In this document: one piece after another, positions 1 to 64,000 of the stretch
Numbering within the stretch: the stretch's first letter is position 1
How the letters are laid out: each line of letters begins with the position of its first letter
DNA from: Phaeodactylum tricornutum CCAP 1055/1
Taxonomy: Eukaryota; Bacillariophyta; Bacillariophyceae; Surirellales; Neidiaceae
NCBI RefSeq assembly: GCF_000150955.2
Contig: NC_011674.1
Location: forward strand, 971,083 to 1,035,082
Direction: 5' to 3'
DNA length: 64,000 bases
Made by a program: the position numbers and the translations under genes
Notes under the pieces: model-generated
Database searches by the model: none
What the model was told of the DNA's origin: nothing
The model's input: the letters and a program-made list of their open reading frames with translations, nothing else

Positions 1-239
1 CGTCGCTGGACCGCGGCATTCCGGGAACGGAGGACGAGGACGCGTCGGTGGCACGAGCTCGAGCACACGTTGCCGTCCTCGATGAACCTACGGGTGATCG
101 AGTCCCACGCGATACGACGGGAGATCAAGCCGTCTTGGGAGCAGCTGCGGCGCAGGACGGGGTAACGGCCTTTGCCGTGACGGATGAAAGTGGACAACTC
201 GTCCTCGCACGTTTTCAACAGTTTCTCGGACAATTGTGA
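1..239 (+). CDS. 3' end of an unidentified gene (cut by the window edge)
   Basis: An open frame runs from the left edge (first full codon at 3) to a TGA at 237-239, about 78 residues. It is rich in Ala, Asp and Thr and ends in RFQQFLGQL. The first half looks low-complexity and acidic. No family is recognised. It is called coding because the frame is open from the edge, has GC-rich codon use like its neighbours, and stops just before a GT microsatellite that would suit a 3' UTR. The start and most of the protein lie outside the window. Confidence 0.45.
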   Translation, partial: SLDRGIPGTEDEDASVARARAHVAVLDEPTGDRVPRDTTGDQAVLGAAAAQDGVTAFAVTDESGQLVLARFQQFLGQL

Positions 240-245
240 GTACCC

Positions 246-248
<3 letters not shown>

Positions 249-306
<58 letters not shown>
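249..306. repeat. (GT)29 dinucleotide microsatellite
   Basis: Twenty-nine uninterrupted GT units are followed by an imperfect TATATGTATACGTG tail. They lie between the stop of the upstream gene and the MCM6 coding region, so probably in a 3' UTR or intergenic spacer. Length polymorphism between strains is expected for such an array. Confidence 0.97.
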
Positions 307-315
<9 letters not shown>

Positions 316-605
316 TACGTGTGCGCAGTACACTGTACACCTACTTATACACAAAGAGTAGAATAGAGAAAGAATGCGGGCCAGAGCAACCTGTTCGCAG
401 GATCCGTGTGGACGATTACTTTTCGATGTTGCACTGTGTTTCTCTCACAATCGTTTGCGCGCATTGTCTTGTTGGCTTACTCGGGACAATTTGACACAGT
501 GCGGAAACCATTCCCGACGAGAACCATGCGCAACAACAACAACAACAACTGGACGAACCCACACAATCTACCGTGGTCTACCCCTACGCCGAACAAGCCA
601 CACAA

Positions 606-3224
606 ATGGCACGTCGACAGCTCCAGAGACGCACCATTGGACAAGACGACACGGACACCGATGTTGATCCTTCCAACAACAACAGCAACAACTCGGTCTT
701 TTCCAATACTCTCTTTCTCGACTTTCAACACGTCATGGAACAAGACATGGAACTGGCCGAAGCCATACAGTCGGATTACGTTCGCTTCGAACCCTTTCTG
801 CGACAAGCCGTACAAACCTTCGTCCTCGAACTGCATCCGGAATTGGACGATCCCGCATCCCACACCAACCATCATTCCACGCCGCACGCACAGTCACTCC
901 GCAACGCAACATACTTCATCGCCATTCATAACGTACCCGGTTTGCTGCCCGTGCGGGAAGTCCGTACCGACCGTATTGGTAGACTCACTTCCGTCGCCGG
1001 CACCGTTACCCGAACTTCGGAGGTCCGACCCGAACTCCTCGTCGCTACCTTTCGGTGTCAGCAGTGCGGACTCCTCGCCGAACGTATCGCCCAACAGTAC
1101 CACTACACTCGTCCCACTCTCTGTCGAAACCCCCGGTGCGCCAACGCATCACCCCTACTATTTACCCTGGAAACCACCGCTTCCGAATTCGTCGACTGGC
1201 AAAAGCTCCGCGTGCAGGAAAATTCCGACGAAATACCCCCCGGATCCATGCCCCGCTCCATGGACGTCATTGTCCGTAACGAAATGGTGGAGCGCGCCAA
1301 AGCTGGAGACGCCTGCGTTTTCGTCGGCAGCATGGTTGTCATTCCGGACGGATCAGCATTGGCCCGGGCCGGCGAAGCCCCCCGTGCCACCACCCGGCGC
1401 AACGGACCCACCGACGCCGCCGCCGGTGGAGGAGGTGGGGTCCGCGGACTCAAGGCACTCGGTGTTCGGGAACTGACCTACCGTACCTGCTTTGTCGCCA
1501 CCTGTGTCCTCCCTACCGACGCACTAGCCCGCGCCGCCGCCGCACCGTCCGCCACACACCGTACTCACGCCACGGCCGCACTCTTGTTCGGATCCCAAGC
1601 GCTCGAACACCACGAACCGACACCCGAAGAAGTCGTCCTAGAGTTCACCCGGCAGGAACGTAACGAAATTAGGGAAATGAAGTCCAGCTCGCGATTGTAT
1701 CAGGATATGGTGGAAAGTATCTGCCCCACCACCTTTGGACATAAGGAGGTCAAGAAAGGACTCCTCCTCATGTTACTCGGCGGGGTCCACAAAACAACCA
1801 CGGACGGCATCAAACTGCGGGGCGACATTAACGTTTGCGTCGTGGGCGATCCATCCACGGCCAAGTCGCAGTTTCTCAAGTACGTACACGCCTTTCTACC
1901 GTCCCGGGCCGTGTACACGTCCGGCAAGGCCTCTTCCGCCGCCGGTTTGACCGCCGCCGTACAACGCGATCAGGATACCGGCGAATACTGCATCGAAGCG
2001 GGAGCGCTCATGCTGGCGGACAATGGCATTTGCTGCATCGACGAGTTCGACAAGATGGACCCCAACGACCAAGTCGCGATTCACGAAGCCATGGAACAGC
2101 AGACCATTTCCATTACCAAGGCCGGTATTCAAGCCACCTTGAACGCTCGTGCGTCCATTCTGGCAGCGGCCAATCCCATTTACGGACGCTATGACCGGAC
2201 CAAGACGCTCAAGGCCAACGTCGCCTTGTCCGCACCCATTCTGAGTCGCTTCGATCTATTCTTTGTTGTGCTGGACGAGTGCGATCCGGACTCTGATCGA
2301 CGAGTAGCCCAACATATTCTAAAAGTTCACCGCTGTCAGGAAGAAGCCGTCCAACCACCCTACACCAAAGAACAAATGCAACGGTACATACGGTTCGCAC
2401 GGACACTCTATCCCAAGATCACTCCCGAAAGTCAACGCGTTTTGGTAGACTGTTATCGCAAACTTCGGCAAGGGGATACCCTTGGCCGATCCCGCACGGC
2501 CTACCGCATTACTGTACGTCAGCTTGAATCCATGATTCGGCTTTCTGAAGCCATGGCACGCTTGCACTGCGATCCCGAAATCCAGCCCGCCTACGTACGC
2601 GAGGCCTTTCGCCTCCTCAAAACGAGTATCATTCAAGTGGAGACCTCCGATGTTGACGTGGATGACTATGACGACGAAGGGGAACCGGAAGCTGCGGTTT
2701 TGCACGGTGACGATGGCGATGACGACTCGCAGGGCGGTGACCACGGTGGGACTGACACGGCGATGAGGACTTCGGATGACTTCGAAACCCAGCCGCCCCA
2801 GTATCCTGGCGAATATGGCGGAGAATCGGCCCCAGAACGCCCAGGCTCTTCGTCGGAGCCTGTTACAACATCTACTGCTACCGCACATCCCCCGAAGAAA
2901 AAGACCAAGATCAGCTTCGAGGAATACGAAGCGATCGCCAATGCGGTGGCTACCCACTTACGGTCGTTAGAGGGCGAAGACGAGACATCGGAAAGCAAGT
3001 ACCTCAGGTGGAGTGAGGTTGTGACGTGGTACCTGGAACAAATTGAGCAGGACATTGGTGATTCTCTGGAGCATCTGGAAGAAATGCGCAAAAAGATCAA
3101 TCTTGTAATTCGTCGGTTGGTTAACACCGATATGGTTCTGATGACAGTTGGGGATCCGCCGCGGAATAAAAAGGCGGAGCAATCGACCGTTCTAGCGGTG
3201 CATCCAAACTACGTCACGAATTAA
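606..3224 (+). CDS. MCM6: MCM6, replicative helicase subunit
   Basis: Subunit of the hexameric MCM2-7 helicase that is loaded at origins and unwinds DNA in the nucleus. The N-terminal domain has a four-cysteine zinc finger (CQQC...CRNPRC, about nt 1057-1150), then the MCM6-typical stretch FVDWQKLRVQENSDEIPPGS. The AAA+ core has Walker A GDPSTAKSQ (about nt 1846-1872), Walker B CIDEFDKMD, and the arginine finger LSRFDLFF. An acidic linker follows, and the C-terminus ends in a winged-helix segment closing HPNYV, as in other MCM6 proteins. The first in-frame ATG is at 606 (872 residues). The frame is open back to 495, with a (CAA)n run coding for six Gln. A small 5' exon is therefore possible, for example ATG at 374 with an intron 406-499 whose donor is weak. 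Family assignment is firm; the N-terminus is not. Confidence 0.95.
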   Translation: MARRQLQRRTIGQDDTDTDVDPSNNNSNNSVFSNTLFLDFQHVMEQDMELAEAIQSDYVRFEPFLRQAVQTFVLELHPELDDPASHTNHHSTPHAQSLRNATYFIAIHNVPGLLPVREVRTDRIGRLTSVAGTVTRTSEVRPELLVATFRCQQCGLLAERIAQQYHYTRPTLCRNPRCANASPLLFTLETTASEFVDWQKLRVQENSDEIPPGSMPRSMDVIVRNEMVERAKAGDACVFVGSMVVIPDGSALARAGEAPRATTRRNGPTDAAAGGGGGVRGLKALGVRELTYRTCFVATCVLPTDALARAAAAPSATHRTHATAALLFGSQALEHHEPTPEEVVLEFTRQERNEIREMKSSSRLYQDMVESICPTTFGHKEVKKGLLLMLLGGVHKTTTDGIKLRGDINVCVVGDPSTAKSQFLKYVHAFLPSRAVYTSGKASSAAGLTAAVQRDQDTGEYCIEAGALMLADNGICCIDEFDKMDPNDQVAIHEAMEQQTISITKAGIQATLNARASILAAANPIYGRYDRTKTLKANVALSAPILSRFDLFFVVLDECDPDSDRRVAQHILKVHRCQEEAVQPPYTKEQMQRYIRFARTLYPKITPESQRVLVDCYRKLRQGDTLGRSRTAYRITVRQLESMIRLSEAMARLHCDPEIQPAYVREAFRLLKTSIIQVETSDVDVDDYDDEGEPEAAVLHGDDGDDDSQGGDHGGTDTAMRTSDDFETQPPQYPGEYGGESAPERPGSSSEPVTTSTATAHPPKKKTKISFEEYEAIANAVATHLRSLEGEDETSESKYLRWSEVVTWYLEQIEQDIGDSLEHLEEMRKKINLVIRRLVNTDMVLMTVGDPPRNKKAEQSTVLAVHPNYVTN

Positions 3225-3478
3225 TGGAGCCGATGCACTGTTGGCAGCGTGTGTCGCGGGGGTCGAACATAGGGACACGGCGGCCTCTCTGACCAGCGCC
3301 GTTAGAGTTAAATTGAAAGCTACAAGCAGGTCCTGTAGGCTACTATTTTTTGGCAGAATCGAGAATGAAAACGAGTACTCCACTTTTTGGATAAGCTATA
3401 CTTACTACGTAGAAGGTGGTTCTGGGAAAGATGGTATCGATCCGCCCGTAGAAAAACGATACACGCTATTCTAGCCTT

Positions 3479-4618
3479 TTACATGAGAATGTCTCCGAGA
3501 TATTCTCGTGCGCCTTCCCCTCGTCCACGCGCTGCCTTTGGGGAAGCAAATTTGAGAGACGATTTGCTCTTCATGGATTTGATGATACCGCCGGGTTGTT
3601 CGTTGGGATCGGCCCCACCCTTGTACAGGGCTTCCCCAACCCATACCGAGTTGAAGCCTTGATCCCGAACCGACCAAGCATCCTCAATCTCTTGCAGTTG
3701 CTGGTCATTATTGGCAAGGATGTTGGCAATTTTGCAAACTTGCTGTCCTTCCGGAATGACGAGTCCATCGACGGCGGCCACCATATCCTCTACCGTTCCC
3801 AGATGCAAGATACTGAGCATTCGAGCCCCGCTATCGATTGCGGTTTGCGCTTCTTCCTTGGAAGACACGGCCACAATAGCTTCCAGGTCCACAGCCTTGG
3901 TTGCTTTGAGAAGGACTTTGGTTTGTTCAACACCGAGGGTAGGTAAATTGAGAACGAGTGCGGCACATCCGTAGGCGGCGGAGCGCGCCACCTGCAGTTC
4001 GTCCACAATCAGGTCGTTGTTAATGACCGGCAAAGGTCCCGGGACTTCCATTTTGGCTCGTCGCTGTTCTTCCACAAAGTGTCGGATGTCATCGTAGTCG
4101 CAACCCCCCATGCGTGGATCGGCCATGACGGCAATGGCCGACGCACCGTACTCGCGAAAGGAGGGGGAGAGCAATTCCGGTACATGCATTTCGTGAATAA
4201 GTCCGGTTGGATTGAATCCGCACTTGCGCTTGTATTCGGCAATCACCGTAATGGTTCCCTTGCGACGAGTCAACGATTCTTGCAAGGGACCCACAACTTG
4301 ATCGGCCAACGTTTCATCGTTGATCGTTGCCAGGTTTTCCTTGAGTAGATTGTACTTTTCCATAACGTGCTCTTCAACGCCACTTTCAATGTATTTCCGG
4401 AGTTCTTGTTCTTTGGCTTTCTTTACGAGCGCACCAACGGCACAGAGCGAGGTGGAAGAAGATACCGTGTGTGGTGTACATGGCCGTACGGATATAAAAG
4501 ACGTGGTAACAGTGCTAGCGACGGTAGAAGGAACAAACGCAAACGACGCCGAAAAGCACGTCCAAGAAACGGCTGCCAACAAAGCGCTCGTGCTCGACAG
4601 GGAATATCGCATATTCAT
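3479..4618 (-). CDS. Plastid-targeted indole-3-glycerol-phosphate synthase-like protein lacking catalytic residues
   Basis: A TIM-barrel protein of the tryptophan-pathway IGPS family. The preferred start is the ATG ending at 4618, because it directly precedes a hydrophobic signal segment (ALLAAVSWTCFSASFAF) with a phenylalanine cleavage motif typical of diatom plastid preproteins. An 18-residue extension from 4672 would spoil it. IGPS-like landmarks are VIAEYKR (beta-1), PVINNDLIVDE (beta-3), a GAR segment (beta-5/6) and the phosphate-binding end VWVGEALYKGGADP. In true IGPS, beta-3 reads V-L-x-K-D-F and carries the catalytic lysine; here it is N-N-D. The expected Glu in V-E-V-H and the Asn and Ser of the later strands are also absent. 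I infer a pseudoenzyme or a changed function. The gene is convergent with MCM6. Confidence 0.75.
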   Translation of the reverse strand: MNMRYSLSSTSALLAAVSWTCFSASFAFVPSTVASTVTTSFISVRPCTPHTVSSSTSLCAVGALVKKAKEQELRKYIESGVEEHVMEKYNLLKENLATINDETLADQVVGPLQESLTRRKGTITVIAEYKRKCGFNPTGLIHEMHVPELLSPSFREYGASAIAVMADPRMGGCDYDDIRHFVEEQRRAKMEVPGPLPVINNDLIVDELQVARSAAYGCAALVLNLPTLGVEQTKVLLKATKAVDLEAIVAVSSKEEAQTAIDSGARMLSILHLGTVEDMVAAVDGLVIPEGQQVCKIANILANNDQQLQEIEDAWSVRDQGFNSVWVGEALYKGGADPNEQPGGIIKSMKSKSSLKFASPKAARGRGEGAREYLGDILM

Positions 4619-7145
<2,527 letters not shown>

Positions 7146-7363
7146 AACCTATTTTCTTCACTGTCCCAACCCAACAACTTTGGTGTTACAAATGAAGCTA
7201 GAGCTACCCAGCTCTACTAATGGTAAATAGTGGACGGGAAAGAATACACAATTGGGCTTTTCTTTGAAAGATGGGTGGATTTTAGAAAATCCGGTTTTTG
7301 GATTGATGTGAATTTCTGGGAAATCACGATCGTGAAATTTTTTTCACTGGTTAGCTCTCTATT

Positions 7364-7714
7364 TTACGAACTGGAGAACTTGGTAACAGCCTTGGTTCCT
7401 TCCGAGACGGCATGCTTGGCGAGTTCACCGGGAAGCATGAGACGAACAGCGGTCTGGATTTCACGACTACTGAGCGTCGCCTTCTTGTTGTAAGTAGCCA
7501 GCTTACCGGCTTCGGTAGCAATACGTTCAAAGATATCGTTAATGAAGGAGTTCATGATAGACATACCCTTCTTGGAAATACCGGTATCCGGGTGGACCTG
7601 CTTGAGGACCTTGTAAATGTAAGAACTGTACGTCTCCGTACGCTTCTTCGATTTGGTGCCGGTAGCCGCCTTCTTGGGCGCCTTGGCGGATTGCTTGGAC
7701 GGGGTCTTGGCCAT
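7364..7714 (-). CDS. H2B: Histone H2B
   Basis: A core nucleosome histone of 116 residues, intronless. It has a basic Lys/Ala/Pro tail ([19 protein letters not shown]), then the histone fold with [36 protein letters not shown] and the C-terminal helix ending [22 protein letters not shown]. The start at 7714 is set by the conserved tail; the longer open frame to 7849 is 5' leader. No partner H2A gene is in the window. Confidence 0.97.
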
Positions 7715-8296
7715 TTTGACTGAGAACGGGGACAATACGGGGACGTTCGAAATTTGTGAGAATACGGAGCGTCGGCTACCAACGCGGTGCGGAGAGATCC
7801 CCGGCGACGCGGAAATTGGTACCATCCACGTAGGATTTGAACGGAACAAACTTGGCGCAGTATCGAGTCCACATACGACAAAAATCGGGCGCGGGCACTA
7901 ACCTAGTCCGTGACTTACTGTTCTGCTCACGACTCTAGACACGATCTCGGCTGGCTTCCCACCAGCGAGTCGCATCAACGTTGAATCACGGTGTCGTCTA
8001 GTGTCGCCAGGAAGGCCCGTCCCGCTCGCTCACCGTCCCGGAACCGTCCATCGAGTTTTTTTGTCACACCGGTGCACACTTTTTCGCGCAATTGACAGTG
8101 AATCGGCGAGACGATCACTTATATTACCTGTGACCAATCTACGAACTGTTTTCCAGGAACCGTCGTAACGAAACAGGAATTGAGAAGACGCAACCATTGT
8201 TCGCGAACACCGTTTTTACGCGGGAAGCAACTCCGAACAGCACATTTTGGCTAACTTTGGTTGCAGTTGGTGGGGCACATAAAGTCGTCCGAAGTA
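7715..8296. promoter_or_regulatory. Divergent intergenic region upstream of H2B
   Basis: About 580 nt between two divergent starts. It holds CTTACTGTTC near 7914 and TTGACAGTGAA at 8092-8102. No other gene is supported. Confidence 0.35.
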
Positions 8297-8968
8297 ATGG
8301 CGTCTCGAGACTTGGCGAGTCACGGCAGTGGTTGGATACCCTTCGGTCTCTTTCGCAAGAAAAAGCTCAAAATTGCCCTGCTAATAGTCCACACAGAGGC
8401 CCGGTACTTTGAGATACTGACGGTGGAAATGGACGCCAAAAAGGCGCTGGTTGCAGATATTCTGGAAGAAATTGCGAGGCACGCGAAAAGGAAAGAAATC
8501 CGTGAACGACTCTACATGGGGCTCTGCAACCACCAAGGGGAAGCCTGGACAAAATCCCAGCTATTATCGACATGTACGAAAGGAAATGAGGTACTGCTCG
8601 CTATACCCGACGGATCTTCCGCCCAAGAATGTATACGAGAGGCGACTCCGGTGTTGAGGCAAGCGCAGATTTGGCGAGCTATATCTACGGTATGTGCTAG
8701 ATGAGGTTCAAACATGCTGTGATTCCCTACTTGGACTGTTTCATGCCCCGACAACACTCTCACCGATACTGCTTTTGCTTACCTGCTGAAGTATTTACAC
8801 AATGCGCCTACTATTTGGAGTGCCAATGATTCGGTGGGTACAGCTGTCTCGACGGATGATACCGTCGAGACGCTTTCGGATGACACCAGTTTTCACTTCC
8901 AGATTTCCCGAGCTTTTCCACTACCACCATCGTCGACGATTGGAGCTCGTATGGGTCGCGTATACTGA
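8297..8968 (+). CDS. Conserved-looking unknown, two exons, possible beta-grasp fold
   Basis: Exon 1 is 8297-8689 and exon 2 is 8792-8968, joined by a 102-nt GT(ATGT)...AG intron (8690-8791). The join is phase 0 and opens a clean frame of 189 residues; without it the protein would stop eight bases into the intron. The N-terminal half (KLKIALLIVHTEARYFEILT, then LVADILEEIARHAKRKEIRE and NEVLLAIPDGSSAQECI) has the strand-strand-helix-strand pattern of a small ubiquitin-like/beta-grasp domain. I recognise no named family. The C-terminal exon is Ser/Thr/Asp-rich and probably disordered. The intron is predicted by eye only. Confidence 0.55.
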
Positions 8969-9335
8969 CCATTTGAGGCTACCCGATCACGAAACCTTTG
9001 ACAACGAGCAACAAATGTACTGGTGAACGTGTCCATAGATAGAGCATACGTTCCCTTTTCCGAGAAAAATTCCAAAGTAACGACAAGATCGGTATAGGGA
9101 CGGATCATTCCCGCTCAGAAAGGTTCTCGTCAGTGAGAGCTCGAAATCGGACGACACACCAAAGGCGCAATCGTTCGCAAGCCCTTTCGGTAGAACGACT
9201 TTACTACACTTCTTCTTACATCACGTGCACTTTTTTCAATCGTGCAAGCTACTCGATGTAGCTGAATAGACTGTTCTCATTCTGAAAAGAGTAAAGTGTA
9301 ATTGTTTTGCAAATTATATCAGTCTGTTGTTATTT
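8969..9335. other. Convergent 3' spacer
   Basis: About 365 nt between two gene ends. It is AT-rich after 9200. Nothing beyond probable 3' UTRs is seen. Confidence 0.3.
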
Positions 9336-11300
9336 CTAAAGTCGCGTAATGTCTCGTCCAAACAATCGACGCTTGGTCCAGTCATTCATCACGAGCAGTC
9401 GGTTGCGCCAACTCACTTGCTTGGTCAAGTAGACACTGCGCCACAACGCGTTGCCGAGTTTGCCCTTGCCCTGGACCGAAGCACCATCCGGCACGGGTGT
9501 CACCTGCGCCAAAGCAGAACCCCCACCAGTATAAGCTAAAATGCCCAAATTCAAGAATTGGAACGGTTTGGCGTATTCGTAGTTATTCGACGCAAATGCA
9601 GCAATCGCGTCGGAAAAGCTGGTTTGTGTCCGGGCGGGGTCTTTCCGCGGTGGCGGGAAGATGCCATCTTCAGTCAGAGCCGGCGTGAACTCAAACTTTT
9701 TGTTCAAAAGCTTGGCCAAATATTCCCCCTGCTGTGAGGCTACTTGCGCCGTCGCTGGAAGCTGCTGCTGGAACATGCATGAGCAATCACCAAAGGACAG
9801 TACTTTGCCTTGACCGCCAATGGCCCGCATCCAGCAATCCACAGCGACACGTCCCCGTGCAACGGCTTGTGCCGACGCTTGTTCATCGCCGAGACTTTCA
9901 ATCAACTGCAGTGTCAGAGGAATCGGACCATTGCCAGCTGCCCAAACAGCGATACCGTACGGAATTTCTTGGCCATTGTTCAGTAAAATACGATCCTCCT
10001 TGACTTCCTTGACGGAAGCTTCCAACAAGAGTTCTGTCATTTGAAAATTGGGCGGCAGTAACTTCGCTACTTTGGGGTCCGAAATCATGGTAGGACGCTT
10101 CAGCTGGGCAATGGCTTCTTGCTGGAGCTCTTTGTCGAAAGGCGCCAAAACCATCGGCGACGCTTCAATGACCTTGATGCGCACGTACTGGAGAAGCTTC
10201 GGATAGTACTTGGGGCCGTCTTCCTCAACAAAATCACGCAGCTCGGCGGCAAACTCGATCCCGGTAGGACCAGCACCAATCACCGCAAAAGTAAGGTTGC
10301 GAATTCTCTCTTCGTCAGAAAGACCCGGTAAGTTAGCTCGTTCAAAGCAGTTGATGATGGAGGTTCGTACGCGACGTGCGTCTTCAACCTGTCGCAAATA
10401 GTTGCAGTATTCCTTGACTCCAGGAATGCCAAACGTGTTGGTTTGAGCTCCCACCGCCACTACGAGACGATCGTATTGAACGCTGAAATCTTGGATATCA
10501 CAACTATTGCCTTCGCAAATGACGGACTCGCAGGTGACTGTGTTTGTTTTCGTATCAATGTTCGTGGCGGTGGCCTCCAAGAAATTGGCTTGCGGATTGA
10601 TCGCCCGGATGGGTTCAGTAATGGAACGGTATTCCACTGTACCGACACTGGCACCAGCGAGCATCGGGGTGAAAAGAAAGTAATTTCGGGGAGAAATGAC
10701 GGTAACATCGTACAGGTCGGTGTCGATTTCTTTCAATAGAGAAGCCGAGCCCCAGCCTGTCCCGAGAACCACGACTCGCTCCTTTTGTCCCACGCTTCCG
10801 TTGACGTCACTGGTAGAAGTGGCCGCTCCCGTTTCGGCGGTGCGTTGGAAGGATTTGGCAATATCGTGCACGGTTCCTTCCAAGAATTCAACGCCTTTTT
10901 CTGCCAAAAAGAGCGGGTACGCCCTCGGTTTGGTCATGCGCTTCATGCGCGAGTACATGTCGGTGTAGTCCGTCTTGACGTCGGTCTCCTCGGCTGCTAC
11001 CGCATCCGAAGTGCCCATGCGCTCCAACAATTCTCCGTCCGCTACGGCATACTGTGCTTCATCCTCTACGAGAGAATTCCGCTCCGCAATCTCCCGACGG
11101 AGTTCTTCTGGCTTTTTCTGGGTGGACGCGGCGAGACTGGTAGTGCTCCTCGAGCGCGACACAAAGTGTTTGGCGGCTGAGGACTTTCCAGTCGTGGCAG
11201 GGGTAGCCCAACGAGAACTCTGTGTTGGCTTGGGGAAGGCGTAGGCGTGAGTAGTGACAATGAGCTGTAGAAGCACGAATGCGGTAGATTCCCACTTCAT
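9336..11300 (-). CDS. Type-II NAD(P)H dehydrogenase, plastid-targeted
   Basis: A single-subunit, non-proton-pumping NAD(P)H:quinone oxidoreductase of 654 residues. The N-terminus is a signal peptide ending AYAF-PKP, the diatom plastid motif, followed by a Ser/Thr/Arg-rich transit segment. The first dinucleotide fold is VVVLGTGWGSASLLKEID (about 176-193, FAD). The second is FAVIGAGPTGIEFAAEL (about 338-354, NAD(P)H). AVWAAGNGP and a C-terminal GDC motif (LSFGDCSCM) follow, with FQFLNLGILAYTGGGSAL near the end as in NDH-2 membrane-binding regions. It probably feeds electrons to plastoquinone in chlororespiration; that is inference from targeting. Family assignment is firm. Confidence 0.92.
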   Translation of the reverse strand: MKWESTAFVLLQLIVTTHAYAFPKPTQSSRWATPATTGKSSAAKHFVSRSRSTTSLAASTQKKPEELRREIAERNSLVEDEAQYAVADGELLERMGTSDAVAAEETDVKTDYTDMYSRMKRMTKPRAYPLFLAEKGVEFLEGTVHDIAKSFQRTAETGAATSTSDVNGSVGQKERVVVLGTGWGSASLLKEIDTDLYDVTVISPRNYFLFTPMLAGASVGTVEYRSITEPIRAINPQANFLEATATNIDTKTNTVTCESVICEGNSCDIQDFSVQYDRLVVAVGAQTNTFGIPGVKEYCNYLRQVEDARRVRTSIINCFERANLPGLSDEERIRNLTFAVIGAGPTGIEFAAELRDFVEEDGPKYYPKLLQYVRIKVIEASPMVLAPFDKELQQEAIAQLKRPTMISDPKVAKLLPPNFQMTELLLEASVKEVKEDRILLNNGQEIPYGIAVWAAGNGPIPLTLQLIESLGDEQASAQAVARGRVAVDCWMRAIGGQGKVLSFGDCSCMFQQQLPATAQVASQQGEYLAKLLNKKFEFTPALTEDGIFPPPRKDPARTQTSFSDAIAAFASNNYEYAKPFQFLNLGILAYTGGGSALAQVTPVPDGASVQGKGKLGNALWRSVYLTKQVSWRNRLLVMNDWTKRRLFGRDITRL

Positions 11301-12167
11301 CTTGATGCGGAAGTTGTCGTGGAGAAGTAAAGAGTCTAGAAAGTGGTGTTGAGTTCGTTGGAATGCGAAAAGGTAAACACTTGAGAGTTCAGAACTTGCT
11401 ATCCCTCGCGTTTTTGTTCTTCGGTGATGTTTATCGATCCAGTTGGTTGCTGATTAGATGCTGTATGAGCAAGCGATGAAAGAGATTTGGGTCCGAACGT
11501 CTGCTCTACTGGATACCTGCCTGTTGGTTTGGTAGCCAATGCAGTGACTTGTGAGTGAGACTTTTATACTCTTGTGCGAGACTTTATGTGGTGAATAAGG
11601 CGTATTCGCTTTTTCGCAAATTCGAGTGGACTGGAAACCGAACCGGTGCTACCCTTTGCTATTCCTATTGTGACTAACGAATGGTAAAAGAAGGTCACTA
11701 CAAACCGTTGTCGTCGCTCATCGTCGTCGGCCGTAAAGGCAGACGTGGGGTGGTTTCCCACGAGCGAACGACCAAGATACGGAATGCGAACGGTAGGATT
11801 TACCGTTAGCGGAGAACGGACTGACTGACAGTGACCATCCCGGACGCGAACACGTACGACGATTCTACGAAATCGCCAGCCCAGGTTCTCCATAATATCC
11901 GGGTCTCGGTACAGCGGCCGAACGCCGACAGTTCGGTACTCCCCCGTAGATCACCTCTTCGTTTGTTCACGATGGTACAGGACTGGCTAGAGACGACCAA
12001 TCCACAGTCGCTTCCCATCTCGCCACGACTTTTGTCACGTTTTGGGGACTAACTGTAACATAAGTGCAAACGGTGAGGGTGTCAAGAGACTTACTGTCTA
12101 CCCGTAAATTATGTCAGTTGTAGGCCAGCAACACTTTTTTACCGCTTTGACCGACTAATTCTGTTCA
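11301..12167. promoter_or_regulatory. Divergent intergenic region, no supported gene
   Basis: About 870 nt between two divergent starts. Several short ORFs overlap on both strands but none has recognisable domains or a favoured start. CTGACAGTGACC near 11825, CTAACTGTAAC near 12050 and CTTACTGTC near 12090 match the motif seen upstream of other genes. Confidence 0.35.
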
Positions 12168-13016
12168 ATGCTGACTAGAGCAGGTCAAGCCATTGCCAAG
12201 ACAGTGGTGGTGTGGCGCACTACCGGGAGTCCGGCGTCTCGACTGCGTCGTGGGCAATATCGAACACTGCTCAGCAAAATATCGTGCCCGCCGTTGGATT
12301 CGGCCGTTCCGGAACGACCATGCACCATGGTGGTCGCCGAATCATTGCTCTACCCTTCCTCGTCTTCGTGGAACTCAGCCTTCAAATCGAGAGCTCCCCA
12401 AGACCACGGCATTTCGACGGGAGCCTTTTCTTGGAGTGATTCCGTGACCAACTGGAAAGCTGCCTTGGATGAGCTCAAAGCCGACTTGAGTGCTCACCAC
12501 GACGTCGTGTTCATTGCCCGTGGGCCACTGCAGTGCTGGATTGCGCAACTCTACCTGGAAAGCCATCCCTTGGCGGGCCTCATATTGGTAGATCCACTGC
12601 CTTTGGACGATCGCAACGGAATCAATCAATTCGAGTTATACTACGAAAAACACTCCTTCAAACAGAGCAAAGAGTATCATATTTTTCGCAGTATCCTGGA
12701 CGACACGACCATGTCGGCCCCAATACCGCACGCTCTGCAATTGGAAGCCGGAGCGGTACCCATGATGGTGTGGCACTCCATTCCTCGTCCAGCCTTCAAA
12801 CGCGCCGCCGATTCCACCGCCCAGCGACATTCGAATTCCAACGGTCCGTTTGGAATTGTTCCGGTCTTGCAGCTCCACCTTCCCCTCGTCAAGAGCACTC
12901 CAAACGTCCTCGGTATAAACTCTCTAGAAAACGCAAAGGGGGGTTTAGAAATGGACAAGTACGCTCGAGAAGCAGTAGATATTGCCTGCTCCTGGACGAT
13001 TGATCAGGTTCTATAA
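12168..13016 (+). CDS. Alpha/beta-hydrolase-like protein without the catalytic serine
   Basis: 282 residues, intronless. The basic Arg/Ser-rich first 50 residues could be a mitochondrial presequence. The core HDVVFIARGPLQCWIAQLYL, followed by SHPLAGLILVDPLPL, has the beta-5/elbow/helix-C/beta-6 layout of alpha/beta hydrolases. However, where the nucleophile elbow GxSxG should be the sequence is ARGPLQC, so the nucleophilic Ser is absent. The rest is poorly conserved by eye. It may be a structural or binding derivative, and the specific function is unknown. It is convergent with the PPK2-like gene, 36 nt apart. Confidence 0.55.
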   Translation: MLTRAGQAIAKTVVVWRTTGSPASRLRRGQYRTLLSKISCPPLDSAVPERPCTMVVAESLLYPSSSSWNSAFKSRAPQDHGISTGAFSWSDSVTNWKAALDELKADLSAHHDVVFIARGPLQCWIAQLYLESHPLAGLILVDPLPLDDRNGINQFELYYEKHSFKQSKEYHIFRSILDDTTMSAPIPHALQLEAGAVPMMVWHSIPRPAFKRAADSTAQRHSNSNGPFGIVPVLQLHLPLVKSTPNVLGINSLENAKGGLEMDKYAREAVDIACSWTIDQVL

Positions 13017-13052
13017 AGTTAACGCACGAAACGATTGGCCTTTATTTGAACA

Positions 13053-15900
13053 TTACGTAATATCGTCGATGTCAAAGTTCCATGTCTGGTTCGCGTACGC
13101 GTACACCAGTAAGAGCAGGAGCATGGATTGCAATACCGCTCGGGACGATAGACCGTGCTCCTTATCCTCCACAATAGTATTCGAAACGGGTTGTGTGACT
13201 TTGTCGACACGTTCCACTTTATCAACGCCCCCGAAAAACACGTTCAGCCGATCATACGCGTCGATGCGATCGTAAGGAGAATTCGAAAAGCGCTTCAGCT
13301 GGTTATAAAAGGCTTTCATAATGTTGAGACGCGCCGCATGGCGATTCGAAGTGTTCACAACGATCCAAGGATTGCTGTAACCAATCGAAGAATCTTCCTG
13401 ATCCGCTACGTGACCAACGTAATCCGTATTACGGACAACTTCCGTAAATTTTTCTAAATTCTCTTCGTACTTGTTGAAAGCAATAAAGTCGGTCGGGTCG
13501 ATGTGAGCCTCAATCTCTTGCACCCCTTCTCGAAATTGCTCGACACTGTTGGCGTCCAACCACGTGCGCAAGTCCCGTGCAATCCTTTTGTGCGCCAAGC
13601 GCTTGCCAAGCGTTCCTGCAATACTGTCGCGATCGGTCACGAAAAACACCTTGCAAAAGAGCACGCCTTCGGCGCGGCAATTGTAATCGTATGTTCGAAA
13701 CTCTTCGTACCGTTGCATCTTCTCGCTCAGTGTCGCGTCCTGGAAACCGCCGTACACAAAGTCCCCCGCCGGACCCCGATCCCACATTACCGATGCGAAT
13801 GCCGGGACTTCTTCGTCATCGTCGTACAAATCATCAGGGTATTCAAAACGTATCCGGTCCATCCAGGGCTTGGCCTTTTGTTCCGGTGTAGGTGGGCGAT
13901 TGTGCTGGGCCGTACGCACGGCGTACCCACTTTTTTCCAGGGCTTGACAAATAATGCCCCCCGTCGAAGATTTACCAGCACAATCCAATCCTTCCAGATA
14001 AAGAATAACCCTGGATGGAGCCTTTCCGAGTGTTTGCAATTTGGACACCAATTTTGACATTTTTTGTACTTTTTGTTCGATTTCTTTCCATCGAGTATTG
14101 TCTCGGCGTTGTTTATAGGATTGTCGCCCACTACGAATAAAAGCTTTGAGGCTCAATAGATCTTTGGGCGGAGATGCTGACTTTGCCCTTTGAGGACTAC
14201 GCTTACCCAAAGGCAACCGGACCGTCCCCATTATCCGGCAAGCATTGTCATAATCCTGGAGCTCACGATCGAATCGCATTTTCAAAGCGGCCCATTCTTG
14301 GGCTTGGAAAAAGGCGCCGGAGTACGTAAAGCCCTTTACGCTGGCTTCCCTAGGTGTCGCGGCATCCAAGATTGTGCCGTCCGACGTGTCCGTAACTCGA
14401 TTGATGTAAAAGTCGCTCCTCCGTTCCAGAAGGATGTAGCGTGGCATTTCGTCGAGAATACTTGGACCGTAAGGTGTGATGTGTAGCATGACAATTTGAT
14501 CCGTTCGTTGCATACGGTAGACAGCTCTACCACCCGAGCCACTGCCAAATACCTGGAAACCCAACTTGGACAATGCCTGACGCGTTTCTTCGGGATCCAT
14601 ACCGTGTCCGACACCTTCAGCTACAAGGCGTGCGAGGTTTAAGAGATCGGGGTCGAGATTTGTATCCTGGTACACTCCCGCTTTTTGGTGAAAGTGCATG
14701 ATGCTTTGGACCGACTTCCAACGGTAGTTGGCGTACTTATACGTGTTGAAGGTCTAAAGACAGGGCAGGGAACGAATGAGAAACGATCCATAACATCGTG
14801 GTATTTGATAGATGCAGAAACATCCATAGCCACGTGCAGTCCAAGCATAAGTACAAATTACTTACCAATTGACGCCCGAGGCGAGAGCCTTGGAAGGATG
14901 CGACGAAAGGAAGAATCGCTCGCAGAAATCCCATGACCACAACTACGGGACGTGATTGGACAGAAATATACGGTGCAATAACGACGGCGGAAAGGGGAAA
15001 GGCGATGAATTTGGCCGACCAATCGACGAAATCTCGAGCCCAATAGCGACTACAGCGATTCCCAATAAAGGCACTGGCAAGGGGGGGAAAGAGAAAATAC
15101 GACAGAGCGATCAGTGGAGAATTTCATGGCTACCACGCACAACGAGAAGGCTTGCATACTCCAACCGATCAGGCAAGTGTATACATATGCAAAATTGCAG
15201 TGCCTTACTTACAATGTTTCGGCAATCCCGACTTCGTACAAGCGATTGTCGACCTTGGCTTCCCAAGCGCGTGCGACGGCCAAGACGATACGTAGACTTC
15301 GCGTGAAGGGGTGCACGTCTTGTAGGAAGGGTCGGATGGGTCCGCCTTGTCCGATCCGTTTGACCACTTTCAAAGCCTGCTTGGCCTGTTTCTTCTTACT
15401 GACATCGTAAGCCTGCATCATGGCCCAGTTCAAATCATCGTAACAGAACATGAGACCACCTGCAAGGCGAAGAAGCAGACGACTGGTTTTCCACCAGTGG
15501 CGGACTTTATTCAAGCAAACACAGCGAGAGAAATACGCATTGTTTTGAGATGTGTGCACTACCAATGTCATAGAACATGAACTGTCATAATCCAAATGCG
15601 TGCGCGAATGCAAAACGTACATTGGTTCAACTGATATATAAAAAAATTGCGGTGACGTTTCCCACGGCGTTCCGGCGGCAACGTTGGGCTCGTGCGAGGA
15701 TGTTGGTGCGAATAGTGATGCTCCTGAGTGAACAAGGCGTGCACGAGCTCGGCAATTTCGTGTTCGACTTCCCTCGGCACGTAACTAGGCTTACCGACGA
15801 GCAACAACTGACGCTCCTCCCTCGATCCGTCGGCTTTGTTGTACAACGAAACAAAGCCGTCTTCGATTGCCGCAGCTTTCTTGGGATACAACGAGGCCAT
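13053..15900 (-). CDS. PPK2-like polyphosphate kinase domain protein with membrane segments (four exons)
   Basis: Exons are 15621-15900, 15213-15504, 14866-15073 and 13053-14753; all three introns (116, 139, 112 nt) have GT...AG ends and the reading phases join exactly, giving 826 residues. The C-terminal half is the PPK2 P-loop fold: Walker A LEGLDCAGKSS (about residues 513-523), a lid region TAQHNRPPTPEQKAKPW, and the Walker-B-like MWDRGPAGDFVYG (about 583-595), where PPK2 has FDRSWY. PPK2 enzymes phosphorylate nucleotides from polyphosphate or the reverse. The N-terminal 280 residues contain hydrophobic segments (FIAFPLSAVIAPYISV, VVVMGFLRAILPFVASF), and LQSMLLLLLVYAYA near the C-terminus is a probable membrane anchor. 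The N-terminal part matches nothing I can name. Membrane location is inference. Confidence 0.82.
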
Positions 15901-16370
15901 CGTACGGCAGAATGCAGCGATGGAGTGCGCGTAACGAAGCGATCAACGGGTAGTCTCGGCAAAGGAACGACTCCCTCTAGACGAAAGGAAATGGTCTTGT
16001 CCGAGCTTGGAACTTACTGTTGCATTAATCCTGAGTTTGAGATGTGGGGGTGTCACACGGAATGTAACTATCTGACGGAACGAAACCCGCCAACCGACAC
16101 AAAACTGCTAGCAATATCCGCAAAAGATACGCTTCGCTCCCTGTCAGTTTCTTGCCCTACCCTATAATTTTGACATGCCAGTCACGTTTCTTACGGGAAT
16201 ACTCTCGGTGCCAAATCATCCCAAACGCGAAACGAGTCGTTAAATGGTAAGTTCGATGACCATGGCGAAGCACTTGCGTTGCGTAGTGGATCGAATGTTC
16301 TTTTGAAAATCCAGTGTCACTGAAGGATATAGCGCTGGGAACGACACAATAACGAGATATTGCTGCATCC
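15901..16370. promoter_or_regulatory. Divergent intergenic region
   Basis: About 470 nt between two divergent starts. It contains CTTACTGTTG near 16013, CCTGTCAG near 16141 and AGTGTCACTG near 16314. No other gene is supported. Confidence 0.3.
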
Positions 16371-17201
16371 ATGAAGCGTGGCCTAGGGACCCTCGTCAAT
16401 GGTGTCCTCGTCAGTGTGGCGTTCCTTCCAATCGGCATTGCGTTCTCGCCACGTCCTTTGTTACTTCGAGAAGCCTTACGTAGGACACTCGCAAGCCGAC
16501 GCTTGTCATGTCCGTTGTTGCCTCTAAAAGTAACAAAATTGTCGAGAATGGCGAGCGCTGATGCGTCGGACGATTCCACAGTACAAATGCCGCCTCCTCT
16601 TGTGCTTCACCACACCGCATTGAAAACACGAAACATTACCCGAGCCGTACAATTCTATTCGCTCTTAGGATACAGCGTGACGACCAAGTTTCGAGCTGGT
16701 CCCGCTCGTGCGGCTTGGTTGGAACTGGACAGAGACCCTCTGAGTAGCCACAATGGTACCCATAGAGCCATCAGTGCAGCTGCTACACACGCTCGTCTGG
16801 AACTCATTGAAGTACCGTCGTACGTGCTGAACGAAAGGCCCAATACGCAACATCGTGCGCTGGATTTGATGCAGCGACAAGATTTTCTGGGATACAACCA
16901 TGTTGCTTTGGATGTGACCCGACAAATTCAGTACACCAACTTGCCCGACCTATCATCCTGGATTGCCCGATTGAACGAAACGAGTATAGAGCGGTTCCGC
17001 AAAAGTCTGCGGGTGGCACTAGAGCCTCAACAGCAAATCATTGGAACAGGTGTCTACGAATTGGCCTTTCTGTTCGATACGGATGGATGCTTGGTCGAGC
17101 TGTTGCACCACCAATCGGAACTGTCACAAACTATTGAATCGGGCTGGGAAGCGTGGACTGGCCAAGGCTTTGTCGGAGTCAATATCAATAGGGAAGAATA
17201 G
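16371..17201 (+). CDS. Plastid-targeted VOC/glyoxalase-superfamily protein
   Basis: 276 residues. An N-terminal signal (VLVSVAFLPIGIAF-SPRP) with the plastid phenylalanine motif is followed by an Arg/Leu transit segment. The body is two beta-alpha-beta-beta-beta modules of the vicinal oxygen chelate fold: VLHHTALKTRNITRAVQFYS with GYSVTTKF and ARLELIEVP, then GYNHVALDV and YELAFLFDTDGCLVELLHH. His and Glu occupy the usual metal-ligand positions (LHHTAL, LELIEV, NHVALDV, LVELL). The substrate cannot be told; glyoxalase I, dioxygenase and resistance proteins share this fold. Confidence 0.8.
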   Translation: MKRGLGTLVNGVLVSVAFLPIGIAFSPRPLLLREALRRTLASRRLSCPLLPLKVTKLSRMASADASDDSTVQMPPPLVLHHTALKTRNITRAVQFYSLLGYSVTTKFRAGPARAAWLELDRDPLSSHNGTHRAISAAATHARLELIEVPSYVLNERPNTQHRALDLMQRQDFLGYNHVALDVTRQIQYTNLPDLSSWIARLNETSIERFRKSLRVALEPQQQIIGTGVYELAFLFDTDGCLVELLHHQSELSQTIESGWEAWTGQGFVGVNINREE

Positions 17202-17637
17202 GCTGGGTGGATCTGTTGTGTCACAGGGATACACACATCTCAAATCCATACACCACACGTCCATAGGCTGTTTCCGTCTTTGCGCGGACTCGTCGCCATT
17301 GAGATCCGGTTTCTTTCTTCCAACGAGTACCATCGGAACGACCATAAAACCAGGGCACGATGAAGCGGTCTCGAACGAAATCTTATTCTACAGCGAAACA
17401 ACGTCCACTCTTGCCATACGGTGTCCACAGCCTAATCGCGCGACATTGGGAGAGCGTACCTACCTAAATACGTCTTTCTAAGCGGTAGCGGGCAAACCAT
17501 GGTTGTTTGCTCCTTCCGATAGCGGTAGGGTAACTTTGGCTTACATAGTTCGTACGTTGCCACGTGCGTTTGTGGATAACTTGTCTAGCCCTCGCCCACA
17601 ATACGGTAGTCTTCACTCACAACAAGTAGAAAATGAT
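17202..17637. other. Convergent 3' spacer
   Basis: About 435 nt between convergent genes. Overlapping ORFs here have no recognisable domain and look incidental. Nothing else is seen. Confidence 0.3.
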
Positions 17638-18317
17638 TCAGTATCGGGGCGGTGGCATACCTCGTCCCATTCCAGGCGGTGGCATACCCGCGCCCGGTGG
17701 TGGGGGTGGCGGTGGCGGAAATGTTCCTCCGGCACCACCAATCCCGTGAATTGGCGCCGCACCCAGCCCTACCGGCGGAGCCCCGGGTGGGGCCATGGAA
17801 GGTACACCGCGTCCGGCACCCCGAGCCATACCGGGACCGCCCGGTGTCAGTTTTCCCATTGTTGACGGTGGCGGTGGGCCTTCGACGGCTAAACTAACGA
17901 CGTTTTCTCCGCGAATAAGGACCAAGCCCAAACTGCGTTTTTCCGTTCGTTCTTCCAGCAGAGCGGCGCCACCTTTGGATTTCAACGTACGGAATTCTTC
18001 GGCTTCGGATAAGACGAGATTTAGGTGCTTGTCAAACGCAAGAAAGGTTCCCACAATTGACCTTCCATCGTGAAGTGTTACGCGGAGACGGTGCTCGACG
18101 TACCGCAATAGCTTACTTCCCTTTCCGGTTGGCTGTAGAAAACAACGACCAAAGCCGAGTGTATACGTGAGAGACAGGGTAAGGCCGAACCACAAAGCAT
18201 TCCAATTCCAGTTACCGTATAATTCTTTGCGGAGCAGCAATTTAGCGAATATTGCAGCTAGGTAAAGATGTACGCATTCTCTTTTGTTGCACTCGCACTC
18301 GCACTCGCACTCACCAT
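17638..18317 (-). CDS. SmB: Spliceosomal Sm protein B (SmB), start codon isolated by an intron
   Basis: Core component of the Sm ring on U1, U2, U4 and U5 snRNPs. Exon 1 contributes only ATG (18315-18317), followed at once by donor GTGAGT. A 182-nt intron (18133-18314) ends in TTTTCTACAG, and exon 2 (17638-18132) opens with PTGKGSKLLRYVEHR, which aligns with the N-terminus of SmB. Sm1 is LLRYVEHRLRVTLHDGRSIVGTFLAFDKHLNLVLSEAEEF; Sm2 is LGLVLIRGENVVSLAVEGPP. The tail is Gly/Pro/Met-rich with an eight-Pro run and PPPGMGRGMPPPR, as in other SmB proteins. Predicted length is 165 residues. Without the intron the protein would lack its normal start. Confidence 0.93.
18258..18314 (-). repeat. Short (GAGTGC)n tandem repeat at the SmB intron donor
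   Basis: Read on the minus strand, the intron begins GTGAGTGCGAGTGCGAGTGC, about four hexamer units overlapping the 5' splice site (roughly 18291-18314). The repeat makes several potential GT donors within 25 bases. Confidence 0.7.
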
Positions 18318-18694
18318 GGTCTTATCTATCTCGGGTAAACAGAGTGTAATTCTGTAGAGGAACCGAGTCCTCGCTGTCTCGCGGTTTGCCAATTGTAGTA
18401 GATTGGCACTCGATCCGCTTTGCGAATGACGGAGATCAATTCCCGAGCCGGTAACGATTCCGTATTCTAGACTCCATTCCCGTTTCCGACTGCGTACATT
18501 TTCACTGTCAGTCTCGAATTTACTGTGATTCACGGAAGTTCGAGACCAAATTTCTATATTTACGTGACATCGCATCACCTATTATTTGAAGAGTTCGATC
18601 CTTGTGGCAGTGTTCGGACCATGGCTGTCGTGCCTCACACTAAGCTGCGCCAATTCCAATTCCTTGTTTTACCGTTTCCAGTATACTACTCGGA
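18318..18694. promoter_or_regulatory. Divergent intergenic region (SmB / mARC)
   Basis: About 375 nt between divergent starts. It contains TTCACTGTCAG (18501-18511) and TTTACTGTGATTCACGG (about 18519-18535), among the clearest examples of the recurring ACTGT motif. Confidence 0.4.
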
Positions 18695-19959
18695 ATGGAC
18701 TTTTTCGAAGAAGTACTGAGGAAAATCGGAAACAGGCCTCTGCTGATTTCTTCGACGATCCTCGCGATTGTCTTCCTTGCGAATCGATTGTTAATTGTCC
18801 GTGCCGTTTCAAGCATTGCCAGTCGCTTGTACCTACATACCTTCGTCGTAGGTGCTACGCACAATCCAGACGAACCGCAAATTACCGTGAGTGGTCTCTA
18901 TATACACCCCGGTACGTGTTGCCATCGCAATGCTCTACGAACGTTGTATTTTTCGAACGGCATACAGTAATTCCAAAAGGAAATGCTCACCTTAATCAAC
19001 CCGTCGGCCTTCCTTCTTCCAACTCATCATCTGCAGTCAAGTCACTCCGACCCGTCTCCGTCAAATTTGCCACCTTGGATACCAAAGGATTTGTCGACGA
19101 CCGTCGATACATGCTGGTAACACCGGCACCGCTTCCCGCGTGGGGTTCTTTCGGATCCCACGATCCGACCCACCGCTTCTTGACGCAGCGGCAGTGTCCG
19201 AGTCTGGCCACGGTGGTGGCGGAACTCCAAGACGGAACGCTTCGTCTTTCTTCCTTCAAATTGCCGAATGAATCGGTAAGTATTTCCGTGACTCCGCTAC
19301 CGGGAAGCGCGCTGTATCGAGCCACTTTGTGGAGCGATATGGTACAAGTCCGAGACATGGGTGAACAAGTCGCCGCATTTATGCAAAAGTTGGTCAATCA
19401 AGACAATGCAATGCCGGACGAATTGAAAGATTCCGTACGTGTCGTGACGCAAGATAGGCGAGATGGCCGTATCGCGGACGACAAGTACGTGCCGGCATCG
19501 GCGCGAACATCGACCGGCAGAACTCCGTCGGTGGCACTCACTGACGGTTTTCCGATTCTGCTGGCGTGCGAAGCATCCTTGGACGAATTGAATCGTCGGC
19601 TCCAACAAAAAGGCAAGGGGAGCCTGCCGATGAGTCGGTTTCGTCCCAACATTGTCCTTTCGGGAACGATGCCGTTCGAAGAAGACCATTGGAAAGTGAT
19701 TGCCATCGATGGAGTATTGTTTCATATTGTTAAAGGCTGCCCAAGATGCAAACAATCCTGTACGGATCAACAAACGGGTGATGTCACGGATGAGCCCTTG
19801 GCAACCATGGCTGAGTTCCGTGCCTTGCAACCCGGCAACAAGGATAACCTGTACTTTGCCCAAAACGTATTGTCCGCTCCAGGCTCGAACAGGAAGCGCA
19901 TTTCCGTCGGCGCCCGTGTGCAAGTGCTTCAACGCGGTGATCCCGTGTGGGAAGAATAG
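18695..19959 (+). CDS. mARC-type MOSC-domain molybdenum cofactor protein
   Basis: Two exons, 18695-18911 and 19037-19959, with a 125-nt intron; the join restores the conserved HPVKSLRPV motif. 379 residues. A single N-terminal hydrophobic anchor (LLISSTILAIVFLANRLLIV) suits outer-membrane attachment, as in animal mitochondrial amidoxime reducing component. The MOSC N-terminal beta-barrel (VSGLYIHPVKSLR, then GFVDDRRYMLV) is followed by the MOSC domain, with RFRPNIVLSGTMPFEEDHW and the molybdenum-ligand region VKGCPRCKQSCTDQQTG. Known relatives reduce N-hydroxylated compounds using cytochrome b5 and its reductase. The assignment rests on motif order and spacing. Confidence 0.9.
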
Positions 19960-20202
19960 AAGATTCGTTAACCGGGAACGCCATTTCTGCACTCTTTGTT
20001 GCTTGTTTGACTGCGAAACGCGTGGACTCGTGGCTGCGGTCGGACTCTATTCCGGCACACATGGTATTGTAACCGAATACTGACAAGGAAGTGGGTGTGG
20101 TCACGTTTGGAATAGCATAGCCCCACACATTCCACGTTTCTATAATGTGTTACTTTTTATGAATTTGTGGCATACTGTTCGTTTCTGCTCACCAAGCCAG
20201 TT

Positions 20203-21296
20203 CTAAAAGACGCGAGGACCCACAATGGTAACCCAGACAATGGCGTAGATTAGATACGTTAGCCAGGATAGATTGAAACGAACAAAGTGTGGGAGATTGC
20301 CTTTGCCTATGCAGGTTCCCATCCAGGCCTGTTTGGAAGGAAACGTAAACGTGACGTAAGGTAACGGCAAGCAAAGGATGGTGAGGACGAAAGTCTCGTC
20401 AAAAAAGGCTTAATTTCACCGCCGGCATTCCAATGTCCGGCCATTGCTCTGTAACGTACACAGTGATGATCAAAGCCTGCCACGCACACGTTACAGTCGG
20501 GACAGTGTGCCCCGTCCGGAGGTTGGTACTCTTGACAAAAGTCACACCAACGGTGTTGTCGAGTAACGTTGGTCCCCCGATCGGCCGACAGAAGGACCAC
20601 GCCGGGATCGCGAAAGGCGGTATTGCCCAAGTGGTAGGTTACGACCATCATCCAAAGAGCACAAAGGCCGGCCGTCCCGACCCCGATTTCTCGCAGACTA
20701 ACGCGTATAAAGTGCACAGACGCACCGACAAGCAAGGCGAGGACGACTGGGGGTCCAAACGTGTGTGGTCCCCGGATGCCCCAGCCAGTCTGGTACAAGA
20801 GTCGCGGTGCAAAGATCCGCATGTTACCAACGGTTTGGGCGGGAGCGCACCAACCAGGCAGCGGGTCAATATCGGTAGCAACCGTGTTTGCGCCAGCAAC
20901 GACGAGAGTATCGGTCGGGTGTAAAAGTCGTTGCATGTCGTGAATTTCTTCCTCCTGTTCGTCTTCTTCATCCAGGGTATCTTCACTTTTGGAGGCTTTT
21001 ATTCTCGTGGGAATTTCGTGTGTTGCGGCATTGCTGTCCTCCATTTCGATTTCCAAAGCTTCGATAGTTCGACGCAGCGGGATACGACGATTCGCTTCCA
21101 CGTCGTCGTTGTCATCATCGTGAGCAGCAGTCGGTATGGTGGTCGCGGGGACGGAGTCACCCCCAGTGAGACTCGTGGATTGCGCAGGCGTCTCCGGTAT
21201 CTGCGCTTGGGTGGGATTGTTTTGTTCGTGGGAGGCGGACACCATGGCACCGGCTGTCTCCGCTGGGGGGTTGGTGTACGTCGTTTCTTCCGGCAT
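20203..21296 (-). CDS. DHHC-type protein S-acyltransferase (palmitoyltransferase)
   Basis: Exon 1 is 20460-21296 and exon 2 is 20203-20328, with a 131-nt intron (20329-20459). The splice falls right after the catalytic cysteine: ...GFDHHC joined to [11 protein letters not shown], rebuilding the DHHC-cysteine-rich-domain consensus. 320 residues. The first 150 are acidic and Thr/Pro-rich and probably disordered. Two membrane segments follow ([37 protein letters not shown]), then the CRD ([31 protein letters not shown]). Only one membrane segment ([17 protein letters not shown]) follows it, so the protein is shorter than the usual four-pass enzymes and lacks TTxE and PaCCT motifs. Unspliced, the frame would read through past the DHHC with no CIG motif. 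Confidence 0.87.
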
Positions 21297-22078
21297 GGTG
21301 TATGGGAAGAATAGAGACGCCTGCTGTTCAATTTTTGTGCTTTTTCTTTGTTCTCGTCGAGTATATGCGTGACTACAGACAGTGAACTCTTCGACTTATT
21401 GTGAGCGACGGTTGGTCACCTACCTACCTACCTACCTTTTTCTGTCTATCTGTCTGTCTATCTATCTATTGCCGCAGTTGCTGCTACTTCTCGGATCATT
21501 GTGTGGTGCGGATCGTATCTTGGGCGGGCAAGTTTGATGGAGTTGTCCAGTGTTGGGACTTACAGCTATCACTGTCAATCATACTACCCTCTAGCTACCT
21601 AGTCGTAGTTAGTAGCAACTACGACGGTACGAAACGAACCGATCGAACTCACCGTCCACGGGAAGAAAACCGGGCTTAGTGGTGCCCGTTGATTTGCATC
21701 ACGTTTGGGTGCCGTCGTGGATTCTGTACCGCTACACAACTTGCCGTACTGTAGGATGCGGAATCGTGATATCCTTCGGACTCACAACTCAGTAATATAT
21801 GTGTCGTACACGACATATACCAACTCATCGAGTGCGATGGAGAGGGGGGGGGGGTATTACGGTAGAGGTACCTCACAGTCACCTACTTTCCTGGTACCGT
21901 ACGAGTCCAACTTCCTCTTGATCCCAGTGAGCCCAGCGCATACAGTTAAAAATGCAAAACTACTGTGAGTGTGCCGGGTAGAAAGAGAAACCGCAATCCA
22001 CACTCCACAACCCGCAATTCTTGTGTCTTGTTAGTAAGTTCGTTCTAGGTGAGTGTTGCCGGCAAAACAAGCTAGACA
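21297..22078. promoter_or_regulatory. Divergent intergenic region with microsatellites
   Basis: About 780 nt between divergent starts. It holds an (ACCT)n array at about 21417-21436, a CTGT/CTAT tetranucleotide array at about 21442-21468, a poly-G run near 21845-21853, and ATCACTGTCAATC at about 21567-21580 plus ACAGACAGTGAA near 21375. No coding region is convincing. Confidence 0.45.
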
Positions 22079-23308
22079 ATGGTGCCAAAGGGCCTCGTCC
22101 CATCGCTGGCGGTCTACCGTACGGCATTGGGTCTCGTACGGAGATCCGTACGCTCCTCTACGTTGTCGAAGCCGTTGTCGACACTAACGTCTCGAGGATA
22201 CGCAAAAGGGATTCGTACGAGACAGCGAGACGCGGCTCGAGCAACGTGCAATGCGTATCCCATGCGGGACATTCCCGTACGGCGGGCGATGCGGCACAGT
22301 TCCACCTCCACTTCCGCGGAAACGACGGACACATCCGACGGCGACGATGAGTCTTCGACCTTCGGAATGCCAATGCGTCACCAAATCTTACGAGCTTCAT
22401 TGGCCCAGGTCCCTGCGTACGGCTGGACACGGGATGCCGTGGCGGCAGCGGCGGCGGAGGAATCGTGTTCCGTGGCCGTCGCGGGGCTCGTGGATCCCTC
22501 CGAACTCGTCCAGTTCTGGATGGATGATTGTCGTCAGCGTTTGCAACGAGACTTGGCGGTACTCGCCGAAACCGAATGGAAGTCTTTCGCAAATCCAAAC
22601 AACAACAATGCTACAAAATTGCGGGATCGGGTGGCGACGGCTTTGCAAACACGGCTCGCCTACACCATTCCGTACTTGCAATCGTCGCGATGGCACCAAG
22701 CCATGGCGTTGGGAGCAAGACCGGACAATGTCTGGACCACACGACTGCAAATCGAGCAACTTGTGGAAACCGTCGCCGACGCCGTGACCGTGGACCACGG
22801 AGAGGGTGACAAATTGCCGGCTTGGTCCGAGCCGCAAAAGCTGGGACTCGGAGCCGTGTACGTTGCTGCCGAACTGCATATGCTCGCCGATACGTCGAAC
22901 GACTACGCCGATACCTGGGCGTTCGTCCGGGATCGTGTACAGGAATGGGAACAACTTGTTGGTGTTGCGAGTCTCTGGCCCACACTCCCGAACACGAACG
23001 AGCTTGCCTACAAAAACACCAACGAAAACAGCAATCCGTTCTACGTCGCTTCGGCCGTCGCAAGTTCCGTCACCAGTGGTGTACTAAGCCTGTTGGTTCC
23101 ACAGACAGCTTCGTCCATACGCAACGGACTGCAACGACACGCCGCGAATTCTTACGCCACCAGTCCCGCACACCTCCTGTGGAACGTCATGGTGCAGATA
23201 TCCCCGGCGGGCGGGACCGGTACCAAAGTAGACGCCACCAATCCTCGGTACTATCAAGCGACGTCCAAAAGCTCGGATTCGGGCGCTGCTTCCGGCGAGA
23301 CGAAATAA
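22079..23308 (+). CDS. COQ9: COQ9, ubiquinone biosynthesis lipid-binding protein
   Basis: 409 residues, intronless. COQ9 binds isoprenoid lipids and partners COQ7 in the mitochondrial CoQ synthome. The first ~95 residues are Arg/Ser/Thr-rich with few acids, a plausible mitochondrial presequence. The COQ9 domain begins ILRASLAQVPAYGWTRDAVAAAA and continues with the helical stretch KLRDRVATALQTRLAYTIPY, then the characteristic MALGARPDNVWTTRLQIEQLVETVADAV and KLGLGAVYVAAELHMLADTSNDY. The C-terminal hydrophobic helix (VASAVASSVTSGVLSLLVP) could be the membrane-binding helix. The tail is poorly conserved. Confidence 0.9.
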   Translation: MVPKGLVPSLAVYRTALGLVRRSVRSSTLSKPLSTLTSRGYAKGIRTRQRDAARATCNAYPMRDIPVRRAMRHSSTSTSAETTDTSDGDDESSTFGMPMRHQILRASLAQVPAYGWTRDAVAAAAAEESCSVAVAGLVDPSELVQFWMDDCRQRLQRDLAVLAETEWKSFANPNNNNATKLRDRVATALQTRLAYTIPYLQSSRWHQAMALGARPDNVWTTRLQIEQLVETVADAVTVDHGEGDKLPAWSEPQKLGLGAVYVAAELHMLADTSNDYADTWAFVRDRVQEWEQLVGVASLWPTLPNTNELAYKNTNENSNPFYVASAVASSVTSGVLSLLVPQTASSIRNGLQRHAANSYATSPAHLLWNVMVQISPAGGTGTKVDATNPRYYQATSKSSDSGAASGETK

Positions 23309-23504
23309 TTCCTTATTATAATTCACCAACACGCTTGTATACTATCTATTATGCACATATACACCCACACATGCGCGCATTAGCTCGACCAGAATACGAC
23401 AATGTATCATATTTGGCTAGGATGTGTCTTTATTATGGGGGTAGGTACGTGGTGCAACCGTGTGGGCGGTTGGTTGGTCGATTGTTCGCTCGCTCACTCG
23501 TTTC

Positions 23505-24806
23505 CTAGGCAAAGGTACCGGGTACTTGTTCTTGCATAGCGGTACGGGCCACTTGGGCCTTGTGGGCCCACGCTTCCAATCGGCCGCCGAGTTCGGTCAT
23601 TTGAGACGTGTTCAGGGCTCGCGGACGTACCCAGGTGATCGTGACGGTTCCGTCCACTTGGTCCAAGTGTCCTTCCACCAAGTGTACACTGAGGGCGCGC
23701 ATAACCACCCATTCCACTTGATCGACCGGTATATTGCCCAAACCAACGGCGAGCTCGTTCAAGGTCAGCGTTCGATCGTGGGCGTCCTTGGTAAAGACGA
23801 GACGGACCAGAGCGAGGAGTAAAAGCTTTTCCTGTACCGCATTGGCTCGGTGCACGAGGGCGGGTTGTTTTTGTATGGACGTTGCGTGTTGGGAGGTGAG
23901 AGAGGCAAAGGCTTCCAAATCGCCCGCCGAAACGGCGTGGAGCATTTGCACCAACCAAGCATCCGGTTGGGATTGCAAGTATGCGAGTACGGGCGAGGCT
24001 TCGAGTTGACCGAGATTGTAGACGCCGTCTCCGGTGAGTGCGGCGAGACACAAATCCACGGCCAGGGTTTGGTAGTCAACCACGTTCCTTGCTACTACCG
24101 CTGCGACGTTGGTGGTGGCATTGTCGAGAGGAGGCGGTGGCGCGTAATTGAGAAACTGCATGGCGGCGGCGTAAAACTGTTCCGGTGGGCCTAGTATCTT
24201 GTAGTACGTCCATAGGGCTTCGTAGTAGGCTGCGGACACAATGGCGTTGTCGACTACCTGCAGGGCGGCCTTTTGCTTGGATGCCCTGGCTTGGATGATT
24301 TGGAGTTGTTCGTTCTGATCGTCGGTGTCCAGTGGCGTCCCGTGGGGTTGCCGCAACGCTTCCAGCGTCAATAGTGAGAGTTTGGATTCCGCGTACACCA
24401 CGGCGTCGGCCTGTACGGTGTGGGGCAGCGCGTCTTGCTGTAGCTTGGTGACGAGATTCTCGAGGATGGCCTTGGCAGCCGTACCATCTTGTGCGTGCAG
24501 GACGCGCGCAACGGCCGACGCGATTTGTGCCAGACTGAGGGGATTGAGCTTGGCGTGCACCGACGTGACGACTTGGTTGTACAAGGCCAGGTAGGAATGC
24601 GTGCCACCGAGCGATGCCACGGAACGTGCCGTCGTCGGATCCGCAACCAAGTCCAGCACCGCCAGCGTAAGTTCGTGCCAGAGCTTTTGTTGACAGAACG
24701 AGGCCATGGCCTGATACTGCGTTGCTAACTCGGGGTGTTCGTTCGCCATGAGTTCGCAGTGCTCCACCGCACCCGCGGTGGGATCCACGTAACTGCTGCT
24801 ACTCAT
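23505..24806 (-). CDS. RPN9: 26S proteasome lid subunit Rpn9 (PSMD13)
   Basis: A non-ATPase lid subunit of the 19S regulatory particle, 433 residues. The start is the ATG ending at 24806 (MSSSSYVDP); the longer open frame upstream lacks conserved sequence. The helical-repeat body includes YYEALWTYYKILGPPEQFYAAAMQFLNY and the PCI/winged-helix region runs through LLALVRLVFTKDAHDRTLTLNELAVGLGNIPVDQVEWVVMRALS. The C-terminal signature VDGTVTITWVRPRALNTSQM and the final coiled helix with LEAW match Rpn9. Convergent with COQ9 (about 200 nt). Confidence 0.92.
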   Translation of the reverse strand: MSSSSYVDPTAGAVEHCELMANEHPELATQYQAMASFCQQKLWHELTLAVLDLVADPTTARSVASLGGTHSYLALYNQVVTSVHAKLNPLSLAQIASAVARVLHAQDGTAAKAILENLVTKLQQDALPHTVQADAVVYAESKLSLLTLEALRQPHGTPLDTDDQNEQLQIIQARASKQKAALQVVDNAIVSAAYYEALWTYYKILGPPEQFYAAAMQFLNYAPPPPLDNATTNVAAVVARNVVDYQTLAVDLCLAALTGDGVYNLGQLEASPVLAYLQSQPDAWLVQMLHAVSAGDLEAFASLTSQHATSIQKQPALVHRANAVQEKLLLLALVRLVFTKDAHDRTLTLNELAVGLGNIPVDQVEWVVMRALSVHLVEGHLDQVDGTVTITWVRPRALNTSQMTELGGRLEAWAHKAQVARTAMQEQVPGTFA

Positions 24807-25497
24807 GCTGCTGGAAATCTTGGGAGAGGAATGCAACAGAAATAAAAGGGTGTCCAGATGTACTTGTGTGTGTGTGTACTTGTGTGTTTCTACTTGCTGT
24901 TGGTGATACACTTGTACGCTGTAGGATGTGGGCTTTCGAGTTGGATACGGCACTGTAGATTCACAAGTCCAGGCACCCGGCGGCATCGCCATGGTGAACC
25001 CAGAGGATGGCAGACGAAGCGCAACGATTGACGGAGAGACCCCGTAAAGCACCCGGAAAAATAGTAACCCTAGGGGTAGAGAGGAGTTGGACTGCCGAAG
25101 GGTAATTGTCACGCACACGCACAGCCATACTTGTCAATTTGACAATGAACGAACCAACTAACCCACCAACCAACCCACCAACCCTAGCAGTATTAGTACC
25201 CTGTGCGGGATGACGACGCCAACGCACGAAAAGGACACACGAACGACCAAGGCAACGGAAGCATTCCCTCTCACTGTCAATTCACATGAATAACAGTGAC
25301 AGTAACAGTAACAGTAATAATAACATTGACAGTAACAGTAAATCTTGTCACATCTCCCGTGCCCCGTCTGGAACGAGACGAATCCAAACAACGAACTCCA
25401 ATATTTCCATACGTAAATCTATACAAAAAAGAAGACGAGACAGTCCCATTCGATTCCACACTCTCACGACTTCTCTACGCCTTGTTCGACTGCCGGA
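24807..25497. promoter_or_regulatory. Divergent intergenic region with ACAGTA repeats
   Basis: About 690 nt between divergent starts. TCACTGTCAATTCAC at 25271-25285 is followed by an ACAGTA/ACAGTG array (about 25292-25341). A short TGTGTG run near 24868-24890 lies in the Rpn9 leader. An (AACCAACC)n-like stretch occurs near 25152-25185. No gene is supported. Confidence 0.45.
25292..25341. repeat. Imperfect ACAGTA hexamer array
   Basis: About seven copies of ACAGT(A/G)A-type units, interrupted by AATAATAAC. The unit equals the core of the ACTGT motif found upstream of other genes, so this could be an expanded regulatory element and not just a neutral microsatellite. Confidence 0.75.
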
Positions 25498-26999
25498 ATG
25501 GGTCAACAACCCGGAGGAATTCTGCTCTTGCTCGTGTGGCTTTCCGTGTCCGTTCGTGGTAGCTTGGCCTTTCGACCGCCGACTCCCGTGCGTCCGTTTC
25601 CCACGCGGTGTAGCGTCGCGTCCAGTGACAACAACGACAGTGCCGAGCGTTCCACAACCGCAGCCACGAGTACAGCGTCCGTGGTGAGTGACAAACGTCA
25701 CCCAGACGACAACACAACGACATCGACGACGACGAGGTTCCTTCGGATGCCATGGAGCTGGGATTGGATGCGAAACAACTCGCATTGCTCGAAGAAGAGC
25801 AACAAAAGTTCCTAGCCACGTGCAAAGTACTCTGCGAACAACGAAACTTTCCCCTCGAAAAGGTCAAGAATGCCCGTGATCTTTCCTCCGTACAGAATTC
25901 TCCCGTACAGCGCAATCGGATCCTCCGTATGGGTCGCGTCTCCGACGCGTCTCAAGACGATATTCAGCTATTGTTCCATCAACTCAATATTACCACGCTC
26001 ATTGATACCCGTTCACCGACCGAACTCAAAGACGATACTACGCTGCTCCGGGAACAAGTCTTTGGAAACTTCACCAACATGATGTGGCAGGAGCAAGGTC
26101 GTGGGAGAGATGGATGTGTCAAGGAACTCGAACCGGGTCAACAACCGGTGCGACCGCGATCTCTCAAGCGCTTTTGGGAAAAGGACCAAGGCGTTGCTGC
26201 GGCTACTACTGCCATCAGCGAGACCGAAATCTCCCCGTCGGTCTCCACCGAAATAATCGCTCAAGAGCATCTGGAAGCCGAGCTCGAAATCAGTGCCGAA
26301 GAGGACGTCTGTGGACTCGATTGCGACGAAGATGACCCCGAAACGATGCAAGAATCGACCGTCCTGCGGACCTACCAAGGCAACCGCAAAGAGCGTCATT
26401 TCGTTTCGCTCATGAACGAATTCAAGTACGTCAAGGGAACGGTCGGTAAATTGCGCAAGCGTGACCTGGCCAAGGCCGCCCTGCGATCACCCAGTGCCAT
26501 TTTTTCGAAAAAAGCCCGGACAGCCGTCAAGAAGCCATTTCTGGACGAAATCAACGACGGAGGTTTGCCCATGCTGAACGAATTGCTGTTGCGCTTTGGC
26601 GCTCCCGGCATCAAGTACGTGCTGGAACTGTGCGCGGATCGCACCCGGCATCCAGTGGCATTTTACTGCACGGCCGGCAAGGATCGGACCGGTATGCTGA
26701 CGGCTATCATTCTCGCCTTGTGTGGAACCAAAGCGGAGGATATTGTGGAAGACTATTCCTTGTCGGCAAATGTGTACGCGGAAATGAACGATCATCAGGC
26801 CATGGTAGGAGCATTGTCACAACGCAGCTTGGATCCCAAAACTTTCTTGGGAGCACCACCGCAAGTTATGCGGGATACGCTCTTGGCGATCGAAGAGAAT
26901 TACGGATCGGTGGAAGGATACTGCACCTGGATTGGATTTGGACCGGAAAAACAACAAAAATTAATTCAGGCGTGTACCCAACCCGATGACGAAGAATAG
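25498..26999 (+). CDS. Plastid-targeted tyrosine-phosphatase-like protein (GKDRTG family)
   Basis: The certain part is 25737-26999, about 420 residues of one open frame. Its active-site loop VAFYCTAGKDRTGMLTAI lies at about nt 26658-26710, the P-loop of the Y_phosphatase3-like family of dual-specificity phosphatases. An N-terminal motif NRILRMGRVSDAS and IDTRSPTELKDD precede it. The residue before the catalytic Cys is Tyr, where relatives mostly have His. Upstream, an ATG at 25498 opens a signal peptide ending SLAF-RPP, the plastid motif, in another frame. A 53-nt intron 25684-25736 (GTGAGT...GAG) would join the two in phase, but it lacks a pyrimidine tract, so this exon junction is tentative. 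A long acidic insert (about residues 140-215) separates the two halves. Confidence 0.65.
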
Positions 27000-27346
27000 T
27001 AGATTGGCAGGGACCGCTCCGCGAATGATTTTTACATACATCTCGGTCTCCGCGCTCATCCCGACATTCTTTGGTCGAGAGCTGGCAATCGACTCGCGTC
27101 AAGTACTGGAACCCCTCTCGGCCAACCGAAATTAAACACCATACACACAATACAACCCAGTGACTTGGCAAGTTGGTAGCAAGAAACATGTAGCTCTAAT
27201 TTTATGGATTGATTCAACATTCGGCCTGTTTTCAAGTTGGCATACAATTATTCGCTGCCCTGTAAGCCTTCAATCGAACTCGGGCCTTTCAACGAACCAC
27301 GTTGTCATTTTTGTTTGTTCGTGGAAGCTTGGAACGCTAGGTCGCG
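27000..27346. other. Convergent 3' spacer
   Basis: About 345 nt between two gene ends, no feature seen beyond probable 3' UTRs. Confidence 0.3.
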
Positions 27347-28846
27347 TTAATCTAACGCCACCGTGTCGTATCGCTTCCATCCCGATTCGCGTTGCACCGC
27401 ACGCATGGCTTCCGCCGCGACCAACGCACTGTTTTGGAATTTTCCGTGAACCTGTTGTTCCCCCGAAGGCCACGAGGACTGCGTACCAAACCGTACCTGC
27501 AAGGGTGCACTGGAAGTGGAAGTAGATTTGGCGAGGGGTGTTTCGGCCACAATGAGTCTCCGACGCAGCAAAGCCGGCTTGGATGGCGTTTCCGAGACAA
27601 CACGGGCCCTTGACTTGACGGGCGTTTCCCGCACCAAACCAGACTTTTTGCTAGGCAGCGTATTGGTAATCTTCAATAGAGGTAGAGTGCTGGGCTCCGA
27701 TTTGGCAACGACTTTTGATTTCAATGGCGCAGTTACCTTTGCGGGTGCTACTTTGACGTTTCGAAATAGCGTGGCCATATGTTGTTTGCTATTGAAATGA
27801 CTGCCCACAAACTTGGATCGGACATTGTTCTGGAGTAGCGAGTTTGGTTGGTGACGTATGGGCTGTACCCAGGATGGCTGCTGCTGTGGAATTGCAAGTA
27901 ATGCATTATTTGGCCGCTTACCGTTAGTTGCGACAGCCATTGTCGAACCGCTCTCGCGGTTGACGCTTGGCTTGGTGACTTTTGTTCGTAAACGTATGGG
28001 CGACCGAATGTCGACATTCTTTACTCCTTTCGTGTCGTTGCAAGAGGGCGGCTGATAGGGATTGGACACTTCGAAAAAATCAAAGATTTGGAGCATGGTT
28101 CGGTACGGCATTCTCCCAGTCGGCGCGTTCTTCTGTGTGACCAGGTCTCGCGGCAAGCACGACTCGAGAAAAGCCGGAAAGGAGGAGGACCGATGGAGAC
28201 ACAGGGCAGCTAAGGAAAGAATGCCCGTCAAATCGCAAAAAAAGATATCAAACGGTAAAGTTTGGGGCTGGCGATGCGACTTGCGCTGTGTTTTGCGGGG
28301 TTTGTGCCGAACTACCCAACCAGCGTACTCCACGAGAAAGGTGTCGGCTCCGAGAATTTCCAACAGTTTGAGGCGTAGCATGGCTTGCAGTCGTAACAAT
28401 TTCAACACATCCGGTAATAAGTTTACTTCTGATTCGATTGTTCTCGTTTGTGCAAGGTGTACAGCTGTTTTCAGAGATCCGCACGGTTGCAGCAATCGCA
28501 GGCTGGCGAGAGCGACACAATCTTTTCGTTGTTGTTGTTGCTGCTGCACCGACGACCCGTTGACTCTAGGCAACGACAGTACCGTTGCCAAACAAGATGG
28601 CACGGTTTCATGTACAAAGGTGTCCAGAGCAGACGAGTCGTCCTGGATTAGTGCCGACGCTTGCGAGACGACGAGTTTGTCGACGATATCGTTTACACGA
28701 GGATCCGTACTCAATCGTTGGGATTGCCTTTGCGTTGGCATTGTCCGACTACTGCGAACCTTGCGCTTACGGGTTGAACGCGGATTGACTGCGTTTTGGT
28801 AGCTGGTCCTATCGTGCTTGGGAACAAGACAAGTTTCATTCGTCAT
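27347..28846 (-). CDS. Basic protein with repeated V-x-ETP motifs; possible Treslin/Sld3-like replication factor
   Basis: About 499 residues from the ATG ending at 28846; another ATG at 28742 (MPTQRQSQ) is possible. Residues 50-300 are helical and Leu-rich, with LLPDVLKLLRLQAMLRLKLLEILG followed by a Lys/Arg loop, a layout like the Sld3/Treslin central domain (LQ..LRLEL). The C-terminal third is basic and disordered with three spaced motifs VRETPVKSR, VSETPSKPA and VAETPLAKS, near-CDK-type sites (S/T-P). Polyglutamine (QQQQQQ) occurs in the N-terminal half. Treslin/TICRR is the metazoan-plant Sld3 counterpart that is phosphorylated by CDK for origin firing; the match here is by pattern only. 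Alternatives are another basic chromatin protein. Confidence 0.45.
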   Translation of the reverse strand: MTNETCLVPKHDRTSYQNAVNPRSTRKRKVRSSRTMPTQRQSQRLSTDPRVNDIVDKLVVSQASALIQDDSSALDTFVHETVPSCLATVLSLPRVNGSSVQQQQQQRKDCVALASLRLLQPCGSLKTAVHLAQTRTIESEVNLLPDVLKLLRLQAMLRLKLLEILGADTFLVEYAGWVVRHKPRKTQRKSHRQPQTLPFDIFFCDLTGILSLAALCLHRSSSFPAFLESCLPRDLVTQKNAPTGRMPYRTMLQIFDFFEVSNPYQPPSCNDTKGVKNVDIRSPIRLRTKVTKPSVNRESGSTMAVATNGKRPNNALLAIPQQQPSWVQPIRHQPNSLLQNNVRSKFVGSHFNSKQHMATLFRNVKVAPAKVTAPLKSKVVAKSEPSTLPLLKITNTLPSKKSGLVRETPVKSRARVVSETPSKPALLRRRLIVAETPLAKSTSTSSAPLQVRFGTQSSWPSGEQQVHGKFQNSALVAAEAMRAVQRESGWKRYDTVALD

Positions 28847-29107
28847 GGTGGGATAGTAAAAATGGGTAGTGGAAAGGCAACCGATGTACGAACCGGACAA
28901 TTTGGTTTTGAATTCTGGGCGCGCGCCATTCCTAGCGCGGGTTACGCACGAAGGCTATGGCCCGATGTGTCTCTTCGTTATAATCAGCTATGTCGCAATG
29001 CAATTCGAATCAAGCCCAGTAGGCAGGCGGTGTTTGCGACCCAAAAAGCGCAAATATCCGATAATATATATTTGAAACTCACCGCAAATAAGAATACCGG
29101 TATTAGG
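28847..29107. other. Spacer with an inverted repeat next to the MITE-like element
   Basis: AT-rich after 29050. The segment CACCGCAAATAAGAATACC (29080-29098) is the inverse of sequence inside the neighbouring element (GCGGTATTCTTA near 29198-29209), forming a nested palindrome. Confidence 0.5.
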
Positions 29108-29113
29108 TTATAA

Positions 29114-29977
29114 CCAGACCGCCTTAAATTCGGTAAACACCGCAAACACCGCAAATAGCTTATTTGCGGTGTGATCGGGACTTTTATTTGCGGTGTTTGC
29201 GGTATTCTTAACCCTAGCGTATTATACTTAACAACTTTATGTCGCAATGATATCGTATATAATATGTACTGTAAATTTACTTGTCACTGTGTTGTCGCAG
29301 TTTTCTAATATGAGAGGAAAGCACTTTCGGACTGTTCTCCTCCTTCAAGAGAGAAGTCTGTGAGCTCCTGTTGGCTTGCATCCTTCTCTCAGTTTATGGC
29401 TGTTGTTGATAAATCTAATTGACAGTAAGGAGATCATGTGTTTCGGAAGGAAAAGTCTCCATAAAAATTTTGCTGGGGAGGAGACTGTCTGTTTTCTAAT
29501 GCCAAGCAATCCAAGAAAGGACTTACTGTTAATCTCATAGACAAGAGGAGTACAAGCATTTTTATCTGGGAAAAGCTTCCTCTTGATGGGCCCTGGGAAA
29601 GGCAATGAATCTCTCTTCTGCTTGTATGTTGTGCTGGTGTCTAGAGCTCATTTCTTATGAGAAATATAGTAAACTGGCACATGCCACTTACAGCTAGCTC
29701 AAACGGAACCGTTGATGGTAGAACTGTATCAATTTTGCTGTATACAATGGCAGCTTTGTCAATGCCATCTGCAACTGTCACAGGATGTTTATGGCAACAC
29801 AGTAAAAAAGGTTTTTTCGCTATGAGAAAACTGAAGCGGCCTTTTAAGATTCGAAAATTTGAATCAAAATGTTAGTCTTGTTTGCTTTATTTCAGTCTTG
29901 TTTGCGGTGTTTTTGGAAATGTTATTTGCGGTGTTTGCGGTGTTTTGGTCCAAAACACCGAATTTAAGGCGGTCTGG
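29114..29977. mobile_element. MITE-like non-autonomous DNA transposon with TTATAA flanks
   Basis: 864 bp bounded by perfect 21-bp terminal inverted repeats beginning CCAGACCGCCTTAAATTCGG (29114-29134) and its complement (29957-29977). TTATAA flanks both sides (29108-29113 and 29978-29983), a likely target-site duplication. Inside each end are several copies of TTTGCGGTG / CACCGCAAA in inverted orientation, which may be transposase-binding sites. Short open frames (29345-29605 minus, 29657-29875 plus) have no recognisable catalytic motif. The interior is more AT-rich than neighbouring genes. The superfamily is unassigned. Confidence 0.82.
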
Positions 29978-29983
29978 TTATAA

Positions 29984-30368
29984 CTGTAAATCCACTTGTA
30001 AGTCTGTTTTACGTGAAGCCAGTACAAACAAATAAACTCCGGGGACTTCATAGCAAGCCCCACCCTGACTAATGGGGCAATAGACTGCATTGTGGACTTC
30101 ATCACTCTGCAAACCAATGCCAAGATGACTTTCCAATCTAACAGCAAGCCAAAGCTTTTAAATGGCCTGGAGGTTACTGCGTGTGATCCCGGTTACAGTT
30201 GCATGGTACTTTTATATTAGTGTTTTTTACGTTCATTGTTTTAAAAACAAAATCCATTAGGGATCAATTTGGCGGAAAAGCGTTCTTCACCAACCTATCA
30301 AAAGTGTCGGGTCTATCTCTCTACAAATGCACAATTAGCACAAGACACATAATCAAAAAAGGGTCTCA
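29984..30368. other. Spacer, no gene seen
   Basis: About 385 nt of AT-rich DNA between the element and the apyrase stop. Nothing is supported. Confidence 0.3.
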
Positions 30369-32269
30369 TCAACTAATGGACGAGAATAGTCGTTTTGCCC
30401 ATTCTTCGAGGCGTAACGAGCGCTCGAAAGTCTTACCAACGGTGGGACGGTTTGGATTGGTACGATTTTGGACATCGGTCGATGGCGCGTGTGCTGATGA
30501 GGTACTACACCCCTCAGAGTCGTCGCCACAAGCCGATGCGCGCGGACCCCCTTTCACGGGATGCTGCTGCTGTTGCTCTTGTCGCAAAACCAGAGCCATA
30601 CCGAGGGTCCATTCCACTTCCGACCCGTCCACGAGGAACGTAAAAGTGATATCTCGGGACTCTGGCGCAAAGCCGAATCCGTCACGGAGCAACGTTACCA
30701 TATACACTGCTTCGAGACACCGGTGCGGAAGTACTTCGGCACGTGTAAATGCGTGCGCATCGTGCTGGATCTTGACCAAATCGTCGTGCCACGAGCGACT
30801 GCACAGACCTTCCAACGCGTCGAAAAGTTCTTGAATGCTTGGTGTCGGCCACGATTCGTTCAATGCCTGATGAGCTTGCGGGTGATTGCGCGAAAGCTCG
30901 CGGAGACTGTCGAGCGCAAAGAAAAACAAACTCATAGCTAGAAACTTTCCGCGAATGGGGGGATGCTCTACCCCGCCCACGTGGCTACCTAGCTTGGCCA
31001 AGTCGGCTTCGGAAGGATGCGGAATGAGCCTTTGGACCTCCTCGACGCAGCGATGAGCATCGCCTGTTCCAATCAGCGTATACTTGTCCCATTCGAGTGC
31101 GTACCCCGCAAACGCGCAGGGATTCTCAATGACCTTGGAATCGCAGGTTTCGTCGTTCTTGTTCGCACGCTCCGTATCGTGCTGCTGAACCCAGGTATTC
31201 CACAAGCGTTCGCGGAACTGATCGACTCCGTACGAAAGATAGGACGTGGAGAAAAAGTCGGGTCCGTGTAAGCGAGTTGTTGTGGAACCGTGGCACACGT
31301 TTCCGCGGTCGAACACGTCGTCCTCTTTGTTATCGATTTCTAGTGCGTCCACCGCAGGGTTGGTGCAGGAGCTTACGTCGGCCGTATCCAAAGTGGGAGT
31401 CGGCAAAAATACAATTTGAGTGGAACTCCCGCCCATGTCGAGTGCCCCGATCTGTCCGGTGGGACGGTGCGAAACGACTTTGTTTTGTAATTCGTCAATG
31501 TCGGGATGCGCAACCAATTCCAGATTCGTCGTGACGATCCCTTGCAAATAATTGGCGGCGACCGCGCCGTAAAAGCCTTCCAGGTCGCCGGATAGTGTTT
31601 GAATATCTTCACGCTGCAATGCGGTAAAGACAAAATCGGGCGAGGCAACGAGTCCATCATACATGGCATCGTAAACTAGTTGTTGGTCGCGGTCGGACAA
31701 GAGCCGCATACCGGCGGTTGCTTGATACTTGACAGTAGTAGTGGCGTGGTAGCGTGGCGGAATAATGCGTGCGGCTTGCACAAAGGCGGGCAGCAAGTGT
31801 GCGGCGACGTGAGTTGCTTTGACCAGGGGCTGTTCCCTTGTCGGTCCAAAGGCCGACAAGGGCACGTCCGCCCGTGCCGATCCCCGGCGTTCCAAAACAA
31901 GTCGTCGTTCCGGTTCCGACTCCGCATACTGTGATTCAGTATCCACCCGCTTTGGGATTTGGTAGACGAATTCAAAGACGTGCAAACGACTTCCGGTGGA
32001 ACCTCCGTCAATGATCTAACAGTAAGGCAGGCAGAAGAAGAAGAGGACGAGGAAACAAAGCACAGTGAGGGGTGATACGAATATGGTCAGCTCGTGGTGG
32101 GGTTTTCGGTTATAGCGTGAAGACTTACAATCATAAAGGGGCAAGGTTCGACTGCTGCCGCTTCCTCCGTACGACTGTTGATGCTTTCTTCGGGAAAGAC
32201 CAAGGCCCACATACTGGACAATAGCAGCAGTAGCATCATGACTCGCTGTTGCAGCGACCGAATCTTCAT
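30369..32269 (-). CDS. Apyrase / nucleoside triphosphate diphosphohydrolase (GDA1/CD39 family)
   Basis: Exon 1 is 32129-32269 and exon 2 is 30369-32015; a 113-nt intron (32016-32128, GTAAGT...TTAG) joins phase 0 and creates the apyrase conserved region 1, IIDGGSTGSRLHVFEF. 595 residues. Signal peptide/anchor MMLLLLLSSMWALVFPE at the N-terminus puts it in the secretory pathway. ACR2 is KYQATAGMRLL, ACR3 is GFYGAVAANYLQG, ACR4 is ALDMGGSSTQIVFLPT. ACR5 is replaced by a VEWTLGMAL segment near the C-terminus. Such enzymes hydrolyse NTPs and NDPs in the Golgi lumen or outside the cell. A histidine/aspartate-rich middle and a poly-Gln run near the end are lineage-specific. Family call is firm. Confidence 0.9.
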
Positions 32270-33130
32270 GGGATCTGTCTAAGGAAGAGTGTGTTGTCTT
32301 TGCCTAGCGCAATGATTCTCTTTGTCTATGTCCCGAGAACGCTCGGCCTCTGGAGAAGATTCTCACCCACCAACAAGGCAACCGAGTCAGGCGTCCTTTT
32401 CCAACGGTCCTTGCAACCCACGTGTGTAGGTCGATCCTCCCCCGACTACAGCAGTCAATCAGTAACTCAAACGTTGGTAACAAAGACACGTCAACGGGTA
32501 AACGGAGGAAGTGGGGTTGACCGAGACGACAGAGTCTTTCTTGCCAATCGTGCAGATGATGGAATGCAATCAGGGGGCACTTGCAACTGTGGGAAGTCCA
32601 ACAGTTGGTCGTACCGTACCGTCCCGTACTCACTGTGTCACTTGTCACTCGGCATAACCCTATACTTGCGTCACGCGCGAGCCCATTCTTCGCCTTTATT
32701 TGTGCTCGCTTAATTTGCGGCGATGCGCCGCAATCGTGTCCAACGATCCGCGTTCCGACGCGTTTTTCACGAGTCATTCGAAAAAAAAATCCAGTGCCGG
32801 TTCAGCTGACGTGGTGGTCTGATCGCGATCGATGTGGCCATCGTTCGAAAGTCGTCCGAGCCCTAAGATTTTCCAATTTCCTGTTCCGAAAGCGGGTTTG
32901 TCGCTCCAATAACATTCTGGACTCTCCATTCCCTATTCCAGCGCTCGTTGGGCTACCTACTACTAGTACAGTAGCACATACCATATATGGCCACACGCAA
33001 TCACAGTCACCTCGCAATATCACTGCCAATCTACATCCCGCACCTTCAACCCCTTTTTCGAGACAATACCCAACTGTCCTCCACTCTTATTCCTATACTT
33101 GGCCAGACATTCGGGGTACGGTTCCACACC
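32270..33130. promoter_or_regulatory. Intergenic region upstream of the apyrase and a small ORF
   Basis: About 860 nt. Overlapping ORFs on both strands have no recognisable domain. No RNA gene or repeat is visible. It probably contains the promoters of the two flanking genes. Confidence 0.3.
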
Positions 33131-33439
33131 ATGTCCATGCGCGAGTACTCCACTATCCTGCGAGAAGCCGGATTGACCACTCCTGGTCCCGATGGAGCCG
33201 CCGACAAACTGCAAATCGAGCATGTATTCGTCGTGACGCTCGGTGAAAATCTCGAAAGGATGGTCCACAAACTAGTCGATACCACCTTGCTCCTCTCCCT
33301 CAATTTGATACGCGCACTCAAAGTTCTCTCGTACGCATCATCTGCATTTCTTCTCCTTTACGGGACCTCGAAACTCATCCAAGCCATCCAGGGGAATGCG
33401 AGCAGTCCTGGGAGTACTACCGACCCCAAAACTCTGTAG
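33131..33439 (+). CDS. Hypothetical small membrane protein
   Basis: 102 residues from the ATG at 33131 (MSMREYSTILREAGL); the open frame extends upstream to 32987. It has an amphipathic stretch LERMVHKLVDTTLLLSLNLIRALK and a likely membrane segment LSYASSAFLLLYGTSKLI. I recognise no family. Existence as a gene is uncertain; it rests on the frame length, the start context and an ordered N-terminal half. Confidence 0.35.
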   Translation: MSMREYSTILREAGLTTPGPDGAADKLQIEHVFVVTLGENLERMVHKLVDTTLLLSLNLIRALKVLSYASSAFLLLYGTSKLIQAIQGNASSPGSTTDPKTL

Positions 33440-34049
33440 TTGGAAGAGCTACCCAAAGGAGTCTCTCCACGGGGTCGGCACTCTCTCGACACGGTCGCAG
33501 AATATATCTCTTTCGTGAAACATCGTGGCCCTTTGACGTACAACATACGAACGTACAAAATGGAGATGGGTGAGATTCGTTCGTGTCTTTCGAGTGGGGG
33601 ATTGGCACCAATCGTGGAAAGGAGACAACCCAATCAACCTGTGTTTGCATCCTTCTCTTCCGTTCCGGTTGGTCTCAGTGGAGGGGAGGCGGGACGAGTT
33701 GGATTGATTTCTTTCCCAAATATCACAAAAGTTGCCTTTTTATCGCCCAAAAACGACAGCTAATGCTAGAAACAAGTGTCGCCACATACAACACCGGTTT
33801 CTCTTTACCGCGCTGAGTCTGCAAATTGGCCTTTCTGTAAATCCTTCATTGACAGTGAGATTAACTGTGTGGCCACCTGTTTCATGCAATGCAGTTATTC
33901 TCCGCATCGGAACTCCAACATCCTCAAAGATGCAAGACTTGTCGTCCTTACGTGTACATCATACAGTATCGTGCCTGCGAGGATACCTTCGACATTGTCG
34001 GGATCAAAGGATTCGCCACTCCACCACGTCCACAAAAGCTCACCCTTGC
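33440..34049. other. Spacer, no supported gene
   Basis: About 610 nt. It contains TTGACAGTGAGATTAACTGTG at 33849-33869, the recurring motif, directly upstream of the LKR/SDH relic, suggesting a surviving promoter. No other gene is supported. Confidence 0.35.
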
Positions 34050-36255
34050 ATGATTATTGGGATTTTGCGGGAATCCTATAACGTTTGGGAACGCCGAGCA
34101 CCACTCACTCCCGATAACGTACAAGTACTCCTGTCTAGCAATCCCGGTCGCTCGCGCATCCTCGTACAACCTAGTCGTCGCCGGGTCTTTCAAGATCTAG
34201 AATATCGCAAATCCGGTGCCGTTGTCACGGAAAGCCTGAAATTGCCGATTGCACCACGGATCATGGAATATCAGTGTTGGCAGTGGACATTTTGCCGACA
34301 GAGTTCCCTCGGGAAAGTAGTCAACACTTTGGACAAGAAGTGATAAAACTTGCTCAGGAAATGGTAAATACCACGACAAAGCAGGATTTTAGTATACAGG
34401 GTCTAGATACGACGTTGATTTCGGCCCCGTTGGTAGGTTGCTTTGGTAACCTTAGCAATTTTCAGCGACAGTCAAAAAAGGGCTCCTCAACATAGTGTAC
34501 TTTTATTTCTTTCTGTCTTTTCGGTAGGCTGAGGCGTGCATCGCAAAGATCGATGGAACGCTTGAGCAAGGATTCCGCTATCTTAAAAAGAGCACCAACA
34601 GCACAGATGTCCGCAAAATATTCAATCGTGCTTCTATTGGAAGGCCACTTGTTTGATTCGGGTTTTATCAACCAAGTCCTGGACGTGATTAAAGGAAATG
34701 GCTGTGCAATAGAATTTCAAGAATGCACCTTTCCGACACAATCTGCTGAACGGAAGAGCGCAAAATCGCTGGTCATACTCAGTATACCGGGATCCGATGC
34801 AGCTGCCCTCGGAAAAGTTGAATCCAAAATTCACATTCTTGCACAAGTAATTGAAAAGGCGGAAGCAACAATCACCAGAGTGGATCACCAAAGGATGGAT
34901 GACAACTTCACGCAAACACTGGTGAACGTGGAAGTGCCCAACATTTCCAAGAGAATTCTTGTATTAGGGGCTGGTATGGTTTCCAAAAGTGTGGTTGACC
35001 TTTTGGGCCGGTCGGCGAATCAAGAAATCACCGTGGCCAGTGAGAACCACGAGGAAGCCCGCCTTACAGCAGCCTTCTCTAAGCATGATCGCCACGTTGG
35101 CCTTGGTGTGGTCAATGATGTCAAGCGTCTCTCTGATCATATTGAAAGCGCTGATAAAGTAGTTAGTTTATTACCGCCCCCGATGCACTTTCAAGTGGCG
35201 CTGGACTGCATCAAGCACAAAACTGATCTTGTGACAGCAAGCTACGAAACTTAAGATATGCACCGGATAAAGGGCCGAGCCAAGGAGGCTGGTGTTATTA
35301 TACTGAATGAAAGTGGATTAGATCCTGGGCTTGATCACATGAGTGCGATGAAAAAAATCGATGATATATTATCTCGGGGTGGCCGTGTCACGGTGTTCGC
35401 AAGTGTGTGCGGAGGACTGCCGTCTCCGGAAGCAGCTGACAATCCTCTGAAGTACAAATTTAGCTGGAGTCCAAAGGGTGTAATACAGACCAGTCAAAGC
35501 GATGCTCGGTATCGATGGGAGGGTCAGGTCCTTCAAGTACATGGGAGCGATTTGCTCGCTGCTGCGGCTCCTTTCCTCCATGCATGGCCCAAACTTGGAC
35601 TGGAATGCTTGCCGAACCGTGACTCGCTTCGCTACGAACATATATACAACATCGGAGGCGCTAAAGCTACATTGCGATATCGAGGTTTCTCAAGCTGCTC
35701 TTATGGGCTTTTTTGCGTCAACCGAAGATTTACGGAGGTGATTGGCATACAAATGTAGAGCAGCTTCGTGATCAACGTGGTGGCTCTCTGAATGTGGAAG
35801 ACTTTATACTGGCATGCGTTGCCGACAATTTTGACGAGGCTGTGGCTGTCTTGGATACTTTGATTTGGCTTGGGGTTCTACCAGGACACATTCCGGTGTC
35901 TGGCAGCAACATCGTGGAAGCCTTCTTCAATTTTTTGGAAGACAAACTGCGGTACAAAGAAAGCGAAAGCGATATGGTCCTTATGCACCACATAATCGAG
36001 GCCTCTTTTGAACGAGCCAGAAGCGAGCGCCACCTCGCCAGTCCGCAAGTTTTTGGAGAGGAAGGTATTTCCGCCATGGCAAAGTGCGTTGGCTACACTA
36101 CAGCATCATCAGCTGGGCTGATTCTTAGCTTTGCATTAGATGATCTGCTCGGCCTTCTCCTTCCGACATCACCACGTGTTTATGAGCCTGTCCTTGCGGC
36201 GAAGAAGGAATCGCCTTCCACGAAACGTGCACATCAGATCAGGCAAACGAGATAG
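34050..36255 (+). pseudogene. Decayed bifunctional LKR/saccharopine dehydrogenase pseudogene
   Basis: Relic of the bifunctional lysine-degradation enzyme (lysine-ketoglutarate reductase + saccharopine dehydrogenase). The N-terminal LKR piece MIIGILRESYNVWERRAPLT starts at 34050, but most of LKR (about 300 residues) is missing: at about 34260 the match jumps, in another frame, to the linker VDILPTEFPRESSQHFG. A probable intron (donor near 34434, acceptor TTTTCGGTAG at 34518-34527) precedes ACIAKIDGTLEQGFRYLKK. A frame change near 34600 leads to the linker and SDH domain (ILVLGAGMVSKSVVDLL; VVSLLPPPMHFQVALDCI). A TAA stop at 35252-35254 lies within the SDH domain, in the same frame as the downstream match (ESGLDPGLDHM, CGGLPSPEAADNPLKYKFSWSP). 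Two more frame changes follow near 35690 and 35740. Several independent lesions make a functional protein very unlikely. Confidence 0.85.
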
Positions 36256-36328
36256 CACCGTGATGAGTTTGCGACTTTAGAGCACGAATATCCAATTTGC
36301 CTTTTTATAATTGAACAGCTAGAATATA

Positions 36329-38542
36329 CTACGTAACGACTTCCTCCTTCGTACTAAGCACAGTCTCAATAGTAAGATCTCGGATAACATAGTGAGAGTC
36401 GTCCTCCGAGTCATACCCTCCCAACAGGGCAATGTACTCGGCACGCTGCTTTCGTCGGATAGCCCGGTTTCGAGCGAGAAGTTCACGGATCTTTGCGCGT
36501 TCGGAACGCTTTCCCTTGGTCTCTTCCAAGTACAGAGCACGCTGTCGTTCCCGATCCGCCTTATCAAACTGTTCTTCGTACTTTTTGAGATTTTTCTTGA
36601 CTTTGCGAATCTCTGGCTTGGACAAAAGACGTTCGCGAGGACGCCATAGAAATTGGTAAAATGTCTCGAACGATTGTTGATACAACTGCTTCCCTTGAAA
36701 ACTCCAGATAATGTACCCGTTATCCATAGCAAATTTGAAATGTCCACCTTCGATTGGCTGTGACACAACAGTAGCAACACTTCGACCGTCGGGATCCCAA
36801 ATAACCTGGTTGGATCGATAATGTTCCTTCACTACTAGCGACTTGCTATCAACGTCGTAGAACTCAAGAGTACCAGATGCAGTATCACCGAGACTCGCCA
36901 AAATAATATTCGAACCAGCCGGGCTCCAAAAGATGACGTTGCATTGCTTCCCCTCCAAAGTTTCGATCTTGTTGAGTTCCGGAACGTACGTAAATTGCTT
37001 TGTTTGCCCACCCTTCTTGTTCGTGGATAATACGCTTTCTCGTTTCATCATGTCGTAAAACGAAACGTTTACCTTGGATGCACTCGGATTCTCGGCATGA
37101 ATCATGGCAAAACGAGAACCTCGCGGTTCAAAGGATAAGGCCATGACGGCGTCTTTGGTATCGAGCATTTCAACTGGCACGCCGGGTTCGTTCAAGCGAA
37201 ACAGCTCAATATTGTTGTACAGAGTTTTCTTACTCTTAGTATGCCGAGTAACCTTGACAGCTAAGTAATCGCCCTGTTCCTGCCAGACCATGTTGCAGCG
37301 TGAAACATTGAAGAGATTCTTTTGACGAAGTTTCTTTCGGCTCGGAATTTCGATAACATCCACGTGTGCCGGAGAATTCTCAGCTTCGGGGGCCTGTGTA
37401 GAAGCAAAAGCCGTTAGCGAACATCAATCTAGTTCAAGCAGCGCAGATGATGTTATCACACGTACCCAGTAGACCAAAACGTTGGCTTTAGGACTCCACT
37501 GGAATTCACAAATTCCTTCGGCTGCCAGACTCCGTTTGTCGAGCAATCGCATGCCTGGCGTTTCAAAGATGGAAATGAGACCGTCGCCCATTCGAGCAAG
37601 ATATTGATCGTCGTGGCTCCACAGAAAGGGAGGTGGCGGTATATCGGTTGCTACACCGTCGGGGAAGAGCGGAAAGGTCCGTAGCAACTTGCCCGTCGGA
37701 ATATGGTAAACTTTAATGGCCCCCGGATCGGTTGGATCATCGTTATTCGTCAAGATGTAATTTTCTTCCGGCGAAAAGACAATGTGCTTGACGCCCGGAG
37801 CGACAAATCGTCCCGACTTTTCGTAGTTTTCCCCGCTCCAAAGAATGACACCACGGTCGGGGACAAGTGTTGCTAGGTAAGATCCGCATGGACTCCAGTG
37901 ACAGTAAAACTCGCACCACTGCACTCCGGCTTCCTTCTCGCGAGCACCATCGTAGTCGAGTATGGGATCGTTCCTACCATCAAACCAGTTGACAACGGTC
38001 TCCTTGCCGTGTCGAATAACGAAAGAGTCACGTTGGTTAGGATCTTCGAGCCAGGACATGGCGTTGGGTTTTTCTTGAAAAGGAGTAGGTTGCGGTTCCT
38101 GGAACTCTTTCACGTCCAAATCTTTCAATTGTTCCGCGCGAGCGTACAACGTGACGGACAAGGAATGATTTTTGTCAAACTTGTAACCCTGCAAGACTTC
38201 CACTGCGTTTTTGGCTTCTTCCTTGGTAGTATACTCAGCGAAGCAAAACCCCATGGTAGTGTCGTTGTCTTTGTCGTGCGGCATCAAAACGCCGGTGAAG
38301 CCCGTCTCCGGATTTTCTACCAGCGTGCCAATGCGGGATACGAGCTTCATGACGACTTTGGTCAGTTTATCCATCTTGGACTCTCCGACTTTGGGCAAAT
38401 TGGTGATGATCACGGCCGATTCGAAGGATTCCCGTAACTGTGGGTAATCCGGTTGCGGATCGAGTGGCGTATCGCTAAAGTAGCCGTCCAATTCTTCGGC
38501 TTCGGCCGCTAATTCATCTTCTCTGCTTTGTTCAGTCGCCAT
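36329..38542 (-). CDS. EIF3B: Translation initiation factor eIF3 subunit b
   Basis: Exon 1 is 37466-38542 and exon 2 is 36329-37393, with a 72-nt intron (37394-37465) joining phase 0 at VYW|APEAENSPAHVDVIEIPSR. 713 residues. An acidic N-terminus (LDGYFSDTPLDP) is followed by an RNA-recognition motif (VIITNLPKVGESKMDKLTKV, GFCFAEYTTKEEAKNAV), then a beta-propeller built of WD-like repeats (WCEFYCHWSPCGSYLATL, HIVFSPEENYILT, FQWSPKANVLVYW, CNVIFWSPAGSNIILASL). The C-terminal helix is Arg/Lys/Glu-rich (EEQFDKADRERQRALYLEE), as in the region contacting eIF3i and eIF3g. It is a scaffold of the 43S pre-initiation complex. Convergent with the LKR/SDH relic. Confidence 0.95.
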
Positions 38543-38912
38543 CGTGCAGGCTCTTGTAAGACAGTAAAGAGCGCTCGTTGTTTGGTTCTTTCCGGCAACG
38601 TGTCGATCCTTGACTGTGAGCTACAGGTCCATCGTCCCCATCCCAATTCCGTGTGGTTTTGGTTTTGGGGTCCATGGCCGCCCAAAATCGAAAGTACAGC
38701 CGCTCGTATATGATCTAATCAGGATAGATAGACAGACGGTCTCTACGAGTCTCTGGTTACCCTACCCTAGTATGCCATTGTAGCACTATTTTAAGCCCAC
38801 AAAGTTAGGGAACATATCATGTCAAAGTATCTGCAAAGTTTTCTTTCGGATGCACAAGTTCCTCTGAGATCCCTCCTCGCTCCAGAAAGGAAATGAAGGA
38901 AACTCACTGTCC
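38543..38912. promoter_or_regulatory. Divergent intergenic region (eIF3b / Nudix)
   Basis: About 370 nt between two divergent starts. It contains GTAAGACAGTAAAG at about 38556-38569 and TTGACTGTGAG at 38610-38620. No other feature is seen. Confidence 0.35.
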
Positions 38913-40313
38913 ATGCCGCCAGCCTTGCTGGATCGACACATGGCAATGAATCTCTTCGGAAAAAGATATTCCTTGGTTTGGTCACTGTCGATGGCAGCCG
39001 TTGATACGAAAGCTTACGTGTCCGAGAACGTATGGACACACCATCATCGATGTGCTCGGCTCTCTTCCAAGAAGGGCAGTCGAAACATTATGAACGAGGC
39101 AGCCTCACACAAAATCGGACACAGAAATTCTGTTCCCGCCTACTCATTGGCAGGTGCGTTTGTCACCAGATGGAAGCGAGGATGCAATACTCATGCAGAC
39201 TGTTGTAGTCTAGAACTCATTCCCATTACCAAGAATCGACAGACATCGTATCTCGATCCAGATTATACGCATTCAGCGGGATCCCAAGCCTGGGCGGCTT
39301 TGCACGAACGTTTTACAGATAAGCAGGCCCGTGATGCGCTTTTTCAGCCCGAAATTGTTCTACAGTGTCGCGAGGTTGGGCACAGGAGCCTCCGTGTATC
39401 ACTTTCCAACAAAACCGTTGACTGTGAAATGGATATTGCTTTGGTTGGTGTTTTGGCGCGTGTACTTGTCCAATGGACATTGGAACCAGACGGTGGCAAA
39501 CCTACTGGCCAATCATGGACCATTACTCTTACTATGGAAGAATCCAGTCTGACTTTGGTAAACGGAGTGGACGACGAAAATATGAAGGAATTGTTCGCTA
39601 AGTACCTGGACCTATCCAGCTCAAGTGTCGAAATTGTAGAAATGATGGACCGGGACGGCAAGATACTTGGAAAAGTCCCACGAAATCTTGTGCATGAATA
39701 TAATTTGCTGCATCGAGGCGTCGGCGTTTTCATTACACGTGACGTGCCCCTCCAGCTCCCGATCCACGGTGCGAGAAACTCCAGTCCAAGTCCAACTCAC
39801 CAACCCGACTTGTATTGCCATCGCCGAACCTCTACCAAACGGATTTTTCCTGATCTCTACGATATGTTTGTCGGTGGCGTTGCCCTGGCTGGAGAAGATT
39901 CCCGCAGGACTGCGTTGCGCGAAGTCGGCGAGGAATTGGGGCTCGCGCAAGGGAACATTGGCGATGAGGCCATCTTAACGTGCGTCGTTTGTACGGGATA
40001 CAACCGATGCGTCGTGGATCTATATTGCTATGTAATGAACACAATGGCCGAAAGGGTATCGTGGCAAGCGGAAGAAGTGGCGTGGGGGGATTTTGTTCCT
40101 TTCAACGCTGTTCAAGCGTCAGTCGATTTATCGATTCAACGATTAGTATCCGACGGATCTTGGCCCGGACGCTATCCACCAATCCAATCGAGCTATAATG
40201 GTGTCTTTCCCAAAGACGAATTTTCATCGATCAGAAATTGGGACTCCTGGGACTACGTTCCCGACGGCTTGCTCGTTTGGGAAGCGTGGTTGCGCTACCT
40301 GAAAGAGGATTGA
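38913..40313 (+). CDS. Nudix hydrolase with N-terminal extension
   Basis: Up to 466 residues from the ATG at 38913; ATGs at 38940 and 38946 are alternatives. The Nudix box GGVALAGEDSRRTALREVGEELGL (nt about 39873-39944; G-x5-E-x7-REVGEELGL) carries all core Glu residues. It is preceded by CHRRTSTKRIFPDLYDMFVGG, the arrangement in the IPP-isomerase-like / NUDT-type subgroup. The N-terminal 250 residues (DYTHSAGSQAWAALHERFTDKQ, DALFQPEIVLQCREVG) match nothing I can name. The substrate is unknown; diphosphate-linked nucleotides or prenyl-diphosphate chemistry are possible. No clear targeting peptide, although the Ser/Arg-rich start could be organellar. Confidence 0.8.
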   Translation: MPPALLDRHMAMNLFGKRYSLVWSLSMAAVDTKAYVSENVWTHHHRCARLSSKKGSRNIMNEAASHKIGHRNSVPAYSLAGAFVTRWKRGCNTHADCCSLELIPITKNRQTSYLDPDYTHSAGSQAWAALHERFTDKQARDALFQPEIVLQCREVGHRSLRVSLSNKTVDCEMDIALVGVLARVLVQWTLEPDGGKPTGQSWTITLTMEESSLTLVNGVDDENMKELFAKYLDLSSSSVEIVEMMDRDGKILGKVPRNLVHEYNLLHRGVGVFITRDVPLQLPIHGARNSSPSPTHQPDLYCHRRTSTKRIFPDLYDMFVGGVALAGEDSRRTALREVGEELGLAQGNIGDEAILTCVVCTGYNRCVVDLYCYVMNTMAERVSWQAEEVAWGDFVPFNAVQASVDLSIQRLVSDGSWPGRYPPIQSSYNGVFPKDEFSSIRNWDSWDYVPDGLLVWEAWLRYLKED

Positions 40314-40804
40314 ATGAGACCAAGCAGTTGCTGTAAAAACGGAAAAGGTGTGGATTAGGCTAGGGGTTACGCTTCCGTTACGGATGCAAGCTATGGTAGA
40401 GAGAACTGAACAATCATCCGCAAACTATTTATGACCAATACGCGACAACACTAGGAAGTATCCGCAAGGTCCCAAGTGTAAGTACGGGTCGTAGTCACGG
40501 CTGGGGCTGCAACTTGGTATGGCGCATCCTCTCTGTTTGTCATTGCAATCCAGAAGCGTCAAACCGTCGTCCGCAAACCTGCACTGCGTAGAGCCAAAAT
40601 ACTAACTGTAATTAGCGGTAGACTAGCAGTGGCCGTCTGTGTCGGTCCGTCCAGAGCATCGTCCTATCCGGTTTGCGGGAGACGATCGAGGTTGTCCCCA
40701 CTCCTTCTCCATGGTATCCCCTCATTTACAGGAACTGTCTCGTCTTTGCTGTTAAGACGCACCAAATCGTGTACGCTTGTTGTTCTCTGACTGATTGAAG
40801 TACA
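40314..40804. promoter_or_regulatory. Intergenic region upstream of CCT1
   Basis: About 490 nt. ACTAACTGTAATTAG near 40600 and GGAACTGTCTCG near 40731 are the only motifs noted. No gene is supported. Confidence 0.3.
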
Positions 40805-42723
40805 ATGAATAACGCAGCGGCCTCAGGACTGGTACGTGTTCCGCAGGTTGTCGGCTAGTCGTGTAGGTCGCGAACGTTCCGTTTGGTGCGGGTTTATCCG
40901 TTTCGTCGTTGAGTGCGTTGTGGGTTTGCGCCTTGATTTGCCTGATGCAAGTATTCCAAAAATAGAATCTTCCGTGTTGCTGGCACATGTCATCAAGCCC
41001 TGGAAAAAAATTTAACTCCAAAAGTGTACCTTTGCAATAGATTTGCACAAACGTTCGCACACACCCTCATTGTTGAGATTTTCATTGTCTGCAGTTTCTC
41101 GGGGGTACCCGCGAATCGGGCGAAGACGTCCGCGTTGGGAACGTGACAGCCGCAATTGCGGTTGCCAACGTTGTAAAGTCGAGTTTGGGACCCGTCGGTT
41201 TAGATAAAATGCTCGTGGACGACATTGGGGATGTTACGATTACCAACGATGGTGCGACTATTTTGGCTCAGCTCGAAGTCGAGCATCCCGCGGCGCGCCT
41301 TTTGGTGGATCTGGCACAGCTCCAGGATAAAGAGGTTGGTGACGGAACGACGTCGGTTGTCATTATCGCCGCGGAGCTTTTGCGAAGAGGAAACGATCTC
41401 GTGAAAAATGGAATTCATCCCACTACCATTCTCTCGGGTTATCGTTCTGCGTTAAAGGCCGCGGTGGCTTACATCAAAAGCACTATGGTGGTACCGGTAT
41501 CCAAGCTGTCGGACGAGCACCTTTTGCAAGCTGCTCGCACCTCCATGTCCAGCAAACTCATCGGCAAGGAAGGAGACTTTTTTGCACAGCTTGCTGTCGA
41601 TGCCGTCAAGAGTGTAGCTACGATAAGTCCCTCCGACGGCAAGGCCAAGTACCCCCTGTCGGCTATCCACATCCTCAAGGCACACGGCAAGTCAAGCTTG
41701 GATTCACACCTTATGCAAGGTGGTTTTGCCCTCCTGGGCACTCGAGCTTCCCAAGGTATGCCCTCGACGATTGATCCTGCTGACGGTGAATCCGATGTCA
41801 AAATTGCCATGTTGGACATGAACTTGCAGCGTCACCGCATGGCAATGGGCGTACAGATCCAAATCACGGATCCCAAAGAAGTCGAAAACATCAAGAAACG
41901 GGAGCTCGACATTACCAAGGAAAAAATTCAAAAAATTCTGCAAACGGGAGCCAAGGTCGTCCTCACCACCAAGGGTATCGACGACACGTGTATGAAATAC
42001 TTTGTCGAAGCAGGTGCTCTGTGCGCAAGGCGGTGCAACAAGGAGGACTTGAAGCGCTTGGCCAAGGCAACCGGCGGTAAGCTAGTTGTCACCCTGGCCG
42101 ACATGGAGGGTGAAGAGTCCTTTGATGTGGACTCGCTTGGTAAATGTACGTCGGCTGCTGAAGTCCGTGTAGGCGACGGCGAGATGCTACATTTTTATGG
42201 TTGCAAAGGGGCCGGGGCATCCACGATAGTACTGCGAGGAGCGAACGAATACATGCTAGATGAAATGGATCGGGCCTTGCACGATGCGCTTTGCGTCGTT
42301 AAAAGAATGCTCGAGTCGTCTACCCTGGTTCCAGGTGGTGGAGCTGTGGAAGCGGCCCTATCCGTATATTTGGAGCAATTTGCGGAAACACTGGAAACAC
42401 GAGAGCAATTGGCTATCCAAGAGTTTGCCGACGCATTGTTGGTGATTCCCAAAACTCTCGCTGTCAATGCGGCGAAAGACAGCTCCGAACTTGTCGCCAA
42501 GCTTCGGGCGGTTCATGCCAAGCACCAGAAAGCTGAGAACCCCACGGATACCGATTATCAAAATTTTGGACTGGATCTAATAAATGGTGAAATTCGCAAC
42601 AATCTTTTGGCCGGTGTTGTGGAGCCCGCGATGTCAAAGATCAAATCCTTACGCTTTGCCACCGAAGCTGCGATAACGATTCTACGTATTGACGACCGCA
42701 TCACAGTGTCGGAACAAGGATAA
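40805..42723 (+). CDS. CCT1: CCT1 / TCP-1 alpha, cytosolic chaperonin subunit
   Basis: Exon 1 is a mini-exon of nine codons (40805-40831, MNNAAASGL); a 263-nt intron (GTACGT...CTGCAG, 40832-41094) joins phase 0 to FLGGTRESGEDVRVGN and the body. 551 residues. Chaperonin hallmarks: VKSSLGPVGLDKMLVDDIGDVTITNDGATIL, the ATP loop GDGTTSVVIIAAELL, the apical-domain segment QGMPSTID and ILTTKGIDD-type sequence (VVLTTKGIDDTCMKYFVEAGAL), and the closing VPGGGAVEAALS and FATEAAITILRIDD. The subtype alpha is assigned from the strings LLVDLAQLQDKEVGDGTTS and TSMSSKLIG. CCT folds actin and tubulin in the cytosol. The C-terminus is short, ending EQG. Confidence 0.95.
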
Positions 42724-42779
42724 CCTAATGGCTAAAAAAGATGAAGAGATCCAGCAGCGTATACATTTCCACCATTTTG

Positions 42780-45700
42780 CTAAATGGTTGTCCATTTCGA
42801 CGGCACGGTCATAAAGTAGCGCTCCATTGCATTTGTAAATCTTGCCTTGTAAAGAGGCGGCTGAATAATCGTAGGTGCTTCGCTGCCCACAACCATTGGC
42901 AGGCTTTTGCCGACACGTTCCATCTGTTTCAAAATGTCATACTGCCGCATAAAGTCTATAATCCCAACGACAAGCTCCATGTTATCTTCGTCAACCCCAA
43001 CTAAAATCGAGTAGTCCAGAACATTAATGATGGACAAGAATAGTGTATCCTTTTGATGGGAGAAAGGGAACAGCTTTTGAGACATCTTTTTAAACAATTG
43101 GAGTGAACACGATTACAATGACCACCTACATTGAGAATACTCATTTGGAAGACTGCTTTCGCTCGATCCGTCATTGGCATTGGTCTTCCCATTGTGTATT
43201 CAAGAAAGTCGCCGTCCAAAAGGGTCGCTCCTGAGCCAGCTTCCAAAGCGGCGTTACGATCATAGGATTTTCGATCATCGGTACCTGCTGAGCCTCGAGA
43301 ATCTCGACTGCCATCGTCCCACATTCCAGGTCCATTCTTGCTCCTTCCGTTTGACGGTTCCGACATTTGAGATGGAGTTTCGGGTAATGCTTCTCCCTTC
43401 ACTTTCTGTATCTGCGCCGCGAAACGACCGCGTAGCGAGCCTTTCAGGTCGAACGTTTTTGTGATTTTTCGATTGTAGAAAATGTTCTGCATCACAGCAA
43501 CTTGCTCCATTGTACGCTTCCCTGTTATACGATTGTGAACACCGATTTGGTACACGCCAACAATTTTGCAGAGGACCGTCGGCCTGCGGGGAATAAGCGC
43601 AGTGAGTGAGCAACGATAGCCTTGTCTGTCCGTCCAGCACATAGGATTGACTTACAACCCGTGAAAAAAAGCTTTGGAGAGATACTCGAAGTACGCTGGC
43701 GCACAGTCCAGAAACATTTGCAGTTCTGTTCTTGATATGCATTTTATCACAAAGCGGTCATCGGATGTACGCGCGAAACTAGCTCCACTCTTACCACCAC
43801 TCGCCGCCCAGGAAGCCGCTGATGAAAGGCTCTCGACGTAGCTCTGCTCCACATCTATCACCGATGGTTGAGAGCTTGATAATGGCTTCGACGATTCGGC
43901 AAGGAACACTTGCCGAACTGCTTGGAACTGAGTTGCCCAATAAGATGTGCAAACAAATTTGCATGCCAAATCCCCTTTTTCACCAAAATCGCGGAACGTG
44001 TGTTTTATATGCGATTTATTTCTCACAAGCATTTGTCGCTCAATGCTCTTCGCAACGTCGTCGTGATTTTGTGCCAACTCTGCGGAATTTGACTGTGACT
44101 TAGAGAGCTGGGACTTTGTCGTTTGAAAGTCTTTGGCAACAATCTTGCTAGGAACCTCACCATTTCCGGAGCCGTTTTTGACTGGAATATTCGGTAATCC
44201 CGTGGGCTGCATTTTGGACAGGCTCTTGAACTGTTTCGCATACTCGCCGGAAGCAAGTGAGTACGCTATGATAGTGCTCCATTGATCGTCAAGCACAGGT
44301 ACAACAAGACCATCCACTCCGGGTGCGAGTCTAGGTCGCCCTTCACCGAAAATGCCCAGATCGACAACGTACGGATCCGACTCGCGTCCACCACGGTTGA
44401 AAAAGCGGTTTATAGCTGACTTGACAGCACCACCAGCTGTAGATCTGGGTGGAGCGGATAAAGACGAATCCTGGCCAGCACGAGTGTTATCGAAAGCAAA
44501 ACGTTTTGTCCCCAACGATTTCGTAGGGCGAACATGAGTGCCGCGATCCGATCCGGTGCTAGATGTTTTTGAAGCGTTAAGTCGTCGTCTCGAAGCCAGG
44601 ACATCAGCGTCGACGTCGATCGATAAGTCGGGATCGTCAAACTCGTCGTCATAGTCGTCGTCTAGCTCCATAGTACTGTCTCTTGGCACCACTGGTAGGA
44701 CTTGAGTAATATCCGTCACGTTGTATCGAGCATAATGATCGTTGAGTTGCCGAAGACGATTCATACTTTCCGTAAGCTCTTCATTGTGTTGATCACTGAC
44801 ACCAGCCACAACGCTGGGCCCTATGACTCCGTCGTGTCGACTTGACGATGACGAAGCAAGCTTCCTCATTGCAGAAATTGCTTGCCCGGTAATGCTGAGC
44901 TTTTCATTCCAGGCTGACATTAAAGTGAACAAGTATCTTCGGGCAAACCACGGAAAGCGGAAGTGAGCTTCATCGACAATCCATTCTCTCCGACATTCGT
45001 CAGATACTGAGGCAATTTTCTCCTGTAGAGTCTTTGCTGCATGGTCTACTTCCGACCCAATTGAATTTAGCTCAGACAAAACCGTTTGCAAATGCTCTGG
45101 CCGATTCACTGCTGAATGAAACAGTGACCGGGCTTCACGAGAAACCTTGTCGATATGTTTATCAAATTTGACAAAGAGAAGAGATGATGCCCTTGAGACA
45201 ATTTCCATCCGTCGAATTGCCTCTTGCTGATGAAACCTCAAGTCCAAAGGCAAATTTGACCGCACAAAAACATTGAAAGGCTTCACTTCCTCGAATACAA
45301 ATCGGGCCGCAAGTTTTCCACATCCAAAATAAAGTACAGCGCAAGATTGCAGTGGACAAGAACAATTGTACTGCTGAGCATTCAGTATCGCATCTCGATT
45401 GTAAAAGAATACTTCTAGGAACTTTCCGAACGAAAACTTCCAGGTATTGTCGCTGATGTAAACCAGCGGTGTAACGACCTTTTTGCAATGCTTACAATAT
45501 GTCCAGGTCGCAATATGCTGGTCGATATCATCTTGCTCCTCATCTTCAACCGATTTTGTTTCGTCAATCTGTACAGCTCTTGATTCAAAAGGCGATTCGG
45601 GTATCGGATGTTCCAGTTCTTCTACCTATAACGCCGAGAACGTGATAAAGTGAGAGTAGTACGGCCTCCTTCCTCTTCTTTCTATATCCAATCGTACCAT

Positions 45701-48634
45701 AATATTGAGAAGGGCATTGTTGTGTACGAAAGAAAGCGAGTGATCAAGAACTGAGCGCTTGCAGTTTGCGTTTTGGCACTTCAAACTCAAGTTAAAACAA
45801 GAATCCCGCAAAAACTGTCCAAGAGCAACGTCTTGGAGAGAGTAATAGCATATCCCTTTTACTTCTGCCGGACAGCATTGGGACTTCTCGGTCATCCAAA
45901 TTGATGTAATCAATATCGATTGATGATCTAAAGCAGTGATTTTGGAGTCGACCGACGATGGTGAATCACTATTCCCTCCATTCCAAGGTCGAATCGTGCG
46001 CCCGTTCGACGGCTTACCATAGTCCACGCAGAGGGAAGAACTGTATGTGAATGAATCAGTCAATTCAAAGTTAGGTCGGATGCTAGCACACCGCTCCCTC
46101 AAATAACTCGTCTCTAGCCTCAAATTGTAAGCCACATTAATGAGGAAGCGGAGCACAACTTTCACCTGTTTAAGGGCTGAGCGGCTTGAACCGCGGATAG
46201 CGACTGTACAGCCTAAACTCTTTGGGCAACCTTCTAACATGATGAACGTGCGTGCGACACCCCGTTTCGCTAGACCTGACTTAACAGCCTCGGCTCCATC
46301 CAGTACTCCATCTCCCAAACGTCTGGCAGTCAAAGCGGCCTGGCGGTCTTGGAGACTCAGTCTGGGATCGGCTAGCTGAGCTCCAATTGACCGCCTGGTA
46401 GAGCTGATCGAACCTGACGTACCCTTCTCTGATTCTTCACCACACGATGAAGCCTCAATTGGAGCTGCATGGTCGTTGTCAACCCAAGTCTCGCTGTCAC
46501 GGAATGTGACGAGTCGAAATCGGCGACAGGAACCCAAAACGTTTGTCCCGAACTGGTTCATCACGTGATCCGTACTCGAAATAACGGTTGAGCCAGTCTG
46601 TCGCGATATCCGAGCAAGCAAGCTGGCTTTGACATGCTGGACTAACACGACGCCATTACTGAGAAAAAGCTCCTGTGCCAATCGACTTACCGACCGTCCC
46701 ACAAGCACAAGGTCTGGATTGAGTTTAAGAATCTTTGCAACCAAAATTTCCATATATTTTTTCTCCTGTTCGAATAAAGTCTCAAGCGAAGCGATCCTAT
46801 TTTCAGTCCGTGTGAATTCGATACTGCCACTTAGTAGCATTATACGAGGATTTTCGATCTCTCTTGCCATCTGCTTGTGACTGACTGTCTTTCGAAACAA
46901 TATTCCTGACAGATACGCAGAGTCTTCGTAAGATCCACCGGGAATCACCTTGATCTTACAGTAGGGACGGATATCCAAAAGGTCTCCTTTTTTCACATTC
47001 GGATCTACTGTCGAACAGCAATGAGTTGCTAGGGATAAAAGCTGATTGACCCAGTTTCGTTCGAGATCGTAGCTGTCGTCTGGTTTATATGAAAACTCCT
47101 TACAAAGGATTGGAGCATGCGAGCGCAATAAATTCGCAGCCATTTGTTCAAGATGGTTAGCAGCAATGACACCCAAACCACGGCTTCGCTTTGCCGCAAT
47201 GTCCTCCATCTCAGTACTGGTGTCAGTCTCTTGCACCCTTAATATGTTCGTTTCAGCAGCCACAGGTAAAAATTGGAGATTAGCAGTGTGGTCGAGAATA
47301 TCTGTTTCGGTACATCCACTTGCACTTTTATTTTCCACGCGCAACACAGCATTCTTACGCTCATAAAAATCTTTTTCTTCCAGATCATTCAAATCTTGTT
47401 GCTGTTTAGCAGTTGTTGATGAAAGATTCGGTTCGAGAACTAATCGCTTCCGCGATAAGTTGCCTAGCACGGAATTCTGCACGGTTCCATCAGGGCTCTT
47501 CATTTGCTCCGTCAGCATCCCAGGAGATGATTGAGCTCGACTCAAAGCTGAGATCTGAGGGGAATCGAAAACATCCACTGCGCCGTGCTTCGGCGAACGA
47601 TGATTTACGATTCGAATCCCTGAATCTCTCGATTCATCAGGTTCATTGGATTCAAATTCAACAACACCTCCTGTTTCATTGACCTGATCAAAACACATTT
47701 GACAAACACGAATAGTTGACTTTGACTTTTGCGACTCTACAAAGAAAGCCGAGCACGAGTTGCAAAAGACTTGTCCACAAAGTCGACAATGATGACGCCT
47801 TCGAAAAACAGTAAACTGCATATCGCATGAATAGCATTGCTTACACAATTGATCGGGCATCCAGTGCTGTCGACTGCTGTCAAAGCGTTCTGCCTGGCGA
47901 GGTGGAGTTGCTTGGTGCGAGAAGATTGTGCGGCTTAAATATTGACGAGAAACAGGCAAATCAGAACCAACTCGCGATTCATCTGTAAGTCTAGTTTTGA
48001 CGGTACCGTCACCCCAAACGGCAGTCTGAGTAGAGTAGCTGATAGCGGCTCGCGTCTGAAGCCTCTTGCTGTTGTCCATACTCTGCGTTGGACTTACAGA
48101 ACATCCGTGGAACCCTGCTTGTAGAGCTGCAGCCGGACGTGCGCGACGTGCATTTCTCCACAGGATCTGTTCATCGTAGTCCCATGGGTCTGGTTTCGGA
48201 AGAATACATCTCTTCTCAGTGTCCTTTCCAACGTTGCGCCGCGCAAGTTGATTTGGAGGCCTCATGCGATCTATATCTAATGCTGATTCAGTCCCCTGGC
48301 TTGCCAGATAGTCGTCGGACCGGGAAGCCGTATTCGTCGACAGAGATTCCTCTCTGATACTCGCGCCATTGTACAAACCCAAACTCAGCCAATCTTGTGT
48401 CGTCTGCGTTTTGCTTCCGTATACAGGAAACTGTGATAGTAGCCTGTCGGCTCGCTCATCTTCGTTGGTACACGAAAGCATTGCAGGCTCGCCATCCCAA
48501 AGAAGGTGTAGGTTGTCAATGCTATCGTCGCTTGTCTTCCTTTCTGTACCATTTGAGGAGGGCCCTATGTCACCGGCGGTCGATACTTGTGGAAGCCGAT
48601 TCCACGACGAAAACCAAGGCTTGTTGGCAATCAT
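42780..48634 (-). CDS. FAB1: FAB1/PIKfyve 1-phosphatidylinositol-3-phosphate 5-kinase
   Basis: Four exons: 45698-48634, 43656-45625, 43130-43583, 42780-43049. Introns are 72, 72 and 80 nt, all GT-AG, and every junction restores conserved sequence (NIM|VEELEHP; HGL|PTVLCKIVGVYQIG; ILN|DTLFLSIINVLDYS). 1876 residues. An N-terminal FYVE zinc finger (CKQCYSCDMQFTVFRRRHHC, about residues 260-305) binds PI3P; a TCP-1/chaperonin-like domain and Cys-rich linker (YCKHCKKVVTPLVYISDNTW) follow; the C-terminal PIPK kinase has KTFDLKGSLRGR and DYSILVGVDEDN. It makes PI(3,5)P2 on endosomes and vacuoles, so it regulates endolysosomal traffic. A long disordered insert lies between FYVE and the chaperonin domain. 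Confidence 0.93.
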
Positions 48635-49247
48635 CCTTTTGTAGCTACGAGAGATGAAAGGTTTTTTATCTCCAGTTTACAGTTACCTATTCTCTTTCCA
48701 ATGTAAAGCTCGGCTTGATTCACAGTGAGTAGTCGTGTCCAAAGTGATCGGCGGCGGGCCAACCGAATGTCTGCGACGACAACAAGCGTACTTCGCAGTG
48801 TATTAATGATGTCCTAATAGGAATAGGATATTGTGAACGATGTCCTACTAGAAATAAGGTACTGGATTTGTTTCACCTAACTGTAACCTATGCGTCGTTT
48901 GTCAAATTTATGGCAAGGTATCAATCGTCAAGTTCCTTTCAAAACAGCACAAAAACGAGGATTACGTTAGCGAGTTGATTGATTGTCTAGGCGTTCCAAA
49001 AACAAAATCGGCTGGAGGTCCAGGACATTAACTGTACACCAACTACTCCTAAAGGCAACACCCATCACGGAGCAGAGCACAGATAACCATGATGCAAGTT
49101 AATTTCCGCAGCTACATCCTCCAAGCGCGGACAAGACTACATACATCGGAATCGTAAATTTGATGAAAACACTATTCTAAGTGTCAAGGATTTTTTTATG
49201 GCTTCGTCGACTGGACTTCGATTTATGCGCCTTTCCCATCGTAGCGT
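48635..49247. promoter_or_regulatory. Intergenic region upstream of FAB1
   Basis: About 610 nt. It contains ATTCACAGTGAG at about 48718-48729, TTTACAGTTAC near 48675 and CTAACTGTAAC near 48879. A short imperfect direct repeat ATGTCCTA(A/C)TA occurs near 48808 and 48850. No gene is supported. Confidence 0.4.
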
Positions 49248-49577
49248 CTAGACTGATTTTCGGGGTTTGTTGGTTGGAATATCCGAATATGGATGAGGTC
49301 GCATCCAACCCACCGGGTGAGCCAGTAGAGCCACGGCAAATGAGAGGATCACTGCGCCAGTCATATAAACAAAGTGTTCATTGTAAAGGTAAGCACCAAA
49401 AGGCAATAAAAGCAGCAAGCAACTGGCAAAATTTAATGCCATCGACTTGAAGTCGTGTTGTGTTTTGACTGCCAACAAAAGAGTTTCGGAAAGCAATTTG
49501 TGAGTACGGAGACTTTTCACGAAATAGGCCTCAGCAGTCTGTGGCGATGTCGATTGCATCGTTCTGAAAGCTGTCAT
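49248..49577 (-). CDS. Hypothetical small two-helix membrane protein
   Basis: 109 residues, MTAFRTMQSTSPQTAEAYFV onwards. Two hydrophobic segments (LNFASCLLLLLPFGAYLY and MTGAVILSFAVALLAHPVG) are separated by NEHFVYM. No family is recognised. The clean hydropathy pattern and an uninterrupted frame support a gene; no neighbouring evidence helps. Confidence 0.4.
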   Translation of the reverse strand: MTAFRTMQSTSPQTAEAYFVKSLRTHKLLSETLLLAVKTQHDFKSMALNFASCLLLLLPFGAYLYNEHFVYMTGAVILSFAVALLAHPVGWMRPHPYSDIPTNKPRKSV

Positions 49578-50266
49578 ATGTCAAAATCAAGCGCAACCTA
49601 GCGCCTTTTACGTACAGTACGCATCCTTCTTTTGAGTCGATGACATGGTTCCAATAATATGCCTATGCTGAGGATCAAGAGTGCTCGCTACCAGGTACCA
49701 ACAGGAGAATGAGTTCTTGTTTACATTAGCGACACTTTACAAAAGTGATGCTGAAAGTCGAACGAGACAACATCATCAGAAAAGTTGACATTGGTAGTGA
49801 CGGACAGTGAGACATCGAGTGTTACTTCTTCTCGTGTTTTTACATTTACAGTCAGCGCTGGGTTTCACAGTCAAATTTATGTCCGACCCTAACCTAACCC
49901 GTAGATATTACAATTCGACGAACGTCACATTCACATGTAAGCGAACAAAATACTACCTATTCTGTTATTTCCATTGGTGAGAGCAAATCGCATGAGGCGT
50001 GTCCATATCCTGGTCGGTTACTGTTGACGGTAAAAAGGATTTTTTTGCTGACGTACATTCCATACTCCTTTTCACCCATCGGGTCTGTCCGAGAACACTG
50101 CCCAAACTATTCTCGATGCAGAGTGAGATGTGTGGGATTTTTCCTAGCAGTACGGTTTTCTTGACAGTGACTTCTTTTCCGCTTGCTGTAGAGTTTCTAT
50201 ACCTTTTCACACTCGCCATTTCAATCCAATGAAAAAAGGAAAACGGATGACGGATACGGTCATGGA
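49578..50266. promoter_or_regulatory. Intergenic region upstream of the J-domain gene
   Basis: About 690 nt. TTTACAGTCAGC (49846-49857), TTTCACAGTCAAA (about 49863-49875), GGTTACTGTTGACGG (50020-50034) and TTGACAGTGAC (50161-50171) make this the densest cluster of the recurring ACTGT motif. A short CCCTAACCTAACCC stretch lies at 49887-49900. Confidence 0.4.
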
Positions 50267-51844
50267 ATGAGAGATTTACACTCCCATGGCATGATGGTTT
50301 TCGCAAGCGGAGCCTACCGTTGCGTTCCTCTTATTTTGCTTGGATGTTTGGTTGCTTCATTCAAGATGGGTTGTCGAGCATTCACCAATATTCCATCGCC
50401 ATCTATCGGCTTTCATTCTCGGAAATCTTCGTCACTGCTAAAGTTGATAACCGAGAGTTCACGATCGTCCTCCTCGATGCCTTACGGACCCCCCTCAAAC
50501 TCCACGGCTGAAGTCTCTGATCCTCTACCCAACACCAGCAGCAGTTCTACAACCCCAGAAAAACCAAAAGAAACGGAGCTTCACAAGCGCACTTTGTACA
50601 AAATTCTTGGAGCAAGTCCAGAAGACTCTCGCGACGAATTAAAGAAGCGTTACGTGGCTCTTGCGAAACTTTCGCATCCCGATGCCGTTCTTAATAATAG
50701 CAGTAACGTTGACAGTTCGCACCTTGATTTCACGGAAATTGCGGCCGCTTGGCGAATTCTTTCAAATCCCAAACAGCGAAAAAGATACGACAGGTCTCTG
50801 CAGGCGGAGCAGTTTAGTCAAGATGTCCAGGTATGGGCAGGGAATCTCAGCAAACAAGCGGCACCGGCAGCAAAGATGTTCGGAAACATAGCCCTTCCGT
50901 TTCTCCGTAAAACAACCGCTGCAACCCTTGCTAGCGTACAAGCAGCGGCAAACGACTTGATTCGAAAAGAAGAGAAGACAGAGTCCAAGGACCTTACGGA
51001 AGCCTTTAAGTCAGCCATGGAAGCTGCACGTCGTGCCGGCCGCTATGTGGATAGCATGGAGTTGTTGGAAAAGAGCGACTTATTGGAGTCTCGTGCGCTA
51101 GAAGAATCTCAACAAGCCGTAGAACTTGAGCAGAAACTTTTGGACATTACCGAACGTCGTCTGACAATGGCTCTTCACACTCCAGGCTCAGGGCTCACTT
51201 CCGTGGAAGCCATGATTATATGGGACGACTTCAACCATACTGTAGGTGGTCGACTATCAGCATGGGACAGAGCGTTGTTGAAGCACACTATCGAATACGA
51301 AATCCACGAGCTTCAGCAAGCGGAAATGACATTCGTTGAAACCCAAGAAGCAGATTCGGAGGCACAAAAGCAGTATCAACTGAGCGTCCAGGCACGATTG
51401 AAAGCCCATCAGGAGTTAGTTGATGCAGAACAAGCTGAGCAAGAAGCCCGGCGCATTCTTGCTGCCTCAGAGCAACGCGTTCTCAAATCAAAGCTTGATC
51501 TAGAAGACGTTGTACGTGGGCTTGCTCACGCGGAGGCGAATGCCAAAAAGATTGATTATGAAATGGAACGTCGATCGCTTGACCTTGTGAAACAATCCGA
51601 AAAGGTTCGCAATGCTCTTCGGGCCAAAGAAAAGGAAGTATGTAGTATCAAGGGGTTACCGGTCGATGATTTCGCAGTAGATCAGGTTAGCGCAGAGCGG
51701 TTGCAAGAGCTGAAAGAATTGCGACGAGAAGAACGATTGCTCGCACAAAACTCGGCAAGATTCGAAAGCAAAGCAGCCAGACTTTTATCCCGAGCCAGCA
51801 AACTTAAGATTCGAGCAGAAGAGTTAGATAAGTTGCGAGAATAG
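50267..51844 (+). CDS. J-domain (DnaJ-like) protein, probably plastid-targeted
   Basis: 525 residues from 50267; the ATG at 50291 gives a better signal peptide (MMVFASGAYRCVPLILLGCLVASF then CRAF-TN, near the plastid motif). A J domain follows at about residues 100-165: TLYKILGASPEDSRDELKKRYV, HPD in KLSHPDAVL, then FTEIAAAWRILSNPKQRKRYDRS. HPD stimulates Hsp70 ATPase, so it is a co-chaperone. The remaining 350 residues are strongly helical, Glu/Lys/Arg-rich coiled coil (for example LVDAEQAEQEARRILAASE), with no zinc finger or client domain, unlike type-I DnaJ. Partner and substrate are unknown. Confidence 0.8.
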   Translation: MRDLHSHGMMVFASGAYRCVPLILLGCLVASFKMGCRAFTNIPSPSIGFHSRKSSSLLKLITESSRSSSSMPYGPPSNSTAEVSDPLPNTSSSSTTPEKPKETELHKRTLYKILGASPEDSRDELKKRYVALAKLSHPDAVLNNSSNVDSSHLDFTEIAAAWRILSNPKQRKRYDRSLQAEQFSQDVQVWAGNLSKQAAPAAKMFGNIALPFLRKTTAATLASVQAAANDLIRKEEKTESKDLTEAFKSAMEAARRAGRYVDSMELLEKSDLLESRALEESQQAVELEQKLLDITERRLTMALHTPGSGLTSVEAMIIWDDFNHTVGGRLSAWDRALLKHTIEYEIHELQQAEMTFVETQEADSEAQKQYQLSVQARLKAHQELVDAEQAEQEARRILAASEQRVLKSKLDLEDVVRGLAHAEANAKKIDYEMERRSLDLVKQSEKVRNALRAKEKEVCSIKGLPVDDFAVDQVSAERLQELKELRREERLLAQNSARFESKAARLLSRASKLKIRAEELDKLRE

Positions 51845-52233
51845 CTTTAGAAGCTATGCTCAATTTTACCGTTAGCAATCCATACTTGATGTTGATTGAT
51901 TTTACCAATTTCTCTTTGATACCTCTTTATGTGTTGAGGAGCTGCGTTTCAATAGAGTTATTGTCACATAAGCTACGTTGCCACCTATAGTGGGTTCTGC
52001 CTTCTCTGGCAAGCCATGAAAAAATAAACAGGGAAATGAATATTCTTTTCTAGTTTCTTTACCTTTCATGTTTGACCAAACAAACAATCCTGTCTTTGTA
52101 CAGACACACTAAAAGATTGACACCGTCTATTGACTTTCAAAGACAGCACTAGATGATGAAGTCCTGTCTTGTTCCTAAAACGGGAGACACAAATACATCA
52201 GAGATGATTTCATACTCAGTGATTAAACTGCCA
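51845..52233. other. Convergent 3' spacer
   Basis: About 390 nt of AT-rich sequence between two gene ends; nothing is seen. Confidence 0.3.
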
Positions 52234-53622
52234 TTATTCATCCATGAGTCTCGGAATCAAATTGACCTTGGGAGAGGCACTGAACCAAAGATAGTCAGCT
52301 ACTTTAGTCTGGTAAGCTAGTGTATCTGGACCGGTGCCAATTTCTAGTCGTAGATACCGACTGGCGGAAAGCGTTTCTCTTGCAGTCGGATTTAGTAGAA
52401 TCGTCGTAACGGCGTTCATACCAACCTGATTCGAAGGACCACTGAAATGTGCACAAACTCGCGGAATTCGGCCATTGTAGCCACCGAGGTACCGAAGATC
52501 TGGTGTGGGGGCTACTGCGAGGACGAGTGAGTCCAAATTTTGTGTTCCGTACTTGGCCATGACGGTAGCGCCAGCTTCGTGTACCAATATACGTTCGGCG
52601 AAAAAGGCCCCTGCCGTATCCTTGTCGTTGAGTGGCTGAAAATCCTTGAACAGCGAACGATCCGTATAGAGTTTGAACCTAGGTTCGTTTGTCAGAGAAA
52701 TAAAACCTTCTGGATCAACCACATATTGCGATCGGCGATTCGGGTCTACAAATTGGATTCCACGATCCCGAACTGTCGCAATATCTTCGGCTTCTGGGGC
52801 CATTGCGATCAGATCCAAAGAATTCTGGCGAGACAGCTGTAATATTGGTTGATACAGCCTGATAATTTCTTCGCTCACTCCTGTTCTCGACAAGGTATTA
52901 GCGAGATCCGCCTCCGATCCTCCGTTGACGTACTGATCCAGAGACGCTTGTGCGGAGAAGGGCGCAAACCAAAGAGCGACAGCCGTCTTCTTGCCTTTGC
53001 GGGGTTGAATTACTGCCTGAACCAAGCTCGTAGCAAGCTCAACATCCGTTACCGTGGTATCGCTTGGAAGACCGAGACAAACAAACGACGAATATCCCGG
53101 CCCTCCCCGGACATTATCGTTTTGAGAACCTTTCACGGAAGAAAATGCGTCGATGGTTCCAAAAACAGCTTTGTTCAGCATATTGTTCAGATTAACCGTA
53201 TCGATGAGAACAGCTTCTTTGTTTGTTCCTGAGCCTTGCCCTAGTCCTTTAAGAATCGAAGCTTCCTTTCGATTGTTGAAAGAGAGCAGTGTTGGGGGGA
53301 TTGTGGAGTCCACGAGATACGCAGTCGGTCGTATTCCGGGTACGTACACCGACGGTGGGTTGTTCGCCGCTCCGGAACGGAGTGGAGATATTGCCGTGGC
53401 GGAAGTCAGTGCAAAAGAGGCCAGTATGCCACGGCGAGTGTTTTCGCTGGCTTTTTCCTCTTCGTTGCAGCCCTGGCTTGCCTTTGCGGATCCTGTAACT
53501 GCTCGGGAATGAACCATGGGTGTCGCTTGCAAGGGCTGAAAGGCTCCGATTCGAGGAATGGACACTGAAAGCCACCCAAGTATTCCAAGATAGACAGCGT
53601 CCATCATAGAATTCCTCCTCAT
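52234..53622 (-). CDS. Plastid, probably thylakoid-lumen protein of unknown function (possibly ChaN-like)
   Basis: 462 residues. The N-terminus has a signal peptide ending IGAF-QPL (plastid motif). After about 35 residues a twin-arginine-like signal TRRGILASFALTSATAIS follows, which together suggest two-step delivery to the thylakoid lumen. The mature part contains ILVHEAGATVMAKYG and LDSLVLAVAPTPDLRYLGGYNGRIPRV, reminiscent of the ChaN/DUF399 family, plus a conserved GIQFVDPNRRSQYVVDPEGF region. The ChaN link is weak by eye. There is a close mobile element 170 nt upstream. The start at 53622 is chosen, with ATGs a few codons further in possible. Confidence 0.6.
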   Translation of the reverse strand: MRRNSMMDAVYLGILGWLSVSIPRIGAFQPLQATPMVHSRAVTGSAKASQGCNEEEKASENTRRGILASFALTSATAISPLRSGAANNPPSVYVPGIRPTAYLVDSTIPPTLLSFNNRKEASILKGLGQGSGTNKEAVLIDTVNLNNMLNKAVFGTIDAFSSVKGSQNDNVRGGPGYSSFVCLGLPSDTTVTDVELATSLVQAVIQPRKGKKTAVALWFAPFSAQASLDQYVNGGSEADLANTLSRTGVSEEIIRLYQPILQLSRQNSLDLIAMAPEAEDIATVRDRGIQFVDPNRRSQYVVDPEGFISLTNEPRFKLYTDRSLFKDFQPLNDKDTAGAFFAERILVHEAGATVMAKYGTQNLDSLVLAVAPTPDLRYLGGYNGRIPRVCAHFSGPSNQVGMNAVTTILLNPTARETLSASRYLRLEIGTGPDTLAYQTKVADYLWFSASPKVNLIPRLMDE

Positions 53623-53793
53623 ATGCTCTCGGAGACTGCTCTGTTATGGTTCCTACTGTCTATTCTTTACAGTTCGTAGAACATAAACTGAATTTGGATC
53701 TGAAAGGCAGGATGGCATGCCGCTCCCCGCGGCGTCAGAGGAAAATGCCAACGACTGGCAAGATGGGTCTCCTCTATATTCACAGTCAGCTAG

Positions 53794-56015
53794 TGTCTAT
53801 TCTACTGTGCAAACTCCTCAATTGAGCAGGATTTTTCCTCAATTGAGGGGAGCAAAAAACGGACGGAAAGCAAGACCGTAGTGTGTACAATATGTACCGG
53901 GGGCTACTAGAACAAAACCAAAAACTAAGGTACACTTTGAACTCCTATACCTAATACAAATTATGGTCGAAAATAAAAGAACATACATAAACCTGTACTT
54001 CAGTGGGTGAATAAACTCAAGGCCTTTGCATGCAACTCAAGTACGTAAAAGTGGAAATTAACGGGTTACAGACCGTGTACATTATGCATGTGACGTACGT
54101 AGCACATCTTGCCTTTCTTTGTACCGCAAATCCACACCTCTTTCCCCCCTATACTCTCATCCAAACATTGAGAACAACAGGATGTAGTCTTTTGTGTACA
54201 CACACAACATTGACCCTGTAGCAGATAGTTCGTTTCAGTTCCGTCTTTTTGTTTTCTTGTTGCTGTTTTGATGACACCAATAAATCGCAATCCTACTCTC
54301 ATCAATTCCTCTGCTGCAACCACTGAAGCAAAGTAGCTATCTGCACATACAATGCGGTCAGACATTGTCCATGGCTGTACAAGATACTTGAGAATCATTG
54401 TACCATGAAGAGTTTCTCTGTGACGCTCTCCATTAAGTGCTTCTTCTGCTGCTGTCTTTACCAACCTTAGCCGAAGCATGATGCTGCTGCGACCGCAAGC
54501 AGTGTTATGAATCTCACACCCGTTCTCCGGCTTTCTATCAATTGCAACATACATGGGGAGTCCATGATTTATCCAATGGCCACCCTGTCCATACCACCGT
54601 GATATTGATTCGTCGACGCAAAGTAGATCAGATGGTCTGAACCGATTTTCACGGTGAGCATTAAATTGCTGAACAAAGCCATCTACCATAGTCCACCGAA
54701 CGCTTTCATTCCCCATTTCAGCAGACAAATGATCAGCTCGTTTGGTCCAGCGAAGGCACTGCCACACTTTGTCAAATCTTTCCCGAGACATCCCAGTCCT
54801 ACCAAAAGCTGGAGCCGGCACATACTTTGAGGTGCTCCTTGTCGACCAAAGGCTTGCCCTTGCCGAAAACTCGAAGCGTGTGGCAAGGATTAATACACCA
54901 AAGAACTTTAACATCTCTCCATTTGATATTTCTTTTTGACCCATAGAAGAAAGAACTTTACTTGTCTCATCTGACATTGTATTGAGGGTTGTAGTTGGAA
55001 ACATCATTAGAAAGTAATCCAGACAAGAAACGGATCTTCGTGAATCAGTACCTTGACCAAAAATTTCACCAACAGTATTTTTAACACCCCACGGCCGGAA
55101 GGAGACCTCTCCATTCATTTGACATTTAGTTGCATTGCTGTCGTTATACCAGAATGTTCCGTGGGCATCCGCATCGGGCGCTACATCTCGGTCCGTGGGT
55201 TGATCTTCAGAGTCCAACCCAGTATTTTCATCTCCATTGTTGTTACCCGTCACTTGAGCTAATCCTGGATGGATATCCATAGGTATGGGGGGTATAGGAG
55301 TGTACGGAATGGGAGTTTGTGTCTCCTTGGGATAATCAGAGTGTGCTTCCTCTCGCGGAAGCAAAGATAACGATGCTTGGTCAAGGTTTGATATTTCACA
55401 ATTGCGATTGGTGATATTAAGCGCAGAAGGCGCAAATAATTTCACTCTTCGAATATTCAATGTTTTCACCCTGAAAGTTCCTCCCCCGAGATAATATTGT
55501 GCCTTTATGTTGGTTGTCGACCGATTGGTTCGAAAGCCTGGAGTCACCAGCACTTCTGAAATCACTCCTTGCACCATTTTTGAATTCCACAAGGCACCAT
55601 ATCTACGACGACATTCGGCTTCGCAGGTGACAGCAGTGGCCTTAGTTTCGACCCAACTACCCACTTCTCTCCGGGGATCATTTCTGGTTGTCATGGTTAT
55701 TTTATTGTAGAGTTGTAACAACCTTAATAGTCAAACAAATGCTCAAGATGGGCAAGCAGAACACGTTTAAAGGTTTTTAAAAAATTGAAAAAATTACTAA
55801 ATTTTTCGTTCGGTATCCTGAACAATCAAAGCATGCTCGGACTCTATTGAAATTGAAAGCATGCCACCTCTATCCCATAACACAAAAAAACACGCTGAAT
55901 ACGATAGAAATAACGGCAAACGTTGCAACCGACAGCTTTGTTGTGATTACTTCGGTTGAAAATGCACCTCAATTGAGGAGTAGCTCCTCAATTGAGGTGC
56001 ACAGTAGAATAGACA
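53794..56015. mobile_element. piggyBac-like DNA transposon E1 (internally deleted), CTAG target site
   Basis: 2222 bp with perfect 18-bp terminal inverted repeats TGTCTATTCTACTGTGCA (53794-53811) and its complement (55998-56015). CTAG flanks both ends (53790-53793 and 56016-56019). Subterminal palindromes CCTCAATTGAGG occur near both ends. It encodes one transposase on the minus strand, which has lost part of its catalytic core. Base composition is more AT-rich than neighbouring genes. Confidence 0.93.
54066..55694 (-). CDS. piggyBac-like transposase (DDE_Tnp_1_7), internally deleted, third catalytic Asp lost
   Basis: 542 residues; the start is set by alignment of MTTRNDPRREVGSWVETKA to the E2 protein (MSEGDSRRKIGAQVTAKAC). 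An N-terminal domain of unknown type (RRYGALWNSKMVQGVISEV; TLNIRRVKLF) is followed by the DDE_Tnp_1_7 core. The first Asp is in LLCVDESISRWYGQGG and the second in RIVCADSYFASVVAAEELM. Right after FIGVIKTATR the protein jumps to KDGTETNYLLQG, skipping about 210 residues that in E2 hold the third Asp (GMIDRHNRSRQD). The frame is preserved. A Cys/His zinc-binding C-terminal domain (CCVCTQKTTSCCSQC, CYVRHMHNVHG) remains. Probably inactive for cutting, but may still bind DNA. Confidence 0.9.
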   Translation of the reverse strand: MTTRNDPRREVGSWVETKATAVTCEAECRRRYGALWNSKMVQGVISEVLVTPGFRTNRSTTNIKAQYYLGGGTFRVKTLNIRRVKLFAPSALNITNRNCEISNLDQASLSLLPREEAHSDYPKETQTPIPYTPIPPIPMDIHPGLAQVTGNNNGDENTGLDSEDQPTDRDVAPDADAHGTFWYNDSNATKCQMNGEVSFRPWGVKNTVGEIFGQGTDSRRSVSCLDYFLMMFPTTTLNTMSDETSKVLSSMGQKEISNGEMLKFFGVLILATRFEFSARASLWSTRSTSKYVPAPAFGRTGMSRERFDKVWQCLRWTKRADHLSAEMGNESVRWTMVDGFVQQFNAHRENRFRPSDLLCVDESISRWYGQGGHWINHGLPMYVAIDRKPENGCEIHNTACGRSSIMLRLRLVKTAAEEALNGERHRETLHGTMILKYLVQPWTMSDRIVCADSYFASVVAAEELMRVGLRFIGVIKTATRKQKDGTETNYLLQGQCCVCTQKTTSCCSQCLDESIGGKEVWICGTKKGKMCYVRHMHNVHGL

Positions 56016-56019
56016 CTAG

Positions 56020-58811
56020 TGTCTAGTCTACCGGCCGTTGTCCTAGATATAGGACATCATTTTGTCCTATATATAGGACAAGAAAAGAAGCAAAAACATA
56101 GAGTAATCCTGTAGCGGTAGTACAAAATTCTACACAAAAATGGAATTTGACCATGGTGATCAAGAATCACACTTTTACTATTTAAAATAGGACATGCATA
56201 CATAAAACTTGTACCATATTGTTCGTTAGGCGCCGTGACAGGTAGCCATGTGGTTTGCATAGCACAGCTTCCCCTTGGTGGTATAACAAACCCACGGTTC
56301 TCTGGAGTGAGGTGTTTCTTCATCTTTGCACACTGAGCAAACATATGTTGTCTTCTTGGAACACACCAAGCATCGTCCTTGTAGTCTATTGCTGCTAAAA
56401 CTACCGTCTTTGTTCTTTCTTCTTTTTTTGGTTGGTGTTAGGTGTGCGTACAGGCCACTTCTTGGTTCTCCCGTAGTCCTTGAAAGTGCTGGGCTGTCAT
56501 TGTCCAAATTTGCCTCCACGAAAACTCTGCGACTTCCAACATTGTCGTATTGGTTATCCACTAGCTCCTCAGCCAAGGCAGTGTAGAAGTCTTTCTGCTT
56601 TTCTTCTCTCCCGTTAGCTCTTCCTATTCCTGTACACAGACTGTAGGCCAACCAAGTGTCAACAACAATCATTCCAAATATTGAGAGGTTAACCCTTGTC
56701 AACCAATTTGTTGTACCCAACTTTCGTTCAAGCATCAGTGTATCCTGACGACTTCGATTGTGCCTGTCAATCATCCCACATGCAGAATAGTATAATTCCG
56801 CTGCTTTGGGCTGTGGAATGATAATTTCCAGCCTCTCTGGATCTGCATCCGGAGATTGGTCAATCTGTCTCCAACGATAGCGTACGTAGGGCTTGCCTGC
56901 ATCCAGACTGGAAGCACTCGACACAAAATATCGGCGGTCCCTGTCCATCCACACAAAAGCCAACAGAGTGCTATAATTTGTATCAACATCTCGCATCACA
57001 AGCCCTCTCCGTTCGCCTCTCTGGTTCAGCTCTAAAGTCGAAAGGTATCTCATCTGATATTGTTTTGTTGCTGTTTTTACAACTCCAATAAATCTCAAAC
57101 CATGTCGCTGCAACTCCATAGCTGTACCGACAGATGAAAAATACGAGTCAGCGCAAACAATCCGATCCGTCCACCACCAAGGAAGGACAAGCTCTTTGAG
57201 GATCTTTGTTCCATGCAGCAACTGTTCATTGTAGTCCCCATCATCTTCTGCTGCTGTCTTACCCTTTACAACCTTCAATCGAAGCATGATACCCGAACAG
57301 CCGCATGCGGCATTTTGAATCTCACAACCGTTTTCGGGCTTTCGGTCAATAGCCACATAATTGGGGAGTCCATGATTTATCCATTCCCCCCCTTGTCCAT
57401 ACCATCGCGACATTGATTCATCCACACAAATAAGATGAGATGGTTTGAAAGTATTGGCTCGATGATTGTTGTATCTTTCAACAAAATCATCGACAAGTTG
57501 CCACCGAAACGTATGGGAGCTCATACCTTCCGGCCGTTCAGGACACTGGTTGCTCCATCGGATATTTCGCCAAAGATCATCAAAGCGCTGCCGCGACATT
57601 CCTGTTTTTCCGAATGCAGGGGCAGGAATGTATTTTGACGGCGCGGTTGTGGACCACAATTGCGATCGACTGCTAAATTCAAATTTTGTCGCAAGAATTA
57701 GAATGCCAAAGAATCGAAGCAGCTCTCCTGTTGACATGCAGTGCTTGTTCTGTTGGGCAAGCTGCACATTTGTTAGCTGACACATGGCGCTCAGTTGGTC
57801 GGGTTGAAACATGAGAAGAAAATATTGCAGCCGCGAATATTTTCCATCAATGTCAGAGTCTGGACCAAGAAGGTCGCCAATTGGTGTATTGATGCCAAAC
57901 TGCTTACTTTGGACACTGCCATTTATATCAATCAATGTAGCTTGCTCGTCAGCATACCACTTTGTTTCATGAGCCATTACAAAGGAAGCGTCTTCAACAC
58001 CCCAAACCTGCGTGGCTACTTGTGCGGTAGGTCCTGCTACCTGTTCCCCCGCAGCTATTCCAATTTCCATCATCGGTTGTGCTGGAAATTCCAATTCTTC
58101 ATCAGGAGAAGTCTCCTGCAAGACCGCTTCTCCTTCCTCTTGCTCTGGAACGGCCAAATCTGTGTCTGCGTTGTCTACTGCCGGTATTGGTGCTGCGGGA
58201 CTGGATGGTACTGTCGACTGGTCCGGTTTGAAGAGTTTGACGCTACGGATGTTCAGAGTGCTCCGCTTGACTGATCCTCCACCAATATCAAAGTCAGCAG
58301 TAATGAAGGTTGATACACGGTTGTTTGGCGCCTTTCTGGTATTGTTGACCTCCACAACAGTCCCCACAACGACCTTGGTGGTCCTCAAAGCACCGTATCG
58401 CCGAGCACACTCACTCAAATGGACAACATGACAGGCCTTCGCTGTCACCTGAGCACCAATCTTTCGGCGGGAATCCCCTTCTGACATAATTTTTAATGAG
58501 CTTGGTGTAAGTTGTGTATAAAAGGTTGACTATGAGGGATGCAATGGACACTACATTGACTCGGGAATGGCTCAGTTCGGGTCGAAAAAAAAAGCAAATA
58601 TATTTTGAGTAACCCTAGCATTGACGACAAATGCTCTTAAAATGTTAAGAAATAGAGCATGCCATGCTCTCCCAAGACATTTCAGAGCATGGGGAACACG
58701 ATGGTAGCATTTGTTTTAAACAGATCTGATTATAATGTATAGTTCTAGAGGTTTGGAAAATGTCCTTTATTGAGGATGGGTCCTCAATATAGGACAGAAG
58801 TAGACTAGACA
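56020..58811. mobile_element. piggyBac-like DNA transposon E2 (apparently intact), CTAG target site
   Basis: 2792 bp with perfect 12-bp terminal inverted repeats TGTCTAGTCTAC (56020-56031) and GTAGACTAGACA (58800-58811). It is flanked by CTAG, sharing the left copy (56016-56019) with E1; the right copy is 58812-58815. Subterminal palindromes are different from E1, e.g. TTGTCCTATATATAGGACAA at about 56073-56092. It encodes a full-length transposase on the minus strand. Confidence 0.92.
56226..58487 (-). CDS. piggyBac-like transposase (DDE_Tnp_1_7), full length
   Basis: 753 residues. Layout: an N-terminal domain (RRYGALRTTKVVVGTVVEV; STLNIRSVKLFKP) and an acidic linker, then the DDE_Tnp_1_7 core, where LRFFGILILATKFEFSSRSQ precedes the first Asp in LICVDESMSRWYGQGG. 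The second Asp is in DRIVCADSYFSSVGTAMELQ and the third in YYSACGMIDRHNRSRQDT. The C-terminus is a Cys/His domain (CLVCSKKTTYVCSVCKDE, CYANHMATCHG), the zinc-binding end piece of piggyBac transposases. All three catalytic Asp positions are present and the frame is uninterrupted, so the gene may be active. It would cut and paste the element; whether E1 can be moved in trans depends on shared ends TGTCTA(T/G)TCTAC. Confidence 0.92.
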   Translation of the reverse strand: MSEGDSRRKIGAQVTAKACHVVHLSECARRYGALRTTKVVVGTVVEVNNTRKAPNNRVSTFITADFDIGGGSVKRSTLNIRSVKLFKPDQSTVPSSPAAPIPAVDNADTDLAVPEQEEGEAVLQETSPDEELEFPAQPMMEIGIAAGEQVAGPTAQVATQVWGVEDASFVMAHETKWYADEQATLIDINGSVQSKQFGINTPIGDLLGPDSDIDGKYSRLQYFLLMFQPDQLSAMCQLTNVQLAQQNKHCMSTGELLRFFGILILATKFEFSSRSQLWSTTAPSKYIPAPAFGKTGMSRQRFDDLWRNIRWSNQCPERPEGMSSHTFRWQLVDDFVERYNNHRANTFKPSHLICVDESMSRWYGQGGEWINHGLPNYVAIDRKPENGCEIQNAACGCSGIMLRLKVVKGKTAAEDDGDYNEQLLHGTKILKELVLPWWWTDRIVCADSYFSSVGTAMELQRHGLRFIGVVKTATKQYQMRYLSTLELNQRGERRGLVMRDVDTNYSTLLAFVWMDRDRRYFVSSASSLDAGKPYVRYRWRQIDQSPDADPERLEIIIPQPKAAELYYSACGMIDRHNRSRQDTLMLERKLGTTNWLTRVNLSIFGMIVVDTWLAYSLCTGIGRANGREEKQKDFYTALAEELVDNQYDNVGSRRVFVEANLDNDSPALSRTTGEPRSGLYAHLTPTKKRRKNKDGSFSSNRLQGRCLVCSKKTTYVCSVCKDEETPHSREPWVCYTTKGKLCYANHMATCHGA

Positions 58812-58887
58812 CTAGTCTGCCGGCCGTTGTCCTAGATATAGGACATCAGTTTGTCCTATATGTAGGACAAGAAAAGAAGCAAAAACA
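58812..58887 (+). repeat. Isolated extra copy of the E2 left end
   Basis: About 76 bp nearly identical (about 4 differences) to E2 56023-56098: the CTAGTCT, CCGGCCGTTG and TTGTCCTATAT-type palindromes, ending AAGCAAAAACATA. It lacks the outermost TGT of the E2 terminus and starts directly at the CTAG. No matching right end is visible in the following kilobase, so it is a truncated or solo end of a third, related element. Confidence 0.85.
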
Positions 58888-59762
58888 TAAAGTTAGAAAA
58901 ACCCTACGACAAGCATTTCGGGGTTCCTTATCCCTTTATCTTGGGTTTATGCGTATAAGTCTTTGTTTTACGTCTTTTTATCGTATCTACTATCCTTTGG
59001 TCCCACAGACACGTTTTAGCCCGTTATCGTTGCAGTTTTCTAGTTTATCAGACCCACTCGTTCTACGCTGAGGTAACGGGATCAAAGGTAGGGTGATTCG
59101 TTGTGTTTTGAGTGTTTGAGTGATCGCCAAGTCCGATAGTGCCTGGGGAGGTAAAGCTAAATACCTGGCTCTTCATGTCGTTGTTGAGTCGCCGAAGCCT
59201 GCAGAGGCCTGGAATATACTGCCAGTTTCTCGTAATGGTCCATGTGGTAGACATGTTGATCGGTAACTGGGTTTCGTATCCGTCTAACGGTCTGAAACGA
59301 GGCAAAATCTCCATGGTGGGACGCTTCCATGGATCTCTTCATCTACCGAAGAAGGTGCATTGCACAAGAATTTATTGTTTGCTAAAAGCTCGGATCCAAG
59401 CTTTATCCATGTGTGGATGATAAGTAGTTTGTTTGTATGGAACATTTACTTATACAGCAACAATTATCGGACTTGTACCAAACGGTAATCGTGGATCCTC
59501 CACTCTGATAGATATCAGCCAAATATCTCGTATTATGGGTTGCGACATGAAAATGGTGTTCGTCGCGTTTTATTGAAATGGTTCTCAAACGGTATTCAAT
59601 ATCGATATCACTTATATGGTATTTATGTGGTGTTCACATGTGATGTTATCAGTGATCAATAATTCTCGTGTTCACGTGGTGCAGAAAGAACACTGAATGT
59701 TGTCGAACCAGCTTACGAAGTTTTATGAAATTTAAGACAGATGAAGAAGACGAAAGTTGACC
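58888..59762 (+). other. 5' region of the copia element, LTR not defined
   Basis: About 875 nt between the solo piggyBac end and the copia ATG. It probably contains the 5' LTR, primer-binding site and leader. Without a 3' LTR (lost at the telomere) no LTR boundary can be fixed by comparison. A near direct repeat GTGTTCAC(A/G)TG occurs near 59631-59641 and 59669-59679. No other gene is seen. Confidence 0.4.
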
Positions 59763-62700
59763 ATGGCAGCTGCTTTAGCTCAAGTTCGAAATGCTTTACA
59801 AGCAATTGGCATTGTTGATGTCGAACAACGCGATGCTATCACGGATTCGATTACGTCTATGCATGTTTTCGAGATTGCAACGGATGATTTCATTAAGGAC
59901 ATGTGTAAGAACATCCGTCGTCCCGGGGGTACGCTTCCGAATCCTAACGCAGAACAACCTGGAGCCCCGGCAATGATTCCTCGCAATGGTGTAGCAATTT
60001 CACCTACTGCGGAGGAGCGTCTTGTGTTGTTGGCTTACTATGTTCGTCACCTTAAGCGCACTTCTCGGCCTTATCCGGCTCAGTTTAATGCGGCGCGTAT
60101 TTTCTCGATGATCGAGATCAAGAAGCGTGAGAAGGAAGACAAAGAGTTAGCAAAAGACCTTGTTGCTCCTGGACAAATTGAAGACCTGAAGAAGATCCGT
60201 GATGCCTTTGAAAATATTGCGGAATATTTGCTTCAAATTCGAGGAACAACGGGAGTTCCATTGGCTTATGTCATTTGTGAAGACAAAGAAGTTCCTGAAG
60301 GTCCGGATAACAACTATCAAGATGCGTTTGAAGAAATGATAGCGCGATGTCCGCATGAAGAAGAGTCCTATGCAGCAGATAATGCTCAAGTGTGGTCTAT
60401 TATTCGCGTTTGTACTCATGGTGGTCCTACTTGGAGCTGGGTGTCGGCTTATGCTCGAGCTCGTAATGGTCGTGCGGCTTGGTTTGCACTTCGCTCGCAT
60501 TATTTGGGACCGACTAATCAGTCAAAGATTATGACGCATGCTGAAGGTGATCTTGAGTCAAAGTTCTATAACGGAGAGCGTCGTAACTTTACTTTCGAAC
60601 GTTTTGCTGAGATTCATCAGCAAGCTCATACAGATTTGGAAGAGTTTGGAGAGCCATTGACAGAGGCTGCAAAAGTTCGGAAATTTTTGAAACGGATTCA
60701 GGCATCGTTTCTCAATTCTGCAATTGCCACTGTTTGTGCTAACCCATCTTTGAAAAATGATTTTGAAGCCACAGTGAATTTCCTCAGTGAGTTTATTGAA
60801 GAACCGAATCAAGCTCAGCTTCGAAATATTTCGTCAGGTCGATCAGGTCGCGGTCGAGGACGAGGTAGAGGATCAGGTCGTGGTAATAAAGGACGCGGTG
60901 GTCGCGGAGATATAGGTGTTTTCAACAAAGGTTCTACCAAGGGCATGGTGGATAAGTATTATACCTTTGATGAATACAAGAGTATGAATGCTGAACAGAA
61001 GCGTCACTTGCATACATTACGTCAAGAAGCTGGTGGTAAACGCAATGCTTCTACTGTTGATTCTCAAGAAAAGGAGGATGACAAGAAATCGAAGACGAGT
61101 CGTGATGATACGAGCTCGCTTACTTCGAAGTCGTCGGCAGGTCGCAATATGTCGCAGAGAAATTCGAATATGTCAGTGGTATCAACACGTTTTATCTCTA
61201 TACAGTCACTCAAGAGTGCATTTATATCACACGCGGAGTTAGATTCTCATGCGGATACTTGTTGCGTTGGAAAGAACGCTTATATATTTCACGAAACCTC
61301 TCGAACGGTTGATGTTTCTGCATTTTTATCTACATTAGGACAAGCCCGGTCTGTACCAATTGTCTCTGCTGCTCTTGCATATGATCATCCTTACACCTAT
61401 GAGACTTTTATTTTAATTATTCATCAGGCCTTGCACTTTCCTACCATGGAACATAATTTGTTAAATCCGAATCAGCTCCGGTTAAACGATGTGCAGGTCT
61501 ATGATTGTCCAAGATTTTTACTTGAAAACCCCACGGATTTGTCACATTCGATTTATTTCCCGAACGACAATCTTAAATTGCATCTGCAATTAGATGGTGT
61601 GATTTCGTATTTGCCAGTGCGAAAGCCGACTCCGGAGGAGTTTCAAAATTTTCACAAGTTGACTCTTACCTATGACAATCCGATTTGGGATCCTTATTCG
61701 ACGGATTTTACTCGTCAGGAGGAGAAGTATACCGATAGCAAAGGTATTTTGGTAACGAGACAATCCGGTCATGCAAACATTCAAATGATTTCGTCACACG
61801 AAAGTACAGTATCAGTTGTGTTGTCTAGTATTTCGGTGTCACTCGATGAACAACAGTATACCGATAGCAAAGGTATTTTGGTAACGAGACAATCCGGTCA
61901 TGCAAACATTCAAATGATTTCGTCACACGAAAGTACAGTATCAGTTGTGTTGTCTAGTATTTCGGTGTCACTCGATGAACAACAGTATACCGATAGCAAA
62001 GGTATTTTGGTAACGAGACAATCCGGTCATGCAAACATTCAAATGATTTCGTCACACGAAAGTACAGTATCAGTTGTGTTGTCTAGTATTTCGGTGTCAC
62101 TCGATGAACAACATTTTGTCGAAGCACTTGAGAAGACATGTCTGGTGAGTGTTGCTCAGTCGTCGAATTACAGGTACAGAGTTACTCCGGAGGAGTTAGC
62201 CAGACGATGGAATATCGGTTTATCTGCAGCGAAACGAACTTTATTGGCTACGACTCAGAGAGGAGTCAAGGATATTGCCAGTCGAACTCTAACACAGAGA
62301 GTCAAGCCAACTACGAGTCAACTCAGATACCGACATCTCCGTACAAGTGTGTATACGGATACAATGTTTGCTTGTGTAATGTCATTGAGCGGAAACACAT
62401 GTGCCCAGATTTACGTTAACGATCTTGATTGGACACGTGCTTATGCTATGAAGTCAAAAGGTAATGCCCATGAGACATTGGATTTGTTGTTTCACCGAGA
62501 AGGTGTTCCAGCCGAGATTATTTCGGATGGCGCGAAAGAATTGGTGCAGGGTGAATTCAGACGGAAGGTTCGTGCGGCAGGATCTCATGCTAGGCAGATT
62601 GAACCTTACTCACCGTGGTTAAATCGAGCTGAGACTGCAATCAGGGCATTGAAACGCATGACTAACATGGCTATGAAAAAGTCATCTGCGCCGTTATATT

Positions 62701-63734
62701 TGTGGGATTATTGCCTGGAGTTGCAAAGTATGATTCGATCGTCAATTGCACATAACATTTATGCATTGAACGACGATGTACCGAACACGGCAGTGTCAGG
62801 TGATACAACGGATATCAGTCACTTATGTGAATTTGCTTGGTATGATTGGATATGGTATTTGGACCCAGTCGACTTTCCGATAGACAAACGGAATCTAGGT
62901 CGCTGGCTTGGTCCTGCGCATGACATTGGTGATGTTATGTGTGCACGTATACTTGTTCGAAGTGGTCAAGTTGTATCTCGAACTTCTTACTCGCCACTTT
63001 CTACAGCTGATCTTAATTCCAGGGAGGTGCAATTAGACAAGTCCGCATTTGATGCAACTTTGAGCTATAATAACTGTGATGATGCCATTGCCCCTGTGTT
63101 TCCTCAGGAGGTTAATGTATTTTGCACTTATTCAGATGATTCGACAGGGGACGAGCTGCCAATGCCTCAAGCGGACGAGTTGGATCACGAAGCTTTTGAT
63201 GAATACCTTGATGCTCAAGTTGTGTTACCGTACAAGGACGTTGCTACCACTGGAACAGTTATTGCGCGTAAAAAGGATCGCGATGGTAACTTGGTAGGGA
63301 AATCACATCCCAATCCTGTTTTGGATACGAGAGTTATGGAAGTCCAGTTCCCAGATGGTAATGTGCAGGAATTTGCTGCTAACGTTATTGCGGAACACTT
63401 ATATTCGCAGGTGGATGATGAAGGACGCCGGTTTCGAATAGTAGATGAGATCATTGATCACAAGATGGATGGATCGGCAGTCGCACCTGACGATATGTAC
63501 TATACAGACAAGCATGGTGTGAAACGTATACGACGAACCACTAAAGGTTGGGAGTTGTTGTTGCAATGGATGGACGGATCCACAACTTGGTTTGATCTTA
63601 AAGATCTGAACCAATCGAATCCAATTGAAGTCGCCGAATATGCCGTTGCTAACAAAGTGCTTCATGAGCCAGCTTTTGCTTGGTGGGTACCAGACGTATT
63701 GCAGAAACGTGATCGTATTATTTCAGCGGTATAG
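59763..63734 (+). CDS. Ty1/copia (CoDi-type) gag-protease-integrase polyprotein, truncated
   Basis: 1323 residues from the ATG at 59763 to a TAG at 63732-63734. Gag-like region residues 1-385, with an RG-rich RNA-binding tract at about 357-383 instead of a CCHC knuckle. Aspartic protease motif AELDSHADTCCVG at about 491-503 (diatom-type DSHADT). Three identical 43-residue tandem repeats at about 656-784. Integrase: ELARRWNIGLSAAKRTLLAT, then catalytic D in VYTDTMFA (about 864), D in EIISDGAKE (about 920) and E in LNRAETAIRALKR (about 955). Then KPHGVKRIRRTTKGW-type sequence and the connection region. Codon use is AT-rich, unlike the neighbouring cellular genes. The reverse transcriptase and RNase H are absent. 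Confidence 0.93.
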   Translation: MAAALAQVRNALQAIGIVDVEQRDAITDSITSMHVFEIATDDFIKDMCKNIRRPGGTLPNPNAEQPGAPAMIPRNGVAISPTAEERLVLLAYYVRHLKRTSRPYPAQFNAARIFSMIEIKKREKEDKELAKDLVAPGQIEDLKKIRDAFENIAEYLLQIRGTTGVPLAYVICEDKEVPEGPDNNYQDAFEEMIARCPHEEESYAADNAQVWSIIRVCTHGGPTWSWVSAYARARNGRAAWFALRSHYLGPTNQSKIMTHAEGDLESKFYNGERRNFTFERFAEIHQQAHTDLEEFGEPLTEAAKVRKFLKRIQASFLNSAIATVCANPSLKNDFEATVNFLSEFIEEPNQAQLRNISSGRSGRGRGRGRGSGRGNKGRGGRGDIGVFNKGSTKGMVDKYYTFDEYKSMNAEQKRHLHTLRQEAGGKRNASTVDSQEKEDDKKSKTSRDDTSSLTSKSSAGRNMSQRNSNMSVVSTRFISIQSLKSAFISHAELDSHADTCCVGKNAYIFHETSRTVDVSAFLSTLGQARSVPIVSAALAYDHPYTYETFILIIHQALHFPTMEHNLLNPNQLRLNDVQVYDCPRFLLENPTDLSHSIYFPNDNLKLHLQLDGVISYLPVRKPTPEEFQNFHKLTLTYDNPIWDPYSTDFTRQEEKYTDSKGILVTRQSGHANIQMISSHESTVSVVLSSISVSLDEQQYTDSKGILVTRQSGHANIQMISSHESTVSVVLSSISVSLDEQQYTDSKGILVTRQSGHANIQMISSHESTVSVVLSSISVSLDEQHFVEALEKTCLVSVAQSSNYRYRVTPEELARRWNIGLSAAKRTLLATTQRGVKDIASRTLTQRVKPTTSQLRYRHLRTSVYTDTMFACVMSLSGNTCAQIYVNDLDWTRAYAMKSKGNAHETLDLLFHREGVPAEIISDGAKELVQGEFRRKVRAAGSHARQIEPYSPWLNRAETAIRALKRMTNMAMKKSSAPLYLWDYCLELQSMIRSSIAHNIYALNDDVPNTAVSGDTTDISHLCEFAWYDWIWYLDPVDFPIDKRNLGRWLGPAHDIGDVMCARILVRSGQVVSRTSYSPLSTADLNSREVQLDKSAFDATLSYNNCDDAIAPVFPQEVNVFCTYSDDSTGDELPMPQADELDHEAFDEYLDAQVVLPYKDVATTGTVIARKKDRDGNLVGKSHPNPVLDTRVMEVQFPDGNVQEFAANVIAEHLYSQVDDEGRRFRIVDEIIDHKMDGSAVAPDDMYYTDKHGVKRIRRTTKGWELLLQWMDGSTTWFDLKDLNQSNPIEVAEYAVANKVLHEPAFAWWVPDVLQKRDRIISAV
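61728..62114 (+). repeat. Three identical 129-bp in-frame tandem repeats
   Basis: Units start at 61728, 61857 and 61986; each encodes YTDSKGILVTRQSGHANIQM and continues for 43 residues in all. The three copies are identical in the bases I compared. The array lies between protease and integrase and keeps the frame. Confidence 0.95.
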
Positions 63735-63827
63735 ACAAGATACCTTAAAAGGACTCATAAGTTTGGTATTTGTATGCCAAAATCGGTCAAGCAAGCTCTC
63801 GAGATTGACCGAGATACTAACACTTTG
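63735..63827 (+). pseudogene. Remnant first 31 codons of the copia reverse-transcriptase region
   Basis: Directly after the TAG, in the same frame, 31 codons read RTHKFGICMPKSVKQALEID, the usual start of the copia RT domain. They end at the first telomere repeat. The stop codon sits where related elements usually have Lys or Ser. Confidence 0.85.
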
Positions 63828-64000
63828 TTAGGGTTAGGGTTAGGGTTAGGGTTAGGGTTAGGGTTAGGGTTAGGGTTAGGGTTAGGGTTAGGGTTAGGGT
63901 TAGGGTTAGGGTTAGGGTTAGGGTTAGGGTTAGGGTTAGGGTTAGGGTTAGGGTTAGGGTTAGGGTTAGGGTTAGGGTTAGGGTTAGGGTTAGGGTTAGG
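63828..64000 (+). repeat. Telomere, (TTAGGG)n
   Basis: At least 28 perfect TTAGGG units running off the right edge, G-rich strand toward the 3' end as expected for a right-hand chromosome terminus. No degenerate or subtelomeric repeat precedes it; it starts directly in copia sequence (CACTTTG|TTAGGG). Confidence 0.98.

Follow-up and report, generated by a model that had tools for sequence, protein, structure and literature searches.

Neighbouring piggyBac-like elements of the diatom Phaeodactylum tricornutum probably take CTAG as their main target word

TTAA targeting is the accepted signature of piggyBac, and one locus of P. tricornutum raises a simple question: can a lineage of this superfamily have another main target word? 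The window under study (the whole stretch of 64,000 nucleotides, from contig NC_011674.1) contains two neighbouring elements, E1 and E2, that use CTAG instead of TTAA, which would mean that piggyBac enzymes can change their preferred target word. A sequence-only reading had delimited both elements by CTAG at 53790, 56016 and 58812, and the letters, read directly, bear this out, with the word found at 53790-53793, 56016-56019 and 58812-58815. According to the letters and to comparisons with two-ended copies, flanks and alignments, the first of these (53790..53793) is the left target copy of E1, the second (56016..56019) is common to E1 and E2, and the third (58812..58815), to the right of E2, is also the inner CTAG of a remnant, E3.

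E1 (53794..56015, minus strand; 2,230 bp counting both CTAGs, 53790-56019) was delimited by its inverted repeat and by alignment to a relative on C44. Its left terminal inverted repeat, CTAG included (53790..53811, plus strand), comprises 22 nt that are 100% complementary to the right one (55998..56019, minus strand), which includes the shared CTAG. The element is internally deleted: it is made up of two blocks that align with the C44 relative at ~97% identity and are separated by a ~630 bp in-frame deletion, and the aligned blocks overlap by 4 bp at the joint (54254..54257). Its transposase ORF (54066..55721, minus strand, 551 aa) is listed from a TTG, the first ATG being residue 10, at 55694; the segment of the third catalytic Asp is absent, and E1 would depend for any movement on transposase provided in trans. 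E2 (56020..58811, minus strand; 2,800 bp counting both CTAGs, 56016-58815) is full-length, as judged by its identity to five other copies (99.0-99.7% over aligned columns), and has an open transposase ORF of 753 aa (56226..58487, minus strand). Its 17-nt terminal inverted repeats (56015..56031, plus strand, and 58800..58816, minus strand) pair at 100%, and the left one holds a second, inner CTAG at 56023-56026. E3 (58816..58893, minus strand), recognised by alignment to the E2 left end, is what remains of a second left end of the E2 family. The truncated end starts at the right-hand CTAG and is cut off by sequence running into a copia-like ORF; its stretch 58812-58893 shares 95% identity with positions 8-89 of the E2 left end. 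A telomere repeat lies at the contig end, ~5 kb from the E1/E2 pair. Rfam and tRNA scans of the 64-kb window gave no matches.

Are these elements piggyBac-like at all? That identity, proposed from the letters, was confirmed for both ORFs by PF13843 (DDE_Tnp_1_7), which E2 matches with 132.5 bits (cut-off 22.4; E 2.9e-38) and E1 with 109.3 bits, covering profile positions 4-240 of 349. Among solved structures, a full-profile PDB search retrieved piggyBat (9c0f, E 7.5e-11) and piggyBac (6x67, E 0.0052), and a catalytic-domain profile retrieved the same two (4.2e-12 and 2.3e-4, respectively), while a single-sequence PDB search gave no match at E up to 1. On E2, L013 and the C44 piece, Pfam found DDE_Tnp_1_7, a weak DDE_Tnp_1 and one chance-level Peptidase_C39 match, and no Tc1/mariner-type family was matched by the ORFs of E1, E2, L013 and the C44 piece. 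Alignment with the solved members predicts D356, D447 and D574 as the catalytic Asp residues of E2, the first falling on its piggyBat position within a strong HMMER stretch and the other two on theirs within a weak second stretch (domain E 4.1). The C-termini of E1, E2, L013 and the C44 piece have a conserved Cys/His pattern that no separate domain model matched, and an AlphaFold2 model of E2, built on an alignment of 5 rows, was poor (mean pLDDT 39.9).

The sequence-only reading had also noted element ends unlike the canonical CCC, and this is borne out: among the 50 tips of the 25 copies for which both ends were identified, 49 start with TGTC and one with TCTC, none with the canonical CCC (or CC[C/T]T) motif. 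These copies were picked with a TGTC-based motif, and other ends would therefore be missed; E1 and E2 themselves were chosen independently of it. Behind the tips lie subterminal palindromes, located by inverted-repeat search and, in E1, also in the letters: two copies of the CTCAATTGAG type on the left of E1 (53813..53850) and two of CCTCAATTGAGG on its right (55963..56001), GTCCTAGATATAGGAC and GTCCTATATATAGGAC on the left of E2 (56038..56081) and a further set on its right (58761..58796). By hand count they are centred at bp 28.5 (left) and bp 24.5 (right) in E1 and E2 alike. The piggyBac CRD dimer binds bp 17-33 (PMC7351741), and a predicted site ~17-33 bp from the end is thus present, as regards position, in both elements, which places the palindromes, by analogy, where the C-terminal domain of piggyBac would bind.

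Tabulating the flanks had been set beforehand as the test of CTAG targeting, and neither TTAA nor random sequence turned out to predominate. The survey covered the window's own 27.45-Mb genome, a single one, with a CTAG-free end motif, TGTCTAKTCTAC, which has 61 exact matches (its reversed-pattern control has 1). By eye, 55 of the 61 run on into element sequence; CTAG directly precedes 46 of the 61 and likewise 46 of the 55 element-like ends, and TTAA precedes none of the 61, thus none of the 55. With a background of 109 occurrences in the 64-kb window (~1 in 590), the association of CTAG with the ends is not due to chance. The other nine element-like ends follow GTAG, AGAG, CTTG, TAAG, TTAG, CCCT, TAGT, GCTG and TCTG. 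CTAG lies on each side of 21 of the 25 two-ended copies, and the remaining four, which lack it on one or both sides, have the flanks CTAG/CTAC (C11), AGAG/CAAG (C12:494128), CCCT/CTAG (C16:176464) and TTAG/CTAG (C44); no matching non-CTAG duplication occurs among the 25, and we assume that the deviating flanks are due to decay or rearrangement. Outside CTAG, any extended target consensus is weak (<=0.18 bit per position in 54 flanks, many copies contributing both sides). The CTAG rule is kept across families whose transposases are down to ~45-49% identical to that of E2. As for relics, those on C32 and C18 show no convincing inverted end pair, the latter carrying one CTAG-TGTC end, and that at C12:435700-439000 is without an end of the tested form; viral contigs gave 4 pattern matches, all of them unrelated.

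Might these nonetheless be ordinary TTAA-type piggyBac elements with mutated flanks, at rare non-canonical sites, or mis-assembled? Scattered non-TTAA duplications in animal surveys have been taken as possible mutations (PMC10813416, PMC10140906), and canonical piggyBac from Trichoplusia ni, in HEK-293 cells, landed at CTAG in 9 of 23,417 insertions, with 23,026 at TTAA (PMC3499496). Against this stand the CTAG counts at the element-like exact ends and the complete lack of TTAA there, in diverged families and unrelated flanks, together with CTAG in the empty sites described below, and we regard such an origin as vanishingly improbable; the CTAG shared by most ends and the empty sites led to its exclusion. 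The same figures qualify the proposal that CTAG is a distinct specificity: it holds for CTAG as the main word, but not for CTAG as such, which is a rare canonical site. That canonical piggyBac reaches CTAG at a low rate indicates that the word lies within reach of the superfamily. What differs is CTAG as the main word, its role as a rare superfamily site being already known; no piggyBac element with CTAG as main target was reported in the mainly open-access literature searched.

What did the sites look like before insertion? Nineteen joined-flank queries were searched within the same genome, 40 of 265 and 40 of 127 candidates being scored, and at least four of the 19 have uninterrupted copies elsewhere, the other 15 not being counted as negatives. 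In these (at least four queries, letters compared), CTAG stands once in the empty copy and twice in the filled one, so that the comparison once suggested for other strains could be made with repeats of one genome and agreed with CTAG as the duplication. Empty sites for C1:2510880 were found in at least 3 places at 99% and at least 1 at 76%, for C12:655922 in at least 38 spanning places at 87-97%, for C26:429438 in at least 12 full-length places at 99% and at least 1 at 93%, plus shorter ones, and for C30:10784 in the same repeat at a different CTAG (89-92%). In one (L103) of the 12 empty places fetched, two extra bases stand beside each CTAG.

These empty sites bear on two further explanations. 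If the terminal inverted repeats included CTAG and the real target duplication lay beyond them, CTAG would adjoin most intact ends, as it does; however, the empty sites already hold one CTAG, E1 and E2 have one in common rather than one each plus a spacer, and by eye no matching duplication lies outside CTAG in the listed two-ended copies. This makes the explanation very improbable, and it was rejected on the four empty sites. Somewhat less improbable, yet still doubtful in the extreme, is a duplication of TA alone at an obligatory C-TA-G, the element then being GTGTC...GACAC with a Tc1-like geometry. TA and CTAG duplications give the same filled and empty sequences, which by themselves cannot separate the two, and cuts by the ciliate PiggyMac keep only the central TA (PMC3408717). 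The enzyme nevertheless argues for four base pairs: it is a piggyBac-superfamily transposase, the joints made by piggyBac lie 4 bp apart (PMC7351741), PiggyMac cuts are likewise 4-bp staggered (PMC3408717) and the ORFs match no Tc1-type family; moreover, even a TA duplication would leave the target preference at CTAG. With their insertion at CTAG, TGTC termini, subterminal palindromes, superfamily transposase and near-identical E2-family copies, E1 and E2 are therefore very probably cut-and-paste DNA transposons of a piggyBac (DDE_Tnp_1_7) superfamily lineage whose main target word is CTAG.

CTAG targeting also offers an origin for the cluster. CTAG is left at both ends of an element and the E2-family ends hold an inner one, so that later elements can land against, or just inside, earlier ones. 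The E1|E2 joint is most probably an insertion of one element directly against the CTAG of another: complete ends meet at one CTAG, and two separate insertions at that word, as envisaged from the letters, are its simplest reading. The E2|E3 joint is probably an insertion against, or just inside, an earlier element. Exchange between element ends, by recombination or gene conversion, in place of separate CTAG insertions, is an unlikely but not negligible source of E1|E2|E3. The E2 right end meets E3 at the inner CTAG with the first 7 bp of E3 absent, which a single insertion would not give and a simple nested insertion leaves unaccounted for, and the E2 tip has short repeats that could slip; on the other side, E1 and E2 are members of different families, with proteins 49% identical, and have complete ends with exactly one CTAG between them, and similar joints occur elsewhere, on C44 (CTTAG, linking the two-ended copy to its neighbour) and on C12 (CTAGCTAG).

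How would a CTAG-targeting enzyme work? By analogy with piggyBac biochemistry, the transposase would free the 3' ends and hairpin them through the 4-nt flank, the hairpins would be reopened leaving a CTAG overhang, and both strands of a new CTAG would be attacked, at points 4 bp apart, with the palindromes presumably bound by dimers of the C-terminal Cys-rich domain. Recognition of TTAA has been tied to a bond between the base-0 T and the base-3 A, argued to be impossible if base 0 is changed (PMC7351741), an argument not known to extend to the double change to C and G. From TTAA to CTAG, the outer T-A would have become C-G with the central TA retained, and a bond between base 0 and base 3 on the target strand may hence persist. 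As to the cause of the word change, we infer a remodelled omega loop. In low-scoring alignments, which include a fragment of piggyBac and a region left unaligned by HMMER, the loop of the E2 lineage is ~8 residues longer than that of piggyBac, with Ala (Ala379 in E2) at the position of Y283, which stacks on base 3, and Tyr (Tyr567 in E2) at that of N440; the remodelling would thus consist of Ala for the stacking Tyr, ~8 extra residues and Tyr for the Asn contacting the third base. A rare off-site of the superfamily may in this way have turned into the rule in a diatom lineage. The full scenario, in which a diatom piggyBac lineage moved from TTAA to CTAG by swapping the outer pair through this loop, with a tendency to end-to-end stacking, is put forward tentatively, as a possibility that falls somewhat short of being probable. 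The evidence for CTAG targeting is sequence comparison within one genome.

A natural lineage with another palindrome and the same central TA would indicate that the target word can be re-specified, and provides a small set of candidate residues for the change. It could furthermore be developed into a tool that inserts at a different target and allow single-stranded target recognition to be tested, and annotation searches that require TTAA flanks would overlook elements of the CTAG type.

Of the known systems, piggyBac (T. ni; 6x67, 6x68) resembles E1 and E2 in its superfamily transposase, short terminal inverted repeats, 4-bp palindromic target with a central TA and subterminal palindromes near bp 17-33. 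It differs in its main target (TTAA, unseen in the E1/E2 lineage), in its CCC rather than TGTC termini, in its very low sequence similarity and, by alignment to the piggyBac fragment and to piggyBat, in a shorter omega loop and in the residues at Y283 and N440. The closest solved structure by profile search is piggyBat (Myotis lucifugus; 9c0f), at whose N440 position a weak alignment stretch places Asn, as against Tyr in the diatom lineage. The target of piggyBat is TTAA. For P. tricornutum itself, an element with a weak relationship to piggyBac and a homologue in T. pseudonana has been listed (PMC2806351), and a PiggyBac row counts 65 and 116 in two tabulated annotations (PMC5859163); these repeats are probably the same elements as the E1/E2 lineage, and their target site, ends and empty sites are not described in the available parts of either source. 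Departure from TTAA is shared with PiggyMac and Tpb2, the former cutting with a 4-bp stagger around a central TA (PMC3408717); unlike these domesticated ciliate host enzymes, the diatom lineage keeps its alternative 4-bp word in mobile elements. In animals, piggyBac types with duplications other than TTAA, such as TATG in Crassostrea virginica, TTAG, CTAA and others, are few and mostly taken as probable mutations in the available part of the survey (PMC10813416), whereas the E1/E2 lineage has one palindromic word at dozens of ends, in several families and with empty sites.

The three CTAGs that the sequence-only reading had placed at 53790, 56016 and 58812 are all present, and they delimit two piggyBac-like elements, E1 (53790-56019) and E2 (56016-58815), bounded by perfect inverted repeats of 22 and 17 bp, respectively, CTAG counted in. 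An ORF on the minus strand of each encodes a DDE_Tnp_1_7 domain protein, of 753 aa in E2 (E 2.9e-38) and 551 aa in E1 (E 3.3e-31). Aligned with its relative on contig C44, E1 shows two blocks of ~97% identity, and the ~630 bp between them in the relative are absent; this gap, a multiple of three with a 4-bp overlap at the joint, leaves E1 without the third catalytic Asp. Five full-length copies (C1:83371, C1:2510880, C14:721846, C22 and C26) are 99.0-99.7% identical to E2 and two others (C21, C30) 94-95%, over gap-free aligned columns. The transposase frame is free of stops in E2 itself and in the copies on C14 and C22, with one stop in that of C26. From this we infer that the E2 family has been recently mobile. 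Two related copies, L024 (C7) and L051 (C12), have open frames of 2043 and 897 aa, probably this long because the copies continue into extended runs of N, translated as X.

The first pattern search of the genome (27.45 Mb, 88 contigs) had CTAG in the pattern and returned 46 exact matches. Since such a pattern is biased, the end motif TGTCTAKTCTAC was searched alone, giving 61 exact matches genome-wide and one for the reversed control. All 15 matches with no preceding CTAG were inspected by eye: nine run on into element sequence and six do not. CTAG consequently precedes 46 of 55 element-like ends and TTAA none, which in this genome bears out the proposal that these elements target CTAG; the nine others are preceded by GTAG, AGAG, CTTG, TAAG, TTAG, CCCT, TAGT, GCTG and TCTG. 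As background, the window holds 109 CTAGs in 64 kb, about one per 590 bases. Where both ends were identified, CTAG stands at both sides in 21 of 25 copies, the exceptions being flanked by CTAG/CTAC (C11), AGAG/CAAG (C12:494128), CCCT/CTAG (C16:176464) and TTAG/CTAG (C44, where CTTAG links the copy to its neighbour). No strong motif beyond CTAG appeared across 54 flanks.

Empty sites were sought among repeats of the same genome with 19 queries, each consisting of two 70-bp flanks fused at a single CTAG: 18 came from single copies with both ends identified, and one treated the E1/E2 cluster as a unit. Four of these queries matched element-free sequence elsewhere; among the candidates scored (40 of 265 and 40 of 127), the other 15 showed no spanning match and do not count as negative. 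Of the four, C1:2510880 matched three places at 99% and one at 76%, C12:655922 was spanned at 38 places with 87-97% identity, and C26:429438 had 12 full-length matches at 99%, another at 93% and some shorter ones. The fourth, C30:10784, lies at a different CTAG within the same repeat as the C26 copy (89-92% over full length). Letter by letter, 12 fetched empty places have a single CTAG against two in the filled copy; at L103, one of these places, two additional bases adjoin each CTAG.

E1 and E2, with 49% protein identity, are joined at a single CTAG, and a second CTAG-like joint between elements is the CTTAG on C44; a CTAGCTAG joint lies at C12:671918-671925. By a rough estimate, scaling window density to ~47,000 genomic CTAG sites, chance sharing of one CTAG among a few tens of elements would be expected in ~0.1 cases. 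CTAGCTAG is further found on the outside of three single ends (C12:660852, C21:6717, C13:294244) and at none of the 109 CTAGs in the window; it may be either a preferred target or the scar of imprecise excision. At 58812, E2 abuts E3 (58816-58893), a fragment 95% identical to positions 8-89 of the E2 left end, from the inner CTAG onward; the fragment breaks off where sequence running on into a copia-like ORF begins. The seven E3 bases expected on the left of E2 after simple insertion into that inner CTAG are absent. Loss of one 7-bp repeat unit (CTAGTGT) would explain their absence, and so would recombination.

The window spans bases 971083-1035082 of contig C6 and reaches the contig end, a perfect GTTAGG telomere repeat (63827-64000). 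This repeat starts ~90 bp beyond the point where the copia-like polyprotein ORF (59757-63734) terminates, and the telomere seems to cap the retroelement; within the ORF, a 129-bp unit occurs three times in frame, 100% identical (61726-62113). On the other side, E1 directly adjoins a gene of host type (52234-53622), whose product has a ChaN-like haem-binding domain (PF04187). The elements crowd towards chromosome ends: across the numbered contigs (small contigs C44, C45, C50 and C53 and several relics excluded), 9 of 37 element loci are no more than 15 kb from a contig end, where 3.4% would be expected (binomial p 3e-6). Neighbouring copies enter this figure as separate loci, and it includes any general accumulation of transposons towards ends.

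A full profile built from E2, E1, a 49%-identical genomic copy and two pieces of the C44 relative had only two PDB matches at E up to 10, piggyBat (7.5e-11) and piggyBac (0.0052). With a catalytic-domain profile these two reach 4.2e-12 and 2.3e-4, and four unrelated sequences match more weakly; the E1/E2 transposase is a member of the piggyBac superfamily. The first piggyBat Asp aligns with E2 D356 in a strong HMMER stretch, and the second and third with D447 and D574 in a weak one (domain E 4.1), where the position of piggyBac N440 is Asn in piggyBat and Tyr in this lineage. The omega loop, outside the HMMER alignment, was compared by global alignment of three proteins at three gap settings with an approximate piggyBac fragment; in 9 of 9 alignments the loop is ~8 residues longer with Ala at Y283, the remainder differing between runs. 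The piggyBac structure shows Y283 stacking on target base 3, a bond between base 0 and base 3, and, in the excision hairpin, a contact of N440 with the third base (PMC7351741). TTAA and CTAG differ at exactly bases 0 and 3, and C at base 0 with G at base 3 could bond as well; a base-0 change is argued to break that bond, in passages that discuss no double change (PMC7351741). These residues may underlie the change of target word. An AlphaFold2 model from five rows was too poor for use. E2 residues ~10-80 (58250-58460) form an N-terminal stretch conserved between families, with no Pfam match and several strands in a low-confidence model, possibly an extra domain.

Counted by hand, the subterminal palindromes of E1 and E2 centre on bp 28.5 (left end) and 24.5 (right end); in piggyBac, the palindrome bound by the dimeric C-terminal domain spans bp 17-33 (PMC7351741). 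By eye, the core varies by family: E1 has CAATTG, copies with TGTCTATTCTACCGGCCC tips have CAGCTG at one of their ends, those with TGTCTGGGC tips have CTTAAG, and the C12:461397 copy has CATATG. Across several families, palindrome position and outer letters are similar within the subterminal 40 bp and the core differs. Judged from the letters, such cores would suit a binding word particular to each transposase.

Passages listing piggyBac-related elements in P. tricornutum give no target site (PMC2806351, PMC5859163, PMC4504042, PMC9998398, PMC4247016), animal surveys mention a few piggyBac types with a non-TTAA duplication (PMC10813416, PMC10140906), and in the literature searched the passages found describe no element that inserts chiefly at CTAG. 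The predicted departure from canonical piggyBac holds: the elements lack two of its hallmarks, the TTAA target and the CCC ends, and are therefore not classed as canonical. In a mouse data set, piggyBac lies at TTAA in 93% of insertions, the rest including CTAA, TTAG and TAAA (PMC3983033), and among 23,417 insertions in HEK-293 cells 23,026 are at TTAA, 110 at CTAA, 100 at TTAG and 9 at CTAG (PMC3499496); this speaks against a strict rule, canonical piggyBac itself reaching CTAG at a low rate. The elements described here look as if they work in the piggyBac manner with a different main target word: CTAG is a rare site for canonical piggyBac, whereas for them it is the main one.
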